Shown here: piece by piece, positions 1 through 64,000 of the stretch
Numbering within the stretch: the stretch's first letter is position 1
Layout: each line of letters begins with the position of its first letter
From: Catalinimonas alkaloidigena
GTDB lineage: Bacteria; Bacteroidota; Bacteroidia; Cytophagales; Flexibacteraceae
Assembly: GCF_900100765.1 (NCBI RefSeq)
Contig: NZ_FNFO01000008.1
Coordinates: 186,001 to 250,000, forward strand
Direction: 5' to 3'
DNA length: 64,000 bases
Notes under the pieces: generated by a model
Told to the model about the DNA's origin: nothing
What the model saw: only the letters and a program-made list of their open reading frames with translations
The model's database searches: none
Program-made: the position numbers and the translations under genes

Positions 1-528
1 CTGGCCCGTTTCGGCATCCAGGTTGCCGGTCGGCTCGTCGGCGAAAAGAATCCGCGGCGCGTTGGCAAACGCCCGGGCGATGGAAACCCGCTGCTGCTCT
101 CCACCCGACAGTTGGGTCGGATAATGGTGCCGCCGGTCCTGCAAGCCCACGCGTTCCAGCAACGCCACGGCACGCTTTTCCGCACCACGTTCGCCCCGCA
201 GTTCGATGGGCACCATCACGTTTTCGAGGGCGGTCAGCGAGGGTAACAACTGAAAATTCTGGAACACGAAACCCACGTACCGGTTGCGCACGTCGGCGCG
301 CTCGTCTTCAGTCAGGTCGTCGAGCTGAATGCCGTTGAGGTAGACCGACCCGGTCGAAGCGCGGTCCAGCCCGGCACAGAGTCCCAGCAGCGTGGTTTTG
401 CCGCTACCCGACGGCCCGATGATGGCCGCAGAAGCGCCATCGGCCACCGAAAATGAAATATCTTGTAACACCGTGAGCTCCCGTTGGCCGGAGCGGTAGG
501 TTTTTCCCAGTTGATTGACTTGTAGCAT
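1..528 (-). CDS. ABC transporter ATP-binding protein, LolD/MacB/YbbA type (C-terminus cut by window edge)
   Basis: This encodes the nucleotide-binding subunit of an ABC transporter, which hydrolyses ATP at the inner face of the membrane to drive an FtsX-type permease. The visible 176 codons start at an ATG (526-528) and read [14 protein letters not shown]. The Walker A motif GPSGSGKTT lies near residue 38, the Q-loop region is [12 protein letters not shown], the signature is [14 protein letters not shown], and the Walker B/D-loop is [12 protein letters not shown]. The order and spacing match the LolD/MacB/YbbA subfamily (usual length about 220-230 residues), so roughly 45-50 residues lie outside the window. 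In many genomes a YbbA-like ATPase sits beside tesA. Here tesA is present but divergent, with a sulfotransferase gene inserted between them. The transported substrate cannot be told from the sequence. Confidence 0.93.
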
Positions 529-574
529 AAGGGTTGGTCAAACGTCCGTGCGCCGCGTTGCGTGGGCGCCCGGG

Positions 575-1315
575 CTAAATTACATATCCGAGCCGGTGTG
601 CCGTGGCTTCTACTAGCGGGCGAACCTGTGCTATTTCTTCGGCCGTCAGGTTTTCCTGCCACCGCCCCACTTTAACGTGATGGTCGTTCCGCGAATACGG
701 TCGCGACGTTTGCGCTTCCACAAACCGGTGGTTGTTCGTATTCTGCACCCGTTGCGCCCAGGCTTCCAGCGCTTCCAGATGGGCATCGGCCCGTAGGCCT
801 ACATCACGACACACTTCAGAAGCAAACGCAAGCGGGTCGGCAATCATCGCTTCGAATCGCATAATTTTGGCCCGATCGGCAACCCGGGCGTAGCCTTCGG
901 AGTTGATATAATGCCAATGGTACGCGCAGCGTTCCAACAGCGGACGCGCCAGCCACGCCTGCCAGTCGGGTGGTTTCGGGTGGTGGCCCCATTTTTGGGC
1001 AATGCCCACACGCAGGGAACAGATGGCATCCAACGGATGGCGCACCTGCCAGTACAGTTGCTGCGGAGGCGGCACCAGCGCATCGAGCGCTTCGATCGGA
1101 AACGACAGGCCGGGTGAGGCGGGATACGTTGCATGTGTCCTGGGCACTTTGATCGCCTGCGGCGTCTGGAAGTCGAGGTGCGGCACCTGATCAACGAACG
1201 GTTCGCTGTGGTACGTGTAATAGGGCAAGTGCTCGAAAAGCTCTCCGAAAATGGAAGTGCCACTGCGGCCACAGCCCAGAATCAGAACGTGGCGGAGGGA
1301 AGTGGGCGAATGCAC
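575..1315 (-). CDS. Sulfotransferase family protein (PAPS-type)
   Basis: The 246-residue product begins with a strand followed by a P-loop, LILGCGRSGTSIFGEL, which is the 5'-phosphosulfate-binding loop of PAPS-dependent sulfotransferases. A later segment, WQVRHPLDAICSLR, matches the 3'-phosphate-binding motif (R..P.D...S). The C-terminal VGRWQENLTAEE also resembles the family's conserved RVGRWRE region. These enzymes move a sulfuryl group from PAPS to a hydroxyl or amine acceptor; the acceptor here is unknown. No signal peptide or membrane segment is seen. The start is a GTG at 1313-1315, only 19 bases from the divergent esterase ATG, so the two promoters must overlap the neighbouring coding sequences. 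It lies 46 bases upstream of the ABC ATPase on the same strand and may be cotranscribed with it. Confidence 0.82.
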   Translation of the reverse strand: MHSPTSLRHVLILGCGRSGTSIFGELFEHLPYYTYHSEPFVDQVPHLDFQTPQAIKVPRTHATYPASPGLSFPIEALDALVPPPQQLYWQVRHPLDAICSLRVGIAQKWGHHPKPPDWQAWLARPLLERCAYHWHYINSEGYARVADRAKIMRFEAMIADPLAFASEVCRDVGLRADAHLEALEAWAQRVQNTNNHRFVEAQTSRPYSRNDHHVKVGRWQENLTAEEIAQVRPLVEATAHRLGYVI

Positions 1316-1334
1316 GTCAGAAGAAATTAGGAAG

Positions 1335-2069
1335 ATGAACGTGAAAAATAGAGATAAAAAAAATAAGGTCGCGGGCTACGCGCCGCTAAGCTTTGCTTTT
1401 TTACTGGTCCTTTTGATGGCCTGCCAGTCGGAGTCGACGAGCGAGACCACCGCCGCCGAGGCGACAGCGCCTGCCTCGACCGAAACGGCTGCCGCGCCCA
1501 CCGCTGCCCAGAAAACAATCGTGTTTTTCGGCAACAGCCTGACGGCGGGCTATGGACTGGAAGCCGATCAGTCGTACCCCAGCCTCATCCAGCAACGCAT
1601 TGACTCGCTGGGCTGGCCGTACCGTGTGGTGAACGCCGGGTTGAGCGGAGAAACCACGGCGGCGGGTCTGAACCGCCTCGACTGGGTGTTGCAGGATTCG
1701 GTCGACATATTTGTGCTCGAACTGGGCGCAAACGATGGCCTGCGGGGCATTCCACTCACCGAGACCCGCAGCAACCTGAAGAACATCATCAACCAGGTGC
1801 AGCAGAAGCACCCGGATGCGCAGATCGTGCTGGCCGGGATGCAGATTCCCCCGAACATGGGACCGGAGTATACGGCGGAGTTTCGTCAGATTTTCCCCGC
1901 GTTGGCCGAAGCCGAAGGCGTGCACCTCATTCCGTTTCTGCTCGACGGCGTGGCGGGTGATCCGGGCCTGAACCTGCCCGACGGCATTCACCCCAACGCC
2001 ACCGGTCAGTACCTTGTCCGCGAAAACGTTTGGTCGGTGTTGGAACCGCTGCTTCGCCCCACCGCTTAA
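1335..2069 (+). CDS. tesA: Arylesterase / lysophospholipase L1-like SGNH hydrolase, lipoprotein (TesA-like)
   Basis: This 244-residue protein is a GDSL/SGNH hydrolase of the TesA family, which cleaves esters, thioesters or lysophospholipids in the cell envelope. The blocks are clear: FFGNSLTAGYGL (block I, catalytic Ser), a Gly block, ELGANDGLRG (block III, GxND) and DGIHPNATGQ (block V, Asp and His). The N-terminus is basic, followed by a hydrophobic stretch ending LLVLLMAC, a lipobox, so it is probably a lipoprotein. A Ser/Thr/Ala/Glu-rich linker follows. I chose the ATG at 1335 because it gives a sensible signal peptide; an upstream in-frame ATG at 1251 lies inside the opposing sulfotransferase gene. 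E. coli TesA is a periplasmic homologue without the lipid anchor. Confidence 0.88.
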   Translation: MNVKNRDKKNKVAGYAPLSFAFLLVLLMACQSESTSETTAAEATAPASTETAAAPTAAQKTIVFFGNSLTAGYGLEADQSYPSLIQQRIDSLGWPYRVVNAGLSGETTAAGLNRLDWVLQDSVDIFVLELGANDGLRGIPLTETRSNLKNIINQVQQKHPDAQIVLAGMQIPPNMGPEYTAEFRQIFPALAEAEGVHLIPFLLDGVAGDPGLNLPDGIHPNATGQYLVRENVWSVLEPLLRPTA

Positions 2070-2115
2070 TTCTCTGCCTGTGTCTACTTCTGCTGAAACT
2101 TCTAGCGCTGGCCTG

Positions 2116-2961
2116 ATGCGCTACTCTTCGCTGGCGCGCCCGGTCGACTTTCGAATCTGGACCAACGCGGTCGTTGTCGTGGCGGCCCTGGTGGCCGTTG
2201 TCGGCGGTACGCTCTACGAAGTCTGGCAGCACCAGCCTTTGCAGGACGGTTTGCAAAAAGGTATTGCGCTGGGCGGCAGCGTGTTTCTGGGTTGGGCGCT
2301 GGCCCGTGAACTGGACCCCGACCACGATGTGTCGGGGCTGGTGGCCGGGGGGCTGGCCGCAGTGGGGTATTTCGTGTGGGGAGGGCCGCACTTTGCCTGG
2401 CTCATTCTGCTGCTGCTCTGCCTGCGCATCATCAACCGCATCACCGGGCTGCCCATGCGCCGCACCGACGTGCTGCTCGCCGTGCTGGCGGGCCTCTGGG
2501 TACTGTACCGGGGCGAGTGGATGGCCGGACTTCTGCTGGCGCTGGCGTTCCAAAACAACAGCCGACTGCCCGATCCGCAGCCCGAACACCGCTGGTGGGC
2601 GATGGGAAGTGTGGCCCTGGGGCTGCTTTCCTTGTTTCTGTTTCCGCTGGTGGGGGGCATCAGCAACGATTTCCCGATGGGCACGATCCTGACGGCGGTG
2701 GTAGCGACCGTCTTGTTCGTCCCCCTGATCATGCGCAGTCGGGAGGTGATCAGCCGGTGCGACGCAACGGCCACACCATTGCACCCCGCGCGTCTGCGTG
2801 CAGCACGGACCTCGGCGCTACTTATCTGCATGTTGATGTTGATCTGGTACGGGCAGGCCGGTTTCGTGCATCTTTTGCCGACCTGGGCCGCCATGGCCGG
2901 CACGGGCCTGTGGGGAATTTTTACGGCTTATCGCCCCGACGCCGGCCATCTCGCACGCTAA
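2116..2961 (+). CDS. Multi-pass membrane protein of unknown function
   Basis: I do not recognise this family. The 281-residue product is mostly hydrophobic, with about eight predicted membrane segments, including WTNAVVVVAALVAVVG near residue 16 and FAWLILLLLCLRII near residue 95. Charged patches (RELDPDHD, PDPQPEHR) would form loops. The ATG at 2116 was chosen; a GTG at 2080 is an alternative that adds 12 polar residues, and the still longer frame from 2014 would overlap the esterase gene. It follows tesA by 46 bases on the same strand and precedes the GH3-family gene by 72, so the three may form a unit, but no functional link is evident. Confidence 0.7.
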   Translation: MRYSSLARPVDFRIWTNAVVVVAALVAVVGGTLYEVWQHQPLQDGLQKGIALGGSVFLGWALARELDPDHDVSGLVAGGLAAVGYFVWGGPHFAWLILLLLCLRIINRITGLPMRRTDVLLAVLAGLWVLYRGEWMAGLLLALAFQNNSRLPDPQPEHRWWAMGSVALGLLSLFLFPLVGGISNDFPMGTILTAVVATVLFVPLIMRSREVISRCDATATPLHPARLRAARTSALLICMLMLIWYGQAGFVHLLPTWAAMAGTGLWGIFTAYRPDAGHLAR

Positions 2962-3033
2962 TCCTTTTTCCCCTAAATTCCGTATGCCCAAATGTTCCCC
3001 TCCCGGGGCAACATTCACATCGCATTACGACTT

Positions 3034-4578
3034 ATGGCTATACTAGGATCTGTGATTAAAGGGGTGATCCAACTGCGCGATACCCTGACCGGCGAAGAAG
3101 CGCCCTTTGCGGAACGCCAACGCAAGAGTTTGACCAATCTTCTGGAAAAGGCGAAAGATACCGCCTTCGGCAAACATTATGATTTTGCCTCTATTTTAAA
3201 AAGCGACAACCTGACGCAGGCCTTTGCCGAACGTGTGCCGCTGCACGATTACGATAAACTGCACGACGCCTGGTGGCACCGCAGCCTGGAAGGCGAAACC
3301 GACGTGTGCTGGCCCGGCAAAATCGAGTACTTCGCGCTGACGTCGGGTACGTCGGGAAGCGTCAGCAAGCACATTCCCGTCACCCAGGACATGATCGACG
3401 CCATTCGCAACACCGGCATCCGGCAGGTCTGGACGCTGGCGCACTACGATCTTCCGGCCGATTTCTTCGAGAAAGGCATCCTGATGCTGGGCAGCAGCAT
3501 TGATCTGGAAGAGAAAGACGGATACGCGCAGGGGGAAATCAGCGGCATCAGCGCCCGCAACATTCCGGCGTGGTTCGACGGCTTCTACAAACCGGGGAAA
3601 GAGATCGCGAAAATCGACGACTGGGAAGAGCGGCTGCAAAAAATTGCCGAGGAGGCACCCAACTGGGACATCGGAGCGCTGTCGGGCATTCCGGCCTGGA
3701 TTCAATTGATGCTGGAGCGCGTCATCGAGCACCACAACCTGAACAACATTCACGACATCTGGCCGCACCTGAGCGTGTACACCACCGGGGGCATTGCGTT
3801 TGAACCCTACCGGAAAACGTTTGAGAAGCTGCTGGCCCGCCCGCTGATTTACCTCGACACGTACCTGGCGTCCGAAGGCTTCATGGCGTTTCAGAGCCGC
3901 CCGAACGACCGCATGGCGATGGAGTTGATTCCCGACGAAGGAATTTTCTTCGAATTTATCCCTTTTGGTTCCGACACGTTCGACGACGCGGGCCTGCCCC
4001 GCGAAGGTGTAAAACCCGTTCCGATCGAGGAAGTGGATACCGAAACCGATTATGCCCTGGTCATTTCGACCTGTGCGGGCACCTGGCGCTATCTGATTGG
4101 CGATACGATCAAATTTACCGATCCGGAACGTGCGGAAATCATCATCAGCGGGCGCACCAAGCATTATATGGACGTGGCCGGGTCGCACCTGTCGGTCGAT
4201 AACATGAACGACGCCATGCGCCATCTTGAAGAAAAACACAACCTGACGATTCCTGAATTTGCCATCTCGGCCGAACCGTTCGAGGAGCATTTTGCCCACC
4301 GCTGGTTTGTCGGCACGGAACAGGACGTCGACAAAGAAACGCTGCGCGAATCGCTGGATGCGTTTCTAAGCGAGAAAAATAAAAACTACCGCATGGCCCG
4401 CGAAAAAGCCCTGAAACAGGTATACGTGGAGGTGGTGAAACCGGAGGTATTTTACGAGTGGCTGGAAAAGAACAAGAAGAAGGGGGGACAGATCAAAATG
4501 CCGCGCGTCCTCAAAGGCGACCAACTCGACGACTGGCGCGAATTTGCCGGTTTTACGGCCCCGGCAACGCAGCAATAA
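3034..4578 (+). CDS. GH3-family acyl-adenylating / amido synthetase-like protein
   Basis: The 514-residue protein belongs to the GH3 family, first known from plant enzymes that adenylate jasmonate or auxin and conjugate it to amino acids. The nucleotide-binding motifs are present: TSGTSGSVSKHIPV near residue 101 (phosphate loop), YLASEGFMAF near residue 275, and STCAGTWRYLIGDTIKF near residue 345. The remainder is the C-terminal cap domain. The substrates of bacterial GH3 proteins are mostly unknown, so the carboxylate used here cannot be named. The longer frame from 2992 starts with 14 unlikely residues; MAILGSVIKG at 3034 fits family N-termini. A strong intrinsic terminator follows the stop codon. 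It is a cytosolic protein with no signal peptide. Confidence 0.88.
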   Translation: MAILGSVIKGVIQLRDTLTGEEAPFAERQRKSLTNLLEKAKDTAFGKHYDFASILKSDNLTQAFAERVPLHDYDKLHDAWWHRSLEGETDVCWPGKIEYFALTSGTSGSVSKHIPVTQDMIDAIRNTGIRQVWTLAHYDLPADFFEKGILMLGSSIDLEEKDGYAQGEISGISARNIPAWFDGFYKPGKEIAKIDDWEERLQKIAEEAPNWDIGALSGIPAWIQLMLERVIEHHNLNNIHDIWPHLSVYTTGGIAFEPYRKTFEKLLARPLIYLDTYLASEGFMAFQSRPNDRMAMELIPDEGIFFEFIPFGSDTFDDAGLPREGVKPVPIEEVDTETDYALVISTCAGTWRYLIGDTIKFTDPERAEIIISGRTKHYMDVAGSHLSVDNMNDAMRHLEEKHNLTIPEFAISAEPFEEHFAHRWFVGTEQDVDKETLRESLDAFLSEKNKNYRMAREKALKQVYVEVVKPEVFYEWLEKNKKKGGQIKMPRVLKGDQLDDWREFAGFTAPATQQ

Positions 4579-4603
4579 CTTCCAATTTTGCTTTGCCTTG
4601 AAC

Positions 4604-4648
4604 AGCGCGGAAAGAGAACGAACGTTTGCTTTCCGCGCTCGTTTTTTT
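4604..4648 (+). terminator. Intrinsic terminator after the GH3-family gene
   Basis: An 11-bp perfect stem (AGCGCGGAAAG at 4604-4614 with CTTTCCGCGCT at 4629-4639) is followed by seven consecutive T from 4642. This is a textbook rho-independent terminator placed 25 bases after the GH3-family stop codon. Confidence 0.9.
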
Positions 4649-4670
4649 AAAGCATTTCTCAATTCAAAGA

Positions 4671-5075
4671 TTACGGGTTATACGATTTTCTGGCAATTGC
4701 AACGAATAGAACCAGCATGGCAAACGAAAAAATGATGTATGCTAGCACAAGCCTCTTCTCCCATGTCTTGATGTCGTCGCCATGCTTGCTGACGATGATT
4801 CGGTATCGTTTGCCGAACAGGAAAATGAAGTAGTTGACTGCATACACAGAAATGAAAATTGCAGCCCACGCTGAACCGACAAACTCTTTCTCAAGCGGAT
4901 AAAAATACAAGCCTCCTACACCGGCAATGACAAGAAGGATGGTAAAAAAAGACATTACATGAACAGCCTGAAAAGCCGGGCTTTTTATTTTGATAGAGAC
5001 ACTATACTTGTAAATGATGCTAAATAGTCGGAAGTAGATACGTATAGGATTCATCGACGAGAATGACTTGAACAC
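4671..5075 (-). CDS. Small membrane protein of unknown function (A+T-rich)
   Basis: The 134-residue product has three likely membrane segments: SFFTILLVIAGVGGLYF near residue 42, AAIFISVYAVNYFIFLF near residue 71, and VLAYIIFSFAMLVLFVAIA near residue 108. A basic loop FGKRYRIIVSKHGDDIKTWEKR separates the last two. I do not recognise the family. The gene is visibly richer in A+T than its neighbours and is bounded by two intergenic stretches, which suggests recent acquisition or relaxed selection. It faces the GH3-family gene convergently and could share the terminator between them. An alternative start is the Met at residue 8. Moderate certainty that it is coding. Confidence 0.6.
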   Translation of the reverse strand: MFKSFSSMNPIRIYFRLFSIIYKYSVSIKIKSPAFQAVHVMSFFTILLVIAGVGGLYFYPLEKEFVGSAWAAIFISVYAVNYFIFLFGKRYRIIVSKHGDDIKTWEKRLVLAYIIFSFAMLVLFVAIARKSYNP

Positions 5076-5256
5076 TTCTACCCAAAAGTAGCTTTCCTCC
5101 TAAAGAGATTTTCTTCCTATTCCCTCGCCTTCTTACACCATTTAGCTTCTTCTCTGCCGCAAGTTTAGCGGCGCGAAGCAGAGCGTAACCGCGGTAGCAC
5201 GCCGCTTGCCATAGGTCGAACTTTAAGCTCTCAACTTTCAACTCTAAACTCTCTTC

Positions 5257-6528
5257 TCATTCATACGAAATGCGGAAGCGGCTGAGGTCCGGGGTGTGGG
5301 CACGGGGGCGGGTGCGCTCGTAGTCGTAGAGGGTGCGGCCGAGTTCGCCCAGGAAGGGAAAGCCGATGGTGTCGTAGGCATAGTCGCCGTCGTTGAAGAT
5401 GCCATTTTCGTTCACCAGCACCACAGCCGACAACAGGAACTCGAGGTTGTTCTCAAAGTCGACGACGTAGGCGTTGTCAATCAGGAATCCGTAGGCATCC
5501 CCCACTTTATTGAAAACGCGGATTTGGCCGTCGAGCGGCGTTTTACGATCTCCAAACTGCAGGAACTTGACGTAGCTGTCGTGGTACGGTGGGTTCTCGT
5601 ACTTCGGATACCGAGACTCGCGAGGAAACTCCGACATCGCTTGGTAGACGAACCGGTAATCGTCGTCGGTGAGTTGGAAACGCGCTTGTTCCGGAACTGA
5701 CTCGGGAAACAACAATGCCCGGAGGAGTCGCTGTTGTTCCTCCAGGGGGTAAAAGTTCAGGCCGGAAAAATCTTTCGGTTCCATCACTACGTGGCCTTCG
5801 ATCATCTCGCCTTTGCCTTTCAGGATCGGCGCGGGTGCTTCGTAGACGCGTTGGCTGGTCACGAGCGGTTGTTCGTAAAGCAACTGCTCATCGGCATCGT
5901 AAAAGCGCACCGGGTTGGTCTGGCGGCTCTGCTCCGGCGTGCGGGCCACTTCCAGCCGGTGGAAAATCCGCGTGTCGGTGTAGCCTTTCGCGTGGAGGCG
6001 TTCGTTGAGCGGTTCCTGTCCGATGAACTCGTAGAGGCGGTTGTAGGCGTCGTTGTCGCTCACCAGCAGAATTTTCCGGACGTAGTGCGCCACGGACGGC
6101 AACCCTGTCGCCGAGGTCGTGTCTTCGTAGACCGCCGTTTGCCCCACCGCCCCGCTGTCGGTTAGCATCGTGCTGTATTTGTCCAGACCGGGAATGGCGA
6201 GTTGGTTCAGCTTTTCGAGGGCGAGCAACGCGGTGGGCAGTTTCGCCGTGCTGGCAGGGTAGAAGTAGCGGGTGGAATCGACGTTCAGGCGGTATGACCT
6301 GAACGTCGGGCGGTTCGCTGCGTCGCGGTCGATCTGCGTGTAGAGGATCTGGTATTCAAAATGTTCGGGCTGGCGTAACACCCGCTCCAGGACGGGCGAG
6401 TGGCGATTGCGCAACAACCGGATTAACAGGTCATTGCCCGGCGTGTCGGCCCCCGATGCCGCATGGTACGAAGAAGAACAGGCAGAAAGTCCCACAAGCA
6501 AGAAGAGAAAGATTCGACTTAGTAGCAC
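5257..6528 (-). CDS. Serine hydrolase, class A beta-lactamase-like lipoprotein
   Basis: This 423-residue protein resembles the beta-lactamase class A fold (PF13354-type). The Ser-x-x-Lys catalytic motif is YPASTAKLP near residue 93, and the SDN-type motif is VSDNDAYNRLYEF near residue 180. A KTG-like triad is not obvious; the segment VFNKVGDAYGFL near residue 338 may replace it. The N-terminus is a signal peptide ending LVGLSAC, a lipobox, so the protein is probably a lipoprotein. The substrate could be peptidoglycan peptides or a beta-lactam, but the length (true class A enzymes are about 290 residues) and the large insertion between the motifs argue against a classical resistance enzyme. 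The start is GTG at 6526-6528, since no ATG precedes the signal peptide. Confidence 0.8.
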   Translation of the reverse strand: MLLSRIFLFLLVGLSACSSSYHAASGADTPGNDLLIRLLRNRHSPVLERVLRQPEHFEYQILYTQIDRDAANRPTFRSYRLNVDSTRYFYPASTAKLPTALLALEKLNQLAIPGLDKYSTMLTDSGAVGQTAVYEDTTSATGLPSVAHYVRKILLVSDNDAYNRLYEFIGQEPLNERLHAKGYTDTRIFHRLEVARTPEQSRQTNPVRFYDADEQLLYEQPLVTSQRVYEAPAPILKGKGEMIEGHVVMEPKDFSGLNFYPLEEQQRLLRALLFPESVPEQARFQLTDDDYRFVYQAMSEFPRESRYPKYENPPYHDSYVKFLQFGDRKTPLDGQIRVFNKVGDAYGFLIDNAYVVDFENNLEFLLSAVVLVNENGIFNDGDYAYDTIGFPFLGELGRTLYDYERTRPRAHTPDLSRFRISYE

Positions 6529-6667
6529 TATTTAAATAAAAAATATGTCATATATTAACCAAAAGTCGCCGGGATGTCTCTCACCCTTATCGCATCCGGT
6601 GGCGCAAGAAATGACGCGAAGAAGAAGCTGCGCGCCGGGTGGGGCTCCATCTTCACACAACCTTTCA

Positions 6668-6675
6668 TAACTTTG
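6668..6675 (+). promoter_or_regulatory. Candidate Bacteroidota -7 element upstream of ileS
   Basis: TAACTTTG matches the TAnnTTTG consensus of Bacteroidota primary sigma factor promoters and lies 54 bases before the ileS ATG. No clear TTG -33 element is visible at the expected distance, so this is only a candidate. Confidence 0.45.
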
Positions 6676-6729
6676 TAAATCATCCACGGACCTACGCGCT
6701 TGGCGCAGCATCCGCTTTTTCAGACTGCC

Positions 6730-9700
6730 ATGAAGTATCCTGAATATAAGAATCCTGATTACGCGCAGATCGGGCAAGATATCCTCCAATTCTGGAAGGA
6801 GAAAGACATTTTCGAGAAATCGGTTTCCAGTCGTGAGGGCAACGCGGCCTACACGTTTTACGAAGGACCGCCCTCGGCCAACGGAACGCCGGGCATTCAC
6901 CACGTGATGGCCCGGACAGTGAAGGACCTGGTGTGTCGGTACCAGACGCTAAAGGGCTTTCAAGTAAAGCGCAAGGGCGGTTGGGACACCCACGGCCTGC
7001 CCATCGAAATTCAGGTGGAAAAAGAGCTGGGCATCACGAAAGAAGACATCGGCAAAACCATTTCGGTTGAAGAGTACAACGCCCGGTGCCGCGAGGCGGT
7101 GATGAAATACAAGGGCCAGTGGGACGACCTGACGGAGAAAATGGGCTACTGGGTCGACTTGCACGATCCGTACGTGACCTTCGAGTCCGATTACATGGAG
7201 ACGTTGTGGAACCTGTTGAAGAAGCTGTACGACAAGCACCTGCTGTATAAAGGCTACACGATCCAGCCCTACTCCCCGGCGGCGGGGACGGGTCTGTCGT
7301 CGCACGAGCTGAACCAGCCCGGCACCTACCGCGACGTGAAGGATACGTCGGTGGTGGCGCAGTTCAAGGTGGTGCGGAACGAGAAATCGGACTTCCTCTT
7401 CGACGCCCCTTCAGAGTCGGTGTATTTCCTGGCTTGGACGACTACACCCTGGACCCTGCCAGCCAACTCGGCATTGGCCGTGGGCGACAGCATCGACTAC
7501 GTTCGCGTCCGGACCTTCAATCCGTATACCTACGAGCCGGTCACCGTCATTCTGGCCGCCGCTCTCATGCCGCAGTACTTTTCTTCGAAAGCCGAAGGGC
7601 TGTCGCTGGAAGACTACAAGCCGGGCGACAAACAGATTCCGTACCTCGTGACCGGGACCTACAAAGGTCGCGAACTCCTGGGCGTGAAGTACGAACAACT
7701 GCTGCCTTACGTTACGCCCGAAAAACCTGCGTTCCGTGTCATTTCCGGCGATTACGTCAGTACAGACGACGGTACGGGCATTGTGCATATTTCGCCGACC
7801 TTCGGGGCGGACGACTACCGCGTCGCGCAACAGGCCGACATTCCGGCCATCCTGGTCGATTACCCTGACGGCAGCAAGGGGCCAATTGTAGACAAACAGG
7901 GCCGGTTTACGCCGGAAATCACGGACTGGGCCGGAAAATACGTGAAGAATTACGACGGCCAGGACGAAAACGACCCGAATTACAAGTCGACCGATGTACT
8001 GATCGCCATCAAACTCAAAGAAGAGAACAAGGCGTTTAAGGTCGAGAAATACGAACACAGCTACCCGCACTGCTGGCGGACCGACAAGCCCGTGTTGTAT
8101 TACCCGCTCGATTCGTGGTTTATCCGCACGACGGCTTACAAAGACAAGCTCGTGAAGCTGAACCACACCATCAACTGGAAACCCGTTTCGACGGGCATCG
8201 GGCGGTTCGGCAACTGGCTGGAAAACCTTGTGGACTGGAACCTGTCGCGTTCGCGCTACTGGGGAACGCCCCTGCCGATCTGGCGCTCGGAAGACAACCA
8301 GGCGGAGGTCTGCATCGGTTCGTACAAAGAACTGCAAAAGCATCTCGAAGAGGCGTTAGCAAGCGAGGCACTTTCGGACACGCAACGGGCGAACAACGAG
8401 GCCGCACTGGAGCGACTCCGTGCCGGTGAATTCGACCCGCACCGCCCGTTTGTGGACGACATTACGCTGGTGAGCAAAGAAGGGACGCTGATGTTCCGCG
8501 AGCCGGACCTGATCGACGTGTGGTTCGATTCGGGTGCGATGCCTTACGCGCAGTGGCACTATCCGTTCGAGAACGTCGAGTCGTTCGCCCAGAACTTCCC
8601 GGCCGATTTCATCGCCGAAGGCGTCGATCAGACGCGCGGCTGGTTTTTCACGCTGCACGCGCTGGCGGGGATGCTGTTTGACTCCGTTGCCTTCAAAAAC
8701 GTGATTTCGAACGGCCTGGTGCTCGACAAAAACGGCAACAAAATGTCGAAGCGGCATGGCAACGCGGTCGATCCCTTTCAGACGCTGGCTACCTACGGAC
8801 CGGACGCCACGCGCTGGTACATGATTTCGAACGCCTCGCCGTGGGAAAACCTCAAATTCAACCCCGACGGCGTGCAGGAAGTGCAGCGTAAGTTCTTCGG
8901 CACGTTGCACAACACCTACGCGTTCTTCGCGCTCTACGCCAACCTCGACGGCTTCACCTTTGCCGAGCCGCCCGTGCCGTTGGCCAACCGTACGGAAAGC
9001 GACCGCTGGGTCATCTCGCGCCTTAACACGCTGATCAAAACGGTAGAACGGGCGATGGACGAGTACGAACCCACCCGGGCGGCCCGCGCCATTCAGGACT
9101 TCGTGAACGACGACCTGAGCAACTGGTACGTGCGCCTGAATCGGAAACGTTTCTGGAAACAGGACTACAATGAAGACAAACGAGCGGCCTACCAGACCCT
9201 CTACACGTGTCTGATGACGGTCGCGCAACTGGCCTCGCCCATCGCCCCTTTCTACGCGGAGCGGTTGTACCAGGACCTGAACGGTGAAGCGCGCTACGGT
9301 GCGGAGTCGGTGCACCTGACCCGTTTCCCGAAGGCCGACGAGAAGGCCATCGACCAGGCGCTGGAATTCCGCATGTCGCTGGCGCAACGCGCCTCGTCGC
9401 TGGTTCACTCCATCCGCAAGCAGCACAAGCTGAAGGTACGTCAGCCGCTGTCGCGCATTCTGATTCCGGTGCTGAACGAGCAGGTGAAAGAGCAGCTTTC
9501 GGCCGTGGCCGAACTGATCCTCTCAGAGGTAAACGTGAAGAAGCTAGAGTACATCGACGATACGTCGGGCGTGCTGGTAAAGCGGATCAAACCGAATTTC
9601 CGCAAGCTGGGCAAGCAGTTTGGTCCGAAGATGAAAGACGTGGCGGCGCTGATCAACGGCTTTAACCAAGACGACATCCGCGACTTCGAGCAAAACGGTG

Positions 9701-10101
9701 GCAAGGACATCGACGTGGACGGACAAGCGTATCGCCTCACCGAAGAGGACGTCGAGATCACGTCGGAGGACATTCCGGGCTGGATCGTCGCCAGTGAAGA
9801 TGGACTGACCGTCGCGCTCGACCTGGCCCTGACCGACGAACTGAAACAGGAAGGGATCGCCCGCGACTTAGTCAACCGTGTACAGAACATGCGGAAGGAC
9901 ATGGGCCTCGACGTGCAGGACAAAATCCGCATCGCCATCGAAAAATCGGACGAGCTGGTCAACGCCGCCCTGACGGCCAACCAGGAATACATCTGCACCG
10001 AAACCCAGGCGTTGGAACTCAACCTCCTCGACCGGGTAGAAGGTGCACAGTCCGTCGACATGGACGACATTCAACTGCAAATGCGCATCGAGGGCGTGTA
10101 G
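6730..10101 (+). CDS. ileS: Isoleucyl-tRNA synthetase, IleS2 type with altered GIHH signature
   Basis: IleRS charges tRNA-Ile with isoleucine using ATP in the cytosol. The 1123-residue product has the class I Rossmann fold. The first signature lies in PSANGTPGIHHVM and reads G55-I56-H57-H58, where the usual motif is HxGH; the second signature, KMSKR, is intact at residues 671-675. The editing domain region includes TTTPWTLPAN. The segment PYSPAAGTGLSSHE is typical of the eukaryote-like IleS2 clade. Glycine and the first histidine being swapped (GxHH) is known in a subset of IleS2 enzymes that are extremely tolerant to mupirocin. The ATG at 6730 gives the conserved N-terminus MKYPEYKN; a TTG at 6700 is less likely. 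It is transcribed alone and followed by a terminator. Confidence 0.97.
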   Translation: MKYPEYKNPDYAQIGQDILQFWKEKDIFEKSVSSREGNAAYTFYEGPPSANGTPGIHHVMARTVKDLVCRYQTLKGFQVKRKGGWDTHGLPIEIQVEKELGITKEDIGKTISVEEYNARCREAVMKYKGQWDDLTEKMGYWVDLHDPYVTFESDYMETLWNLLKKLYDKHLLYKGYTIQPYSPAAGTGLSSHELNQPGTYRDVKDTSVVAQFKVVRNEKSDFLFDAPSESVYFLAWTTTPWTLPANSALAVGDSIDYVRVRTFNPYTYEPVTVILAAALMPQYFSSKAEGLSLEDYKPGDKQIPYLVTGTYKGRELLGVKYEQLLPYVTPEKPAFRVISGDYVSTDDGTGIVHISPTFGADDYRVAQQADIPAILVDYPDGSKGPIVDKQGRFTPEITDWAGKYVKNYDGQDENDPNYKSTDVLIAIKLKEENKAFKVEKYEHSYPHCWRTDKPVLYYPLDSWFIRTTAYKDKLVKLNHTINWKPVSTGIGRFGNWLENLVDWNLSRSRYWGTPLPIWRSEDNQAEVCIGSYKELQKHLEEALASEALSDTQRANNEAALERLRAGEFDPHRPFVDDITLVSKEGTLMFREPDLIDVWFDSGAMPYAQWHYPFENVESFAQNFPADFIAEGVDQTRGWFFTLHALAGMLFDSVAFKNVISNGLVLDKNGNKMSKRHGNAVDPFQTLATYGPDATRWYMISNASPWENLKFNPDGVQEVQRKFFGTLHNTYAFFALYANLDGFTFAEPPVPLANRTESDRWVISRLNTLIKTVERAMDEYEPTRAARAIQDFVNDDLSNWYVRLNRKRFWKQDYNEDKRAAYQTLYTCLMTVAQLASPIAPFYAERLYQDLNGEARYGAESVHLTRFPKADEKAIDQALEFRMSLAQRASSLVHSIRKQHKLKVRQPLSRILIPVLNEQVKEQLSAVAELILSEVNVKKLEYIDDTSGVLVKRIKPNFRKLGKQFGPKMKDVAALINGFNQDDIRDFEQNGGKDIDVDGQAYRLTEEDVEITSEDIPGWIVASEDGLTVALDLALTDELKQEGIARDLVNRVQNMRKDMGLDVQDKIRIAIEKSDELVNAALTANQEYICTETQALELNLLDRVEGAQSVDMDDIQLQMRIEGV

Positions 10102-10121
10102 TCTTTTTTAAACCTTTGTAA

Positions 10122-10161
10122 ACACCCCGCTTTTGCGAAACTGCAAAAGCGGGGTGTTTTT
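10122..10161 (+). terminator. Intrinsic terminator after ileS
   Basis: A 15-bp perfect stem, ACACCCCGCTTTTGC (10122-10136) pairing with GCAAAAGCGGGGTGT (10143-10157), with a six-base loop runs directly into a T tract. It lies 20 bases after the ileS stop. Confidence 0.93.
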
Positions 10162-10245
10162 GTTATGTCTAAAACAGACCTGTTCTCTGCAGCAAACAAG
10201 GCATTTCTTCTTTCAGGAGTATGAAAGGCAATTACGAACGTGCTA

Positions 10246-10292
10246 GCCGTACCACTTTTACTATGACGACGCCAACGTAACAGTGGTACGGC
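10246..10292. repeat. Long inverted repeat (hairpin without T tract)
   Basis: GCCGTACCACT at 10246-10256 is exactly complementary to AGTGGTACGGC at 10282-10292. After one mismatch, TTAC (10258-10261) pairs with GTAA (10277-10280), leaving a 15-base loop. No T tract follows on either strand, so it does not look like a terminator. It sits 14 bases from the stop of the DinB-like gene. Confidence 0.6.
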
Positions 10293-10305
10293 GACAAACT
10301 GAAAT

Positions 10306-10812
10306 TCATCCCCGCAACACCCTTGCCGTCACCCACAACTGACCGACGTGCCGCTGGGTATGTTCCGCTGCATGAACCAGCAAACCGATCACCGTAGAAG
10401 GCAACTGCGCCCGCCCTACTCCGCGCGGTTCGGTCAAGGTCGACTCGTCCGTAGCACGGAGTTGCGCCAATGTTTTATCCACCTGCGTTTCAAAGTTGCT
10501 GACCAATTCTTCCACGCTGATCTCGGCCGGTACGCCTTCGTTGTGCAGATACGCTAGTTGTGTTTCGGTCAGCGCTTCGCCACGGGCGTAGGTCAGCAGA
10601 CGATCCAGCACGCCCGTCAGATGCCGCAAATGAAAGCCGACCGATGCGACGCCCGCGAGCCGTTCCCACAATAAAGCGTCCGGAAATTCGTCCAGATAGC
10701 GTCGCACTTCCTCGCGCGATTGCAACAGGGCATGCGCCACGGGCTGGAGCAGCGCGGGTTGATCAGGTAAGGGGCCACGGAGCCATACCTCCGGAAGGGA
10801 TGAAGTTGCCAT
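10306..10812 (-). CDS. DinB-like (DinB/YfiT superfamily) putative metal-dependent protein
   Basis: The 168-residue protein looks like a four-helix DinB/YfiT-type protein. Histidines likely to bind a metal ion are in SVGFHLRHLTGVLDRLL (near residue 58) and near the end in HAAEHTQRHVGQL. Members include thiol transferases and damage-induced proteins; the partner thiol or substrate here is unknown. The start was set at the ATG 10810-10812 (MATSSLPEVW); a TTG two codons upstream is also open. It is transcribed alone, convergent with ileS and divergent from dxr. It is probably cytosolic, as no signal peptide is seen. Confidence 0.75.
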   Translation of the reverse strand: MATSSLPEVWLRGPLPDQPALLQPVAHALLQSREEVRRYLDEFPDALLWERLAGVASVGFHLRHLTGVLDRLLTYARGEALTETQLAYLHNEGVPAEISVEELVSNFETQVDKTLAQLRATDESTLTEPRGVGRAQLPSTVIGLLVHAAEHTQRHVGQLWVTARVLRG

Positions 10813-10997
10813 AAACAATGCGTTTTAGGGGCGAACAATGGTTAAGAAAAACGAGCGCACTCACGTTGGGTAAGCAACCCTCGGATCTCAGACAACGAAG
10901 TTGGCAAGAAATGCGGTCAGCAGACAAGGGTGTTTCTTTCAGATCTTCCTAATTTGCCGTAAAATCCAACTAGCCCACCACCAATCTTTTAGAGAAT

Positions 10998-12161
10998 TTG
11001 AAACGAATTGCATTACTCGGCTCGACCGGTTCCATTGGCACGCAGGCCCTGGAAGTTATTGCCGCGCACCCCGACCAGTTTTCGGTCGAGGTCCTGACGG
11101 CCGGGCACAACGCCGCGCTGCTGATTACCCAAAGCCAACAGTTTCGTCCCAACGCCGTGGTCATCGGCAACGAAGCGCACTATGCTACGGTACGCGAAGC
11201 GCTCGATCCGCTCGACATCAAGGTGTACGCTGGCGAAAAAGCGTTGGCCCAGGTGGTGGAGATGGATACGATCGATCTGGTGCTGACGGCGCTGGTGGGG
11301 TATGCAGGCCTGTTGCCGACGTTGCGCGCCATCGAGGCCGGAAAGAGCATCGCGCTGGCGAACAAAGAAACCCTGGTGGTAGCAGGGGAGCTGGTCACGG
11401 GCAAAGCGCGAGAAAAGGGCGTGAACCTCTACCCCATCGATTCCGAACATTCGGCCATTTTTCAGTGCCTCGCCGGGGAGTGGCACAATCCGATCGAAAA
11501 AGTGATCCTGACTGCTTCGGGAGGGCCGTTCCGGGGCAAATCGCGGGAAGAACTCGCCCGCGTGACCAAAGCCCAGGCGCTGAAGCACCCCAACTGGGAC
11601 ATGGGCGCGAAAATCACGATCGATTCGGCGACGCTGATGAACAAAGGGTTGGAAGTGATTGAGGCGCGGTGGCTGTTCGGGGTGCGTCCCGACCAGATCG
11701 ACGTGGTGGTGCATCCGCAGTCGATCATCCACTCACTCGTGCAGTTCCGTGACGGCAGCATCAAAGCGCAGCTGGGGCTGCCCGACATGCGGTTGCCCAT
11801 TCAATACGCGCTGGGGTATCCGGAACGGCTACCGGCCGAGTTTCCCCGCTTCAACTTCCTTGACTATCCGTCTCTTACTTTCGAAGCCCCTGACAAAACG
11901 GCATTTCCCAACCTGCAACTGGCTTACGAGGCACTCGCCAAGGGGGGTAACCTGGCCTGCATCGTCAATGCTGCCAACGAAATTGCGGTGGCCGAGTTTT
12001 TGCAGGAAAGGATTGGTTTTCTGGAGATTTCCGACATCATCGCTACCTGTATGGAGCGCGTCGCGTATATTGCTCACCCTTCGTTGGAAGATTATGTGCA
12101 GACAGACCAAGAAACACGTCGACAGGCACGCCAGTTAGCGATTCGGTCCATCTCCTCATAA
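10998..12161 (+). CDS. dxr: 1-deoxy-D-xylulose-5-phosphate reductoisomerase
   Basis: Dxr converts DXP to 2-C-methyl-D-erythritol 4-phosphate with NADPH, the committed step of the MEP isoprenoid pathway. The 387-residue length is typical. Visible motifs are the NADPH-binding LLGSTGSIGTQ at the N-terminus, LANKETLVVAG near residue 123, the metal-binding IDSEHSAIFQCL near residue 149, TASGGPFRG near residue 175 and SATLMNKGLEVIEA near residue 211. The start is a TTG at 10998, which yields exactly the expected N-terminus MKRIALLGS; no ATG is positioned to replace it. The gene is followed after 72 bases by rseP, an order seen in many bacteria. Confidence 0.97.
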   Translation: MKRIALLGSTGSIGTQALEVIAAHPDQFSVEVLTAGHNAALLITQSQQFRPNAVVIGNEAHYATVREALDPLDIKVYAGEKALAQVVEMDTIDLVLTALVGYAGLLPTLRAIEAGKSIALANKETLVVAGELVTGKAREKGVNLYPIDSEHSAIFQCLAGEWHNPIEKVILTASGGPFRGKSREELARVTKAQALKHPNWDMGAKITIDSATLMNKGLEVIEARWLFGVRPDQIDVVVHPQSIIHSLVQFRDGSIKAQLGLPDMRLPIQYALGYPERLPAEFPRFNFLDYPSLTFEAPDKTAFPNLQLAYEALAKGGNLACIVNAANEIAVAEFLQERIGFLEISDIIATCMERVAYIAHPSLEDYVQTDQETRRQARQLAIRSISS

Positions 12162-12233
12162 AAATCGTGTGCAATCGAATCAACTACCGCCTTTGGGCGT
12201 TATCATCAGACGAGTTTAAGCATTAAGTTGTAG

Positions 12234-13553
12234 ATGGAAATTCTTGTTATGGTCGGGCAGCTCTTGCTCGGCTTATCCATCCTAGTAGGATTACACGAAC
12301 TGGGACACCTGCTGGCCGCCAAGTTGTTCGGCATGCGGGTCGAAAAATATTCTATTGGCTTTCCACCCAAAATTTTCGGATTCCAGTGGGGCGAGACCGA
12401 GTACTCGGTCGGGGCCATTCCGCTGGGCGGATTTGTGAAGATTTCGGGCATGATCGACGAATCGCTCGACATGGAACAGATGCGCGAGGAGCCCAAACCG
12501 TGGGAGTTCCGTGCCAAACCGGCCTGGCAACGCCTTATTGTTATGATGGGCGGCATCATCGTCAACATCATCACGGGCATCGTGATTTTTATCGCGCTGA
12601 TTTATGCGAACGGCGATCGCTACCTGCCGACCAGTGAAGTCAAATACGGCATCTATGCCAGCGAATTAGCTCAGGAAATCGGGCTGCGTACGGGCGATCA
12701 GATCATCGCCATCAACGGTGAGTCGTTCGATCAGTTCGACGACGTGATGGGCCTGGATGTGCTGCTGGGAACGGACAGTTACTATACCGTCCGGCGCGAT
12801 GGACGCGTGCTTGATATTCCGATTCCGAACGACCTGATCGAGAAGTTGTCGGACCGCAGTGCCCGCGAGGGACTGGTGGTGGCACGGGAGCCGTTCACGG
12901 CGCGGGAAGTCCCCCCCAATTCAGAAGCGGCCCGTGCGGGGCTTCAGGCGGGCGACCGCATCGTGCAGATCAACGAGCAGCCCATTCAGTTCTTCCACGA
13001 GTATTACATGATGGCCGATTCGTTGAAAGGCCAGCCGGTCAACCTCCGGGTTTTGCGCGGTAACGATACCATTCCGATGACCGCCAGTTTCTCGGAGAAA
13101 GGGCAACTCGGATTCATTGCGCAGCCCGAGTTCAAACGCGACACGATTTTCTACTCCCTCGCTGAAGCCATTCCGCTTGGCACCGAACGCGCGTTCAACG
13201 TGGTGTGGGCCAACATCAAAGGCTTCGCCAAGATTTTCCGCGGCGAAGTATCGCCTAGCAAAGCCATCAGCGGGCCGGTTGGCATGGCCGAGATCTACGG
13301 CAGCAGCTTCGACTGGACCAAGTTCTGGGGTATCACTGGCTTTATTTCGATGGTCTTGGCATTTATGAACTTCCTACCCATTCCGGCACTGGACGGTGGG
13401 CACGTGATGTTCCTGACTTACGAAATGATTTCAGGCCGGAAACCTTCGGATAAATTTCTGGAAAATTCCCAAAAAGTGGGCATTGTCCTCCTGCTGGGCC
13501 TCATGGCGTTTGCTATTGGAAACGACATCTTTAAGCTGGTCACCAATCCATGA
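12234..13553 (+). CDS. rseP: RIP metalloprotease RseP (site-2 protease)
   Basis: This is an intramembrane zinc protease of the site-2 family that cleaves transmembrane anti-sigma factors or remnant signal peptides. The HExxH zinc motif is HELGH at residues 21-25 inside the first membrane segment. A PDZ-like region spans about residues 130-290 (for example SEAARAGLQAGDRIVQINEQ). The third zinc ligand lies in FLPIPALDGGHVMF near residue 382 within the C-terminal membrane domain. The length of 439 is normal. It follows dxr and overlaps the DUF6702 gene by four bases (ATGA), which indicates translational coupling. The ECF sigma factor and its presumed membrane partner at 42.5-43.5 kb could be downstream of such a protease, but that is inference. 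Confidence 0.95.
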   Translation: MEILVMVGQLLLGLSILVGLHELGHLLAAKLFGMRVEKYSIGFPPKIFGFQWGETEYSVGAIPLGGFVKISGMIDESLDMEQMREEPKPWEFRAKPAWQRLIVMMGGIIVNIITGIVIFIALIYANGDRYLPTSEVKYGIYASELAQEIGLRTGDQIIAINGESFDQFDDVMGLDVLLGTDSYYTVRRDGRVLDIPIPNDLIEKLSDRSAREGLVVAREPFTAREVPPNSEAARAGLQAGDRIVQINEQPIQFFHEYYMMADSLKGQPVNLRVLRGNDTIPMTASFSEKGQLGFIAQPEFKRDTIFYSLAEAIPLGTERAFNVVWANIKGFAKIFRGEVSPSKAISGPVGMAEIYGSSFDWTKFWGITGFISMVLAFMNFLPIPALDGGHVMFLTYEMISGRKPSDKFLENSQKVGIVLLLGLMAFAIGNDIFKLVTNP

Positions 13554-14077
13554 TGACCTTGGTTTCGCATCTGATCGGCTCACAGAGAACAGCTTCTTTT
13601 CTTTGTGGGCTGATCTTGTTTTTGGCCCTGTGGTCGCCTCCCCAAGCGTTTGCCCACGACTTCCATGCCACTCTGGCGGAAGTGCAGTACAATCCGCAGA
13701 CGCGTTCGCTGGAAGTGTCGTTACGGCTTTTTACCGACGATCTGGAAAAGGCGCTGGACACCATGTATCCCAGCCAAGGGCCTTTCCGCCTGAACGAAGC
13801 GGACGTCTACCTGTCAGCGTATCTGAAAGAACACTTCCAGGCCTATACCTCGGGCAAACAACTGCTGGAACTGCAATACGTGGGACAGGAAGTAGCGGTG
13901 GACGTTACGTGGCTGTACTTCGAGTTTCCCTGTGGCGACCAGCCGCCAACTCGCGTCGTCAACTCAGTATTGACGGAGCTCTACGACGATCAGAAAAACC
14001 TGGTCAATCTCACTTACCAGGGCAACAAGCAAAGCTACGTGCTGACCAAAGGCGAAACGGTGGCTTCACTCCGGTAA
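13550..14077 (+). CDS. DUF6702-like exported protein
   Basis: The 175-residue protein has a signal peptide with a hydrophobic core SFLCGLILFLALW and a cleavage site near AFAHDFH. The mature part begins HDFHATLAEVQYNPQTRSLEVSLRLFTDD, which resembles the Bacteroidota family DUF6702, a small beta-rich envelope protein of unknown role. It overlaps rseP by ATGA at 13550-13553 and may work with it or simply be cotranscribed. The C-terminal region NLTYQGNKQSYVLTKGE also matches that family as I remember it. No catalytic motif is visible. Confidence 0.72.
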   Translation: MMTLVSHLIGSQRTASFLCGLILFLALWSPPQAFAHDFHATLAEVQYNPQTRSLEVSLRLFTDDLEKALDTMYPSQGPFRLNEADVYLSAYLKEHFQAYTSGKQLLELQYVGQEVAVDVTWLYFEFPCGDQPPTRVVNSVLTELYDDQKNLVNLTYQGNKQSYVLTKGETVASLR

Positions 14078-14117
14078 AATCTGCGGGCAAAGGCGTGGCG
14101 GTCGCCTCCATTCCGTG

Positions 14118-14125
14118 TACCTTTG
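14118..14125 (+). promoter_or_regulatory. Possible -7 element at the holB start
   Basis: TACCTTTG fits TAnnTTTG but ends five bases before the chosen ATG, so transcription from it would give an almost leaderless mRNA. There is no obvious -33 element; it could be chance. Confidence 0.3.
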
Positions 14126-14129
14126 TTCT

Positions 14130-15278
14130 ATGCGCTTTGCAGACATCATCGGATTCGACGACGTAAAATCGGCTCTTTTGCAGGCCATTCAACAGGGACA
14201 CGTTGCACACGCCCAGTTGTTTGCCGGAAATGAAGGAAGTCCCAACCTGGCACTGGCGTTGGCCTATGCTACCTACCTCAACTGTGAGGACCGACAACCA
14301 GACGACTCCTGCGGACGTTGCCCCTCCTGCGTAAAATTCAATCACCTGGTCCATCCCGATCTGCATTTTGTGTTTCCGTCGGCTACATTGAAAGGTGTAG
14401 AAAAAGACCGGCAGGCCGCCGAAATCACGAAGCGCTGGCGCGAGTTTGCCAAAACTCATCTCTACGATTGCCTTTCCGACTGGTCGGAATTCATCGGATC
14501 GGACAACCGCCAACCCAACATCTCGGTCGAAGAAAGCCGCAACATTGTCCGCAGTCTGAGTTTAAAGGCTTTCGAAGCGGAATACAAAATCCTGCTGATG
14601 TGGTTGCCGGAATGCATGAACATCCAGTCGGCCAACGCCATTCTGAAAATCCTGGAAGAGCCTCCTGCCAAAACGTTGTTTCTGCTGGTCAGCCATAACC
14701 CTGAAAAGCTACTGATCACCATCCTATCGCGCACGCAAATGGTCCGCATCCGTCCGTTCGAAATGGATGAGTTGGTGGCGTATCTGGTACAGCATCAGTG
14801 GTGCGATGAGACGAAAGCGCAGCTGGTTGCCCCACTGGCCGAGGGCAACCTGAGTAAAGCCCTGCAACTCAGCCAGGAAAAAAGCAACAACTACCACGCC
14901 ATGGTAACGCAATGGCTACGGCTGTGCTACGGACGGAAGTTCCAGGAATTGGTTGACTACACCGAAGAATTTCAGAAGCTGGGGCGGGAAGCGCAAAAGA
15001 GCTTCTTACATTACGGGCTGGCCTTATTGCGAGAGGTGTTTATCCAGCAACTGGCAGCCGAAGGCTTGCAGCGGGTGGGTGGCGAGGCGCTCGACTTTGC
15101 TCAGAAATTCTCCCGTACACTTGGACCTTCCGAAACCGAACAGGTCAGCAAATGGCTCAACGAGGCCTATTATCACATCGAACGCAACGCGAATCCCAAG
15201 ATCGTGATGCTTGATACCTCATTGCAAATTTCCCACCTCATGTTTCAGGCCCGGCAGGAAAACAAAGAATCTGTGTAA
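14130..15278 (+). CDS. holB: DNA polymerase III subunit delta' (clamp loader)
   Basis: The 382-residue protein resembles the delta' subunit of the replicative clamp loader, an AAA+ fold subunit. N-terminal MRFADIIGFDDVKSAL is typical. Zinc-finger cysteines lie in NCEDRQPDDSCGRCPSC near residues 54-70. The Walker A loop is degenerate (FAGNEGSPN), as expected for delta', which does not hydrolyse ATP. Also visible are ISVEESRNIVR (near 130), ANAILKILEEPP (near 172) and a sensor-type ILSRTQ (near 199). It follows the DUF6702 gene after 52 bases. The ATG at 14130 gives the family N-terminus; a GTG at 14115 is the longer alternative. Confidence 0.93.
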   Translation: MRFADIIGFDDVKSALLQAIQQGHVAHAQLFAGNEGSPNLALALAYATYLNCEDRQPDDSCGRCPSCVKFNHLVHPDLHFVFPSATLKGVEKDRQAAEITKRWREFAKTHLYDCLSDWSEFIGSDNRQPNISVEESRNIVRSLSLKAFEAEYKILLMWLPECMNIQSANAILKILEEPPAKTLFLLVSHNPEKLLITILSRTQMVRIRPFEMDELVAYLVQHQWCDETKAQLVAPLAEGNLSKALQLSQEKSNNYHAMVTQWLRLCYGRKFQELVDYTEEFQKLGREAQKSFLHYGLALLREVFIQQLAAEGLQRVGGEALDFAQKFSRTLGPSETEQVSKWLNEAYYHIERNANPKIVMLDTSLQISHLMFQARQENKESV

Positions 15279-15301
15279 GAAAAGGGACGATTTGGTAGGT
15301 C

Positions 15302-16585
15302 TTAACGGTGCGGGAGCACGATTTTCATCTCCGTACCCTGCCGAACCTTACTTTTGACCTTCAGTTGCCCGCCTAATTTCTCGACACTCGTCTTTACAAT
15401 AAACAGTCCCAGCCCGCTCCCATTCGAGTCCTGGTTGCCGCGGTAAAACATATCAAACGCCCGCTTTAGCAGGTGTTTGTCCATTCCCTGGCCATTATCT
15501 TTCACTGTAATGACGACAGCACCTTTCTGCTGCCGCGCACTTACGTAAATGAGCGTACGGCAACAGCCTCGGTACTGCCGGTACTTGATGCTGTTTTCAA
15601 CCAGGTTTTGTAGTACTGAGCGGACCAGTTTCTCGTTGGAGGTAAGCACCAGTTTGTCGTCGATCTGGAGGTTGAGAGTCACCTCTTCGCGACCCGGATA
15701 CGTCTCTAATGCGCTAGTAACTTCCTGAACCAGTGCAGAAAGATTGAAGGTTTGTAGCGAAAGTTCTGCCTGGCTGGTCATACCAATTTCCAAAAGGCCC
15801 GACAGCGTGTTGTTCAACTTTTCCGCACTTTTCTTAATGAGCGACAGGTAGTACTGGAGGTTGGTCAGGTTGTCGGTTTCTTTCTCTACAATCTGGAACA
15901 ACCCCAACATACTGGCCAGCGGTCCCTTCAAGTCATGAGAAGTGCGGTAAATTAGGGTTTGCAATTCCTCATTTCTTTGATTTAAGGCACTGGTTGTCAG
16001 CAACTTTTCTTTCAAGTCTTCGGCAATCATCAGGTAACCCGTCGGCTCCTGTTGGTTATTTTTGAGTACGAACAAAGAGAGCGTAACGGGCAGGTTCTCC
16101 TTGCTCAGCAACTTAAAAGAAGTCTCTATATCCTGTAGCGCTTCTTTGCTCTGTATCAGTGTTTTGAGGCGATGCACAAACCTGGCTTTTCGTCCATCAA
16201 ATAAAACATTGATGGGTTGCCCAATCAGATCCGGCTCCGAACATTTGAGCAACTCGCATGCTTTGGGCGTAACCTGTTGAATCACAAAACTGTCGTCAAA
16301 AATGAAGAGCATGTCTACAATGCTTCGCAACACGCTATCCAGGTAGTTCTTAGAAATCGTAGTCGCCTGCAACTCTTCGCTCAACATGTTGATGCCCGAA
16401 GCGATCGCGTCAATTTCGTCGAACCTATTAGAAACAGGGGCTATATGCCGGAAGTTACCCTCGGCAAGGTGCAGCAAGACTTGATTGATTTGCTCAACCT
16501 GATACTGCTTAGCGAACTCGCGACTAATATTTTTGACCGCAGGGGTGAGTAGTTCCGGTTCCAGTTCCATAGTGTGTGGTGTCAT
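15302..16585 (-). CDS. Soluble PAS-domain sensor histidine kinase
   Basis: The 427-residue protein has an N-terminal segment with a HAMP-like helical look (HIAPVSNRFDEIDAIASGINML), a PAS domain at about residues 80-190 (YLDSVLRSIVDMLFIFDDSF onward), a HisKA helix with phospho-acceptor His217 (TSHDLKGPLA) and a HATPase domain with N box NLVENSIKYR, G1 DNGQGM and G2 GSGLGLFIV. No membrane segment is seen, so it should sense a cytosolic signal. Its ATG (16583-16585) shares one base with the stop of the upstream STAS-like gene (TAATG), a sign of translational coupling. No response regulator gene is adjacent. A TTG start at 16606 is possible. The gene is less G+C-rich than most of the window. Confidence 0.9.
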   Translation of the reverse strand: MTPHTMELEPELLTPAVKNISREFAKQYQVEQINQVLLHLAEGNFRHIAPVSNRFDEIDAIASGINMLSEELQATTISKNYLDSVLRSIVDMLFIFDDSFVIQQVTPKACELLKCSEPDLIGQPINVLFDGRKARFVHRLKTLIQSKEALQDIETSFKLLSKENLPVTLSLFVLKNNQQEPTGYLMIAEDLKEKLLTTSALNQRNEELQTLIYRTSHDLKGPLASMLGLFQIVEKETDNLTNLQYYLSLIKKSAEKLNNTLSGLLEIGMTSQAELSLQTFNLSALVQEVTSALETYPGREEVTLNLQIDDKLVLTSNEKLVRSVLQNLVENSIKYRQYRGCCRTLIYVSARQQKGAVVITVKDNGQGMDKHLLKRAFDMFYRGNQDSNGSGLGLFIVKTSVEKLGGQLKVKSKVRQGTEMKIVLPHR

Positions 16586-16959
16586 TATACGTACTGTTTT
16601 AGCCAAGAAATGGCTTTGGCCTCTTCGGTAAACATCTTGTGGGGGATCGCAGGCCGGTGGTGGTGGAAAATGAAAGTAATAAGCAATTTGCTTACTACAT
16701 TAGAACAGACAATGGCAATCGCTTTTATGTCTTTTAAGCCTCTTTCTTTACTAAAGAGATATTCTCGTGCAGGTTTATCAATCCCTTTTATTCTCGCATT
16801 TTTGATAAGCACAGGCACTTGAATATTCCCGTAAAATTTCTGTCGTTCGGAAACGATGCGTTGTGCGTCTTCAAGGCGGATATGAATATTAGGCTTATAC
16901 TGAACGAAAATGATATCATCGCTTAATTCCGACACAAAGTATTCTGTCTCTAAATGCAT
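16585..16959 (-). CDS. STAS/SEC14-like small protein, copy 1 (coupled to histidine kinase)
   Basis: This 124-residue protein is clearly paralogous to the product at 17220-17597. Shared positions include AREYLFS versus AREFFSS, KAIAIVCSN versus TALAVVISN, and WLKQYV versus WIKKIS at the C-terminus. The alternating strands and helices and the length suggest a STAS/SEC14-like fold, as in a Bacteroidota family I recall as DUF7793; this is an inference from pattern only. STAS proteins often act as regulated anti-sigma antagonists or lipid/nucleotide sensors. The ATG at 16959 aligns with the paralogue's start; a GTG at 17001 would add 14 residues. Its stop overlaps the start of the histidine kinase, suggesting that the two act together. 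Confidence 0.78.
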   Translation of the reverse strand: MHLETEYFVSELSDDIIFVQYKPNIHIRLEDAQRIVSERQKFYGNIQVPVLIKNARIKGIDKPAREYLFSKERGLKDIKAIAIVCSNVVSKLLITFIFHHHRPAIPHKMFTEEAKAISWLKQYV

Positions 16960-17052
16960 ATACTCTTGAGAGTTATCACGAATACGGTGCTGCTGCCACA
17001 CCGTCTTTTTTGTTAGAATAAACCTAAATTCCTATTACCTAAAACGCACTGT

Positions 17053-17076
17053 CACAATGCTTTCAGAGGCATTGTG
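17053..17076. promoter_or_regulatory. Inverted repeat CACAATGC-N8-GCATTGTG, possible operator
   Basis: A perfect 8-bp inverted repeat with an 8-base spacer lies in the 260-base gap between the two STAS-like genes. There is no T tract, so a protein-binding site or a processing hairpin is more likely than a terminator. The spacing of 16 bases between half-site centres would suit a dimeric regulator. Confidence 0.4.
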
Positions 17077-17219
17077 CTGCTTACTTATGGGGCTTTCGCG
17101 CCCATGAGCATGACACGTTGCGTCTAAAATAAAGTATATGCAAAAGAAGGTGGGTCAGAAATCTCCTGTGTATAAGAGCGTTACGAACCAACACGCCAGG
17201 TTAAGGTCCACCTCACTTT

Positions 17220-17597
17220 TTAAGAGATCTTTTTGATCCAATTGGTAGCATCCTGCACATTCCCAAACAGTTGAAAGGGATATTTAGGTGCATGAAATTT
17301 CAGAAAGAAATTCCCGATGGTGCGTGTCACCGGATTACTAATTACGACTGCCAAGGCGGTTAAATCTTCTCCGGCCTGGCCGGAAGAAAAGAACTCACGT
17401 GCCTCCTTAGGAATCTTCTTGACTGCAGAAATATCCGCAATTGCCGGCGTAGGCTGCCCACCTGTAAGCTGATGACGAAAGGCAGTCGCCGTTTTAGCAA
17501 TCTCAAGACTTACCTCCTCTACCTTATAGCGCCCATATAAGATACCGTCTTTTAACTCAAAAGCGACAGTATCGTTCTCAAGTCTTAAATCATTCAT
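17220..17597 (-). CDS. STAS/SEC14-like small protein, copy 2
   Basis: The 125-residue product (MNDLRLENDTVAFELKDG...) shares its whole length with the 124-residue protein at 16585-16959, so this is a tandem duplication that has diverged considerably. The middle segment PAIADISAVKKIPKEAREFF and the end TNWIKKIS are the best matches. It has no signal peptide or membrane segment. It is the first gene of a possible three-gene unit reading copy 2, copy 1, histidine kinase, and is divergent from the oxoamine synthase fusion at 17761. A candidate -7 box lies 20 bases upstream. Function unknown; a regulatory role by analogy to STAS proteins is inference. Confidence 0.78.
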   Translation of the reverse strand: MNDLRLENDTVAFELKDGILYGRYKVEEVSLEIAKTATAFRHQLTGGQPTPAIADISAVKKIPKEAREFFSSGQAGEDLTALAVVISNPVTRTIGNFFLKFHAPKYPFQLFGNVQDATNWIKKIS

Positions 17598-17617
17598 AGG
17601 AGTTAAAATTATTACGT

Positions 17618-17625
17618 CAAAATTA
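17618..17625 (-). promoter_or_regulatory. Candidate -7 element for the STAS-like/kinase unit
   Basis: On the minus strand this reads TAATTTTG, matching TAnnTTTG, 20 bases before the ATG of the STAS-like copy 2. The surrounding 160 bases (17598-17760) are strongly A+T-rich and hold the divergent promoters of this unit and of the synthase gene. Confidence 0.4.
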
Positions 17626-17760
17626 TTTTAAGTCTTCGAATATTTTTTTTATTCATCCCCGCAAAACTTACATGCTACAGAAGCATAGATCAAATCAACA
17701 AAATATGAAAATATCTATAAATAATATTGCCAAGATAGCAAGCAAAACCGAATTATCTCT

Positions 17761-20190
17761 ATGGCTAAATCACGGCATAACCACATGCTCGATACGATTG
17801 GAAGTATCATATTAAACGCAAAAAAGGAAAAACTGCTCCATTTATACGCTGAAGGCGAGTATTTTGACGGTAGGCACATCCAGGTGCAGGGGAAACACCT
17901 CTTCCACTTTGGGACAACCGGCTACCTCGGTCTGGAACAAGACCAACGCCTGAAAGATGCTGCGATTGATGCCATCCAACGGTACGGTACCCAATTCCCC
18001 CTTTCCAAAACGTATATCTCCTTTCCGATTTATAAAGAGTTAGAGGAAAGCCTCCGTCAGATCTACCAACGCCCCATTGTAGTGACGAAGAACAGTACGC
18101 TGGCGCACATTGGTGTCATTCCGACGATTGTCCGCGATGAAGATGCCCTGATTCTGGATCAGCAGGTACACGCCAGTGTACAGAATGCAAGCCAACTTCT
18201 GAAGCCTCGTGGTATCCCCGTGCAGCTTGTGAAGCACAGCGACATTGGTATGCTGGAGGATACGATCAAGAGTTTGCGTGACAAGCACCAGAAAATCTGG
18301 TACGCAGCCGACGGCGTTTATTCGATGTACGGCGACGTAGTACCGCTGCACGAACTTCTTCCTCTTATGGAAAAGTATCCGCAGTTACACCTCTATATCG
18401 ATGACGTGCACGGCATGAGCTGGGCAGGTCGTAACGGTGCCGGCTACGTAATGAGTCAGCTGGGCGAATTGCGCGAGCGTATAATTCTGGTAGGCACCCT
18501 CAGCAAATCGTTTGGTGCCAGTGGCAGTGTCGTGGCGTTTGGCGACGAAGATCTGTACGAAGCATTCCGGATTTTCGGAGGGCCGCAGACCTTCTCTGCC
18601 CAGCTGGAACCTTCGAGCGTAGCAGCGGCGCTGGCTTCCGCCAAGATTCACCTTTCGGACGAAATCTATGAATTGCAGCGCGATCTGGCCGAAAAGGTAG
18701 CGTATTGCAACGAATTGATCCGGGCTACCGACCTGCCGTTGATTCAGGAAAACGTATGTCCGGTCCACTTCATCGGAGGAGCCCTGCCCGCCGTTTCCTA
18801 CAACTTTGCACGGCGCCTCATGGACGATGGTTTCTACATCAACGTGGCGACATTCCCGGCCGTTCCGGTTAAAAACACAGGCATTCGCTTCACCATCTCA
18901 CGACACAACCAGAAGGAAGACATCCGGCAGCTGGTCGAAGCGATGACCCACCATTACCCCATCGCGCTGCAGGAAGAGGGATATTCTATGAATCAGGTAC
19001 GTAAAGCGTTCCGACTCGCTCCCCTCAAGGCTGCGTCTGCCACACCGCAAACGCCTGCGCCAACGCTGCGTGTGCAGCTTGCTTCTTCCATCAACGAAAT
19101 TGAACCGGCGGAGTGGAATGCTCTTCTGGGCGAGCGTGGTGCTTTCGACTGGAACGCACTGGCGTTTTACGAGCAGGCTTTTTCAAAGCAGCCTAACCCT
19201 CATCACAACTGGAAGTTTATCTACCTGTTGATCCGTGACAATACCCAAAAGGTCGTACTGGCTACGTTCTTTACGGTGGCGTGGTGGAAAGACGATATGC
19301 TCGCACCGGCCGCTGTTTCGGAACAAGTGGAGAAAATTCGCGCCGAGAATCCGGACTATCTGGTTTCACAAGTCCTAAGCATGGGTTCGCTCATTACGGA
19401 TGGTGAACATCTGTATCTGGACAAGCGCCATCCGCAATACAAGGAAGCGCTAAAAACCATGAACCAGGAAATTGAGCAGCTGAGGCAGCAGTACAACTGC
19501 AGCACGGTTGCGCTCCGCGACTTAGACGCTGAGGACGAAGAGTTAAACACGGTTCTTCATGCCCAAGGTTACCTGCAAGTGGACATGCCGGAAGGAACGG
19601 TAGTTGAGTCGCTCGACTGGCAAGATCAGGAAGATTATCTGCAGCGTCTCTCCACAAAATCGCGTTCGCATGTGAAGAAAGACGTACTGAAGTACAAGAA
19701 ATATTACAAAATTGAGGTAAAAAGCCAACTTACTGACGAGGAACTAACGTCTGCATACGATTTATATAAAAACGTAAGCGCCCACAATTACGCCTTAAAT
19801 AACGTGGAATTTCCCTTGTCGCTGTTTCAGGACATGAACCAAAGTCCTCATTGGGAAGCCATTACGTTTCGACTCAAAGGTGAACACACGCTAGAAGGTC
19901 GGGATATGCTGATCGGCGTTTCGTTTAGCTATAAAACCTCTGAAGGATATTGTGGCGTACTCCTGGGCATGGATTATCGCTACTCAAAAGAGTACAAAGT
20001 TTACAAACAGATTCTGTTTGAGAACATTATGCGAGCGCAGGCATTGGGCAAAAAGCGCATCTACCTGGGTCTAACGTCTGCACAGGAGAAGCGCAAGTAC
20101 GGCGCCACCCTGAAGCCACGCCTGGCCTACCTGCAAACGCAAGACAACTACAAGCTTGAGTTAATTGAGTCGCTGGCCACAGTGCAATAA
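17761..20190 (+). CDS. Alpha-oxoamine synthase fused to a FemAB/GNAT-like acyltransferase
   Basis: The 809-residue protein has two parts. Residues 1-405 form a PLP enzyme of the alpha-oxoamine synthase family (relatives: BioF, KBL, serine palmitoyltransferase, CqsA). The PLP lysine is K249 in GTLSKSFGASGS; D214 and H217 in IDDVHG hold the cofactor. Such enzymes condense an acyl-thioester with an amino acid, losing CO2. After an Ala/Pro/Thr-rich linker (about 420-440), residues 445-809 look like a FemAB/GNAT N-acyltransferase, with KSRSHVKKDVLKYKKYY near 638 and IYLGLTSAQEKRKYGA near 767. BioF is about 385 residues and lacks this second domain, so biotin synthesis is unlikely. A long-chain amino-ketone lipid that is then N-acylated is my preferred inference; an autoinducer synthase is an alternative. 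A bidirectional terminator follows. Confidence 0.88.
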   Translation: MAKSRHNHMLDTIGSIILNAKKEKLLHLYAEGEYFDGRHIQVQGKHLFHFGTTGYLGLEQDQRLKDAAIDAIQRYGTQFPLSKTYISFPIYKELEESLRQIYQRPIVVTKNSTLAHIGVIPTIVRDEDALILDQQVHASVQNASQLLKPRGIPVQLVKHSDIGMLEDTIKSLRDKHQKIWYAADGVYSMYGDVVPLHELLPLMEKYPQLHLYIDDVHGMSWAGRNGAGYVMSQLGELRERIILVGTLSKSFGASGSVVAFGDEDLYEAFRIFGGPQTFSAQLEPSSVAAALASAKIHLSDEIYELQRDLAEKVAYCNELIRATDLPLIQENVCPVHFIGGALPAVSYNFARRLMDDGFYINVATFPAVPVKNTGIRFTISRHNQKEDIRQLVEAMTHHYPIALQEEGYSMNQVRKAFRLAPLKAASATPQTPAPTLRVQLASSINEIEPAEWNALLGERGAFDWNALAFYEQAFSKQPNPHHNWKFIYLLIRDNTQKVVLATFFTVAWWKDDMLAPAAVSEQVEKIRAENPDYLVSQVLSMGSLITDGEHLYLDKRHPQYKEALKTMNQEIEQLRQQYNCSTVALRDLDAEDEELNTVLHAQGYLQVDMPEGTVVESLDWQDQEDYLQRLSTKSRSHVKKDVLKYKKYYKIEVKSQLTDEELTSAYDLYKNVSAHNYALNNVEFPLSLFQDMNQSPHWEAITFRLKGEHTLEGRDMLIGVSFSYKTSEGYCGVLLGMDYRYSKEYKVYKQILFENIMRAQALGKKRIYLGLTSAQEKRKYGATLKPRLAYLQTQDNYKLELIESLATVQ

Positions 20191-20210
20191 GGCTGAGAAC
20201 CAAGGTTATA

Positions 20211-20248
20211 AAAAGCGTCTTGAAGCATGAACTTCAAGACGCTTTTTT
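20211..20248. terminator. Bidirectional intrinsic terminator
   Basis: AAAAGCGTCTTGAAG (20211-20225) pairs perfectly with CTTCAAGACGCTTTT (20232-20246) around a six-base loop, with A and T tracts on the two sides. It serves both the synthase fusion on the plus strand and the convergent SRPBCC gene on the minus strand. Confidence 0.92.
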
Positions 20249-20251
20249 AGT

Positions 20252-20719
20252 TTACCAACGAACCCCTTCTGGCGCTTCAGCAAGATGTTTCAGCACCTGG
20301 TTGCGTTGCATTAATAAGCGCCGCATATACTGCTCCAAAAACAAACCATCTGCGAAGCGGCCTACCATGCCAAAGGGGGTGGTATAGTCGAACACATCGC
20401 GCATGCGAGTTCCACCTTTGTGCGCTTCAAAAAAATGGTCATGATCAAAACGATGAAAGGCACCTTGCTGCATCGAATCGCGAAAGTAATGAGGAGATTC
20501 ATACTGCGTGATGCAGGAGGTCAGGTGCTGCCATATCCCCAAGTGCTTAGCACGCCAGGTCACACAGTCGTGCAACGCTAACAGTCCCGATGTTTTGCCC
20601 GCAACAGCTTGCTCTTTTCGGTTTTCCATTGAAGCGGTGTGTGCATCAACCGATCGGGCAAGGTCAAATACTTGCTGGCAAGGGGCCTGAATAAACGTCT
20701 CTAATCGAATGATCGGCAT
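20252..20719 (-). CDS. SRPBCC (START-like) family protein
   Basis: The 155-residue protein has the pattern of an SRPBCC/polyketide-cyclase fold: MPIIRLETFIQAPCQQVFDLARSVD at the start, then a run of alternating strands with TWRAKHLGIWQHLTSCITQYESP and FDHDHFFEAHKGGTRMRDVFDYTTPFG, and a long C-terminal helix (FLEQYMRRLLMQRNQVLKHL). Such proteins bind hydrophobic ligands in a deep pocket; the ligand is unknown. It is the last gene of a minus-strand unit (secreted protein, purine nucleoside phosphorylase, this gene), 10 bases after the phosphorylase stop. It lies next to the lipid-type synthase fusion, which is suggestive but proves nothing. Confidence 0.8.
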   Translation of the reverse strand: MPIIRLETFIQAPCQQVFDLARSVDAHTASMENRKEQAVAGKTSGLLALHDCVTWRAKHLGIWQHLTSCITQYESPHYFRDSMQQGAFHRFDHDHFFEAHKGGTRMRDVFDYTTPFGMVGRFADGLFLEQYMRRLLMQRNQVLKHLAEAPEGVRW

Positions 20720-20729
20720 CCCCCTATGT

Positions 20730-21545
20730 TTACGTCATTGCTCCTACCATACGCCGAAACAAAGTACGCAGCTTAGGCTCCGCGTCTCTGGCCGCTTGTA
20801 ACACCTCGGCAATGGATATTTTCTTGAGCTTGCCGGGTGCACACAGGTCGGTAATGACCGATACGGCCAATACGGGCAGGTCCATATGCCGCGCGACAAT
20901 CACTTCAGGAACGGTCGACATACCGACGGCATCGGCGCCGATGGTGCGTAGAAACCGGTATTCCGCCGGTGTTTCCAAATTAGGTCCGGGCACACTCACA
21001 TAGACACCTTCCTGCAAAGGAAATCCTTCTTCGTGGGCCACACGGTGCGCCAGTTTCCGTAAATCTTGATCGTATGCGTCGAGCATATCAGGGAAACGCA
21101 CGCCCAAGGTGGTATCGTTGGGACCGCGAAGCGGATTATCCGGCTGAAGGTTGATGTGATCGCTGATGACCATCAAATCGCTCAACTCGTGGTCTGGGTG
21201 CAAACCACCCGCAGCGTTAGAAATGAGCAGCACACGTATGCCGAGGAGTTTCATAACCCGCACCGGGAACGTCACCTGCGGCATCGAATAGCCCTCGTAA
21301 TAATGAAAGCGCCCCTGCATAGCGACCACAGGTTTTCCCGCCAGGTGGCCAAACAGCAAGCGCCCCGTGTGGGTTTCTACCGTAGAAACAGGGAAATGAG
21401 GAATCTGCTCGTAAGGAATGGTGGTGCTTATCTCAATATCATCGGCGAGGTGCGTAAGACCGGTCCCGAGGATGATCCCAACTGCAGGAACATGGGCAGT
21501 GTGTTGACGAATGTACTCTACCGCGGCGGCTAGTTCTGGTTGCAT
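20730..21545 (-). CDS. Purine nucleoside phosphorylase (trimeric, human PNP/PunA type)
   Basis: The enzyme splits purine ribonucleosides with phosphate to give the free base and ribose-1-phosphate in purine salvage. The 271-residue length is right for the trimeric class. Motifs are [12 protein letters not shown] (phosphate loop; often GSGLG), [43 protein letters not shown] (N of the base-binding site), and [18 protein letters not shown] near residue 190. The base-specificity Asn region is [11 protein letters not shown]. The ATG at 21545 removes ten unlikely leading residues. It lies 46 bases after the secreted protein gene and just before the SRPBCC gene, consistent with an operon. Confidence 0.94.
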
Positions 21546-21591
21546 GCGTACCCTTTTAGTCCCCAAGGTACACAAGCCAATCCAGTGCAGG

Positions 21592-23145
21592 TTAGCGTTC
21601 GCGATCGGCTGCGATCATTTCCCGGTACTTCAGTAATTGTGACGACTCCCCGACGGCACCTTTCCGCACGCCAATGACAAAGCTACCATCGGGCGCAAAG
21701 TAAACGTACCGACGCAGCAAGGCCATTTTCCCTTCGCCAAACAGACGGGTTTCTCGCGCCACATCCCCATACACTTTGTCCAGTTCCCAGAGGCGTACAT
21801 GGGCAAACGCGCCCTCTTCCGCCTCGGCAAACAAGAGGCGAACCGTTTCGGTCGTAGACACGTCGCTCACAAACGAAAGCGTATTTAAACCGTCGGCGGC
21901 ACAACTCTGTTGGATTTTAGCAATAAATCGCTGCCAGTGGCTTCTCCCGGTTTGATCGACCGCGATGACCAATACACCCTCGGCAAGGGCCTGTAACTTT
22001 CCGGGCGCAACCCGATCAGGGCGTCGTATGCCGAGCCCCTCGTACGAAAGGCCGGGTCCTTCCACAAAGCGCTTTTCCAGCATTAGATAGCTGTCCCCAT
22101 CCGCCTCGTGCTTCCACTCTACCAGTTCTACATGGCGCCAATCTTTCGTGCCGGCGTCTCGTTTCATTTCGTCCGACAAGGCCACAACGTTTTCCTGTAT
22201 TTCGCGCGTTTCGAAGTTGAATCGTGCCAACGTAATTCCCGTCAGCTGATGCCGGTGGCGATTGACGGCAGCCACTTGTAGGGTACGGGCCTCGTCCAGA
22301 TGAATCCGAAAGTCGTTTCGCTCCTCAGAGCTGGCCGCCAGTTGCATTGAATCAGCCGCAGTTCCATCGGCCGGAAAGTGCATAACCCATAACGCGCCTT
22401 TAGAGTCGGCATTCGCCATGAACATATCGCCTTCGTCATTTAACGCCAGTTCGTGATGAGTGAGTCCCGGTGCTACGGGCAATTCCACCTGTCGCAACGG
22501 GGCCAGCTTGCGGTCAAAGAGGGTACCAACAAAACGTAGCTCGGGCTGGCTATAATCGAATAGCCCCGTCAGCATCAGATGCTGATCTGGCGAAAAAAGG
22601 GTAGTAAACTGATAGGTAACGGGCGTGGTAAAATCCGGCTGACCCGATGCTGCACACAGTTCCTCAAAGCTTTCCCGTACGAAAGCGGTAGGATTTGCCC
22701 AGGCGCCGACCGCAGCCTGTACCAGTTCTTTACGCCACGCGATCTGCCCATACAAAGGCTCGAAGCCAATGGCTTTCAGACGCGCTTTGTGGTTGGGCAA
22801 ATCATGTTCTGAAAGCAGAAGCACTACTTCTTTGTGATTGAAGAACAGACGATGTACTTCTTCTTGTCCAGATAGTTGCAAATCGGTAGCCCACATGAGT
22901 TGCAACGAAGAACCGTAGCACTCCAGGCGATAAGAAGAAGACCCGACGACACCCCCTTCTACCTTGGCCAGTGCCACCAATTCGCCATCGGGCAATCCGG
23001 CCACCAACGCAGGGGCTTCTGGCTCCAGATGGGGCGATCCTAACGAAAACGTGGCTGAGCGGTGTAAAAACTGCGCAGCAACCCGTTCGGAGGAAAGACC
23101 GGCCAGGGAGGTGAATAGCACGAGAAAAATGACGATGCGTGACAT
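21592..23145 (-). CDS. Secreted protein of unknown function, possible beta-propeller
   Basis: The 517-residue product starts with a signal peptide ([15 protein letters not shown], cleavage likely near ERVAAQ). The mature protein has repeated four-strand patterns with turns such as [19 protein letters not shown] and [20 protein letters not shown], which suggests a propeller-like or WD-like extracellular fold. I do not recognise the family and no catalytic residues stand out. It is the first gene of a possible unit with purine nucleoside phosphorylase and an SRPBCC protein, and lies behind the dnaJ terminator, so it probably has its own promoter in 23146-23196. Confidence 0.72.
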
Positions 23146-23196
23146 AATAGGCGACTGTTTATCAACTCAGTGATAAAGATATTCACTCGTAACAAC

Positions 23197-23222
23197 AAAA
23201 AACCCGGACTTTTGGTCCGGGC
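23197..23222 (-). terminator. Intrinsic terminator after dnaJ
   Basis: On the minus strand CCCGGAC-CAAAA-GTCCGGG is followed by six T. It lies 70 bases after the dnaJ stop and ends the grpE-dnaJ transcript before the next gene on the same strand. Confidence 0.85.
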
Positions 23223-23291
23223 TTGTAAGGTTGATGGGCGAATAGAATTCATCACAACAACATATCACCTGAGGCTCAATCTCTTACGCGA

Positions 23292-24407
23292 TTATCCATT
23301 GAAAAATTCTTTCATCCGCTCGAAAAAGCCTTTGTCGCTCGCGTCGGGCGTAGGGTTGAAATTGGGCGCATCGCGCAGCTTTTCCAGAATCTCAGTTTCC
23401 TCACGCGTCAGTTGCTGTGGCGTCCAGACGTTAACGTGAATCAACTGATCGCCGCGACCGTAGCCGTTCAAATCACGAATACCCTTCCCTTTCAGGCGCA
23501 AAATCTTACCGCTCTGTGTACCGGGATCAATCTTGATGCGCACTTTGCCGTCGATCGTCGGCACTTCCATGCTCGTGCCTAACGCCGCGTCTACAAAGCT
23601 GACAAACAGGTCGTATACCACGTGGTTGCCATCCCGCTTCAGCACTTTATCTTCGATCTCCTCGATCAGAATCAGTAGATCGCCGGGAACGCCGCCGCCG
23701 GGGGCCATGTTGCCTTTACCGGACATCGAAAGTTGCATGCCATCGCTGACCCCGGCTGGGATCTTGATGGTCAACAGTTCCTCACGCGGCTCCAAGCCGG
23801 AGTTGTCCACCCCCGGAGGACGGCTGTCGATCACCTGACCACCACCGTGGCAGGTAGAGCATGTCGTAGCCGAGACCATCTGCCCCAGCATGGTGTTGAC
23901 AACCTTCCGCACCTGGCCGGTACCCTGGCAGGTAGGACACGTTTTGAACGTAACCCCCTCGGCCGTCACCAGACGGTTTACTTTGATTTTCTTTTCAGTA
24001 CCGTGCGCGATCTCTTCCAGTGTCAGCTTCAGTTTGATGCGCAGGTTCGAGCCCTTTTTACGTCTCGATCCGCGGCCACCTCCGCCAAAGAAAGCGTCGA
24101 ACGGACTTCCACCTTCGCCAAAGATGTCACTGAACTGGCTGAAAATGTCGTCCATGCTCATGCCACCGGGGCCTCCCCCACCGTTGACGCCCTGATGCCC
24201 GAACCGGTCATAACGCTGGCGTTTTTCGGTATTGCTGAGCACTTCGTAGGCTTCGGCGGCTTCTTTGAACTTGTCTTCTGCCGTAGGATCGTCCGGATTT
24301 TTATCCGGGTGATACTGGATCGCGATTTTCCGGTACGCCTTCTTAATCTCGTCCGGCGCCGCGGTTTTGCTCACTCCCAGTACGTCGTAATAGTCTCGTT
24401 TCGCCAT
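23292..24407 (-). CDS. dnaJ: Chaperone DnaJ with reduced zinc-finger domain
   Basis: DnaJ stimulates the ATPase of DnaK and delivers unfolded substrates. The 371-residue protein has a J domain with HPD ([11 protein letters not shown] near residue 31), a G/F-rich region with [12 protein letters not shown] and [13 protein letters not shown], then the cysteine-rich domain and a C-terminal substrate-binding domain. Only two CxxCxGxG motifs remain, [11 protein letters not shown] and [11 protein letters not shown]; type I DnaJ normally has four. Motifs I and IV, which build zinc site I, are replaced ([11 protein letters not shown] and [10 protein letters not shown]), so one zinc site should remain. 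It starts three bases after the grpE stop, as an operon. Confidence 0.96.
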
Positions 24408-24410
24408 TTC

Positions 24411-24992
24411 TTATGAACCTGTCACCACTTTAGCAAATCGAATGGGCTTCTCGTTCAGCACGTAGCCTTGCTCGATTACGTCAATTATTTTTCCTTTCAA
24501 CTCTTCCGAAGGGGCGGGGAATTGCGTAACAGCGTCGTGCAGCTCGGCATCGAACGTATCGCCCTGTTTCACGTCCATCGACTTCAATCCCTTCTGTTCC
24601 AGGGTCTTTTGCAACTTATGGAAGACCAATTGTACCCCTTCTTTCACGGCATCGAGATTCGAGGCCGCATCGGCCGCTTTCAGGGCGCGCCCGGCATCGT
24701 CCAACACAGGCAACAGAGCACTCATCAGACCCTCGTTGGCCGTCATGGTCAGGTCTAGCCGCTCACGAGCACTCCGCTTCCGGAAGTTCTCAAAGTCGGA
24801 ATAGAGGCGCAGGTACTTATCTTTAAGCTCAGAAACTTCTTGCTTGAGCGATGCTACCTCAGACTGCTCGCCATGCGCTTCACTCGATTCCGACGCTTCC
24901 CGACTTTCTGTCGCGTTTGTGTCAGCCTCCTGTTGTGATGCTGTCGTAGGGGTTTCTTCTTCAGAAAGAAATTCTGCTTTTTCTTCAGCCAT
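24411..24992 (-). CDS. grpE: Nucleotide exchange factor GrpE
   Basis: GrpE releases ADP from DnaK. The 193-residue protein has an acidic, Glu/Ser/Thr-rich N-terminus, a long coiled coil (VASLKQEVSELKDKYLRLYSDFENFRKR at about residues 50-77), and the C-terminal beta-wing region with the family signature VEQ-like VIEQGYVLNEKPIRFAKV near residue 165. The ATG at 24992 (MAEEKAEFLSEEE) fits known starts better than an upstream Met ten codons earlier. The gene precedes dnaJ by three bases and follows obgE by 69. No CIRCE or other heat-shock operator is visible upstream. Confidence 0.96.
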   Translation of the reverse strand: MAEEKAEFLSEEETPTTASQQEADTNATESREASESSEAHGEQSEVASLKQEVSELKDKYLRLYSDFENFRKRSARERLDLTMTANEGLMSALLPVLDDAGRALKAADAASNLDAVKEGVQLVFHKLQKTLEQKGLKSMDVKQGDTFDAELHDAVTQFPAPSEELKGKIIDVIEQGYVLNEKPIRFAKVVTGS

Positions 24993-25061
24993 ATAACTAC
25001 AATCGGTTTTTGTCTCTATCAATTATCGTAACTCTATCAATGATGTTGCCACGCGAAAGCA

Positions 25062-26069
25062 CTATGACAAAGTGACACGTTTGCTGTGCAGCGTTTGCCA
25101 GAGTAAGTCTTTTAGAGGCGTGAGTCCCTGTTGCGCCACCGACGAAATAAAGAGCGCAGGCACACCTTCCGGCAGTTCGGCTTCCATTTCTTCGCGCAGT
25201 TCGTCGTCCAGCATGTCCGACTTAGAAACCGCCAGGACGCGTGCCTTGTCCAGCATTTCAGGATTGTACTTTTCCAACTCTCCGAGCAAAATGCGGTATT
25301 CGGCGGCGATGTCGGGACTGTCGGCCGGAATCAGGAACAGCAGAATGGCGTTGCGTTCGATGTGGCGCAGGAAGCGAATGCCCAGCCCGCGCCCTTCGGC
25401 AGCACCTTCGATGATGCCGGGAATATCGGCTACCACAAACGACTGATCGTCGCGATACGCCACGACGCCTAGGTTGGGCTGCAGGGTTGTAAACGGATAA
25501 TCGGCGATTTTGGGACGCGCCGCCGACAGCACCGACAGCAGCGTCGATTTCCCGGCGTTAGGAAACCCGACCAGGCCGACATCGGCTAACAGTTTCAGTT
25601 CCAGCACCACCCACGCTTCCTGCCCGGGCTCGCCCGGCTGGGCATAATCGGGTGCCTGGTTCGTCGAGGTTTTAAAGTGATCGTTCCCTAATCCACCGCG
25701 TCCACCGGGAACCAGAATGACCTCCTGGCCGTCTTGCGTGATTTCCAGGAGGGTCTTTCCCGTCTCCGGATCTTTCGCAACGGTGCCGAGGGGCACTTCC
25801 AGCACCGCATCTTCGCCTTGGGAACCGGTGCGATGCGCGGCTTCGCCGGGCGCGCCGTCGCCGGCAATAACGTGCTTACGGTATTTCAGGTGCAACAGCG
25901 TCCACAGTTGGGCATTCCCTTTCAGAATCACGTGGCCACCACGGCCACCGTCTCCCCCATCCGGACCGCCCAGGGGTACGTGTTTCTCCCGCCGGAAGTG
26001 TCGGGACCCGGCCCCTCCGTGTCCGGAGCGGCAATTGATTTTTACGTAATCGATGAAGTTACTCGTCAT
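25062..26069 (-). CDS. obgE: GTPase Obg (ObgE/CgtA)
   Basis: Obg is a ribosome-associated GTPase involved in late 50S assembly and stress control. The 335-residue protein has the glycine-rich Obg domain at the N-terminus ([32 protein letters not shown]) and a G domain starting near residue 158 with G1 [14 protein letters not shown], switch region [17 protein letters not shown]3 [10 protein letters not shown] and G4-like SKSD. It lacks the long C-terminal tail of some homologues. It lies 129 bases after the trmN-like gene on the same strand and 69 before grpE, so it may belong to a longer operon. Confidence 0.97.
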
Positions 26070-26198
26070 ACTTTTTTGTCATCCAGGCAGATGGCACGCC
26101 GCAGGGCGCTCGCGCCACGCAGCAACGTTTCTATCAGGCCTTTTGGGAGCCGAATAGTTCCCCGCCCCGCCAAATGCCCGGCCTATTGCCTACTTCGT

Positions 26199-26939
26199 TC
26201 AGAAAATCAAATAAAAGTCGCGCAGCAAACGCCGGTATGCGTCCGTGTAGTGCTGCGCAGCGGTTCGTACATAAAGCGTTTCTTCCTGTACCCCCCTCCG
26301 GTCCCGGCAGAAGAGTTGCAGATGGCGCAGGCAAGGCGCTTCTTCGCGTTCGTGCAGGTAGAGCCGCTTGACCGGAAACCAGCCGTGTTCCCGAAGCAAG
26401 GTCGCTACAGAGACGGCCTCGCCTGGAGGGAGTAGCACGGCCAGGCGCCCCGCCGGTTGCAGCAGGTCAGTTGCCAGTTGCGCCAATGTGGCCAGCGGAA
26501 GCGTATCGCCGTGCAGCGCCGCACGTCGGGCGGTGCCTGGGCTGCGCAGGGAGTTTTGGTAGAAAGGCGGATTGCTGACGATCAGGTCATAGCGGGTGGA
26601 CGTACGCGCGGCAAAGGCCTGAATGGATTCCGCATGGACCTGAATGCGCTCTGCCCAGGGCGAATGCCGTACGTTGTCGCGCGCTTGCGCTGCCGCGTCT
26701 GCCTCCAGTTCGACAGCATCGATGCGGGCCTGCGGTGCGCGCTGTGCCAGCATCAGAGCCAGCAGACCCGTCCCCGTTCCGATGTCGAGCGCTGTCGCCA
26801 CGTTGTCGACCGGTGCCCACGCCCCCAACGTACACGCATCGGTACAGACCTTCAGCGCACACCGCTCCTGTTCAACCCGAAATTGCTTGAACTGGAAAAA
26901 CGTGTTTTTCTGCCGTTTCGGAGCGGGGGCTGGGTTCAT
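26199..26939 (-). CDS. tRNA1(Val) (adenine(37)-N6)-methyltransferase-like protein (TrmN6/YfiC family)
   Basis: The 246-residue SAM-dependent methyltransferase has motif I LDIGTGTGLLALMLAQ near residue 50 and the N6-adenine catalytic motif NPPFY (VSNPPFYQNSL) near residue 122. The preceding FKQFRVEQERCALKVCTDACTLGAW is the typical YfiC-family lead-in that binds substrate. E. coli YfiC methylates A37 of tRNA1(Val); the same reaction is likely here. Its start overlaps the stop of rnhA by four bases (26936-26939), so the genes are coupled in the order marC, rnhA, trmN. Confidence 0.9.
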   Translation of the reverse strand: MNPAPAPKRQKNTFFQFKQFRVEQERCALKVCTDACTLGAWAPVDNVATALDIGTGTGLLALMLAQRAPQARIDAVELEADAAAQARDNVRHSPWAERIQVHAESIQAFAARTSTRYDLIVSNPPFYQNSLRSPGTARRAALHGDTLPLATLAQLATDLLQPAGRLAVLLPPGEAVSVATLLREHGWFPVKRLYLHEREEAPCLRHLQLFCRDRRGVQEETLYVRTAAQHYTDAYRRLLRDFYLIF

Positions 26940-27391
26940 GCCACAGTTGCTTCAAATCCCTTGTCGGGCTTCAGGTTGGGTTGCAGGGCCGCCGCCACGG
27001 CCAGCTCGTCGCACCGTTCGTTTTCGACGTTGCCGGCATGGCCACGCACCCATTTGAAACGCACTTTGTAGTTCTGCGAAAGGTGCCAGAAGCGCATCCA
27101 GAGGTCTTCGTTCTTCTTGCCCTTGAATCCTTTGGCAATCCAGTTTTTGAGCCATCCCTTTTCGACGGCATCGGCCACGTAGCGCGAATCCGTATAGATC
27201 GTTACGGGCGCGCCGGGCCACTTTAGCGCCTCCAGGGCGCGAATCACCGCCAGCAGCTCCATGCGGTTGTTGGTCGTCAGGCGGAACCCTTCCGAGAGTT
27301 CTTTCCGGTGCTGTTGGTATTTCAACACCACGCCGTAGCCCCCCGGCCCCGGGTTGCCCCGCGAAGCGCCGTCGGTATAAATCGTGATCAT
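26936..27391 (-). CDS. rnhA: Ribonuclease HI
   Basis: RNase HI cleaves the RNA strand of RNA-DNA hybrids. The 151-residue protein has all carboxylates: D7 (IYTDGASRGNPG), E45 (NNRMELLAV), D68 (IYTDSRYVAD) and D128 (ENERCDELA), plus the basic handle KGWLKNWIAKGFKGKKNEDLW and the His in VRGHAGN. The length is standard for the bacterial type I enzyme without an N-terminal hybrid-binding domain. Its ATG overlaps the marC stop (ATGA at 27388-27391) and its own stop overlaps the next gene, so three genes are coupled. Confidence 0.97.
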   Translation of the reverse strand: MITIYTDGASRGNPGPGGYGVVLKYQQHRKELSEGFRLTTNNRMELLAVIRALEALKWPGAPVTIYTDSRYVADAVEKGWLKNWIAKGFKGKKNEDLWMRFWHLSQNYKVRFKWVRGHAGNVENERCDELAVAAALQPNLKPDKGFEATVA

Positions 27392-27957
27392 CCGAAATGC
27401 AAATTGGTTTTAAAAAGTTTGATAGCGATGGCCAGCAGAATGATGCCGAACACCTTGCGCAGGATGCTGACTCCCGCCCGACCGAGGCGCTTTTCCAGCC
27501 AGCCCGACGTCCGCAGCACGAGGTAGACCAGCGCCAGATTCAGCACGATGCCCACCAGGATGTTCAACACGGCGTATTCGGCCCGGAGTGCCAGAATCGT
27601 GGTCATGGTGCCCGCCCCGGCAATGAGCGGAAATGCCAGCGGCACCACCGACCCCGCCCCCATTTCGGCATCGGAACGGAAAATGTCGATGCCCAGTATC
27701 ATTTCCAGCCCGATCAGGAACAACACCAGCGCCCCGGCAATGGCAAACGAGTCGACGTCTACCCCGAACAGGCGTAGAATCGATTCGCCCAGAAACAGGA
27801 AGACGATCATGATGATGCCCGACGCCAACGTGGCTTTGCCCGCGTCGATCTCTCCGATTTTCCGCCGAAGGTCGATGATGATGGGAATGGCTCCGATGAT
27901 GTCGATGACCGAAAATAAGATCAACGTGACTGAAATGATTTCCCGAAAAGAAAACAT
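27388..27957 (-). CDS. MarC family integral membrane protein
   Basis: The 189-residue protein has about six membrane helices and MarC-family motifs: [16 protein letters not shown] near residue 19, and [19 protein letters not shown] near residue 105, which corresponds to the conserved P-L-A-x-P-x-x-x-G-P/A-G region. The physiological role of MarC proteins is not established. The ATG at 27957 is preferred over an upstream start at 28026 that would add a soluble segment. A candidate -7 element lies 18 bases upstream. It heads the marC-rnhA-trmN unit and is divergent from mscL. Confidence 0.92.
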
Positions 27958-27974
27958 ACCGCGTACTTTTGGTG

Positions 27975-27982
27975 CAAAGCTA
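27975..27982 (-). promoter_or_regulatory. Candidate -7 element for marC
   Basis: On the minus strand this reads TAGCTTTG, a match to TAnnTTTG, 18 bases before the marC ATG. No clear -33 TTG is found at the standard distance. Confidence 0.4.
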
Positions 27983-28052
27983 TCAAAATGTCCCGGGGCG
28001 GTTCCGTTTTGGGGCAGCGTACCCAATTTGTTACTTTTTGAACCTCCTGAAC

Positions 28053-28529
28053 ATGAGTCTTTTCAAAGAATTTAAAAAGTTTGCGTTTCGTGGTAATGTG
28101 ATCGACCTGGCCACCGGTGTCATCATCGGGGCGGCCTTCGGAAAAATCACCACGTCGCTCGTCGACGACATCATCATGCCCCCTCTCGGGCTGCTGATCG
28201 CCAACATCGACTTTACGCGCCTGGCCTTCGTGCTGAAGCCCGCCGTCACCAACGCCGTCGGGGAGGTAACCGAGCCCGCTGTGCTGATTCGTTACGGCAA
28301 TTTTATCCAGATCATCGTCAACTTCTTCATCATCGCCATTGCCGTTTTTCTGTTCCTGGAATTTATCGAACGACTCCAGCGTAAAGAAGAAGAAAAGCCC
28401 GGCCCCACGCCCAAGCCGAAACCGACGGAGCAGGAGAAATTGCTGGCCGAAATCCGGGATTTGTTGCGCGACGGGGCCGATCCGCAAACGGCCGTAGCGC
28501 CGAAGACCGATCCAGCTAACCCAGCGTAA
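28053..28529 (+). CDS. mscL: Large-conductance mechanosensitive channel MscL
   Basis: MscL opens under membrane tension to release solutes during hypo-osmotic shock. The 158-residue protein starts [30 protein letters not shown], the conserved N-terminal helix and first membrane segment. The pore-lining TM1 follows, then a periplasmic loop with a family-typical insertion, TM2 ([20 protein letters not shown]) and a cytoplasmic helix ([10 protein letters not shown]) after a Lys/Pro/Glu linker. The ATG at 28053 is definite by homology; the longer frame from 27969 is not. It is followed after four bases by a lipoprotein gene. Confidence 0.97.
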
Positions 28530-28533
28530 ATCC

Positions 28534-29148
28534 ATGAAAAAGGGCATTTTCTGTACCGGCCTTTTACTTTTGTTGGGGTGCGCCCTGATGGTAGGCTGCG
28601 ACGGCATGAACTGCGGCAGCGGCACCTCGACCTATCCTGACGTGCAAGGGGTGTCGGGCATGCCGGTGCGGTTGGAACTGGTGAACGGGACGTTATCTAC
28701 CATTGAAACGGCCGTCCGAGATACCCTGCGTTTCGATGTGATGGGCCTTCAACTCACTACCGAAAAGCGGTGGCTCTCGCTTCGGAAAAAGGCCGCAACG
28801 TCAATCTTACCCATCGCTTATGCCTGCGACCCGGTGCCGCCGGAGTTTCGCGAGCGATTGGCAGGCGTTTACGTGTTCAGCGATACGGACTACGACGCCT
28901 TTTCGCCCGCGGGCGATACGCTGAATCCCGTTTTCGACGTGATGTTCACGTCATTTGCGGAAGAAAACCTGCGCCCTACGGACCTGACGACCTTTCTGGC
29001 CAGCCAACCGCTTGTTAAAGACGTACTCTACCTGCGCCCGAAATCGCCACCGGCACACGCGGGCACGCACCGATTCACAGTACACTTCTACCTGACCAAC
29101 GGCGAATTTTACGAGGTCGTTCTAGACCCGGTCACCATCGGCGTATGA
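28534..29148 (+). CDS. Lipoprotein of unknown function
   Basis: The 204-residue protein has a signal sequence MKKGIFCTGLLLLLGCALMVGC with a lipobox at ALMVGC, so it is probably an outer-membrane or inner-membrane lipoprotein. The mature part is beta-rich, with segments such as VRLELVNGTLSTIETAV and HRFTVHFYLTNGEFYEVVL. I do not recognise the family with certainty; it looks like small Cytophagales lipoproteins of the DUF5034 sort. It starts four bases after mscL, so it may be cotranscribed, but a joint role is not clear. Four cysteines in the mature N-terminus and centre could form disulfides. Confidence 0.7.
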   Translation: MKKGIFCTGLLLLLGCALMVGCDGMNCGSGTSTYPDVQGVSGMPVRLELVNGTLSTIETAVRDTLRFDVMGLQLTTEKRWLSLRKKAATSILPIAYACDPVPPEFRERLAGVYVFSDTDYDAFSPAGDTLNPVFDVMFTSFAEENLRPTDLTTFLASQPLVKDVLYLRPKSPPAHAGTHRFTVHFYLTNGEFYEVVLDPVTIGV

Positions 29149-29287
29149 GGCTCGCCTACACTCCGCACGACAAATTCCGGTGCATTCCTGCGGCATTTCG
29201 CGGTATCTCAGGTGTCGCATCCCCATATTTGTAGCCGCCCTGCATGGGCCGTTTCATACGACTGTATTCCCCGATTGACCTGTCCTT

Positions 29288-31615
29288 ATGAGAAAACTTC
29301 TGGTTCTGCTGACGCTGCTTCCCCTTCTTCAGGCTTGCCAGACCAGCGATGCTGAACACAACGCGTCCGATCCGCCCGCTCCTACCAAGAATCTGGCGCA
29401 ATACGTCAACCCAATGATCGGCACCAGTCGGATGGGGCACACGTTTCCCGGAGCAACGGCGCCGTTCGGGATGGTGCAGTTGAGTCCGCAGACCAACTTT
29501 GAGCCGTATCTCGAAAATGGGACTTACAATCCCCTGACGTACGAATACTGCGCCGGGTATCAGCACAAAGATTCTACGATCATCGGCTTTTCGCACACCA
29601 ACTTCAGCGGCACCGGTCACGCGGATCTGGGCGATTTTCTGGTGATGCCGACGGTCGGGCCGCTGGTGCTGGAACCGCTGAAAACCCACGAGGGCAGCAA
29701 AGGCTTTTACTCCACTTTTTCGCACGACCGGGAAACCGCCGCGCCGGGGTATTACCGGGTGGCGCTGGACACCTACGGCATCACGGCCGAACTCACCGCC
29801 ACCGAGCGGGTGGGCTTTCATCAATACACCTTTCCGCGGTCGAGCGACGCGCATATCCTTCTGGATCTGGTCTACAACGTCTATCACCACGATCATAAAA
29901 ACGTCTGGACGTTCGTCCGGGTCGAGAACGACTCGCTCGTAACCGGCTACCGGCAAACGCACGGTTGGGCCCGTACGCGCATGGTGTTTTTCGCCATGCA
30001 ATTCTCGAAGCCGTTCACGAGCTACGGCCACGAGAAGTACGACACCATGACGTACAACGGGTTTTACCGCCGCTTCAACGAGACGGAAAACTTTCCCGAA
30101 ATGGCCGGCCACAACCTGCGGGCGTACTTCAACTTCGATACAGAGGAAGACGAGAAAATCAAGCTCAAATTTGCCCTGTCGTCGGTCAGCACCGAAGGTG
30201 CGCTAAAAAACCTGGCGGCCGAAATTCCACACTGGGACTTTGAAAAAACCCGGCAGGCGACCACCGATCAATGGAACCGGGAACTGGCGAAAGTGGAGGC
30301 CGAAACGATCACCGATTCGGGAATGACGACGTTCTATACGGCGCTGTACCACACCATGCTCAGCCCGATTCTTTACGAGGATGTGGACGGGCGCTACCGC
30401 GGGCTGGACCAGAACATCCACACATCCGACGATTTTACCAACTACACCGTGTTCTCGCTGTGGGACACCTACCGGGCGCTCCACCCGCTGTTCAACCTCC
30501 TGCATCCGTCGCGGAACAACGACATGATCAAGTCGATGCTGGCGCACCACGACCAGAGCGTCCACCACATGCTGCCAATCTGGAGCCACTACGCCAACGA
30601 AAACTGGTGCATGATCGGCTACCATGCGACTTCCGTCATTGCCGACGCCGTGGCGAAACAGGTGGGCGATTTCGATAAAGCGCACGCGCTGGAAGCGGCC
30701 GTCAACACCGCCCACGTGCCGTATTTCGACGGGCTGGGCGACTACATGCAGTACCAGTACGTGCCGGAAGACAAGAGCCACTCGTCCGTTTCCAAAACCC
30801 TGGAGCTGGCGTACGACGACTGGTGCATCGCGCAACTGGCGAAAGCCGTGGGCGATCCCGAAGTAGAAAAAGAATTTAGCCAGCGCGCCACCTATTTTCA
30901 CCACGTGTACGACCCCAGCATCGGTTACATGCGCCCCAAACTGGCGAACGGACAGTTCCGCGCCGACTTCGATCCGCTGGATACGTACGGACAAGGGTTC
31001 ATCGAGGGAAATTCGTGGAACTATGGCCTGTACGTACCGCACCAGATCGATACAATGATCGCCATGATGGGCGGGAAAGAGCGTTTCAGCCAACACCTCG
31101 ACTCGCTGTTCACGATGGAACTGGACGACAAGTACATTGAGCACAACGAGGACATCACGCGCGACGGCATCATCGGCAACTACGTGCACGGCAACGAGCC
31201 GTCGCATCACGTCGTTTACCTCTACAACTGGGCCGGGCAGCCGCACAAAACGCAGGCCCGCGTGCGGATGATCATGGACGCCATGTACGGCCCTACGGTC
31301 GAAGGCCTCGGCGGCAACGACGACGCCGGACAGATGAGCGCCTGGTATATTTTCAGTAGCTTAGGCTTTTATCCGGTCACGCCCGGCTCCAGCGACTATG
31401 CGCTGGGGAGCCCGTTGGTGAAGCGCGCGGTGCTGCACCTGGAAAACGGCAAAACGCTGACCATCACGGCGCAGAACCAGAGTCAGGAAAACGTGTACGT
31501 GAACCGGGTACTGGTAAACGGCCAGCCGTGGGACGATTTTCGAATCTCTCATGCCGACCTGATGCAAGGCGGCGAAATTATTTTTGAGATGAGCAACCAG
31601 CCGACACCTCGCTAG
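29288..31615 (+). CDS. GH92 family alpha-mannosidase, lipoprotein
   Basis: The 775-residue protein is a glycoside hydrolase family 92 enzyme, which removes alpha-linked mannose using calcium. A lipobox (LPLLQAC) marks it as a lipoprotein. The mature part begins with the family hallmark YVNPMIGTSRMGHTFPGATAPFGMVQLSP near residue 38. The catalytic (alpha/alpha)6 domain carries TVFSLWDTYRALHPL near residue 388, NENWCMIGYHATSVIADA near residue 437, and GNEPSHHVVYLYNWAGQPHKTQ near residue 637, followed by GNDDAGQMSAWYIFSSLGFYPV. Bacteroidota often place GH92 genes in SusCD loci for N-glycans or yeast mannan. No SusC/SusD genes are nearby here, so the target glycan is uncertain. Confidence 0.95.
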   Translation: MRKLLVLLTLLPLLQACQTSDAEHNASDPPAPTKNLAQYVNPMIGTSRMGHTFPGATAPFGMVQLSPQTNFEPYLENGTYNPLTYEYCAGYQHKDSTIIGFSHTNFSGTGHADLGDFLVMPTVGPLVLEPLKTHEGSKGFYSTFSHDRETAAPGYYRVALDTYGITAELTATERVGFHQYTFPRSSDAHILLDLVYNVYHHDHKNVWTFVRVENDSLVTGYRQTHGWARTRMVFFAMQFSKPFTSYGHEKYDTMTYNGFYRRFNETENFPEMAGHNLRAYFNFDTEEDEKIKLKFALSSVSTEGALKNLAAEIPHWDFEKTRQATTDQWNRELAKVEAETITDSGMTTFYTALYHTMLSPILYEDVDGRYRGLDQNIHTSDDFTNYTVFSLWDTYRALHPLFNLLHPSRNNDMIKSMLAHHDQSVHHMLPIWSHYANENWCMIGYHATSVIADAVAKQVGDFDKAHALEAAVNTAHVPYFDGLGDYMQYQYVPEDKSHSSVSKTLELAYDDWCIAQLAKAVGDPEVEKEFSQRATYFHHVYDPSIGYMRPKLANGQFRADFDPLDTYGQGFIEGNSWNYGLYVPHQIDTMIAMMGGKERFSQHLDSLFTMELDDKYIEHNEDITRDGIIGNYVHGNEPSHHVVYLYNWAGQPHKTQARVRMIMDAMYGPTVEGLGGNDDAGQMSAWYIFSSLGFYPVTPGSSDYALGSPLVKRAVLHLENGKTLTITAQNQSQENVYVNRVLVNGQPWDDFRISHADLMQGGEIIFEMSNQPTPR

Positions 31616-31639
31616 ATAACCTTTAACCTTTACTACTGT

Positions 31640-31939
31640 ATGTGGCAACGTGTGCCCCGTTTTTTGCGCAGCTTTTACTTCATCGCGTCTCTGCTGTTCG
31701 TGATCTGGATGGTCTTTTTCGACCGCAACGACCTGATTTCGCAGTTGGAACTTCGCAGCAAGCTCACCGAGCTGGAAGACCAGAAAGCGTATTATCTGGA
31801 GCGCATTAAGGAAGTGGAGAAAGACCACAACGAGTTGATGAGCGACTCGGATCTGCTCGAAAAGTTTGCCCGGGAAAAGTATTTCATGAAGCGTCCCAAC
31901 GAAGACGTCTACATCGTGGTCGAAGAGGCCGAAGAGTGA
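31640..31939 (+). CDS. FtsB/DivIC-like septum formation initiator
   Basis: The 99-residue bitopic protein has one N-terminal membrane segment (SFYFIASLLFVIWMVFFD), then a coiled coil (LISQLELRSKLTELEDQKAYYLERIKEVEKDHNEL) and the DivIC-type motif LEKFAREKYFMKRPNEDVYIV. These proteins form a complex with FtsL and FtsQ at the division septum in the periplasm. The length and motif order match the family. It begins 24 bases after the GH92 stop and may share a transcript, or use a promoter in the GH92 3' end. The downstream gene is convergent. Confidence 0.88.
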   Translation: MWQRVPRFLRSFYFIASLLFVIWMVFFDRNDLISQLELRSKLTELEDQKAYYLERIKEVEKDHNELMSDSDLLEKFAREKYFMKRPNEDVYIVVEEAEE

Positions 31940-31943
31940 TGGC

Positions 31944-32276
31944 TCAGGCGAGTTCGCGCTCCGGATGCCAGAACAGCCGCGCAAAATCTTGCACCTGATC
32001 GTTTTCTACGCGCACGCCTTCGGCTTCGAGTTGCTCCTGCATGCGGGTGGGCGTCTGGAAATGGTGCTTGCCCGACAAAACGCCTATCCGGTTGACCACG
32101 CGGTGGGCCGGTACATCACCGATGGCGTGTGCCTGATTCATGGCCCACCCGACCATCCGGGCACTTCCTTTCCGCCCCAGATACGCCGCGATGGCCCCGT
32201 AACTGGTCACGCGACCAGCCGGAATTAACCGGACCACGTCGTACACATCCTGAAAAAAGCTATCGTGTTGGCTCAT
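31944..32276 (-). CDS. Alkyltransferase-like (ATL) DNA-binding protein lacking the MGMT cysteine
   Basis: The 110-residue protein has the DNA-binding domain of O6-alkylguanine-DNA alkyltransferase (IPAGRVTSYGAIAAYLGRKGSARMVGWAMNQ near residue 18), including an arginine-finger region. At the place of the catalytic PCHR motif it reads PAHRVV, so Cys is replaced by Ala and the protein cannot accept an alkyl group itself. Such ATL proteins bind O6-alkylguanine and hand it to nucleotide excision repair. It overlaps the ABC ATPase gene by four bases (32273-32276), an odd pairing that may only reflect compaction. Confidence 0.9.
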   Translation of the reverse strand: MSQHDSFFQDVYDVVRLIPAGRVTSYGAIAAYLGRKGSARMVGWAMNQAHAIGDVPAHRVVNRIGVLSGKHHFQTPTRMQEQLEAEGVRVENDQVQDFARLFWHPERELA

Positions 32277-32902
32277 CGGACAAAATCGGTGATGGCGATT
32301 TGCTGCTCGCAGAAATCGTACTCATACGTCTGGTTCGAGGCGATCAGCACCAACCGGTGGGGACACTGCGCTTCGATCTCGCGTCGGTACCACGCAATGC
32401 CCTGCGCATCGAGGTTGGCCGTAGGCTCGTCGAGAAACACCATCGGGGCGGTAGAAAAAAGCGCCAGTCCCAGTTTCAATCGCTGTTTCATGCCCGAGGA
32501 AAGTTCGTAGACGGCTTTCCGGCGCGCACGCTCCAGATACACCCGCTCCAGGAACTCCTGCGGATCGGTCAGCGTCAGGGGTTTGAATTGCGTGTGGAAG
32601 TGAAACAGCTCCTCCAGCGTAAACTCTTCGATCAGGTCCAGGTAGGGAGCCGCCAGCGCCAGATGCTGGAAAATGGCCTCACTCTCGAGCGTTTTGCCGT
32701 CGAGCTGGTACGAAACGGTACCGTCCGAAGGCGGCATAAATCCCGACAGCACCTGCAAAAACGTTGACTTGCCGGACCCGTTCGGCCCGATGACCGCACA
32801 GGGACGCCCCGTTTCAAACCGATGAGAAATCCGATGAAAAATCCACTCTCGCCGAAAGCGCTTGCCTAACGTGTGGGTTTCGATGCGGGCGAGGGAAGGC
32901 AA
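32273..32902 (-). CDS. ABC transporter ATP-binding protein
   Basis: The 209-residue ATPase has Walker A GPNGSGKST (near residue 39), a signature LSSGMKQRLKLGLALF, Walker B VFLDEPTANLD and an H-loop region LVLIASNQTYEYDFCEQ that lacks the expected H-loop histidine. The signature reads LSSGM in place of LSGGQ, as in CcmA-like and some export ATPases. No permease gene is adjacent; it could work with a permease encoded elsewhere. The start is TTG at 32900-32902 with no good ATG upstream. It follows lpxA after 36 bases, so it may read through from the lipid A operon, and its 3' end overlaps the ATL gene. Confidence 0.85.
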   Translation of the reverse strand: MPSLARIETHTLGKRFRREWIFHRISHRFETGRPCAVIGPNGSGKSTFLQVLSGFMPPSDGTVSYQLDGKTLESEAIFQHLALAAPYLDLIEEFTLEELFHFHTQFKPLTLTDPQEFLERVYLERARRKAVYELSSGMKQRLKLGLALFSTAPMVFLDEPTANLDAQGIAWYRREIEAQCPHRLVLIASNQTYEYDFCEQQIAITDFVR

Positions 32903-32938
32903 CAGAAGAGCAACAGGCTAGAGGTGAAAAAGCATGGC

Positions 32939-33745
32939 CTAAAAACCGTTTCCGTTCGAGCTGCTGCGGCCGTATCCTTTCATAATACCGCGGTCGGACG
33001 TGCGCAGGAAATTCAGGACTTCGTCGCGCTCACGCGAGGGAGCCATTTCCACTTCGATCTTTTCCATCGCCTTGGCATTGTTGAGGCCGCTCAGGTAGAT
33101 GATGCGGTACAGCTCCTGGATTTCGTTGATCTTCTCGTTCGGAAATCCGCGTCGCCGCAGCCCGATGGAGTTGATGCCACAGTAGCCCAGCGGTTCGCGC
33201 GCCGCTTTCGTGTAGGGCGGCACGTCTTTTCGCACCAGCGAACCGCCGGAAACCATCGCGTGTGCACCGATCTTCACGAACTGGTGCACGGCCGAGGTAC
33301 CGCCCACAAAGGCATAGTCCTGCACCTCGATGTGCCCACCGAGCTGCACGGAGTTGGCAATGATTACGTTATCGCCGATCACACAGTCGTGCGCAATGTG
33401 GACGTAGGCCATCACCAGGCAATTCGACCCGATGGTGGTAGAGTTCCGGTCCAGCGCGGTGCCTTTGTTCAGCGTGACGCATTCCCGGATCACCGTATTG
33501 TCGCCAATCACTACCGTCGAAGGTTCTCCTTTGTATTTAAGGTCCTGCGGCGCGGCCGAAATCACGGCACCGGGATAGATTTTACAATTTTTACCGATGC
33601 GTGCACCGTCCATAATCGTCACGTTAGGACCAATCCAGGTCCCTTCTCCGATCACCACATCGCCTTGGATGGTAGCAAACGGTTCTATGACGACATTAGG
33701 GGCGATTTGCGCTTCAGGATGAATAGAGGCAAGAGGTTGATTCAT
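32939..33745 (-). CDS. lpxA: Acyl-ACP--UDP-N-acetylglucosamine O-acyltransferase LpxA
   Basis: LpxA adds a 3-hydroxyacyl chain to the 3-OH of UDP-GlcNAc, the first step of lipid A synthesis. The 268-residue protein is a left-handed beta helix with hexapeptide repeats (IAPNVVIEPFATIQGDVVIGEGTWIGPNVTI). The catalytic His lies in VMAYVHIAHDCVIGDNVIIAN near residue 120, and HQFVKIGAHAMVSGGS follows. A C-terminal helical part carries GINSIGLRRRGFPNEKI. It starts three bases after lpxC-fabZ, on the same transcript. Confidence 0.97.
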   Translation of the reverse strand: MNQPLASIHPEAQIAPNVVIEPFATIQGDVVIGEGTWIGPNVTIMDGARIGKNCKIYPGAVISAAPQDLKYKGEPSTVVIGDNTVIRECVTLNKGTALDRNSTTIGSNCLVMAYVHIAHDCVIGDNVIIANSVQLGGHIEVQDYAFVGGTSAVHQFVKIGAHAMVSGGSLVRKDVPPYTKAAREPLGYCGINSIGLRRRGFPNEKINEIQELYRIIYLSGLNNAKAMEKIEVEMAPSRERDEVLNFLRTSDRGIMKGYGRSSSNGNGF

Positions 33746-33748
33746 GGA

Positions 33749-35137
33749 TTACTTTCTGACAATACTGGCCGAGATAACCGCTTCGCAAACCAGTTTGTTG
33801 CCGACATAGGCACGTCCGTGCATTTTGGCAATACCGCGCCGGATGGGCGCCAGGAGTTCACATTTAAATACCAGCGTATCGCCCGGAGTCACGATCTTCT
33901 TAAAGCGGCAGTTGTCAATCCCCAGGAAATACGTCCAGTAGTTTTCAGGATCGGGAATGGTGTTCAGCAAAAGAATACCTCCCGTTTGCGCCATCGCTTC
34001 GATTTGCAGCACCCCCGGCATCACCGGGTTGCCCGGGAAATGCCCCGCGAAGAACGGTTCGTTGATCGTCACGTTCTTGACGCCTCCCACGGAGGTCTCG
34101 TCGAGGTGAAAAATTTTATCGACCAGCTGAAACGGATACCGGTGCGGCAACACTTTGGCAATCTGGTTGCTGTTGAGCACGGCCGGCATTTTCGGCTCGT
34201 AGTCCGGGATCTGCTTCTGTTCGAGTTCGTTCATGCGCTTTTTCAGCTTCCGGGCAAACGCCACGTTGGCCGCGTGGCCAGGGCGGGCAGCCAGAATCTG
34301 CGCCTTCAGCGGGCGGCCAGCCAAGGCCAGGTCACCTACCAAATCGAGTAGCTTGTGGCGGGCGGGCTCGTTTTTGTAACGCAGTTCGACGTTGTTCAGG
34401 ATGCCCTCCGACTTAACGGCCACCTTGGGCTGGTTGAACAGCTGCGCCAGCGAATCGAGTTCTTCTTCTTCTACCACCCGGTCCACCACCACAATGGCGT
34501 TGTTCAGGTCGCCGCCGCGAATCAGGTTCTGCTTGTGCAGCGCTTCGAGTTCGTGTAGAAAGCAAAACGTCCGGCAGGCGGCAATTTCGTCCGAAAATTT
34601 CTTGATGTCGGTCAGCGAAGCGTGCTGGCTGCCCAAAACCGGCGAGTTGTAGTCGACCATCACGGTCAGGCGGTAGTCGTCGAGCGGCAGCGCGGCAATC
34701 TCCACATTACGCGGCTCGTCTTTATAAAAAACGCTCTCGGTAATTTCAAAGAAGTTGCGCAGGGCGTGCTGCTCCTGAGTGCCGACTTTTTGCAGGGCTT
34801 TGACAAATTCCTGCGAGCTTCCATCCATGATGGGCGTTTCCGGTCCATCCAGTTGAATAAGCACGTTGTCGATTTCCAGACCGACCAGGGCGGCCAGCAC
34901 GTGCTCGACCGTGTTGATCCGCGCACCGTTTTTCTCAATGGTGGTTCCCCGCGAAACATCCACGACGTAGTCGACATCGGCTTCCACGACCGGCTGGCCG
35001 TCAAGATCGACGCGCTGAAACTTGATACCGTGATGCGTAGGAGCTGGTAAGAACGTCATCTGGACAGGCGCTCCCGTATGGAGGCCGACCCCGGCGATCT
35101 CTACTTTATCCTTAATTGTGTGTTGCTTGGTATTCAT
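33749..35137 (-). CDS. lpxC-fabZ: Bifunctional LpxC deacetylase / FabZ 3-hydroxyacyl-ACP dehydratase
   Basis: The 462-residue fusion joins two activities. The N-terminal LpxC (about residues 1-305) is a zinc deacetylase of UDP-3-O-acyl-GlcNAc, with TVEHVLAALVGLEIDNV (zinc His near 79), DGPETPIMDGSSQEF, and HKLLDLVGDLALAGRPL carrying further ligands. The FabZ part (about 318-462) has LPHRYPFQLVDKI with catalytic His, EPFFAGHFPGNPVMPGVLQIEAMAQ with catalytic Glu. The fusion is standard in Bacteroidota. Its ATG overlaps the lpxD stop by one base (TAATG), showing coupling. A long reading frame on the opposite strand is a codon-bias artefact. Confidence 0.97.
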   Translation of the reverse strand: MNTKQHTIKDKVEIAGVGLHTGAPVQMTFLPAPTHHGIKFQRVDLDGQPVVEADVDYVVDVSRGTTIEKNGARINTVEHVLAALVGLEIDNVLIQLDGPETPIMDGSSQEFVKALQKVGTQEQHALRNFFEITESVFYKDEPRNVEIAALPLDDYRLTVMVDYNSPVLGSQHASLTDIKKFSDEIAACRTFCFLHELEALHKQNLIRGGDLNNAIVVVDRVVEEEELDSLAQLFNQPKVAVKSEGILNNVELRYKNEPARHKLLDLVGDLALAGRPLKAQILAARPGHAANVAFARKLKKRMNELEQKQIPDYEPKMPAVLNSNQIAKVLPHRYPFQLVDKIFHLDETSVGGVKNVTINEPFFAGHFPGNPVMPGVLQIEAMAQTGGILLLNTIPDPENYWTYFLGIDNCRFKKIVTPGDTLVFKCELLAPIRRGIAKMHGRAYVGNKLVCEAVISASIVRK

Positions 35138-36195
35138 TAGGCTGGACTTCCCCCATCGGAAGTGGGCAAATTTAGAAGTTTTTCTTCGAGATTTTCAATG
35201 CGTTGGAGCAATTCGGGGAGCTTGCGGAACAGGGCCGAGGCCTTTAGATACGGCTTTAGGGCAAAGGCCGGCGAGCCCATCACGGCCGTATTTTCTTCTT
35301 CAATGGACTTACTGATGCCCGATTGCGCGCCGATTTTTGTGCCGGCCGCCAGCGTCAGATGGCCCGCCAGGCCGACCTGTCCCCCAATCACGGAACGGGC
35401 ACCTACCTTAGACGACCCCGAAAAGCCCGACTGCGCGGCGGTTACCGTATGTTCGCCGATTTCGACATTATGCGCCACCTGAATCAGGTTGTCGAGCTTA
35501 ACGCCCCGCCGAATGAGCGTCGAGCCCATCGTGGCCCGGTCAATCACCGTGTTGGCTCCGATGTCAACGTGATCTTCCAGCACGACGTTCCCCACCTGCG
35601 GAATGGCGCGGTAGCTGCCGTCGGCCTGCGGGGCAAAGCCGAAGCCGTCGCTCCCGATGATGGCACCGGGTTGTACGGTGCAATGGTTGCCGATCACCAC
35701 GTCCTGGCACACCCGCACCCCAGCATACAGGATGGTATGGTCGCCGATGGTCACTCGATCGCCGATGTACACGTGCGGGTAGATCTTGACGTGGCGCCCG
35801 ATGCGGACGTGCTGTCCGATGTAGGCAAACGCGCCGCAGTACAGCCCGTCTCCGTACGTAGAGTTTTCGCCGATGAAGCTGGGCTGTTCAATGCCTTGTT
35901 TCTGCAACCCCACCAGACGCTGGTATTCTTCCAGTAGCGTCGTGAAGCTGGAGTAAGGATCGTCGACCCGGATCAGCGTGGTCGGCGGGGCCTGCCGCAG
36001 TTTCAGATCCTGCCGCACCAACACCGCGCTCGCGTGGGTGTCGTACAGGTACGGTTCATACTTCGGATTGGCCAAAAAAGCAATGGCTCCCTCCTGCGCT
36101 TCCTGAATTTTGCCCACCGTCCGGATACGAGCCTCCGCGTCTCCTTCTACGGTTCCTCCCAACAGGTCGGCTATTTGTTTGGTAGTCAGTTCCAT
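35137..36195 (-). CDS. lpxD: UDP-3-O-(3-hydroxymyristoyl)glucosamine N-acyltransferase LpxD
   Basis: LpxD adds the second acyl chain to form UDP-2,3-diacylglucosamine. The 352-residue protein has an N-terminal uridine-binding domain (MELTTKQIADLLGGTVEGD...), a hexapeptide beta-helix from about residue 105 to 300 (GAFAYIGQHVRIGRHVKIYPHVYIGDRVTI) with the catalytic His in NLIQVAHNVEIGEH near residue 240, and a C-terminal helix (LFRKLPELLQRIENLEEKLL). A candidate -7 promoter element lies about 87 bases upstream. It heads the lpxD-lpxC/fabZ-lpxA unit, coupled to the next gene by TAATG. Confidence 0.97.
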   Translation of the reverse strand: MELTTKQIADLLGGTVEGDAEARIRTVGKIQEAQEGAIAFLANPKYEPYLYDTHASAVLVRQDLKLRQAPPTTLIRVDDPYSSFTTLLEEYQRLVGLQKQGIEQPSFIGENSTYGDGLYCGAFAYIGQHVRIGRHVKIYPHVYIGDRVTIGDHTILYAGVRVCQDVVIGNHCTVQPGAIIGSDGFGFAPQADGSYRAIPQVGNVVLEDHVDIGANTVIDRATMGSTLIRRGVKLDNLIQVAHNVEIGEHTVTAAQSGFSGSSKVGARSVIGGQVGLAGHLTLAAGTKIGAQSGISKSIEEENTAVMGSPAFALKPYLKASALFRKLPELLQRIENLEEKLLNLPTSDGGSPA

Positions 36196-36281
36196 GTGTG
36201 CGTGTCTTGCTCAGTATCCGAACCCGGGGTGTGAATCCTCCGACAGAGGCAAAGAGAGCTCCGCCAAAGCTCAAATTGCCT

Positions 36282-36289
36282 CAAATATA
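36282..36289 (-). promoter_or_regulatory. Candidate -7 element for the lpx operon
   Basis: On the minus strand this reads TATATTTG, matching TAnnTTTG, in the 123-base gap between the HD gene and lpxD. It would give an mRNA leader of about 80 bases. No convincing -33 element is seen. Confidence 0.45.
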
Positions 36290-36318
36290 GAACATCTTTC
36301 GGGGATGGGGGTGCTTCC

Positions 36319-37560
36319 TCACGCGAAGGCCAGCGGACCCGCCTCTCGGGGCCAGCAGAGGAAATATTTTCGGACAATGCCGCTGAACGCCCGGAGGTTC
36401 TGCAGGTCGGACGCTTCTACAACGTCGATCACCTCACCGGATTTGCGCAGCAGGCGAATGGAGGCGGCCTTGGGTTGATACGCCGCATTGGAAATGTTGC
36501 CGTGCAACACCAGATACGAGAGATCGGCTTCGCTCACGCCCAGCTTCGCTTGCACCTGCTTTTGCAGTTGCGCGATCAGTTCCGGCGCAAACGGTTCGTT
36601 CGACAAACGCACCCGAAACAACTGTCGTTCCATCAGGGCCCGGCTCAGCAGCGCCAGCACCTGGTCGTTCGACTGGCTCCAGACTTTGACACTGGTCCAC
36701 AGGTCGAAATCGTCGAGCGAGACAAAGGCGTTGAACGCATCGGGGTTTTGTTCCATCTCGTCCCACCGCACGTCCTGGCTCAGAAAAAACTGCAAGGCGG
36801 GGCTGGCAAACAAGGTTTCGCCGGCCTGTACCAGCTCGCGGGCCCGGCGGATGATCTGGATCATCATCTGCTCAGCGCTGACGGTCGTTTTGTGCAGGTA
36901 CACCTGCCAGTACATCACGCGGCGCGCGTTCAGAAAACTTTCGATCGTGTAAATGCCCTTTTCTTCGACCACCAGTTCGTTCTCGTGCACGTCGAGCATC
37001 TTCAGGATGCGAATGGCCCCGATGCTCCCCTCCGACACCCCCGTGAAATAACAGTCACGCTTCAGGTAATCGAGGCGGTCTACGTCGAGTTGGCTGGAAA
37101 TCAGCTGGTGAAAAAACCGACGCTCGTACTGGTTCGTAAACATCTGGATGGCCATTTCCAGCGCGCCGTTCAGTTCGCGGTTCAGGTGGTGCATGATGAG
37201 CAGCGACACCCGCTCGTGGGGAATGTTGTGCAGCAGGCTGTGTTCCAGCACGTGCGAAAACGGCCCGTGTCCGATGTCGTGCATCAGAATGGCGGCCTGC
37301 GCGGCCTCGTGCTCCAGATCCCAGATCAGGTGGCCTTTCCGGCGGAGGGTTTCCAGCGCCACTCCCATCAGGTGCAGCGCGCCCAGCGCGTGGTGAAAGC
37401 GGGTATGGAGCGCACCGGGGTAGACAAAATCGGTCATGCCCAGTTGCCGGATACGCCGCAGGCGCTGAAAATACGGATGTTCGATCAGGTCGAAAATCAG
37501 ATCCGACGGAATGGTGATGAACCCATAGACCGGATCGTTGATAATTTTACGTTTGTTCAA
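36319..37560 (-). CDS. HD-domain phosphohydrolase (dGTPase/SAMHD1-like)
   Basis: The 413-residue protein has an HD fold: HTRFHHALGALH near residue 51 and the HD pair in ILMHDIGHGPFSHVLEH near residue 87, with the downstream D of SSQLDVDRLDYLKRD near residue 144. It resembles bacterial dGTPase/SAMHD1-like proteins, which hydrolyse nucleotides; the actual substrate is unknown. In Bacteroidota this gene is commonly found before lpxD, as here. Start choice is uncertain: TTG at 37560 gives the typical N-terminus MNKRKIINDPVYGFI and places a candidate promoter 35 bases upstream; a GTG at 37587 would add nine residues. Confidence 0.9.
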   Translation of the reverse strand: MNKRKIINDPVYGFITIPSDLIFDLIEHPYFQRLRRIRQLGMTDFVYPGALHTRFHHALGALHLMGVALETLRRKGHLIWDLEHEAAQAAILMHDIGHGPFSHVLEHSLLHNIPHERVSLLIMHHLNRELNGALEMAIQMFTNQYERRFFHQLISSQLDVDRLDYLKRDCYFTGVSEGSIGAIRILKMLDVHENELVVEEKGIYTIESFLNARRVMYWQVYLHKTTVSAEQMMIQIIRRARELVQAGETLFASPALQFFLSQDVRWDEMEQNPDAFNAFVSLDDFDLWTSVKVWSQSNDQVLALLSRALMERQLFRVRLSNEPFAPELIAQLQKQVQAKLGVSEADLSYLVLHGNISNAAYQPKAASIRLLRKSGEVIDVVEASDLQNLRAFSGIVRKYFLCWPREAGPLAFA

Positions 37561-37594
37561 AATAGCTCTCGAAAAATGGCCCGCCACGGGAGCA

Positions 37595-37602
37595 CAAAGG
37601 TA
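37595..37602 (-). promoter_or_regulatory. Candidate -7 element for the HD gene
   Basis: On the minus strand this reads TACCTTTG (TAnnTTTG). If used, transcription would begin near 37588, which fits a TTG start at 37560 and leaves no room for a leader before the GTG at 37587. Confidence 0.4.
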
Positions 37603-37931
37603 GGCAGCGCGCGCCGTTCGCAGCGAACATTCGGGCGGTGACCTATACCAGACCGTGCCAGGGCGGCGTTATCGTAACGCGCAGGCCGCTGCAACGGTTT
37701 ACAAGTTGCACCGTCCGCAGAAAAATGCGCTGGCCGACCGGTGCCCTCCGGCTCAACGAACGAGTCGAGCGACAAGCGGTATGATCTTTGTCCGCTTTGC
37801 AGGCGTGCCGAACCAGCAAGCCGACCTAACCTGCGCGAAGAAGCGCGTTGCGCTGTAACTTTCAATCGCTTAGGTCTGTACCTAGTTACGTCCGCCAACA
37901 ACACATTCTTAGTTTTTAAACGAAATTCACC
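37603..37931. other. Intergenic region between the HD gene and porX
   Basis: About 330 bases without a convincing gene. The stretch holds the divergent control region of the two flanking genes. A partial match to the -7 element (GATCTTTG near 37784) is on the plus strand, and the last 60 bases before porX are A+T-rich. No RNA gene or repeat could be identified; open frames here are short and out of step with the neighbours. Confidence 0.5.
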
Positions 37932-39488
37932 ATGCAAAAATACCACATCCTCTGGGCCGACGACGAGATCGACCTGCTCAAACCCCACATCCTGTTCCTG
38001 AACAACAAAGGCTACGAAGTGACGCCGGTCAACAGCGGTGCCGACGCACTCGAACAGGTCGACGAGCAAAACTTCGACCTCGTGTTTCTGGACGAAAACA
38101 TGCCGGGCATGACCGGGCTGGAAACGCTGGCGCAAATCAAGTCAACACGTCCGCATTTGCCGGTGGTGATGATTACGAAGAGTGAGGAGGAGCACATCAT
38201 GGAGGATGCGATCGGGCAGAAAATCGCCGATTACCTGATCAAGCCGTTGAACCCGAACCAGATTCTTCTGTCGGTTAAAAAAATCCTCGACAATCGTCGC
38301 CTGGTCTCGGAGAAAACGAACATGAGCTACCAGCAGGATTTTCGGACCTTGAGCATGGCGTACCAGGACCGGATCGACCACGAGGAGTGGGCCGACATCT
38401 ACAAAAAGCTGGTCTACTGGGAGTTGGAGATCGACAACACCGAAACCAAAAGCATGCGCGAAGTGATCGACATGCAAAAGGACGACGCCAACAATAACTT
38501 CGCGAAGTTTATCGAAGACAACTACGAGGACTGGCTGAACGATGCCGACGCCGACCGGCCGCTGTTGTCGCATCAGCTGATGAAGAAAAAGGTCTTTCCG
38601 CTGGTGAAAGACAAAGAACCGCTGTTTTTTGTGCTGATCGATAACCTGCGCTACGACCAGTGGCGTGTGTTGCAGCCCATCATCAGCGAGTATTTCGTGA
38701 CGGAAGAAGAGTCGCACTACTACTCGATTCTGCCGACCACCACGGCCTACGCCCGGAACGCCATTTTTTCGGGCATGATGCCGAGCGACATGGCCAAGTA
38801 CCACTCCAACCTGTGGGTGGACGATATTGACGACGAGGGCAAGAACAACAACGAAGAAGAATTCCTGAAAATCCAGCTGCAGAAGAACAAGCTGTCGCAC
38901 CTACGCACGTCGTACCACAAGGTCATTACGGCCAACCAGGGCAAAGACGTGCTCGACAAGCTCAACAACCTGATGCAGAACGACCTCAACGTAGTGGTCT
39001 ACAACTTTGTCGACATGCTGTCGCACGCCCGCACCGACACCAACATGGTGCGCGAGCTGGCCCCCGACGAGTCGGCCTACCGGTCGCTGACACGCTCCTG
39101 GTTCGAGCATTCGTCGCTGTTGGACTTCATCCGTCGCTTGGCCGATAAGGGTGCGCGGATGGTCATCACGACCGACCACGGCACCATCCGCGTAAAACGG
39201 CCGCACAAAATTGTCGGCGACCGCAACGTGAACACCAACCTGCGTTACAAACAGGGTAAAAACCTGGGATTCGACGAAAGCAATGTGTTCGTGGCCCGCA
39301 AGCCCGAGCGCTTCTACCTGCCGAAACCCAACGTTTCGACGGCCTATGTATTTGCCATGCAGGATTACTTCTTCGCGTACCCCAATAATTACAACTATTA
39401 CGTCAATTATTACCGCGATACGTTCCAGCACGGTGGAGTATCGCTCGAAGAAATGATTGTGCCTTTTGTGGTACTAAAGGCCAAATAA
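37932..39488 (+). CDS. porX: PorX-type response regulator with PglZ domain (type IX secretion/gliding regulator)
   Basis: The 518-residue protein has an N-terminal receiver domain with phospho-acceptor D54 (FDLVFLDENMPG) and the conserved Lys in DYLIKPLNPNQI near residue 104. It is followed by a linker and a large C-terminal PglZ (alkaline-phosphatase-like) domain with FFVLIDNLRYDQWRV near residue 235, STTAY-like PTTTAYARNAIFSGMMPSD, and MVITTDHGTIRV near residue 411. This architecture and length match PorX, the T9SS-controlling response regulator that also hydrolyses oligonucleotides. It partners with the kinase PorY; no kinase gene is adjacent. It is transcribed alone and followed by a terminator. 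Confidence 0.95.
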   Translation: MQKYHILWADDEIDLLKPHILFLNNKGYEVTPVNSGADALEQVDEQNFDLVFLDENMPGMTGLETLAQIKSTRPHLPVVMITKSEEEHIMEDAIGQKIADYLIKPLNPNQILLSVKKILDNRRLVSEKTNMSYQQDFRTLSMAYQDRIDHEEWADIYKKLVYWELEIDNTETKSMREVIDMQKDDANNNFAKFIEDNYEDWLNDADADRPLLSHQLMKKKVFPLVKDKEPLFFVLIDNLRYDQWRVLQPIISEYFVTEEESHYYSILPTTTAYARNAIFSGMMPSDMAKYHSNLWVDDIDDEGKNNNEEEFLKIQLQKNKLSHLRTSYHKVITANQGKDVLDKLNNLMQNDLNVVVYNFVDMLSHARTDTNMVRELAPDESAYRSLTRSWFEHSSLLDFIRRLADKGARMVITTDHGTIRVKRPHKIVGDRNVNTNLRYKQGKNLGFDESNVFVARKPERFYLPKPNVSTAYVFAMQDYFFAYPNNYNYYVNYYRDTFQHGGVSLEEMIVPFVVLKAK

Positions 39489-39515
39489 CTCGCTGGCTCT
39501 CTAGCGTTTACACTT

Positions 39516-39552
39516 AAAAAGCGGTCGTTCCTACAAGGGGCGACCGCTTTTC
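39516..39552 (+). terminator. Intrinsic terminator after porX
   Basis: AAAAGCGGTCG (39517-39527) pairs with CGACCGCTTTT (39541-39551) around a 13-base loop; T residues follow. It lies 28 bases after the porX stop. Confidence 0.85.
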
Positions 39553-39757
39553 TTACATACCTAAGAATGTCAGTGAGATGATCGTTCAGAACGCCCGACC
39601 CGGCGTTAATTTTGATCACCTTCGTCGCTGCCTCCACGCTGGGAAAAAGCGCCGCCGAAGGGTTACCTGTTGCCAGGGCTCCTCCATTCAACCGGCACTT
39701 GTGCTCCAAAACGATTGACCTGCGTTGTGCCTGGCAACCTTACCGTTGTGTTGAAGA

Positions 39758-40069
39758 ATGTTTGAAGAGATGAACGAACGCAAGAAAGCGGAACGGACGT
39801 TGGTCATGTCCCTCACCGCTACGGACGAAGGCCGAATGGAACGGGAAGCCGAGGCCCGTTTTACCAAAACGCAGGGCATCATTACCGCCCTGATCGGCAC
39901 CTTTCTGGCCTTGTCCCTCATGGCCTTTTCCGACGAGTTTGAAGCGCCGACGTTTCTGTACGTGGCGGCCAGCGTCCTGGTGCTGTACGGCGTGGGGCAA
40001 GCCCTCCGTGGCGTTCGTCAGACCAAAGTTGCCCGCCGAACGCCCGCTCCCGTCGAGGCCGATGCCTGA
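39758..40069 (+). CDS. Small membrane protein of unknown function
   Basis: The 103-residue product has a charged N-terminal half rich in Glu and Arg (MFEEMNERKKAERTL) and two membrane segments, IITALIGTFLALSLMAF near residue 41 and PTFLYVAASVLVLYGVG near residue 64, with a basic tail. I do not recognise the family. It is flanked by porX upstream (270 bases away) and a convergent xylulokinase gene five bases downstream. Alternative start: the Met at residue 5. Coding is plausible because the codon usage and helix pattern are consistent, but homology support is missing. Confidence 0.55.
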   Translation: MFEEMNERKKAERTLVMSLTATDEGRMEREAEARFTKTQGIITALIGTFLALSLMAFSDEFEAPTFLYVAASVLVLYGVGQALRGVRQTKVARRTPAPVEADA

Positions 40070-40074
40070 TTCTC

Positions 40075-41586
40075 TTACGAAACTACCGGTTTCGCTTCCT
40101 CTTGTTTCCGCAATGCCGTTTTCAGCGCCCGATGCCAGGCTTCGTAGGCCGCTTGCGTCGCGTCGCGTTCCGAAGCTTTAGGCTCAATGGTTTGCGTCGC
40201 CTGCAACCCCGTAAACGCTTCGGGTAGCGCCGCATACACCTTGGCCCCTACACCCGCACCACGCGCCGCGCCCTGCGCACCGTCGGTATTGTAAAGCTCC
40301 ACCACCGCCCCGGTCACGTTCGCGAACGTTTGCCGGAACACCGGACTCAAAAACATGTTGGCATCGCCTGCCCGCACGGTATCGACGCCCATGCCCATGC
40401 TTTTCATCACTTCCATGCCGTAATTGAGCGCGAACACAATGCCTTCCTGCGCCGCGCGCAACAGATGCCGCCGGTCGTGCCGGTTGAAGTCCAGTCCCAG
40501 CACTTGCCCGCCTACCTGCTGGTTGCTCAGTACCCGCTCGGCCCCGTTGCCGAAGGGCAACACGCGGACCCCCTCGGCCCCAACAGGCACTTCGGCCGCG
40601 AGGCGGTTCATGTCCGGATAGCTGATGTCGCCCGCCAGCAGTTTGTTCCGCAGCCAACTGTTCTGAATGCCCGTGCCGTTGACGCACAGCAACACCCCAT
40701 AGCGCGGCTGCATGGGCTGGTGATTTACGTGCACGAACGTATTGACCCGCGACTGCGCATCGTAGCGCGCGTCGTCGTTGATGCCGTACACCACGCCGGA
40801 GGTACCCGCCGTAGCGGCCACTTCGCCGGGATTCAACACGTTGAGCGAGAACGCGTTGTTGGGTTGATCGCCCGCCCGGTAGGCTACCGGAATGCCCGCC
40901 CTGAAGCCCAGTACGCTCGCCATTTCTGCCGAGACTTCGCCCTGCGGGCCGAACGTGGGTACCAGCGTCGGCAGCATGTCGGTCGAAAGGCCGTAATGGT
41001 CCAGCAGATTGGTGGCGATTCCGCCCTCCCGGAAGTTCCACAAAATGCCCTCCGAAAGGCCCGAAACCGTCGTATTGATCTCGCCGGTCAGGCGCATGGC
41101 CAGGTAATCGCCGGGCAACATAATTCTATGAATCTTCGCGAAGACCTCCGGCTCGTGGTCCTTCACCCATTTCAGTTTCGAAGCGGTAAAGTTGCCGGGC
41201 GAGTTCAGGAAATCGCTCAGGCACACCTGCGGTCCTAATTCCTCAAAGGCCTTTTCGCCAATGCCCACAGCGCGGCTGTCGCACCAAATGATGGAAGGCC
41301 GCAACACCTTGTGCTGCTGGTCGACCACCACCAGGCCGTGCATCTGGTACGAAATGCCGATGGCTCCTACTTCCTGCAAGTTGACTTTGGTACGCAACTG
41401 GGCCGTGGCCTCCTGCACATACCGCCACCACAGTTCCGGATCTTGCTCGGCCCAGCCGGGGCGTGGCGAAGCAATGTCCATTTCCTGACCGGGTGCAGAG
41501 GCAGAAGCCACCAGACGACCCGTGGCGGCGTCGATCACACTGGCTTTGATGGAAGAACTACCGAGGTCGTATCCGAGAAGAAGCAT
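40075..41586 (-). CDS. xylB: Xylulokinase (FGGY family carbohydrate kinase)
   Basis: The 503-residue enzyme phosphorylates D-xylulose with ATP at O5, feeding the pentose phosphate pathway. FGGY features: MLLLGYDLGSSSIKASVID (phosphate 1 loop), GWAEQDPELWW near residue 47, SYQMHGLVVVD near residue 84, WCDSRAV (substrate loop) near residue 106, and ATAGTSGVVYGIND near residue 261 (adenosine loop). The motif MHGLV and GDQPNNAF suit xylulokinase better than glycerol or ribulose kinase. No xylose isomerase gene is beside it, so the sugar cannot be confirmed by context. The start ATG is at 41586. Confidence 0.9.
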   Translation of the reverse strand: MLLLGYDLGSSSIKASVIDAATGRLVASASAPGQEMDIASPRPGWAEQDPELWWRYVQEATAQLRTKVNLQEVGAIGISYQMHGLVVVDQQHKVLRPSIIWCDSRAVGIGEKAFEELGPQVCLSDFLNSPGNFTASKLKWVKDHEPEVFAKIHRIMLPGDYLAMRLTGEINTTVSGLSEGILWNFREGGIATNLLDHYGLSTDMLPTLVPTFGPQGEVSAEMASVLGFRAGIPVAYRAGDQPNNAFSLNVLNPGEVAATAGTSGVVYGINDDARYDAQSRVNTFVHVNHQPMQPRYGVLLCVNGTGIQNSWLRNKLLAGDISYPDMNRLAAEVPVGAEGVRVLPFGNGAERVLSNQQVGGQVLGLDFNRHDRRHLLRAAQEGIVFALNYGMEVMKSMGMGVDTVRAGDANMFLSPVFRQTFANVTGAVVELYNTDGAQGAARGAGVGAKVYAALPEAFTGLQATQTIEPKASERDATQAAYEAWHRALKTALRKQEEAKPVVS

Positions 41587-41756
41587 AGCAATACGTAGAA
41601 GTGTAGGTAAAATTCAGGCGTGGAAATTAAACAGTTTTACGGACTCTTTGCCCAGAAGCACTGTTCCAGGCAAAGCATTCTGCCTTACTAAAGGGCACGC
41701 CCCCACGCGCCTTACTCACTTCTTCCCGAAACGCCATGGGTCGGGCAGCGGCAGAA

Positions 41757-42326
41757 TCAGAGTTTCGCGCCGATGCTCAGGCTGAGGATGCGGTAGGGCG
41801 AACCGTCTTGTTGTTCTAGCACACTCCGCAGGCCGTATTGATAGCGCAGGTCGAGGGTCAGAAACCAGAGGTCCAGCCCAACGCCCGCCTGTAAATCCGC
41901 CTGCGTGCGGTTGATGTCGTCGATGTCCACGTCGATGGTATTGGGCCGTACGTCAAATATTTGCGCGACACCCAGCCCCGCCATAATCCGCAGAGAAGAA
42001 CTTTCGTCTTCGCTGGTGATCAGCTTCAGGCCACCCAGAATCGGAAACTGAATGGAATTCATGTTCACCACGTCGCGCTCGGTGGCCAGGTTGTTGATCT
42101 GCGCTTCGAGCTGCGTCGAGAGGCGAGAAAAGTTGGCTTCTACCTGAATGAACCCGCGCCCGCCGTACCGCACAAATCCGCCGTACTGGTAACCAACGCG
42201 GGCGTTCGAGTTGGGAACGGCCAGCGACGAAATATTGGTCCCGATCTGGGCACCGACGTTAAATTTCTGCGCAAAAGCCGGGGTTAAAAGAAGAAAGAAA
42301 AGAGAGGTCAGGATTAGTTTTTTCAT
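41757..42326 (-). CDS. Outer-membrane beta-barrel protein, PorT-like
   Basis: The 189-residue protein has a signal peptide (LILTSLFFLLLTPAFAQ) and a mature part of alternating hydrophobic strands (KFNVGAQIGTNISSL, YGGFVRYGGRGFIQVEANFS, LGGLKLIT, GVGLDLWFLTLDLRYQYGL) ending in the barrel-type SIGAKL. It fits the small Bacteroidota barrels of the PorT/OMP_b-brl_2 type. PorT itself is a T9SS component, but many members of this family have no known role, so the assignment to T9SS is not proven. The ATG at 42326 (MKKLILTS) is preferred to an upstream Met at 42344. Confidence 0.82.
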   Translation of the reverse strand: MKKLILTSLFFLLLTPAFAQKFNVGAQIGTNISSLAVPNSNARVGYQYGGFVRYGGRGFIQVEANFSRLSTQLEAQINNLATERDVVNMNSIQFPILGGLKLITSEDESSSLRIMAGLGVAQIFDVRPNTIDVDIDDINRTQADLQAGVGLDLWFLTLDLRYQYGLRSVLEQQDGSPYRILSLSIGAKL

Positions 42327-42463
42327 GAGTAAAATCAAAAGCATGACAAATCGCCTCTACCAGAGGGCGTTGCTTTTTTATACGCAAAGAAATTTTTTTG
42401 GTCTTTTCTGCGCCTGACTTCTTGGCCGACGCCACCCCAGACGGTGCCCGACTCCCTACCCTC

Positions 42464-43042
42464 CTAGCGCTCCAGTTCCTGCAGAAGAACGTCGAACCGA
42501 TGCAACAGCGGATCGAATTTCCGGCGGGCCGCCTGTTGGTTCAGCTTCCAGATGTAGTAATACAGCACCGTCGAAAAGGCAATCGGGAACAGCCCCGTCC
42601 ACCACGGGTCGCCGCCCAGCGACACCAGCACCAGCCCCGCGTACAACGGTCCCAGGTACCAATACGCCACGCGTTCCAGCAGCCGTTTTTCCTGCGCGAC
42701 GTAGGCGCGGGTCGCTTCCAGTTGTTGCTTGAGGCTGGACGTCTCTGCGGGGGAAGGGCGGTAGCGTTTCACGTGCCATAGCCGGTACGCGATGTAGCAT
42801 CCCGCCACGACGATCACCCCGCAGCCAACCTGCGTCAGTCGCGAATCGGTAAAGTAGCCGATCAGGCCAAAGGCCAGGATTACCAGCGCATCGGCCCCGT
42901 ATTCCAGCCGGTCGCGTTGCCGGATGCGCTGCGCAAGGCCGTCGTACTCCCGTCTCAGGGCCCGGACTAACTGCGGCGGATCGAGTTGAACGTCCATCTC
43001 GGCTTGTCCCTGCCAGAGGGCCTGAAGTTCCTGCTCATTCAT
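42464..43042 (-). CDS. Four-helix membrane protein downstream of an ECF sigma factor
   Basis: The 192-residue protein starts MNEQELQALWQGQAEMD, a short soluble segment, and then has about four membrane helices (ALVILAFGLIGYF, VGCGVIVVAGCYIAYRLW, WYLGPLYAGLVLVSLG, TGLFPIAFSTVLYYYIWKL). Its position, overlapping the ECF sigma gene by eight bases, suggests a partner of that sigma factor, possibly an anti-sigma-like membrane protein, although the usual zinc-binding HxxxCxxC motif is absent. It is otherwise an unknown family. Confidence 0.78.
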   Translation of the reverse strand: MNEQELQALWQGQAEMDVQLDPPQLVRALRREYDGLAQRIRQRDRLEYGADALVILAFGLIGYFTDSRLTQVGCGVIVVAGCYIAYRLWHVKRYRPSPAETSSLKQQLEATRAYVAQEKRLLERVAYWYLGPLYAGLVLVSLGGDPWWTGLFPIAFSTVLYYYIWKLNQQAARRKFDPLLHRFDVLLQELER

Positions 43043-43535
43043 ATAATTCGAGGGGTAAACAAGTGCGTAATTTTTCTTTGATCCGCTTCATTTTCACGGC
43101 CACGTGGTTCTCCGAAATGCCCACAACCTCGGCGATTTCGCGGTAGGCCATGCCTTCGAGAAACAAAACAACCAGACTGCGGTCCGCTTCGGGTAGCGCG
43201 GCAATACACCGGTGCAGCAGCGCGTGCCGTTCCTGTCGTTCCCAGGTCGGTTCGTGCGACTCGCTCCGAAACTGAATTCCTTCCAACTGCACCTGCCGGC
43301 GCTGGTGGCGGTCCAGCTTGCATTTGGCTTTGATGCACACGTTTAGGGCGATGCGGTACAGCCACGTGGCGCGGTGAGCGTCGCCCCGGAAGGTCTCGAA
43401 CGATTGCCACAATTGCAGCACAACTTCCTGAAACAGATCTTGTTGCGTGGCCTGATCGGACGCGTAGGCGCGGCAGATCCGCAACACGCGGTGTTTGTTG
43501 GCTTCGAGTAAGGCTAAAAACGGTTCCTGGTCCAT
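43035..43535 (-). CDS. RNA polymerase ECF-type sigma factor
   Basis: The 166-residue protein has sigma region 2 (QATQQDLFQEVVLQLWQSFETFRGDAHRATWLYRIALNVC) and region 4 (CIAALPEADRSLVVLFLEGMAYREIAEVVGISENHVAVKMKRIKEKL), so it is an extracytoplasmic-function sigma. Its stop overlaps the start of the four-helix membrane protein, which is probably its co-expressed partner. No target promoters can be assigned by eye. Gene length is standard for a minimal ECF sigma. Confidence 0.92.
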   Translation of the reverse strand: MDQEPFLALLEANKHRVLRICRAYASDQATQQDLFQEVVLQLWQSFETFRGDAHRATWLYRIALNVCIKAKCKLDRHQRRQVQLEGIQFRSESHEPTWERQERHALLHRCIAALPEADRSLVVLFLEGMAYREIAEVVGISENHVAVKMKRIKEKLRTCLPLELYE

Positions 43536-43629
43536 GCCGGAAGCGGGATCTTTAAAGAAGTTAGTCCTCGCCTGCCGAAAAATATGACAACGGAACGCAA
43601 AAAAAGTGAGAAACCGCCCGAACGACCGG

Positions 43630-46362
43630 CTATTGATCGAAGGTGGCGACCTGCAGCTGCGTACCTACGGTACGATAGAGGCGGTATTTTTTCTCGTCGG
43701 CCCCGTACGTAAGGGCAATCGGATGGGGCGTGCGGAGCGGTTCCTCCAGCAACGAAACCCCTTGCCCGTTGTAAAGCCACGTAGAGCCCAGCGTAGTATC
43801 CGTCACTGCGATCACCTGCTGATCAGGCCCGAACGAATAATAAGTGACCACTTTGGGCGACGCCGATAGGTACGTTTTCTCCCAGCGTTCCGCCAGCGCG
43901 GCATTGAACAGGGTCAGGCGGTTGCCATCCTGCCGGGCCAGCACGTAAGCGCGGCCGTCGGCGGTAGGGCACAGTTGAAACCGGCTGTTGCGGCTGAGGC
44001 GCACCAGTTGTGTCCGGCGCTCGACCTTTCCTTCCAGGCTCAGACGCACCACCTCACCGCCGTCGGTCAGCAGCGTCAGGTACGAATCGCGCAGCCGTAC
44101 ACCCGGTTCCCAAAACGAAGCGCCGTACAAAGAATCGCCCAGGGTTACGGGGAACCCGGCGTATGTTTCGCCACGGCGGTTCAGCAGGTGTACGGTCCCG
44201 TTGCGCTGAATCACCACAAAACAGTCGCGTGTGCCCACCCGCACGTGGAAGGGAGCCGTAGCCAGCGGTGCTTTTGTGGCCAGCGGCTTCCAGCCGTCGA
44301 GCAGTTGGCCGTCGGTGTTGTAAAGGTAAATCGCTCCGCCCTGCGTAGCCGCCAAAATCCGGTACCGCCGACTTCCGTCGTAGTCGATGGCGCGCAGGTA
44401 CTGAATCGGTAGCGTATCGGGCACGGTCCAGGGAAATCCTTTCACCGCATCGCCGTTCCGGTCGAGCAGCCATAGCTGGTGGGACGTAGCAAACAGGTAA
44501 GAGGGGGCTTTATCAGTCAGTTGCACTTGCGACAAATCGCTGACCAGCGGCTGTTCCAGCGCGCGGCGGAAAATCAACTGCCCCCGAGGCGACACCAGAT
44601 AAAGCGCTCCGGACGAGTCCTGCATGCCGACCTCCTGCGGCCGGTGTTGTGCGTCGTGCACGAGCAGCGGGGCGGTGGTGAGTGAAGCCTCGGCCGAAAC
44701 GTCGTACAACGACGCCAGCGCCCGTCCGCCTGGGGTTTCCAGCGTAGCATCGCCGGGCGTGTAGCGTAGCAGCAGCGTAGCGGGCATTTGCGTCCCGGTA
44801 CGGCTCAGTTGTGCCGCCACAAAGCCGAACTGCCGCCACACAGGCGCGTACTGTTGCAACAGCGCCCGTCCTTCGGCCGAAGCCCCCGCCAGCAGGCGTT
44901 TCCAGGCCAGCCGGACGTTGACCATTACGCTGAGGTTGGCCCGCTCGGGCAACTCTTCGCGCCAGACATTCTGCTGCACCGACCGGCCCCATACTTCCTC
45001 GGCCTCAATGTCGAAGACCCAGGCTTTCAAGGTACGGACGCTGTTGGCCATCACCACCACGTCCTTCACTACGGCATAATAGGTCTGGTCAAAGCCTGAA
45101 AACGAGTTCCCGAGCCATACGGTCGGAAACTGCGCGACGGGCAACTGGCGGATTTCCGCCCCGATGTACGTCTCGACGTAAGGCTCTTCGTCGGCGCTTT
45201 GCAGTGTATCGCTCAAGGCTCGCAACTGACGTCGTGCCTCGGTCAGGTCGCTGGGGGCCAGAATCAACAACTGCTCCGGCACTTCGCTGCCGCCGCTTTC
45301 CAGCTGACAGAAGGCGACTTCACGACCCATCCAGCCGAACCAGTTGCGCAAATCGACGCCTTTCTGCCGCAACTGTTGCCAGGTGGAATCGGGCCGGGAG
45401 CCGTGCTTCTGGCGGTAACGCCACAGCGAATCGCCAAACGCCTGCGCATCAGAAATGCCCCAGTGGTACAACAGCGCCGTCCGGTTGGGCACCATGTCGA
45501 GCAGCGTAAGGGGCTGCGGCTCCTGCCCTTGCCACAGATCGATGAAATGCGCAGCGGAATCCGACGTAAACTGGCCGTTCATCAGAATTTGTTCCGCGCC
45601 GACGCTCACGTCGAACGAGGCCGATTGCGCCAGCGCCCGCCACGCCGCCGCCGTTTCGGGACGCGCCAGGACGTCGAGCCAGCGGGCCGAGCGGTCGGTG
45701 TTCAGGTACAGGTTGGCGGCATCGAGCTCCCAGTGAGCACCCTGCCGGATCTGCGGATTGAGGCGCAGGAAAGTAGGGCCTTCGTTGTTCCGGTTTCGGA
45801 TCTGGTTGATGACTTCCTCCACCAGATCGGCCGAAAAACTGCCCACCAGTACGTTGTGGTAGCGCAGGTACGAAAACGTAGTGCTGTCGGCCGAAAGCTC
45901 GTGAATGGTGTAGCCCTGCAACGTGCGCCGGTGGGTTTGGATGGCCGGATTACGGCTGATTTCCCGCAGCAGCCGGTCAATTTCGCGGGAGAGGCCGGAC
46001 GAACGGACGTCCAGCCAGAACAGGGCGGCGACGCGCATCCCCCGTGCATGGACCGAAGTCAGCAGAGGAATTTTGGGGCGTTCGCGTTGCGGACCTTCCT
46101 GAAACAGCGAGTCGAGGGGGTTGAGATGAGCGCTCATGACCTGTACGAGCGGCAGGCTATCCAGCGCCTGCCAGGGCGACTGCTGCGCCACTGTGTGCCA
46201 GCTACGCCACAAATCGGGCGTTTCGATCACCAGGGCGGTTTCGGCCGAAAGAAGCGTCCACGGGTCAAGCGGGGTGCGCGACTGTTGCCAGCGCCTGAAA
46301 AGCAAGAAGCCCAGCAGCAGCGCCACCACGACAAAGAAGAAAAGAAGAGTTTTTCGGTTCAA
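43630..46362 (-). CDS. DUF3352-like membrane-anchored protein with C-terminal propeller-like region
   Basis: The 910-residue protein starts with a membrane anchor (TLLFFFVVVALLLGFLLFRRW) and is otherwise extracytoplasmic. The N-terminal 450 residues resemble DUF3352-type proteins of Bacteroidota (PDLWRSWHTVAQQSPWQAL, PNRTALLYHWGISDAQAFG). The C-terminal 300 residues carry short repeating blade-like units such as LWLLDRNGDAVKGFPW, IYLYNTDGQLLDGWKP and VHLLNRRGETYAGFPV, with a G-F-P signature, which suggests a beta-propeller. No enzymatic motif was found. The start is TTG at 46360-46362. Function unknown. Confidence 0.78.
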   Translation of the reverse strand: MNRKTLLFFFVVVALLLGFLLFRRWQQSRTPLDPWTLLSAETALVIETPDLWRSWHTVAQQSPWQALDSLPLVQVMSAHLNPLDSLFQEGPQRERPKIPLLTSVHARGMRVAALFWLDVRSSGLSREIDRLLREISRNPAIQTHRRTLQGYTIHELSADSTTFSYLRYHNVLVGSFSADLVEEVINQIRNRNNEGPTFLRLNPQIRQGAHWELDAANLYLNTDRSARWLDVLARPETAAAWRALAQSASFDVSVGAEQILMNGQFTSDSAAHFIDLWQGQEPQPLTLLDMVPNRTALLYHWGISDAQAFGDSLWRYRQKHGSRPDSTWQQLRQKGVDLRNWFGWMGREVAFCQLESGGSEVPEQLLILAPSDLTEARRQLRALSDTLQSADEEPYVETYIGAEIRQLPVAQFPTVWLGNSFSGFDQTYYAVVKDVVVMANSVRTLKAWVFDIEAEEVWGRSVQQNVWREELPERANLSVMVNVRLAWKRLLAGASAEGRALLQQYAPVWRQFGFVAAQLSRTGTQMPATLLLRYTPGDATLETPGGRALASLYDVSAEASLTTAPLLVHDAQHRPQEVGMQDSSGALYLVSPRGQLIFRRALEQPLVSDLSQVQLTDKAPSYLFATSHQLWLLDRNGDAVKGFPWTVPDTLPIQYLRAIDYDGSRRYRILAATQGGAIYLYNTDGQLLDGWKPLATKAPLATAPFHVRVGTRDCFVVIQRNGTVHLLNRRGETYAGFPVTLGDSLYGASFWEPGVRLRDSYLTLLTDGGEVVRLSLEGKVERRTQLVRLSRNSRFQLCPTADGRAYVLARQDGNRLTLFNAALAERWEKTYLSASPKVVTYYSFGPDQQVIAVTDTTLGSTWLYNGQGVSLLEEPLRTPHPIALTYGADEKKYRLYRTVGTQLQVATFDQ

Positions 46363-46603
46363 GCTAACGGCTACTTTGACGCAAAACTAGCCAATACGGC
46401 CCAACGCAACGAGTCCCATTTGAAAGGCGGAGTTTTCTCGTTTTCAGGGGGTTAGTCGGCGGCTTTGACTACGCGCTGCAAGTATCACATACACGGGACG
46501 CACGCCCTCCACTCCGCCTGCAAAGCTGTTTGCCCATCGTCCTTTCTTTTTATTTCGTCGAGCATTCCTCGTTTTTATTGCCGCATCTCTCTGGTGCTTC
46601 GTT

Positions 46604-46611
46604 TACCTTTG
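46604..46611 (+). promoter_or_regulatory. Candidate Bacteroidota promoter for the FadL-type gene
   Basis: TACCTTTG matches TAnnTTTG, and TTG at 46578-46580 sits 23 bases upstream, close to the -33 spacing. Transcription from it would leave a leader of about 20 bases before the ATG at 46639. The rest of the 46363-46638 gap holds nothing else that I can identify. Confidence 0.55.
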
Positions 46612-46638
46612 TTAAAACAAGTTTACTCGACAACCTAT

Positions 46639-47901
46639 ATGCAAAAGTTTCTATTTTTTTGGCTCGGCAGCCTCCTGCTGAGCGGTTCGCTCCTGGCCAG
46701 TGGGTTTCAGGTAGCGTTGCAGGGACAGAAACAGGTGGGTATGGCGCACACCGGCACCGGCCTGGCCCTCGACCCGGCCGCCCTCTTCTTCAATCCCGGC
46801 GCCATGAGTCACCTGCGCGAAAACGGCTTTACGCTCGGTGCCAGCGGCATCATCAGCAACATTGCGTTTGTCCGCAGTGGCACCACCACCACCTGGAACA
46901 CCGACAACCCGGTCAGCACTCCCTTTGCGGTCTATGGGGTCTGGGGACCGAAAGACAGTCCCTTCAAATTTGGCATCGGGGCCTACACCCCTTACGGCAG
47001 TACCGTTCGCTGGGAAGAAAACTGGATCGGACGCAATCTGCTCGAACAGCTTTCGCTACGGGCCATCGCCATTCAGCCTACCATCAGCTACAACCTCGAC
47101 GACCGCTTTGGGTTCGGCATTGGCCTGGTGTACGTCATCGGGGGCGTCAATCTGCAACGCCAGTTGCCCGTTACCGACCAAGCAGGCAACCCTGGTGAAG
47201 TGGAACTCGACGGCCGCGCCAACGGACTGGGCTTTAATGCCGGTTTTTACTTCCGCCCCCTCGAAGGGCTGTCCTTAGGAGCCACGTACCGCTCGCGTGT
47301 TGCCATGCAAGTCGACGGCGGCGACGCGAATTTCGACGTACCCGCCAGCGCCCGCGCCAGTTTTCCGGCCGGGAACACGTTCAACGCGACCCTGCCGCTG
47401 GCGGCCGTGGCCAGCATCGGCGTTGGCTACGAAGTCACCGACAAGCTTACGCTCGCCCTCGACATCAACTACACCTTCTGGGAAACGTACGATTCCCTCA
47501 CTTTCGAGTACGAACAACCGCTGGTGGTGAACGGCCAACCGACCTCACGCACCGCCTCGCCCCGCGAATACCAGAATGCCTTTGCCTACCGGCTGGGTGC
47601 CCAATATCAGGCTTCGGAAGCCCTGGCGTTGCGTGCCGGTGCCTACTATGACGAAACGCCCGTCCGTACCGGCTACATGACGGCCGAGACGCCCGACGCC
47701 GACCGGGTAGGTCTGTCGGTAGGTGCAGGCTACCGGGTAGGGAAACTGGCCATCGATGCCTCGCTGCTGTTCATTCAGGGCATGGAGCGCGAGCAGACCG
47801 AGCAGGAAGTGGACGAGGCCGGCACAGCCAGTCAGGTCTTGCCCGGCCGTTACCAGTTGCAGGCGCTGATTCCCGGCGTTTCCGTTTCGTATCATTTTTA
47901 A
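46639..47901 (+). CDS. OmpP1/FadL-family outer-membrane transport protein
   Basis: The 420-residue barrel protein imports hydrophobic compounds such as fatty acids across the outer membrane. A signal peptide (FLFFWLGSLLLSGSLLASG) is followed by the family start GFQVALQGQKQVGMAHTGTGLALDPAALFFNPGAMSHL, the hallmark of FadL/OmpP1 (NPA-type region). The mature protein has many amphipathic strands and a terminal VSVSYHF aromatic end. A longer open frame from 46465 adds 58 improbable residues; the ATG at 46639 is right. It is followed after 21 bases by an SGNH hydrolase lipoprotein gene. Confidence 0.92.
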   Translation: MQKFLFFWLGSLLLSGSLLASGFQVALQGQKQVGMAHTGTGLALDPAALFFNPGAMSHLRENGFTLGASGIISNIAFVRSGTTTTWNTDNPVSTPFAVYGVWGPKDSPFKFGIGAYTPYGSTVRWEENWIGRNLLEQLSLRAIAIQPTISYNLDDRFGFGIGLVYVIGGVNLQRQLPVTDQAGNPGEVELDGRANGLGFNAGFYFRPLEGLSLGATYRSRVAMQVDGGDANFDVPASARASFPAGNTFNATLPLAAVASIGVGYEVTDKLTLALDINYTFWETYDSLTFEYEQPLVVNGQPTSRTASPREYQNAFAYRLGAQYQASEALALRAGAYYDETPVRTGYMTAETPDADRVGLSVGAGYRVGKLAIDASLLFIQGMEREQTEQEVDEAGTASQVLPGRYQLQALIPGVSVSYHF

Positions 47902-47922
47902 GACTTTTCCTCCGCTTTGTAT

Positions 47923-49317
47923 ATGAAGAAGTATTCTTTTCTCGTCATAACGGGTCTGTGGTGGCTGGCGTCGGCTTGCGAACCCCAGATCGATGCACCG
48001 GCCCCCTCGTCGGGCGAACTCGACCTTTCGCGCTACGTGGCGGTCGGCAATTCGCTGACGGCAGGCTACGCGAACAGCGGCCTGTACCGCGAAGGACAAT
48101 TGGTTTCGTATCCCAACCTGCTGGCGCAGCAATTTGCGCAGGTAGGGGGCGGTACTTTTGAACAGCCCCTTTTCGACGAAGCGCAGCGCAACGGCTCCGG
48201 CTACCTGACGCTTACCGGTTTTGCCAGCACGGGCGCTCCCCTCCTGACACCCGTCGCGGAAGAACGCGCCATCATCGGTATTGCTAAAAACGGCGTTTCG
48301 CCCCTCCTGATGCCTTATCAGGCGCAAAGCGGTACCACCGTGCAGAACCTGGGCGTGCCGGGCTTGCGGGTAGACAAAGTGACCGCGACCAATTACGGGG
48401 CCGACGTAGGACAGCCTTCGACTGATTTTAACCCTTTCTTTGAGCGGCTGGGGCCGGGCAGCGCGTCGTATACGACGTATGTGGGCCGCAGCGCGCCTTC
48501 GTTTTGTACGGTCTGGCTCGGCAACAACGACGTGCTGGGTTACGCTTCGTCGGGGGGCGTGGGGGCGTCCATTACGCCGGTCGGCACGTTTCGGTCCAAT
48601 TTGCAGGGCGTTTTAGACGCGTTGATGCAACAGGACAGCGTACGGGGGGCCATTGCCAACCTGCCTTCTGTGACCGCAGCGCCCTACTTTACAACCTACG
48701 CGTACAACCTGTTAACTCTCACGGCCGAACAGGCCCAACAAGCCCAACAAGGATACGCGGATTACAACGCAGGCGTTCGCCAGTACAACGCGTCCGTACC
48801 GGCCGAACGGGCGCTGGATACCATTGCATTTCAAGCCGGCCCGAATCCGCTGGTCATCTTCGATGCCAGCATCCCGGCGCAATTGGGACAACGACGGCAG
48901 ATCAAACCCGGCGAGCTGGTCCTCCTGACGCTGCCCACCGATTCGCTTGCGGCCGGGTGGGGCACGGCCAAGCCCGTTCCGAATCAGTACATCCTCACAC
49001 GCCCTGAACTGGAGGCTGTGCGTGTCGCCACCGATCAGTTCAATGCCATCATCAGCGAACTGGCCACCGACTACAACCTGGCGCTGGTCAACATGAACCA
49101 ACTTCTGAACCAGGTCCGTACCGGGCTCTCGTTCGACGGTGTGACGGTCAACGCTGGCTTTATCTCCGGAGGGGTGTTCTCGCTCGACGGCGTCCACCTC
49201 ACACCTCGGGGCAATGCCCTGACTGCCAATCAGTTTATCCGGGCCATCAACGAAAAATACGGCACCGCCATTCCGTTGGTCAACGCCGTCGACTACGAGG
49301 GTGTCCGGCTACCCTGA
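47923..49317 (+). CDS. SGNH/GDSL hydrolase-like lipoprotein
   Basis: The 464-residue lipoprotein has a lipobox (WWLASAC) and the SGNH blocks: VAVGNSLTAGYANSG (block I, Ser), a conserved Gly (LGVPGLRVDK), WLGNNDVLGYA (block III) and DGVHLTPRGNAL (block V, Asp/His) near residue 424. The insertion of about 200 residues between blocks I and V is longer than in TesA-type enzymes. It is likely an esterase acting on lipids or polysaccharide acetates. It follows the FadL-type gene on the same strand by 21 bases, consistent with release and uptake of lipids. A bidirectional terminator follows. Confidence 0.88.
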   Translation: MKKYSFLVITGLWWLASACEPQIDAPAPSSGELDLSRYVAVGNSLTAGYANSGLYREGQLVSYPNLLAQQFAQVGGGTFEQPLFDEAQRNGSGYLTLTGFASTGAPLLTPVAEERAIIGIAKNGVSPLLMPYQAQSGTTVQNLGVPGLRVDKVTATNYGADVGQPSTDFNPFFERLGPGSASYTTYVGRSAPSFCTVWLGNNDVLGYASSGGVGASITPVGTFRSNLQGVLDALMQQDSVRGAIANLPSVTAAPYFTTYAYNLLTLTAEQAQQAQQGYADYNAGVRQYNASVPAERALDTIAFQAGPNPLVIFDASIPAQLGQRRQIKPGELVLLTLPTDSLAAGWGTAKPVPNQYILTRPELEAVRVATDQFNAIISELATDYNLALVNMNQLLNQVRTGLSFDGVTVNAGFISGGVFSLDGVHLTPRGNALTANQFIRAINEKYGTAIPLVNAVDYEGVRLP

Positions 49318-49334
49318 CCGCTGAGGCTCCACAT

Positions 49335-49372
49335 AAAAAAGCGTTCTTCTGCCGACAGAAGAACGCTTTTTT
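49335..49372. terminator. Bidirectional intrinsic terminator
   Basis: AAAAAGCGTTCTTCTG (49336-49351) pairs with CAGAAGAACGCTTTTT (49356-49371) around a four-base loop, with A and T tracts on both sides. It closes the SGNH gene and also the convergent mutarotase gene. Confidence 0.92.
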
Positions 49373-49409
49373 ATTGCACAAACGGTTCGTTTCAATCCTT
49401 CAGAAGGGG

Positions 49410-49760
49410 TCAGGCGTTGGTTTGCATGTCAAAAATCTTTTCCATCTTCAGCCACTTTTCACCGGGTTGAGCGTGCGGAAGGGATTTCTGAAAACGCCAC
49501 ATCAGGTTCTCCCACTCCTGCACTTTCGGATTGCTGGCGTCGAGCGCAGCTTTTTTCTCAAACGAGAAGTCGGGCGTGGTTTCCATGATCATAAAGAGTC
49601 GATCGGCCACGCGGTAAATCTCCATGTGCAAAATGCCGCTTTCGCGGATCGAATCGGCGATTTCGGGCCAGATGCGTTGGTGATAGCGTTCGTATTCGGC
49701 GATTTGCGCGGGGTCGTCTTGCAGATCGAGCGCCAGGCAATGGCGTACAGTAGAGGTCAT
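49410..49760 (-). CDS. L-rhamnose mutarotase (DUF718 family)
   Basis: The 116-residue protein interconverts alpha and beta anomers of L-rhamnose or a related sugar. The family pattern is present: CLALDLQDDPAQIAEYERYHQRIWPEIADSIRESGILHMEIYRVADRLFMIMET, with conserved His and Tyr that act in ring opening, and WENLMWRFQKSLPHAQPGEKWLKMEKIF at the C-terminus. No rhamnose catabolic gene lies beside it, so sugar specificity (rhamnose or fucose) is uncertain. The ATG at 49760 is preferred to an upstream start at 49784. Confidence 0.9.
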   Translation of the reverse strand: MTSTVRHCLALDLQDDPAQIAEYERYHQRIWPEIADSIRESGILHMEIYRVADRLFMIMETTPDFSFEKKAALDASNPKVQEWENLMWRFQKSLPHAQPGEKWLKMEKIFDMQTNA

Positions 49761-49829
49761 AGCGTAAAAGCAGTTGCTGCTCAAAAAAACAAAATCTCTT
49801 TGTACCTGCCTGCGCGAAGCTTTGCATGC

Positions 49830-51077
49830 TTACCCCCCGCTGGCCAGCTCCATCAGCAGTCCGCAAAGGTACGCCGCGTAAGTACCGAGGGCGTAGCCCA
49901 GCACCGCCAACATCACCCCTACGGGAGCCAGCGCCGGATGAAAAGCCGAGGCCACCACCGGTGCCGACGCCGCACCTCCCACGTTGGCCTGGCTGCCCAC
50001 CGCCGTAAAGAAGAACGGCGCGCGGATCAGCCACCCGACCAGCAGCAGCACCGTCACGTGTACCGCCATCCACACCAGCCCAATGGCGAAATAGCCCAGG
50101 TTGTTGAAAATCGCCAGGACGTCCATCTGCATTCCGATGGTGGCGATGAGTACGTACAGTAATACACTGCCCACCTTCGACGCCCCGACCCCTTCGAGCT
50201 GGCGCGCGGGCGTCAGGGAAAGCAACAATCCGCCGGTGGTGGCGATCACCACGATCCAAAACGTTTGCGACGTGAGGCTAAACTGTTCGAGCGCGGGCGC
50301 GTGGATGGCGATCCAGGGCGCAATGCTGCCAGCCAACAGGTGCGCCAGGCCGGTGACACCGAAGCCTGCCGCCACGATCAGGATCAGATCGGCTAGTTGA
50401 GGAATGCGGGCGATGCTGGCCTGGTAGTTTTCGACCCGCCGCTGGACGTCAACAATGGCCGAGCTATCGGCCCGGAACCAGCGATCGACCCGGTCGGAGA
50501 TGCCCGCGCCGTACAGAAGAAAGGCCATCCAGACATTGGCGACCAGCACATCGACCACCAACATGGCCGAAAAGAGCGCTGCACTGGGTTCGAAGGTGCC
50601 CTTCATCGCGACCTGGTTGGCACTTCCGCCAATCCAGCTGCCGGCGATGGTTGCCAGCCCGCGCCAGACCGCATCCGGCCCTGAACCACCCACCAGATCG
50701 GGATCAAATATGGAGACCAGTAGTATGGCAATCGGGCCACCCACTACAATGCCGAGCGTCCCCGCCAGGAACATCACCACCGCCTTCGGCCCGAGTCGCA
50801 CGATGCCTTTCAGGTCGATGGAGAGCGTGAGCAGCACCAGACTGGCCGGCAGCAGGTACCGCGCCGCCACCCCGTCCAAGTCGGACCGCGCGGCCGAAAT
50901 GACGCCCAGCGAGTTGAAGATCGCCGGTACGAAGTAGCACAGCAGAAGCGCGGGCACGTAGCGATAAAATGCCTGGAAGGCCGGTTGCCGGGAAGTCCAG
51001 AAAATCGCTGCCAGAATGCCCAGCAGCAACCCTAGCACCACGGCATCGTTGGTAATCAGCGGTTCGGATGCATCCAT
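49830..51077 (-). CDS. DUF819 family membrane protein
   Basis: The 415-residue protein has about ten membrane helices, with LLGILAAIFWTSRQPAFQAFYRYVPALLLCYFVPAIFNSLG at the N-terminus and GSWIGGSANQVAMKGTFEPSAALFSAMLVVDV near residue 155 as family-typical segments. It also has a C-terminal GSQANVGGAASAPVVASAF. DUF819 (YjcL) proteins are predicted transporters of unknown substrate. The ATG at 51077 (MDASEPLITN) is preferred to the start at 51098. It lies 69 bases after the mutarotase on the same strand direction and is divergent from the EI24 gene. Confidence 0.88.
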   Translation of the reverse strand: MDASEPLITNDAVVLGLLLGILAAIFWTSRQPAFQAFYRYVPALLLCYFVPAIFNSLGVISAARSDLDGVAARYLLPASLVLLTLSIDLKGIVRLGPKAVVMFLAGTLGIVVGGPIAILLVSIFDPDLVGGSGPDAVWRGLATIAGSWIGGSANQVAMKGTFEPSAALFSAMLVVDVLVANVWMAFLLYGAGISDRVDRWFRADSSAIVDVQRRVENYQASIARIPQLADLILIVAAGFGVTGLAHLLAGSIAPWIAIHAPALEQFSLTSQTFWIVVIATTGGLLLSLTPARQLEGVGASKVGSVLLYVLIATIGMQMDVLAIFNNLGYFAIGLVWMAVHVTVLLLVGWLIRAPFFFTAVGSQANVGGAASAPVVASAFHPALAPVGVMLAVLGYALGTYAAYLCGLLMELASGG

Positions 51078-51143
51078 AGAAATCTTGAAATTCGCCAAAA
51101 ATGTAATTTAAAGGCCACAACCCCAAACGCACTCGCCCTTTCC

Positions 51144-51926
51144 ATGACTACCGTCAAAGACATTCGGCTCGGCCTGCGCAGTTACGGAACCGCCCTGGCG
51201 ATGATCCGGCAGCACCGCCTCTGGTACTTTTTTCTGTTGCCGGGCGTCGCCAACCTGCTGCTGTTTGCCCTGGTTTTTTACTTCGGCTGGCAGGTCGCCT
51301 ACAACACGGGCCAGGCGGCCGAGGGAAAATTTGCCGACTGGGGAGCCACCGGCGGGCTGGCGCAGTCGGTGGGACTGCTGGTGTCTATCACCCTGATGCT
51401 GGCTACGCTGCTGCTCTATTTCAAGCTCTACAAATACCTCTTGTTGATTGTGCTGGCGCCATTGTGGGCCTGGATTGCCGAACGAACGCAGGAGCTGGAC
51501 GGCGCACCGGCTGTGCCGTTCAGCATGCGCCTGTTTCTTAAAAATCTGACCCGCGGGCTAAAAATCGGGCTGCGCAGTCTGGTATGGGAGATGCTCATCA
51601 CGGGCGGGCTGCTCCTGTTGCTTTTGGTGCCGTTTATCAACCTGATTGTGCCGCTGCTGTTGTTTCTGAACGAAGGCTTCTGGTGGGGATTTTCCGTACT
51701 GGACCTGCGCAACGAATACTTCGGCTGGAACGACCATTCGAGCGTCCGGTGGATCAACTACCACAAAGGCCTCGCCCTCTCGAACGGAATCGTCTTCCTG
51801 CTGCTACTCGCCATTCCGTTGCTGGGCCTGCTCGTTGCGCCGGTGCTTTCCGTCATGGCCGCCGGGCTGGCCGCGAACCGGGCCGAAGACGCCAGTGAGA
51901 CGATGAGCCGAGAGCCCGGTGCCTAG
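51144..51926 (+). CDS. EI24 domain-containing membrane protein
   Basis: The 260-residue protein has four membrane segments, including FFLLPGVANLLLFALVFYFGW near residue 29, LLLIVLAPLWAWIAERTQEL near residue 98, and LLLLLVPFINLIVPLLLFLNEGFWWGFSVLDLRNEYFGW near residue 155. This matches the EI24/CysZ-like family (PF07264), in which some members are sulfate transport accessory proteins. The specific role is unknown. It is divergent from DUF819 and followed by a small membrane protein gene 47 bases downstream. Confidence 0.88.
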   Translation: MTTVKDIRLGLRSYGTALAMIRQHRLWYFFLLPGVANLLLFALVFYFGWQVAYNTGQAAEGKFADWGATGGLAQSVGLLVSITLMLATLLLYFKLYKYLLLIVLAPLWAWIAERTQELDGAPAVPFSMRLFLKNLTRGLKIGLRSLVWEMLITGGLLLLLLVPFINLIVPLLLFLNEGFWWGFSVLDLRNEYFGWNDHSSVRWINYHKGLALSNGIVFLLLLAIPLLGLLVAPVLSVMAAGLAANRAEDASETMSREPGA

Positions 51927-51973
51927 CCTAAAGCCGACCTACCAGATCCAGACCCTGAACATCGCTTCCCCTC

Positions 51974-52417
51974 ATGACCCAAGAAAATTTTCAACCGTAC
52001 CTCTTTTTCCTGGCATCGCTGGTATTTTCCTACAGTTTTTTGCTGGTTCTGGTCAACGGATACGAGCAGTACACCTCCCTGGTGTTGCTTGAGGAAGGCC
52101 GCGAAGATCTGATCGTACGACTAGGATTTATAGCTTTCGCAACGGGAGTTTTGTATTACCCCCTCGTGCTGATCCCCGTTTTGCTACTCACGTGGCTTTC
52201 CAAGAAGCACCAGCGCCTCGCCGGTAGTGCCGTGTGGTTCTACTCGCTCATGGCGGTGCTGCTGGTGGGCGCACTGTATTACACACACAGACTCGATGTT
52301 TTCCTTGCACCACGAAGAGCTTCCTGGGAGCTGGGAATCGTCGGCATGATCCTGGCCACGGCGTTGTACTGGAACACGCTGATCCGGAAGAAAGTCCGAA
52401 CCGGGTACTCCTCCTAA
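51974..52417 (+). CDS. Four-helix membrane protein of unknown function
   Basis: The 147-residue protein has four membrane segments (YLFFLASLVFSYSFLLVLV, GFIAFATGVLYYPLVLIPVLLLTWL, VWFYSLMAVLLVGALYY and GIVGMILATALYW), separated by short charged loops. I do not recognise a family. It follows the EI24 gene by 47 bases on the same strand and precedes the aldehyde dehydrogenase gene by 73, so it may be part of a run of co-directional genes. No catalytic motif is visible. Confidence 0.65.
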   Translation: MTQENFQPYLFFLASLVFSYSFLLVLVNGYEQYTSLVLLEEGREDLIVRLGFIAFATGVLYYPLVLIPVLLLTWLSKKHQRLAGSAVWFYSLMAVLLVGALYYTHRLDVFLAPRRASWELGIVGMILATALYWNTLIRKKVRTGYSS

Positions 52418-52490
52418 CCGGGCCTGCGAACCCCACGCCGGCCCCATCCCGTATACGCTAGACACACGCATCACATTTTCTTTTTCATCC

Positions 52491-53894
52491 ATGTCCATTG
52501 CCACCGTCAACCCGCTGAACAACGAAACCCTCAAAACGTTTGACGAACCCGCCCGCCCCGACATCGAATCGACCCTGGAGCGAGCGCAGAAAACGTTCCT
52601 GGAATGGCGCAAGCGCCCGTTTGCCGACCGCAGCAAACTCATGCACAAAGCGGCCGACCTGCTGCGCGAACGCAAGGAGCGGTACGCCGACCTGATGACC
52701 CTGGAGATGGGCAAGGTGCACAAGGAGGCGATTGCCGAAGTGGAAAAGTGCGCGGATGTCTGCGACTTCTACGCCGACCACGCCGCCGAATTTCTGGCCG
52801 ACGAGCCGGTCGAGACGGAAGCGCACAAGAGCATGATCGTCTACAATCCGCTGGGGGTGGTGCTGGCCATCATGCCCTGGAATTTTCCGTTCTGGCAGGT
52901 GTTCCGGTTTGCGGCCCCCAACCTGATGGCCGGCAACGTGGGCGTGCTGAAACATGCCTCGAACGTGCCGCAGTGCGCCCTGGCTATTGAAGAAGTGTTT
53001 CGGGATGCCGGTTTTCCGCCCTGCACCTTTTCCACGTTGCTGATTTCGTCCGAACAGGTCGAAAGTGTAATTGCGCATCCGGTCGTCAGGGCAGTCACGT
53101 TGACGGGCAGCGAAAAAGCGGGACAGAAAGTGGCGGAAACGGCCGGCAAATACCTGAAGAAAACGGTGCTGGAACTGGGCGGCAGCGATCCGTTCATCGT
53201 GCTGGCCGACGCCGACCTGGAAAAAGCGGCGAAGGTGGCCGTGCAGGCGCGGATGATCAACACCGGACAGAGCTGCATTGCGGCCAAACGGTTCATCGTC
53301 GAACAGAAAGTGGCCGACCGGTTCCTGGAGCGGATGCGGCACCACATGGAAGCCTTGCAAGGCGGCGATCCGAACGACGACGTCGACTACGGCCCCATGG
53401 CCCGCGAGGACCTCGCGAACGATCTGCTGGAGCAAGTCGAGCAGTCGGTAGCGATGGGCGCACGTGTGGTGCTCGGCGGCAAACGCCCCGACCGCGAAGG
53501 GGCTTTTCTGGAGCCGACCATCCTGACCGACGTGAAGCCCGGCATGCCCGCTTGGGAAGAAGAATTGTTCGGCCCCGTGGCGGTGGTGATTCCCGTGCAG
53601 GACGTCAACGAAGCCATCGAAGTCGCCAATGCTTCCCCGTACGGCCTTGGCGGATCGGTCTGGACGCAGGACCTGGAAAAAGGCGAGCAGGTGGCCCGCG
53701 AACTGGAAACGGGTGGCGTGTTCATCAACGCTCTCTACAAATCGGACCAGCGGCTTCCCTTCGGCGGAGTGAAACGGTCCGGCTACGGTCGTGAGCTTTC
53801 CTACATCGGCATCCGCGAGTTCATGAACCAGAAAACGGTCTGGATCGAGGCCAAAGACAGCAACCGGCACCACGAAAAGGTCCAGAGCGAGTAA
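52491..53894 (+). CDS. NAD(P)-dependent aldehyde dehydrogenase, succinate-semialdehyde type
   Basis: The 467-residue enzyme oxidises an aldehyde, probably succinate semialdehyde, to the acid. The catalytic glutamate lies in VLELGGSDPF near residue 228, and the nucleophile Cys is in GQSCIAAKR near residue 262. The motif MPWNFPFWQVFR near residue 127 and the C-terminal LPFGGVKRSGYGRELSYIGI are typical of the SSADH (Sad/YneI) subgroup. No GABA transaminase gene is adjacent, so the physiological aldehyde is inferred. The start ATG is at 52491. A large open frame on the opposite strand (52485-53951) is an artefact. Confidence 0.92.
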   Translation: MSIATVNPLNNETLKTFDEPARPDIESTLERAQKTFLEWRKRPFADRSKLMHKAADLLRERKERYADLMTLEMGKVHKEAIAEVEKCADVCDFYADHAAEFLADEPVETEAHKSMIVYNPLGVVLAIMPWNFPFWQVFRFAAPNLMAGNVGVLKHASNVPQCALAIEEVFRDAGFPPCTFSTLLISSEQVESVIAHPVVRAVTLTGSEKAGQKVAETAGKYLKKTVLELGGSDPFIVLADADLEKAAKVAVQARMINTGQSCIAAKRFIVEQKVADRFLERMRHHMEALQGGDPNDDVDYGPMAREDLANDLLEQVEQSVAMGARVVLGGKRPDREGAFLEPTILTDVKPGMPAWEEELFGPVAVVIPVQDVNEAIEVANASPYGLGGSVWTQDLEKGEQVARELETGGVFINALYKSDQRLPFGGVKRSGYGRELSYIGIREFMNQKTVWIEAKDSNRHHEKVQSE

Positions 53895-53951
53895 GAGGGG
53901 CATGTTCCGGGGTGGACGATGCTTTGCACCTTCGAGCCTTTCCGCTTTCAA

Positions 53952-56357
53952 CTACTCGTACTTCAGCGTTTGGGCGGGGTCAAGGGCGGCCACGCTGTAC
54001 ATCTGGTAGCCGACCGTAGCGAGGGCGAACAGACCGACTATCCCGAGCGCACCTGCGGTCAGAAGCCAGGGAAAGGCAATGCGGAAGGCGTAGTTCTCCA
54101 GCCAGGAAGTCATGCCCCAATACACGACCGGAAGCCCCACCAACGCCGCTATGCCCAGCAGGATCAGAAAATCCTTATAGAACAAGACGATGATGCTGGG
54201 AATCGTTGCGCCCAGCACTTTGCGCACGCCCACCTCTTTTGTCCGTTGCACGGCCAAGAACGACGCCAGTCCGAACAATCCCAATAAAGTGATGCAGATG
54301 GTCAGTCCCGAAAACGCACCGAAGATGTCGACGAAGCGGCGGTCTTGCTCATACAGTAAGGCGAACCGATCATCCAGAAACGTATAGGCGAAGGGCGTAT
54401 TCGGAAAAAACTGCGCCCAGGTTTTCTGTACATACGCCAGACCCGTCTGATACCGATCCGGGTGTAGTTTGATCACCCCACGGGCGTTGGAAGGCGCATA
54501 AAAGTAGATCGACGGCTCCACCGCATGCTTCAAAGTCGTCCGGTTAAAGTCCCGGACAATGCCCACAATCGGAAACCGGGGACTTTCGTCATCGGTCCCG
54601 AATTGCAGCGATTTTCCCAGGGCCTGGTGCGGATCGGCCACGTTGAGATGGCGCAGAAACGCCTCGTTGACCATGACGGCCGCCGAATCGGACGCCTGGT
54701 TACGGTCAAAATTCCGGCCCGCCATCAGGTGCAGGCCGACGGCCTCCAGAAAGTGCTCGTCGTTGTTTTGCGTATAGTAGGTGCCTTCCACGCGGTCGGT
54801 CAGTTCCACAATGCGCATTTGCGAAGTGGTGGTGTTGATGTCCGACGCGCCTCCTCCCGGCAGGTTGGAGGTGGTGCCGACCGCTTCGATCGCCGCATGG
54901 TAGCGCAATTTGTCGTGAAAGGCCGCCACTTTCGAATCCAACGTCGGCTGTTCTTCCACCCGTGAGGCGGCGGGCAACGTCACGCCCATCACATACGCTG
55001 TTTCGATGCCCATATCGCGCGCCTGCATGAATTGCACCTGGCGGTAGACAATGCCCGTAGCGGCAATCAGCCCGATCGACGCCGCAAACTGCACGACCAA
55101 TAGCCCCTTGCGGAGCCATACCCCCCGCTGCGACGCGTGAAATCTGCCTTTCAGCACCACGGTCGGCTTGAAACCGGACAACACCAGGGCCGGATAAAAC
55201 CCGGAGACGAACGTCCCTATCCCAAAAAAGAGCAACAGGTTGCCCCAAAAGGCGTACTCCAGGGTTGGCTTCAGCCTTTTTCCTACTAGCACGTTGAACA
55301 GGGGCAACGCCAGTTCGGCCAGCAAAAACGCGAGCCCTGCCGCCAGGAGATTGACCAACAGCGCTTCGAACAGAAACTGCCCGATCAGGTGCGATTGACG
55401 CGCGCCGATCACCTTCCGCAGCCCCACTTCCTTAGCGCGTTCTACCGCCCGTGCCGTCGAGAGGTTGATGTAATTGACCCACGCGATGACCAGCATAAAC
55501 ACGGAGATAAGTTGCACCATGGAAACCGCCCTGGCGCTGCCTGTAAGCTCCGGCTCGAACGTAAAATCTGATTTCAGGTGAATGTCTGACAGCGGATAGA
55601 GCACAAACCGGTTGAGGTTGCCCTCGCTCAGGTACTTTGCCGAGAGCGCATCGAGCTTAGCTTGCAGCGCCTTGGGGTCGGCGTGGGGGGCCAGGCGTAC
55701 GAAGGTGTAATAATCAAAATACCGCCAGCTGTTGTAATCGAACCGGTCCTGAATGCTCTTGTCCGACATCAGGATCTCGAATGTGTAATGCGTATTGTCG
55801 GGCACGTCTTCCATCACACCCGTCACCGTGTACGGCTCGCCCTCTACTTCAAGGATTTTTCCCAACGCGCTTTCGTCCCCAAAATACTCCCGTGCTTTGC
55901 TTTCGGTCAGTACCAAACAGTGAGGCTGGCGCAGCATCGATTCGCGCGCGCCTTCCAAAACGCGGTAAGTCAGCAGGTTAAGAAAATTGGAATCGGCCGT
56001 GACCACTCCCCTTTCGTACTTCGGGTGTTCCCCCTTCCGAAAAATCACCTCGTCGAACTTCAGCGACGTCGTAGCGGCTTCCACCTCCGGCACTTCTGCG
56101 GTCAATGCAGCTCCTACCGGATAATACGACATGGCGTCTTTTACCTCGGCCGACCCGTTGATGCGCGAAACGCTCGACACCCGGTACAACCGATCGGCGT
56201 GCGCGAAGAAACGGTCGTAGCTCCTCTCGAAACGGACGTATTCGTTCATGAGCAGGAAGGCGGCCAGCCCAATTGCCAGGCCGGCGACGTTGACGACCGT
56301 GAACAGTTTGTGGCGCAGAAGCTGACGCGCGCCAATGGTGAAGTAGTTGCGTAACAT
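53952..56357 (-). CDS. FtsX/MacB-like ABC transporter permease
   Basis: The 801-residue protein has two FtsX-type domains, each with about four membrane segments and a periplasmic MacB-like core: NYFTIGARQLLRHKLFTVVNVAGLAIGLAAFLL at the N-terminus (first helix), AVERAKEVGLRKVIGARQSHLIGQFLFEALLVNLLAAGLAFLLAE near residue 310, and RTKEVGVRKVLGATIPSIIVLFYKDFLILLGI near residue 708. It would pair with an ATPase such as the one at 1-528 elsewhere, but no ATPase is adjacent here. The ATG at 56355-56357 is the most likely start, as an upstream frame would begin with a (TC)n-encoded Ser-Leu run. Confidence 0.88.
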   Translation of the reverse strand: MLRNYFTIGARQLLRHKLFTVVNVAGLAIGLAAFLLMNEYVRFERSYDRFFAHADRLYRVSSVSRINGSAEVKDAMSYYPVGAALTAEVPEVEAATTSLKFDEVIFRKGEHPKYERGVVTADSNFLNLLTYRVLEGARESMLRQPHCLVLTESKAREYFGDESALGKILEVEGEPYTVTGVMEDVPDNTHYTFEILMSDKSIQDRFDYNSWRYFDYYTFVRLAPHADPKALQAKLDALSAKYLSEGNLNRFVLYPLSDIHLKSDFTFEPELTGSARAVSMVQLISVFMLVIAWVNYINLSTARAVERAKEVGLRKVIGARQSHLIGQFLFEALLVNLLAAGLAFLLAELALPLFNVLVGKRLKPTLEYAFWGNLLLFFGIGTFVSGFYPALVLSGFKPTVVLKGRFHASQRGVWLRKGLLVVQFAASIGLIAATGIVYRQVQFMQARDMGIETAYVMGVTLPAASRVEEQPTLDSKVAAFHDKLRYHAAIEAVGTTSNLPGGGASDINTTTSQMRIVELTDRVEGTYYTQNNDEHFLEAVGLHLMAGRNFDRNQASDSAAVMVNEAFLRHLNVADPHQALGKSLQFGTDDESPRFPIVGIVRDFNRTTLKHAVEPSIYFYAPSNARGVIKLHPDRYQTGLAYVQKTWAQFFPNTPFAYTFLDDRFALLYEQDRRFVDIFGAFSGLTICITLLGLFGLASFLAVQRTKEVGVRKVLGATIPSIIVLFYKDFLILLGIAALVGLPVVYWGMTSWLENYAFRIAFPWLLTAGALGIVGLFALATVGYQMYSVAALDPAQTLKYE

Positions 56358-56358
56358 G

Positions 56359-56378
56359 AAGAGAGAGAGAGAGAGAGA
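56359..56378. repeat. Dinucleotide (GA/TC) tract at the permease start
   Basis: On the plus strand a GA run of about ten units, ending in a short A run, lies immediately before the start of the FtsX-like gene; on the coding strand it reads as a TC tract ending two bases before the ATG. It is a simple sequence repeat able to change length by slippage. Confidence 0.8.
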
Positions 56379-56459
56379 AAAGCCAAGAAGGACTTGAAGA
56401 AGAGGACTCGTGGTGCAGCAGTTATGGAGGCGTTCCGCCAAGTTCACTATGTGGTGAGG

Positions 56460-57596
56460 TCATTCCGGTTTCCGGTTCCAGTAGACTTTCAGGTTGTGGG
56501 AATCGCGGCCGGCGGCAATGATGTCCAGGCGTCCGTCGCCGTCGAGGTCGGCCACGTTGAGGTCCTCGCAGGCCATCCCGTTTTCGTCGACCCAATGTGC
56601 CGTCCATGCCGTTCCGCTCGCATCGGTCGGCACAAACAGTTGGATGCCTACTTTGCCGTCGGCGTCCGGATTGCGCCACCCGACCACGATCTGGTCATAG
56701 CCTAGCGCCAGCAGATCGGCACACGCCAACGCATGTCCCTGGTTTAACCGATCCGTCAACACCTGCCGCTTGCCCTCCCGGTAGACCACCAACGCATTGC
56801 CGTGCATCGGCTCAATCGTCGCTACAAACGGTGTTTTTCCTTTTCCCAGCCGGACTTCGCCCGCCCCCTGGGTCATCCCTGCGAGGGGTTTGCTTTGCCA
56901 CGTTCCGCGGTGGTACGTCAGCTCCAGTACGCCTTCTTTCCCGGCCAGCAGCAGGCGAGGCCGCCGGGTAAGGTCGACCGCCAGGTTGTGTGTCATGTGC
57001 ATTTCCTGATTCACCGTCAGCGTATCCCAGCGGCGCGCCGGTGCGGCCGATAGTGCAGCCTCCGGAAACCGGTAGGCCAGGACTTTCACCCCCGCCCCTT
57101 CACCGTTCTGATTGCCCCGCCCGTGCAGCGGCACCACCACCAGATCCCACTGCTGTTGGCTCGTAGGCACCCAGCGCATGCGGTGAACGGTCGGTTCGTG
57201 AGGTAACGCCACGGCCTGCCACGGCTGGGTCGGGTCGGCGGGACGCACCAGGTAATGCACCGACCCGGACTGGGTTGCATCGCTCGTTTCGCCGGGATTC
57301 CATTGCGCTCCGACCGCCACTTCCACCCGACCGTCGCCGTTGAGGTCTTTTGCGGCCAGACACACATTGTCGTGTTCTGTCAGGTTCTCGGCCATCACGA
57401 ACCGCCGCCAGTCCCGGTTGCGGTACCAGAAGATTTGTTTCTGATCGGCCAGCAACACATCCGGGCGCTGGTCGCCATCTACGTCGCCAATGGCCAGACC
57501 ATACCCGATGCGAATGCTGCTGTCCAGCGTTTGTGCTTCGAAGCGCGGCTGTGCCCAGAGCGGAAGCGAAATCAGCAGAAGCAGAAAATAACGCAT
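56460..57596 (-). CDS. FG-GAP/VCBS repeat-containing secreted protein
   Basis: The 378-residue protein has a short signal peptide (LLLLISLPLWAQ) and then calcium-binding-type repeats, GLAIGDVDGDQRPDVLLAD, AAKDLNGDGRVEVAVGAQW and NVADLDGDGRLDIIAAGRD, typical of FG-GAP/VCBS seven-blade propellers (D-x-D-x-D-G motif). These are extracellular and often involved in adhesion or carbohydrate binding. The role is unknown. It is transcribed in the same direction as the FtsX-like gene, whose start is 103 bases further on. No other domain is visible. Confidence 0.85.
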   Translation of the reverse strand: MRYFLLLLISLPLWAQPRFEAQTLDSSIRIGYGLAIGDVDGDQRPDVLLADQKQIFWYRNRDWRRFVMAENLTEHDNVCLAAKDLNGDGRVEVAVGAQWNPGETSDATQSGSVHYLVRPADPTQPWQAVALPHEPTVHRMRWVPTSQQQWDLVVVPLHGRGNQNGEGAGVKVLAYRFPEAALSAAPARRWDTLTVNQEMHMTHNLAVDLTRRPRLLLAGKEGVLELTYHRGTWQSKPLAGMTQGAGEVRLGKGKTPFVATIEPMHGNALVVYREGKRQVLTDRLNQGHALACADLLALGYDQIVVGWRNPDADGKVGIQLFVPTDASGTAWTAHWVDENGMACEDLNVADLDGDGRLDIIAAGRDSHNLKVYWNRKPE

Positions 57597-57711
57597 GGCG
57601 GGAAAGGTTGAAGTGGACTACTAAACGTAGGAAAAAAGCGGCAGAAAGCGACATGCGTACGAGCCTCGGCCTGCCGTAGCCGGGTTAAAAACCCAGACGC
57701 CGCACCGACTT

Positions 57712-57740
57712 CGCTTCGCCGGCTGGTTGTCGGCGAAGCG
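57712..57740. repeat. Short GC-rich inverted repeat in the 57.6-57.8 kb gap
   Basis: CGCTTCGCCG (57712-57721) pairs exactly with CGGCGAAGCG (57731-57740) over a nine-base loop. There is no T tract. The rest of this 230-base gap between the divergent FG-GAP and M19 genes has no other clear feature. Confidence 0.5.
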
Positions 57741-57827
57741 CCACCGCTCCTCTTGCCTGAATGTATAAAATTTGTCAACTTGGGGCTTCCCACCCGTTTT
57801 TCACCTTCCAACTTTTACTGCTTACCT

Positions 57828-59102
57828 ATGTCTGTTTTTACAAAACTCCTCGTTCCGGCGGCGTGCGGAGCCCTGCTGCTCAGTTGCCAATCGTCCAACT
57901 CTACCGGCAAAGAAACGGCCCTTGCCGACTCAACGGCCCACGCCGATTCCGTACACTTTGCCGTATTTACCGTCGATACCCACGTGGACACGCCCATGCA
58001 GATGATGGATTCGACGTTCGACCTCACCGAAACGCACGACGCACACGCCACGGGCAGCCAGGTCGACTTTCCGCGCATGAAAGAAGGCGGATTGGATGCG
58101 GCCTTTTTTGCCGTGTACCTGGGTCAGGGTGACCGTACGCCGGAAGGCCATGCGGAAGCCAAGCGACGTGCGCTGGCCATTTTCGACACCATCCACAAAG
58201 CGGCCGAACGCCATGCGGACCTGGCCGGCATCGCCATGACGGCCGATCAGGGCGAGCAACTGGTGGAAGACGGCAAAATTGCGATGTTTATCGGGATGGA
58301 AAACGGCTGGCCCGTGGGCAACGATCTGTCGCTGCTCAAGACCTACTACGACCTGGGCGGGCGCTACATCACCCTCAGTCACACGTCGAACAACGACATC
58401 TGCGACTCGTCGACCGACAAAGAAGGTCCGGAATACGGCGGCCTGAGCGCCTTTGGCGAAGAAGTGGTGAAAGAGATGAACCGGCTGGGCATGATGGTGG
58501 ACGTCTCGCACGTTTCCGACTCGACGTTCTGGGACGTGATGGCGCTCACGACCGCCCCTGTCATTGCGTCGCATTCCAGTGCATACGCCCTCTGCGACCA
58601 CCCCCGGAACATGAAGGACGACATGCTGAAACGGCTGGCCGAAAACGGCGGCGTGATCCAGGTCAACCTGCTGGGCGACTACGTCAAGAAGATGGAACAA
58701 GACCCCGCCCGCGACTCAGCCTTTGCGGCCCTGCGCGAGAAATACCCCAACTTTGGCGACCTGTCGCCGGAAGATCGGGAAAAGGCGCGCGAAGAATTCA
58801 GGGCGTTGAACAAAGCTTATCCTAAAAAGTTGCCTACTATTGCCGACGCCGTCGATCACATCGACCACATTGTGGAAGTGGCCGGCATCGACCACGTGGG
58901 CATCGGTGCCGACTTCGACGGCGGGGGTGGCCTGGCCGACTGTTATGACGTGAGCGAGTACCCGAAGCTCACGGAAGAGCTGGTGCGCCGCGGCTACTCC
59001 GACGAAGACATTGCCAAAATCTGGGGCGGCAATCTGCTGCGCGTCATGCGGGCGGTAGAACAGGCCGCCGAAGCGCCGTCTGCCCCCACGGCCTCTATGT
59101 AG
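57828..59102 (+). CDS. Membrane dipeptidase (peptidase family M19), lipoprotein
   Basis: The 424-residue enzyme resembles renal dipeptidase (M19), a zinc enzyme that hydrolyses dipeptides. Ligands are visible in VDTHVDTPMQM (HxD), NGWPVGNDLSLL near residue 160 (bridging Glu precedes in GMENGW), DVSHVSD and IASHSSAYALCDHPRN. A lipobox (GALLLSC) marks a lipoprotein; the mature protein starts after a Ser/Thr-rich linker. The C-terminal GIGADFDGGGGLADC is family typical. The ATG at 57828 gives a signal peptide; a longer frame from 57753 adds an unlikely leader. It is followed closely by a CocE-type hydrolase. Confidence 0.93.
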   Translation: MSVFTKLLVPAACGALLLSCQSSNSTGKETALADSTAHADSVHFAVFTVDTHVDTPMQMMDSTFDLTETHDAHATGSQVDFPRMKEGGLDAAFFAVYLGQGDRTPEGHAEAKRRALAIFDTIHKAAERHADLAGIAMTADQGEQLVEDGKIAMFIGMENGWPVGNDLSLLKTYYDLGGRYITLSHTSNNDICDSSTDKEGPEYGGLSAFGEEVVKEMNRLGMMVDVSHVSDSTFWDVMALTTAPVIASHSSAYALCDHPRNMKDDMLKRLAENGGVIQVNLLGDYVKKMEQDPARDSAFAALREKYPNFGDLSPEDREKAREEFRALNKAYPKKLPTIADAVDHIDHIVEVAGIDHVGIGADFDGGGGLADCYDVSEYPKLTEELVRRGYSDEDIAKIWGGNLLRVMRAVEQAAEAPSAPTASM

Positions 59103-59128
59103 TTGACTATTTTACCTTTACCCTTTTT

Positions 59129-61039
59129 ATGCGAACCTTTCTTTTGATCGTAATGGGTTGCCTGGGCTACGTCGCAACGGCGGGAGCGCAGGCAACCGTT
59201 ACCCAACCCAACGAAGACAGCCTCTATTTTGTCACGCACTACCGGCAGGACAGCGCGATGATCGAAATGCGCGATGGCGTAAAGCTGTACACGGAATACT
59301 TTATTCCCGTCGATGCCTCCAAGAGCAAGCAGTATCCCATTCTGATGACGCGTACGCCTTACAACGCTTCGCGGGGCGGGTCGGGGCTGTACAGCCGCTC
59401 GGGATACGTGAAGCTGATGCGCGAGGGCTTTATTTTTGCCTTTCAGGACGTGCGCGGACGTTGGCGCTCCGAAGGCGACTTTGTGCACGTGCGGCCCGAG
59501 GGCGACAACCCGAACAAGAAAAAACAGAAAGAGCCCGACGAAAGTACGGATACCTACGACGCCATCGACTGGATGGTGAAACACCTCCCCGGCAACAACG
59601 GCAACGTGGGCATTTTCGGCGTTTCGTATCCGGGGTTCTACAGCACCGTTGCGGCCCTGAGCAACCACCCCGCCCTGAAGGCCGTTTCGCCGCAGGCCCC
59701 GGTAACGGAGTGGTTCATCGGCGATGACGTGCACCACGGCGGCGCGTTTTTCTGGATGGACTTTTTCGTGTTCCTTCCCCGGTTCGACCAGGACAACCCC
59801 TATGGCGTGAATGACCGCACGTTCGGCGTACTGCCGTTCAAGTCGCCCAACAACTACGAGTTTTTCCTGCACGAGGTGCAAACGCCCAAGGGTGCGAACG
59901 AGAAGTTTTTCAAAGACAGCATTGCGTTCTGGAACGACATTCTGGCGCACCCCGACTATGATGAGTACTGGAAAAGCCGCAATCCCCTGTCACACGCCAA
60001 AGGGGTAAAGCCCGCCATGCTGACCGTGGGCGGCTGGTACGACGCTGAGGACTTGTACGGTGCGCTGGAAACCTACGAGCAACTGGAAGCGCAAAATCCC
60101 GGGGCCACCAACAAGCTGGTGATGGGTCCGTGGTGCCACGGATGCTGGTGGCGCGACGCGCAATCGCTGGGCGACATCAGTTTCGGAGCTCCGACGGGCG
60201 AATACTTTGTCGATTCGCTCTTCCTGCCGTTTATGAATTACCACCTGAAAGGGAGGGGCAACGCCCCTGCACTGGCCGAAGCCACCATGTTTGAAACGGG
60301 CGCCAACCGGTGGCAGAAGTTTCCGACCTGGCCGCCAAAAGAGCTGGACCGCATGACCTATTACCTGGGCGACAACGACGCGCTTACGACGTCGGCGCCT
60401 ACGGCCAATACCTCGTTTTCCGAATACCTTTCGGACCCGGACCACCCGGTACCTTACCAGAACGCGATCCACTGGCAGCGGACGACCAGCTACATGCTAG
60501 ACGACCAGCGCTTTGCGTCCCGTCGCCCCGATGTGCTGACGTTTATGTCCGAGCCGCTCACGCAGGATATCACCTGGGCCGGGGCCGTCGTGGCCGAACT
60601 GATGGCCAGCCTTTCCACCACCGATGCCGACTTCGTGGTGAAGATCGTCGATGTGCATCCGGATGACGATACGCTGGCCCTGGCCTCGCTGGAAGGCACG
60701 CCCCCGGTGATGGGCGGCTACCAGGAACTGGTGCGGGGCGAAATTTTGCGCGGCCGGTACCGCAATGGTTTCGAGCGGGGCATGGCGTTTAAACCGGGAG
60801 AGATTACGCCCGTCACGGTGACGCTTCCCGATGTGCTGCACACGTTCCGGCCCGGGCACCGCATCATGGTGCAGATCCAGAGCTCGTGGTTTCCGCTTGC
60901 AGACCGCAATCCGCAGCAGTTCATCAACATCTACAAAGCCGATCCGGAAGACTACATTCCTTCGACCATCCGCATCTACCACGACGCCCAGCATCCGTCG
61001 GCGATTAAGGTGGGGGCCATTCCGGCGTGGCCGAAGTAA
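59129..61039 (+). CDS. CocE/NonD family hydrolase (X-Pro dipeptidyl-peptidase S15-like)
   Basis: The 636-residue exported enzyme has a signal peptide (TFLLIVMGCLGYVATAGAQ) and an alpha/beta-hydrolase core with S166 in GVSYPGFYS (G-x-S-Y-x-G). The substrate entry MRDGVKLYTEYFIPVD and FQDVRGRWRSEG near residue 110 are hallmarks of CocE-like proteins. A C-terminal jelly-roll domain (HPDDDTLALASLEGTPPV...) follows. Cocaine esterase, glutaryl-7-ACA acylase and X-Pro dipeptidases share this plan; the true substrate is unknown but may be acylated peptides, matching the M19 dipeptidase 26 bases upstream. A terminator follows. Confidence 0.92.
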   Translation: MRTFLLIVMGCLGYVATAGAQATVTQPNEDSLYFVTHYRQDSAMIEMRDGVKLYTEYFIPVDASKSKQYPILMTRTPYNASRGGSGLYSRSGYVKLMREGFIFAFQDVRGRWRSEGDFVHVRPEGDNPNKKKQKEPDESTDTYDAIDWMVKHLPGNNGNVGIFGVSYPGFYSTVAALSNHPALKAVSPQAPVTEWFIGDDVHHGGAFFWMDFFVFLPRFDQDNPYGVNDRTFGVLPFKSPNNYEFFLHEVQTPKGANEKFFKDSIAFWNDILAHPDYDEYWKSRNPLSHAKGVKPAMLTVGGWYDAEDLYGALETYEQLEAQNPGATNKLVMGPWCHGCWWRDAQSLGDISFGAPTGEYFVDSLFLPFMNYHLKGRGNAPALAEATMFETGANRWQKFPTWPPKELDRMTYYLGDNDALTTSAPTANTSFSEYLSDPDHPVPYQNAIHWQRTTSYMLDDQRFASRRPDVLTFMSEPLTQDITWAGAVVAELMASLSTTDADFVVKIVDVHPDDDTLALASLEGTPPVMGGYQELVRGEILRGRYRNGFERGMAFKPGEITPVTVTLPDVLHTFRPGHRIMVQIQSSWFPLADRNPQQFINIYKADPEDYIPSTIRIYHDAQHPSAIKVGAIPAWPK

Positions 61040-61058
61040 GCACGATGGAATTTTCTAA

Positions 61059-61096
61059 GAAAACGTCGGGCCGAGCAAAACGGTCCGACGTTTTGC
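61059..61096 (+). terminator. Intrinsic terminator after the CocE-type gene
   Basis: AAAACGTCGG (61060-61069) pairs with CCGACGTTTT (61084-61093), with the inner GCCG/CGGT part nearly continuing the stem. Four T follow. It lies 20 bases after the stop. Confidence 0.8.
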
Positions 61097-61112
61097 GTTA
61101 AGCACGTTCGGG

Positions 61113-62387
61113 TTACGGTTGCCGGTAGAGAACGCCGCCCTTCATCACCAACCGGACCTGCCGCAGGGCAGCAATGTTTTTTACCGGATCGCCTTCGACG
61201 GCGACCAGATCGGCCCACAGGCCAGGCGCAATGTGGCCTACCTGATCGGCGACGCCAAAGACCTGCGCGTTCACCGACGTGGCGGCGCGCAACACCTCCA
61301 GGGGTTTCATGCCGTAATCGACCATCATCTCCAGTTCGCGGGCGTTGTCGCCGTGCGGAAAAACGCCTACGTCGCCGCCGGCGCAGATCGTAACCCCCGC
61401 CTGTAAGGCCGCCCGAAAGCTTTCGCGTTTTTCCTGAAGTCGCGCGGGCTCTGGCTCCGTGCCTTTCTGCCAGCCCCGGTACTGCATGATGGCATCGCCA
61501 GCGGCCAGGGTCGGGCACAGCGCCACCCCACGTTCTTTCATCAGTTGGAAGACTTCCGGCGTGCCACCATCGCCGTGTTCGATGGTGCGGACCCCCGCCA
61601 GCGTGGCGCGCCGCATGCCGTCTGCCGTACTGGCGTGGGCCACAACCGGACGGCCGCTGCTGCGCGCCGTTTCGACAATGAGGTCCAGTTCTTCTTGCGA
61701 ATAGGTCGGCTGCGATTCGCCATGCAGCCCCCAGCGGTAGTCGGCATACACTTTGATCACGTCGGCCCCGGCACCGATCTGCCGCCGAACCGCCTTTAAC
61801 AGGTCATCGGTGCCGTCGGCCGCTTCTGCCCCGAGGGGTGTGTCGTACTTCGGTTCGAATCCACTGGGACCGTAACTGCCCGTGGCGACCAGCGCACGCG
61901 TGGCAATCAGCATGCGAGGTCCGGGAATTATGCCTTCGTCGATGGCACGTTTCAGTCCTACGTCCGCGTAGCCCGCGCCTTCCGTACCCAGGTCGCGAAC
62001 CAGGGTAAACCCGGCTTCCAGCGTTTGCTTGGCGTGTACAGTGGCGCGGGCGACGCGCAACGCCTCCGGCTCGTACAGCACCTGCGTGTCCCAGGGCGTT
62101 TGGTTGTACGGATAGAGGAACAGATGCGAGTGGCCTTCGATCAGCCCGGGCAACAGCGTCATGCCCGGCAGTTCCAAAATTGTCGCGCCGGCGGGAGCTT
62201 TGACCCGGGAAGCGGGTCCCGCGGCCGTGATGCGCTCGCCTTCGACCAGCACCACCCAGCCTGCATGCGGCTCCGTGCCATCGAACACCCGGTCGGGTCG
62301 TAAGAGGAATACCGTAGGCTGGTCGGCCTGAGCGCGCAGCGAAATCAGTAGGAAAATGCAAAGTAGGAGGCGAGGCAACGATGTCAT
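61113..62387 (-). CDS. Amidohydrolase family protein, exported
   Basis: The 424-residue metal-dependent hydrolase has the amidohydrolase layout: a signal peptide (LPRLLLCIFLLISLRAQA), a small beta domain, then GLIEGHSHLFL (HxH metal ligands) near residue 82, VIKVYADYRWG near residue 203 (the Lys position carboxylated in many members), VVAHASTADG near residue 242, RTIEHGDGG near residue 260, and CAGGDVGVFPHGDN (the Asp ligand) near residue 343. It could be a dipeptidase, imidazolonepropionase-like or organophosphate-type hydrolase; the substrate is unknown. The ATG at 62387 is preferred; the frame from 62471 has a poor leader. It lies next to two peptidase-like hydrolases. Confidence 0.9.
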   Translation of the reverse strand: MTSLPRLLLCIFLLISLRAQADQPTVFLLRPDRVFDGTEPHAGWVVLVEGERITAAGPASRVKAPAGATILELPGMTLLPGLIEGHSHLFLYPYNQTPWDTQVLYEPEALRVARATVHAKQTLEAGFTLVRDLGTEGAGYADVGLKRAIDEGIIPGPRMLIATRALVATGSYGPSGFEPKYDTPLGAEAADGTDDLLKAVRRQIGAGADVIKVYADYRWGLHGESQPTYSQEELDLIVETARSSGRPVVAHASTADGMRRATLAGVRTIEHGDGGTPEVFQLMKERGVALCPTLAAGDAIMQYRGWQKGTEPEPARLQEKRESFRAALQAGVTICAGGDVGVFPHGDNARELEMMVDYGMKPLEVLRAATSVNAQVFGVADQVGHIAPGLWADLVAVEGDPVKNIAALRQVRLVMKGGVLYRQP

Positions 62388-62664
62388 GCCCCGAAGATAA
62401 ATCTGCCCGCGGCCATGCAACGCCTTTTCGAACGAAATTCGACGAATCGTGGCAATAGGCGGATTGCTCACCGAACAGGTAGCTGATTATGAGTCGATTA
62501 GCTGGCCAGTGCTCGTAACAAAGGCCATCTGGCGGATCAAGCACATCAGGCTTGCCTCGGGCCGCGAGCGGAGATTTCGCTTTTTCCCGCTTTTCGCTCA
62601 TTTATTTTGATAATTTCGCTTGTGCGTGCCCTTGTGTCCCGGCACGTTTCCTTACCGTCGACCT

Positions 62665-63426
62665 ATGCAAGAGGGCATCCATCCGGCCTGGTTTTTTCTG
62701 ATTTGCCTGTTAGTCTGCAACGCCGTTACGCTCTCGCTGGTCATTGTGCTGTTTGTGCGGCAGCAACGCCACCAGGAACTCCTGCTCGGTCAGCATCAGA
62801 CCGCCCAGACGCTGCTGACGCAACTGCCCCGCAAGCTGTCGCGCCGCCTCCTGCGGCGTCTGCTCCAGGAACTGCCGGCCGCCCTGCAACACCAACTGGT
62901 TCGCACCCAGGAGGTACGCCAGGCCGCACACCTGTTTCATCAACATTACCAGCAGTACCACGCGCAACTGGAAGAGGTGCTGTTCCTGTCGAAATACGCC
63001 GATGCGGCCCCGTACCAACAGGCGCTAAACGCCCTGGCCGAGAAAAAACGAACGCTGCGCGAGAGTTACCGGAAGTTGCAGGGCGTGGCGCACGACCCGG
63101 TGTTGCAGGACCAGAGCGAAACCCTGCACGAACGCTGCAATGTGCTGTTCGATGACGTTATGCTCTACGCGCACGGGTACCTGGGGCTGCTGCGAAACGT
63201 TGCCCACCGGAATTTTGCGATCGACCACCACACCCAATGGAGCGAGGCGCAGAAGGAACAGCAGCGGACCGTGGTGGCGCACGAGCGGCTCGCTCAGACG
63301 CAGGAGTACCTGCAACACCCGACCCAGCGGCTGCTGCGCGATGAAATTACCGGCCACCTGGCGCAGATCAGGGCAGACCGCCAGCGCTTTGCGGAACGCA
63401 TGGGCCTGGAGCAATCACCTGCATGA
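62665..63426 (+). CDS. Membrane-anchored coiled-coil protein of unknown function
   Basis: The 253-residue protein has one membrane segment near the N-terminus (WFFLICLLVCNAVTLSLVIVLFV) and a long, Gln/Leu/Arg-rich helical region (QLPRKLSRRLLRRLLQELPAAL..., HQHYQQYHAQLEEVLFLSKY), probably coiled coil. I do not recognise the family. The ATG at 62665 is preferred over an earlier start at 62620 that gives an unlikely leader. It precedes a PPK2 gene by 36 bases on the same strand; no motif links the two. Confidence 0.6.
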   Translation: MQEGIHPAWFFLICLLVCNAVTLSLVIVLFVRQQRHQELLLGQHQTAQTLLTQLPRKLSRRLLRRLLQELPAALQHQLVRTQEVRQAAHLFHQHYQQYHAQLEEVLFLSKYADAAPYQQALNALAEKKRTLRESYRKLQGVAHDPVLQDQSETLHERCNVLFDDVMLYAHGYLGLLRNVAHRNFAIDHHTQWSEAQKEQQRTVVAHERLAQTQEYLQHPTQRLLRDEITGHLAQIRADRQRFAERMGLEQSPA

Positions 63427-63462
63427 CCCCAACGAAAGTTGCGGGCGTTCGTACGATTTGCT

Positions 63463-64000
63463 ATGAAGCTAGCCGACTACTCGCCCGCGCCTCCCGACGA
63501 GGCCGACAAAAGCAAGATCAAAGAAGAAACCGAGCATCTGTTGCAAACCATTCAAGAGCGGCAGAAAATGCTCTACGCGCAGGGAAAATACAGCCTGTTG
63601 GTGATTTTGCAAGGCCTGGACGCTGCGGGAAAAGACGGTGCCATCAACGATGTGTTCAGTGGGTTGAACCTGCTGGGCATAGGCGTGACGGCCTTCAAGG
63701 CGCCTTCGGAGTTAGAGAAGTCGTACGATTTTCTGTGGCGGGTGCATCGGGAAGTGCCCGCGCGCGGCATGATCCGGGTCTTCAACCGCTCGCATTACGA
63801 AGACGTGTTGGTGCCGAAAGTGGAACAGTGGGTCGACGAAGAAACCGTCACGCGGCGCTACGCGCACATCAACCACTTCGAACAGCTGCTGGCCGACCAC
63901 GGCACCGTTCTGCTGAAATTTTACCTGCACAAGTCGCAGGAAGAACAGCTGAAAGACCTGACCGAGCGCGTTACCAATCCGCAGAAGTACTGGAAACATA
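63463..64000 (+). CDS. Polyphosphate kinase 2 family protein (C-terminus cut by window edge)
   Basis: The visible 179 codons read MKLADYSPAPP... and show the PPK2 fold, with the Walker A-like LQGLDAAGKDGAINDVF near residue 52 and the family motifs FNRSHYEDVLVPKVE near residue 108 and LKFYLHKSQEEQLKDL near residue 153 (with the typical KYWKH further on). PPK2 enzymes transfer phosphate between polyphosphate and nucleotides (GDP, ADP or AMP). Which class it belongs to cannot be told from the visible part. Roughly a third of the protein lies outside the window. It follows the coiled-coil membrane protein on the same strand. Confidence 0.93.
   Translation, partial: MKLADYSPAPPDEADKSKIKEETEHLLQTIQERQKMLYAQGKYSLLVILQGLDAAGKDGAINDVFSGLNLLGIGVTAFKAPSELEKSYDFLWRVHREVPARGMIRVFNRSHYEDVLVPKVEQWVDEETVTRRYAHINHFEQLLADHGTVLLKFYLHKSQEEQLKDLTERVTNPQKYWKH

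Follow-up and report, generated by a model that had tools for sequence, protein, structure and literature searches.

A putative bifunctional synthase with an alpha-oxoamine synthase half and a FemX-like half, encoded next to divergent sensor genes in Bacteroidota

The locus and its genes

The window, i.e. the whole stretch of 64,000 nt of Catalinimonas alkaloidigena DNA that was analysed, contains a gene for a putative synthase at 17761-20190 on the plus strand, which starts with ATG, encodes 809 residues and has full-length relatives. An alpha-oxoamine synthase (AOS) domain occupies residues 49-394 (17905..18942, plus strand; Pfam PF00155, NCBIfam PRK07505 and residue table), and a tandem-GNAT, FemX-like half covers approximately residues 435-809 (19063..20187, plus strand; PF13480, PF04339, AlphaFold model and fold searches). 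Between them lies an Ala/Pro/Thr-rich linker at about residues 419-438 (19015..19074, plus strand), read from the translation; its length varies among the relatives of the fusion. The sequence-only reading had described an 809-residue fusion of a PLP-dependent half and an acyltransferase-like half with such a linker, and the open reading frame, the residues K249, D214 and H217 and the linker were all confirmed. The predicted model of the full-length protein is poor (pTM 0.39).

The same reading had placed a signalling unit divergently to the fusion, and indeed two DUF7793 genes and a PAS histidine kinase gene are located on the opposite strand. A divergent promoter region of 163 bp (17598..17760) separates the synthase gene from the gene for a DUF7793 protein of 125 aa (17220-17597, minus strand; PF25056, E value 4.6e-29), a candidate ligand carrier or sensor partner. 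The second DUF7793 protein of 138 aa (16585-17001, minus strand; Pfam) also matches the SpoIIAA-like family PF11964, with 27.4 bits versus a cut-off of 25, and has one hydrophobic segment (1.76). No further DUF7793 gene of the genome came up in a family search. The PAS-HisKA-HATPase histidine kinase follows at 15302..16585 (minus strand; Pfam). Its start at 16585 was chosen by us, while the ORF list starts at TTG 16606; the chosen ATG overlaps the DUF7793 stop codon (TAATG), and the reading frames of DUF7793 and kinase overlap in four further loci (first-start ORFs). Scans of the window region for sigma-70-type promoters and terminators gave nothing above shuffled sequences.

Occurrence of the fusion

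The sequence-only reading had proposed a search for the same fusion across the order, and it was recovered in 21 of 341 genomes. In a sample of 395 genomes from the phylum, 8 have it; both counts include the window genome. The distribution in Bacteroidota is thus sporadic. The relatives have 34-55% identity and align over almost the full length; as they do so, and the fusion recurs in other genomes, it is not a product of chance.

Three copies are split or truncated (L082, L149 and L155) and two are remnants (L121 and L122), which would fit a fusion that is degrading, or halves that catalyse unrelated reactions. However, invariant residues are kept in both halves of all 32 intact full-length copies in the alignment, and we regard this explanation as very improbable.

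The AOS half belongs to a clade other than CqsA/LqsA

Aminotran_1_2 (PF00155) matches residues 49-394 of the window protein above the Pfam cut-off (E value 1.7e-24). The AOS superfamily is characterised by a PLP lysine with Asp and His, a stacking His and a carboxylate Arg, and K249, D214, H217, H137 and R376 are kept in 32 of the 32 fusions, so that the three residues named in the sequence-only reading (D214, H217 and K249) turned out to be invariant. The pocket Asn (Asn53 of SulA) is replaced by Cys in 21 and by Thr in 11 of the 32 fusions; the window protein has Thr53. This Asn is present in 27 of 28 standard AOS rows, the exception being own_C6 with Thr, and Cys is also found in non-fused AOS proteins (four rhizobial rows, one UViG row and one G030 row). 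In a tree of 66 AOS rows the fusions form a clade with non-fused members with a group support of 99/97; the branches of own_C6, own_C11, Ec_BioF, G030 and some other rows are long, and the program flags two joins as possibly false.

Among the NCBIfam models, PRK07505 (NF005697) scores best with the AOS half, at 279 bits under a curated cut-off of 342; it is also the best match for the N-half-only gene of G030. The model is titled “hypothetical protein” and gives no function for the AOS half.

An autoinducer synthase had been offered as an alternative in the sequence-only reading, with reference to CqsA/LqsA; an enzyme of that type would make an alpha-hydroxyketone. As in the cqs and lqs systems (CqsA-CqsS and LqsA-LqsS-LqsR), an AOS-type enzyme adjoins a sensor kinase gene. 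However, the fusion reaches 70 and 73.9 bits with the CqsA/LqsA model NF005526, versus a cut-off of 428, which speaks against membership in this family. In addition, the fusion has a second acyltransferase half, which CqsA is not known to have, and a DUF7793 partner. In the CqsA/LqsA systems the partner kinase carries a membrane sensor domain, whereas the PAS kinase of the window is soluble by hydropathy (no 19-residue segment above 1.6). Synthesis of a CqsA/LqsA-type signal therefore appears highly unlikely. The autoinducer alternative in its general form fared better, and is favoured by the neighbourhoods, the putative operators and the wider AOS clade. The AOS half belongs to another AOS clade, with Cys or Thr in place of the pocket Asn.

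Non-fused members of this clade are encoded near response regulators in four of six sampled cases. Among the rhizobial plasmid records the fraction is three of four, and no response regulator was found near the gene in the fourth (L157). On a contig from a viral collection (L135), the neighbours of the non-fused AOS gene encode a response regulator and a kinase with a 7TM domain. No sensor gene was recognised by eye near the N-half-only gene of G030 (L044).

The AOS half also resembles serine palmitoyltransferase (SPT) and BioF, which is compatible with a role in lipid synthesis: the AOS half would make a long-chain or capnine-like base, the GNAT half would N-acylate it to a ceramide- or sulfonolipid-like membrane lipid, and DUF7793 and the kinase would sense the membrane and tune the synthesis. 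The NCBIfam SPT models were all missed by far, though (159.8 versus 500, 155.8 versus 640 and 121.2 versus 670 bits). The cysteate acyltransferase SulA shares the AOS superfamily with the fusion, but it is a single-domain protein with Lys281 as an active-site residue, and its ortholog with this lysine is encoded separately, elsewhere in the window genome. At the Lys281 position the fusions have Ala (12), Gly (11) or Val (9 of 32).

Among solved structures, 8xha, i.e. Alb29 of S. albogriseolus (PMC11906848), is closest in sequence to the AOS half. It raises the possibility that the fusion is the synthase of an antibiotic-like secondary metabolite, which would be sensed for self-regulation and not as a cell-density signal. 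FemX-like GNATs work in antibiotic pathways (PMC12945691), and the sporadic distribution is in line with this idea. Nevertheless, inspection by eye of the gene lists of 38 loci revealed no conspicuous neighbouring gene for tailoring, export or resistance, and we consider a secondary metabolite unlikely.

The C-terminal half is predicted to have the FemX fold

In a Pfam scan of the whole protein, Acetyltransf_6 (residues 633-778) reached 21.7 bits versus a cut-off of 22, and FemAB_like (residues 443-676) 20.5 bits versus a cut-off of 27. When the C-terminal half was scanned alone, Acetyltransf_6 (PF13480) rose above its cut-off with 23.2 bits, while FemAB_like (PF04339) was still below with 23.6 bits. 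At E values up to 0.01, PF13480 matches 28 of the 32 C-terminal halves; the FemAB family proper, presumably PF02388, has no match among them, the only matches being PF13480, PF04339 and one PPR_2. A sequence-profile search with the C-terminal half against solved structures found only two fragments of alanyl-tRNA synthetase, with E values of 0.25-0.28.

In the fold search with the predicted model of this half, FemX, FemA and aminoacyl-tRNA-dependent peptide synthases rank first with Z values of about 21, e.g. 21.5 to 6snr over 310 residues and 21.1 to 1lrz. According to the model, the C-terminal half consists of two GNAT domains in the FemX arrangement, and a GNAT/FemAB fold, the check suggested in the sequence-only reading, is thus borne out by the prediction. 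Fold similarity to the FemABX-type enzymes FemX, FemA, Sbb17 and Sba18 is high (Z 19.5-21.5), whereas the identity is only 12-17%, and the fusion alone is joined to an AOS half. The catalytic lysine of FemX is Lys305, and the fusions have a lysine near the C-terminus, K777, which is invariant in 32 of 32 copies.

N-myristoyltransferases come next in the fold ranking, with Z values of about 16-17, and are an argument for the membrane lipid described above. Because they also match, the fold cannot separate acyl-CoA, acyl-ACP and aminoacyl-tRNA donors. YghO has been suggested as a ceramide N-acyltransferase (PMC9386255). A comparison of the C-terminal half with one YghO sequence, that of E. coli BL21 (taken as ECD_02850, equated from gene order), gave an hhalign probability of 0.2%. 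The prediction of an AOS enzyme joined to a GNAT/FemAB-type transferase therefore stands on profiles and predicted fold; its sphingolipid or sulfonolipid product is weakened by the separate SulA ortholog, the absent SulA lysine and the lack of a detectable relation to the one YghO sequence.

DUF7793 and regulators accompany the fusion

At 34 of the 38 fusion loci, a DUF7793 gene is divergent from the fusion gene at a distance of up to 384 bp. A sensor kinase or an AraC-type regulator, counted as relatives of the window kinase or of the L080 regulator, is encoded within 6 kb at 22 of the 38 loci, and in ten loci a hybrid kinase gene starts 8-39 bp past the synthase gene. In the 395-genome sample, DUF7793 is present in 8 of 8 genomes with the fusion versus 12 of 387 others (Fisher test, 9e-12, with genomes treated as unrelated).

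Within 6 kb of four fusion loci (L039, L042, L043 and L142), both DUF7793 and such regulators are missing, and a search of the genomes of two of these loci, G059 and G487, gave no DUF7793 match anywhere. Of the 18 DUF7793 genes of G025, none shares a contig with either of its two fusions. Conversely, four genomes have DUF7793 and a kinase without any synthase nearby, so that the pair may respond to another cue, with no more than a regulatory effect on the enzyme. The sensor-free loci and the synthase-free pairs count against a strict pair of synthase and sensor.

Two of the DUF7793-free loci bear on the membrane lipid: L039 is near a gene for an ACP-synthase-III-like protein, and L042 near one for an APP1 phosphatidate phosphatase. 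SpoIIAA-like proteins have also been proposed as carriers of small nonpolar molecules (PMC2954212). In contrast, no gene for a keto-reductase, acyl carrier protein or acyl-ligase adjoins the fusion in the window (ORF list of 10-30 kb, inspected by eye), and a sporadic distribution would be unusual for a structural lipid. On balance, a membrane lipid appears rather unlikely.

Putative operators in the Flavobacterium-like family

The gap between the synthase and DUF7793 genes contains 21-bp direct repeats in 7 of the 9 Flavobacteriaceae-group loci and in two remnant loci. The group (family f26, genus g67) was assigned to Flavobacteriaceae and Flavobacterium by inference; its named relative L006, Paenimyroides, belongs to Flavobacteriaceae. 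The repeats were found in 0 of 2200 shuffles and not once in 953 kb of other loci; the operator pattern has a spacer of 8 N. A further copy precedes MauE in 8 of those 9 loci. The putative operator is located both in the promoter of the synthase gene and 56-63 bp ahead of a second operon. In L081 and L006 no such operator was detected, and neither synthase nor DUF7793 was seen by eye among the listed ORFs of L171, a locus with two repeat-like sites. The placement of the putative operator is as expected of autoinduction, and very likely the Flavobacterium-like regulator would act on the synthase promoter itself.

A possible signal synthase

Taken together, the fusion probably makes a chemical signal for its own cell and not a membrane lipid. 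We give about even odds to a bifunctional synthase whose product, a small signal that is diffusible or membrane-partitioning, is read in the cell by the divergent genes. Judging from the AOS residues, the PLP half would condense an amino acid and an acyl thioester to an alpha-aminoketone; judging from the fold, the tandem-GNAT, FemX-like half would then add an acyl or aminoacyl group to the new amine. The resulting N-acylated or N-aminoacylated aminoketone would be read in the cytosol by the divergent DUF7793 and PAS partners. DUF7793 is a SpoIIAA-like protein of a superfamily that includes CRAL-TRIO-like carriers. The PAS protein has a histidine kinase as its output in the window; in the Flavobacterium-like family, its output is a DNA-binding domain of the AraC type.

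The receptor of the autoinducer DPO, VqmA, is a PAS-HTH protein. In DPO synthesis, an aminoketone and an activated amino acid yield N-alanyl-aminoacetone, which cyclises to the signal (PMC12930378). This route is proposed to lack a dedicated synthase, whereas at the fusion locus one fused protein is the proposed synthase. A far-reaching version of the signal hypothesis, which we consider distinctly improbable, is a dedicated N-aminoacyl-aminoketone (pyrazinone/DPO-like) autoinducer that the fusion alone would make with aminoacyl-tRNA, and that would form a complete autoinduction circuit with DUF7793 and a cytosolic PAS regulator; carried by mobile elements of the Flavobacterium-like family, this circuit would respond to high density by turning on anti-phage defence cargo together with a MauE-DUF6520 operon.

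A related layout is that of Rv0032 BioF2 of M. tuberculosis, an AOS which has an extra N-terminal domain and does not complement bioF (PMC12910592). The extra domain of the fusion is C-terminal, i.e. the domain order is opposite. We take the extra domain of BioF2 to be GNAT-like.

A literature search of titles and abstract openings, with thin coverage of subscription journals, revealed no paper on the AOS-GNAT fusion, no mention of DUF7793 and no study of signalling through an AOS enzyme in Bacteroidota. An uncommon class of molecule would be expected from the FemX-like half, and the putative operators and the neighbouring genes open the question of signalling to a direct reporter test.

The fusion gene and its divergent partners

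The sequence-only reading had placed an 809-residue protein at 17761-20190 (+ strand), and this open reading frame was borne out, with the named residues present. Pfam assigned residues 49-394 to Aminotran_1_2, and with the whole protein as query the second half matched Acetyltransf_6 and FemAB_like, both slightly below the cut-off. The top NCBIfam match of the first half, the alpha-oxoamine synthase (AOS) half, was the PRK07505 subfamily (“hypothetical protein”) with 279 bits, compared with 171 for BioF, 160 for SPT and 70 for a CqsA-type model, each of these scores being below the respective cut-off. The divergent histidine kinase unit of the earlier reading was also recovered and comprises two genes for small SpoIIAA-like DUF7793 proteins and a PAS histidine kinase (Pfam). 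The kinase ATG overlaps the stop codon of the second DUF7793 gene (TAATG), so that these two are probably translated together. A small polyketide-cyclase/lipid-transport-like protein is encoded at 20252-20719, convergent with the fusion gene.

The same fusion, for which the reading had suggested a search across Cytophagales, is present in full in 21 of 341 genomes of the order (E below 1e-80), 5 of 98 relatives (7 loci, E below 1e-160) and 8 of 395 genomes of the phylum, own genome included in each count; one of the eight (G153) carries it split in two frames. Full-length relatives align at 34-55% identity, and the 32 intact copies share many invariant residues in each half. Judged by these sequences, the fusion is a family and not a one-off. 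It is found in none of 10 other genomes of the window's own family, and the G+C content is 42-44% across 16-18 kb of the window versus 50-60% for most flanking kilobases; both would fit a gain by transfer. Truncated or split fusion genes adjoin open DUF7793 genes at five loci (L121, L122, L082, L149, L155), and in the first three an AraC-type regulator gene is also still open.

An apparently distinct group of AOS

K249, D214, H217, H137 and R376 are kept in all 32 fusions. In 27 of 28 standard AOS rows the pocket residue is Asn, for which 21 fusions have Cys and 11 have Thr; Cys also occupies this site in four rhizobial plasmid relatives, in a viral-collection record (L135) and in a gene of genome G030, which carries the fusion N-half alone. 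In a tree of 66 rows, with several long branches and a program warning of two doubtful joins, the 32 fusions grouped together (support 98/92) and belonged to a larger group (99/97) that also held L135 (placed weakly, 86/56), G030 (98/93) and the rhizobial genes and was separate from the Kbl, BioF and SPT/SulA types. From this grouping and the replacement of the pocket Asn, they look like a distinct AOS clade.

The site of Lys281 of SulA, the cysteate acyltransferase of sulfonolipid synthesis, is Ala, Gly or Val in the fusions. Another AOS of the window's own genome (L036 7068-8312, G000:C11) is a SulA-type cysteate acyltransferase ortholog, which keeps Lys281 and scored 599 and 581 bits against SulA-type structures.

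Of the four rhizobial records, three (L156, L158, L159) have response regulators near the AOS; L158 also has an AHL synthase and receptor and L159 has TraR/TraM, and none of these was found near the AOS of L157. The AOS of L135 (4497-9848, IMGVR_UViG_3300024336_000001) has no GNAT half; a 7TM histidine kinase gene comes immediately after it, and a response regulator is encoded on the opposite strand. No sensor gene was recognised by eye around the G030 gene.

The C-terminal half

A model of the C-terminal half was built from four sequences (pLDDT 74.5, pTM 0.72). Foldseek ranked Weissella FemX first (E 5e-12), followed by S. aureus FemX and FemA. With VIA-align, the Z values were 21.5 for FemX 6snr (rmsd 5.1, 310 residues), 21.1 for FemA 1lrz and 21.0 for the aminoacyl-tRNA-dependent peptide synthases Sbb17 and Sba18 (rmsd 3.5 and 3.2; 275 and 271 residues), with lower values for MprF (17.7) and N-myristoyltransferases (about 16-17). 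Because both methods rank FemX/FemA-type structures top, the predicted fold is a tandem GNAT of FemX type, which says nothing on the donor. The FemAB/GNAT-like fold of the earlier reading stood in the model. Relatedness of the half to YghO of E. coli BL21, a candidate ceramide N-acyltransferase and the single comparison sequence, was not detected. A stand-alone GNAT protein from a genome of family f26 (L088) is a relative of this half (probability 97.7). K777 is invariant across intact fusions and close to the C-terminal end; FemX Lys305 and DhpH-C Lys329 are expected in the same region, by chain position only (PMC12945691).

Sensors and regulators at the fusion loci

We compared 38 fusion loci, namely the window, 20 loci from the order, 8 from family f26 and 9 from initial searches, and in addition 2 truncated-fusion loci. 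DUF7793 adjoins the fusion in 34 of the 38, always in divergent orientation and within 384 bp, and not in L039, L042, L043 and L142. In L039 (2889-5793), genes for an ACP-synthase-III-like protein and a DUF6999 protein are found close to the fusion.

By phmmer, 22 of the 38 loci encode, no more than 6 kb away, a regulator homologous to the window kinase or the PAS-AraC protein of L080 (an f26 locus). Pfam, run on six of these, found PAS kinases in the window, L005, L038 and L041, PAS plus HTH in L080, and an HTH with no PAS match in L006. Small proteins of 217-226 residues match the window kinase in L144, L147 and L150, and L148, L149, L151 and L152 encode 188-217-residue proteins of one family, with a PAS match below the cut-off in L148, the one scanned. 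A hybrid kinase, its receiver matched by phmmer (by Pfam for L005 only), starts 8-39 bp past the synthase gene in ten loci (L004, L005, L136-L141, L143, L146), and L041 has a kinase plus a NarL regulator. From these regulator types, the output varies (kinase, hybrid kinase-receiver, kinase plus NarL, AraC-type HTH) and DUF7793 recurs.

DUF7793 with a kinase and no nearby synthase occurs in four other genomes (G409, G233, G252, G331); at the synthase-free loci L123, L124, L130 and L132, DUF7793 overlaps or precedes a sensor kinase. Seven further DUF7793 loci (L125-L129, L131, L133) have no such kinase directly adjoining. Genome G025 has 18 DUF7793 genes, none on the contigs bearing its two fusions. 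We found no mention of DUF7793 in the literature searched; SpoIIAA-like crystal structures have been likened to CRAL-TRIO carriers (PMC2954212).

Putative operators in family f26

In family f26, which we take for Flavobacteriaceae, the synthase is accompanied by an AraC-type protein; the L080 copy, the one scanned, also contains PAS. Between the synthase and DUF7793 genes, seven of nine loci (eight of f26 plus L006) and both remnant loci (truncated fusions) carry a direct repeat spaced by 21 bp, with a consensus close to TTGTCAAATCGGGANTA; L081 and L006 do not. Half-sites bound by AraC-type regulators are about 21 bp apart. The repeat recurs upstream of a MauE gene in eight of the nine loci having it (exception L080), at 56-58 bp in seven and at about 63 bp in L078, assuming that translation there begins at an internal Met. 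The consensus was derived from those very sites, whose matches are partly by construction; no repeat pair occurred in 2200 mononucleotide shuffles, and 58 other loci, 953,498 bases in total, contained none.

A scan of eight genomes of genus g67, allowing up to one mismatch, gave 24 matches, of which 17 were at fusion or remnant loci, 3 elsewhere and 4 (G235 twice, G164, G426) at a third place located some 10.6-11.9 kb beyond. The pattern read backwards gave none, and G122, a genome without the fusion, had none. The third place is preceded by a small HTH gene, which Pfam assigns to the Cro/C1 type in L172 (elsewhere judged by eye), and followed by variable genes; its operator has at most one mismatch in L172-L175. 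Among the genes after it, scanned in L172, L173 and L175, some match anti-phage models: DRT reverse transcriptases (L172, L173) and bSEFIR (L175). L176 has a PtuA match with nearby operator-like sites of two mismatches only, L178 has PbeA/PbeC matches with no operator site near, and in L177 and L179 the third-place operator was not found. At L172 3336-10848 and in similar places, MauE is followed by a small DUF6520-type gene and then, on the opposite strand, by genes for S9 peptidase, SusD and a SusC/TonB receptor (assigned by Pfam on L172, and for DUF6520 on L080). RteC, a Pfam name from a protein of conjugative transposons, adjoins in seven of nine loci (Pfam on L078, L080).

A possible signal synthase

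The pyrazinol quorum-sensing signal DPO arises from N-alanyl-aminoacetone, itself formed from aminoacetone and alanyl-adenylate, and a dedicated synthase for it is proposed not to exist (PMC12930378). For the fusion, we infer that the AOS half would form an aminoketone and the FemX-like half would acylate an amine; an N-aminoacyl-aminoketone would then cyclise to a pyrazinone. Four sensor-free loci and the DUF7793 units without a synthase speak against a signalling role. Nevertheless, a signal synthase whose product would be read by DUF7793 and PAS partners appears to explain best the fusion, its conserved divergence and the operators.
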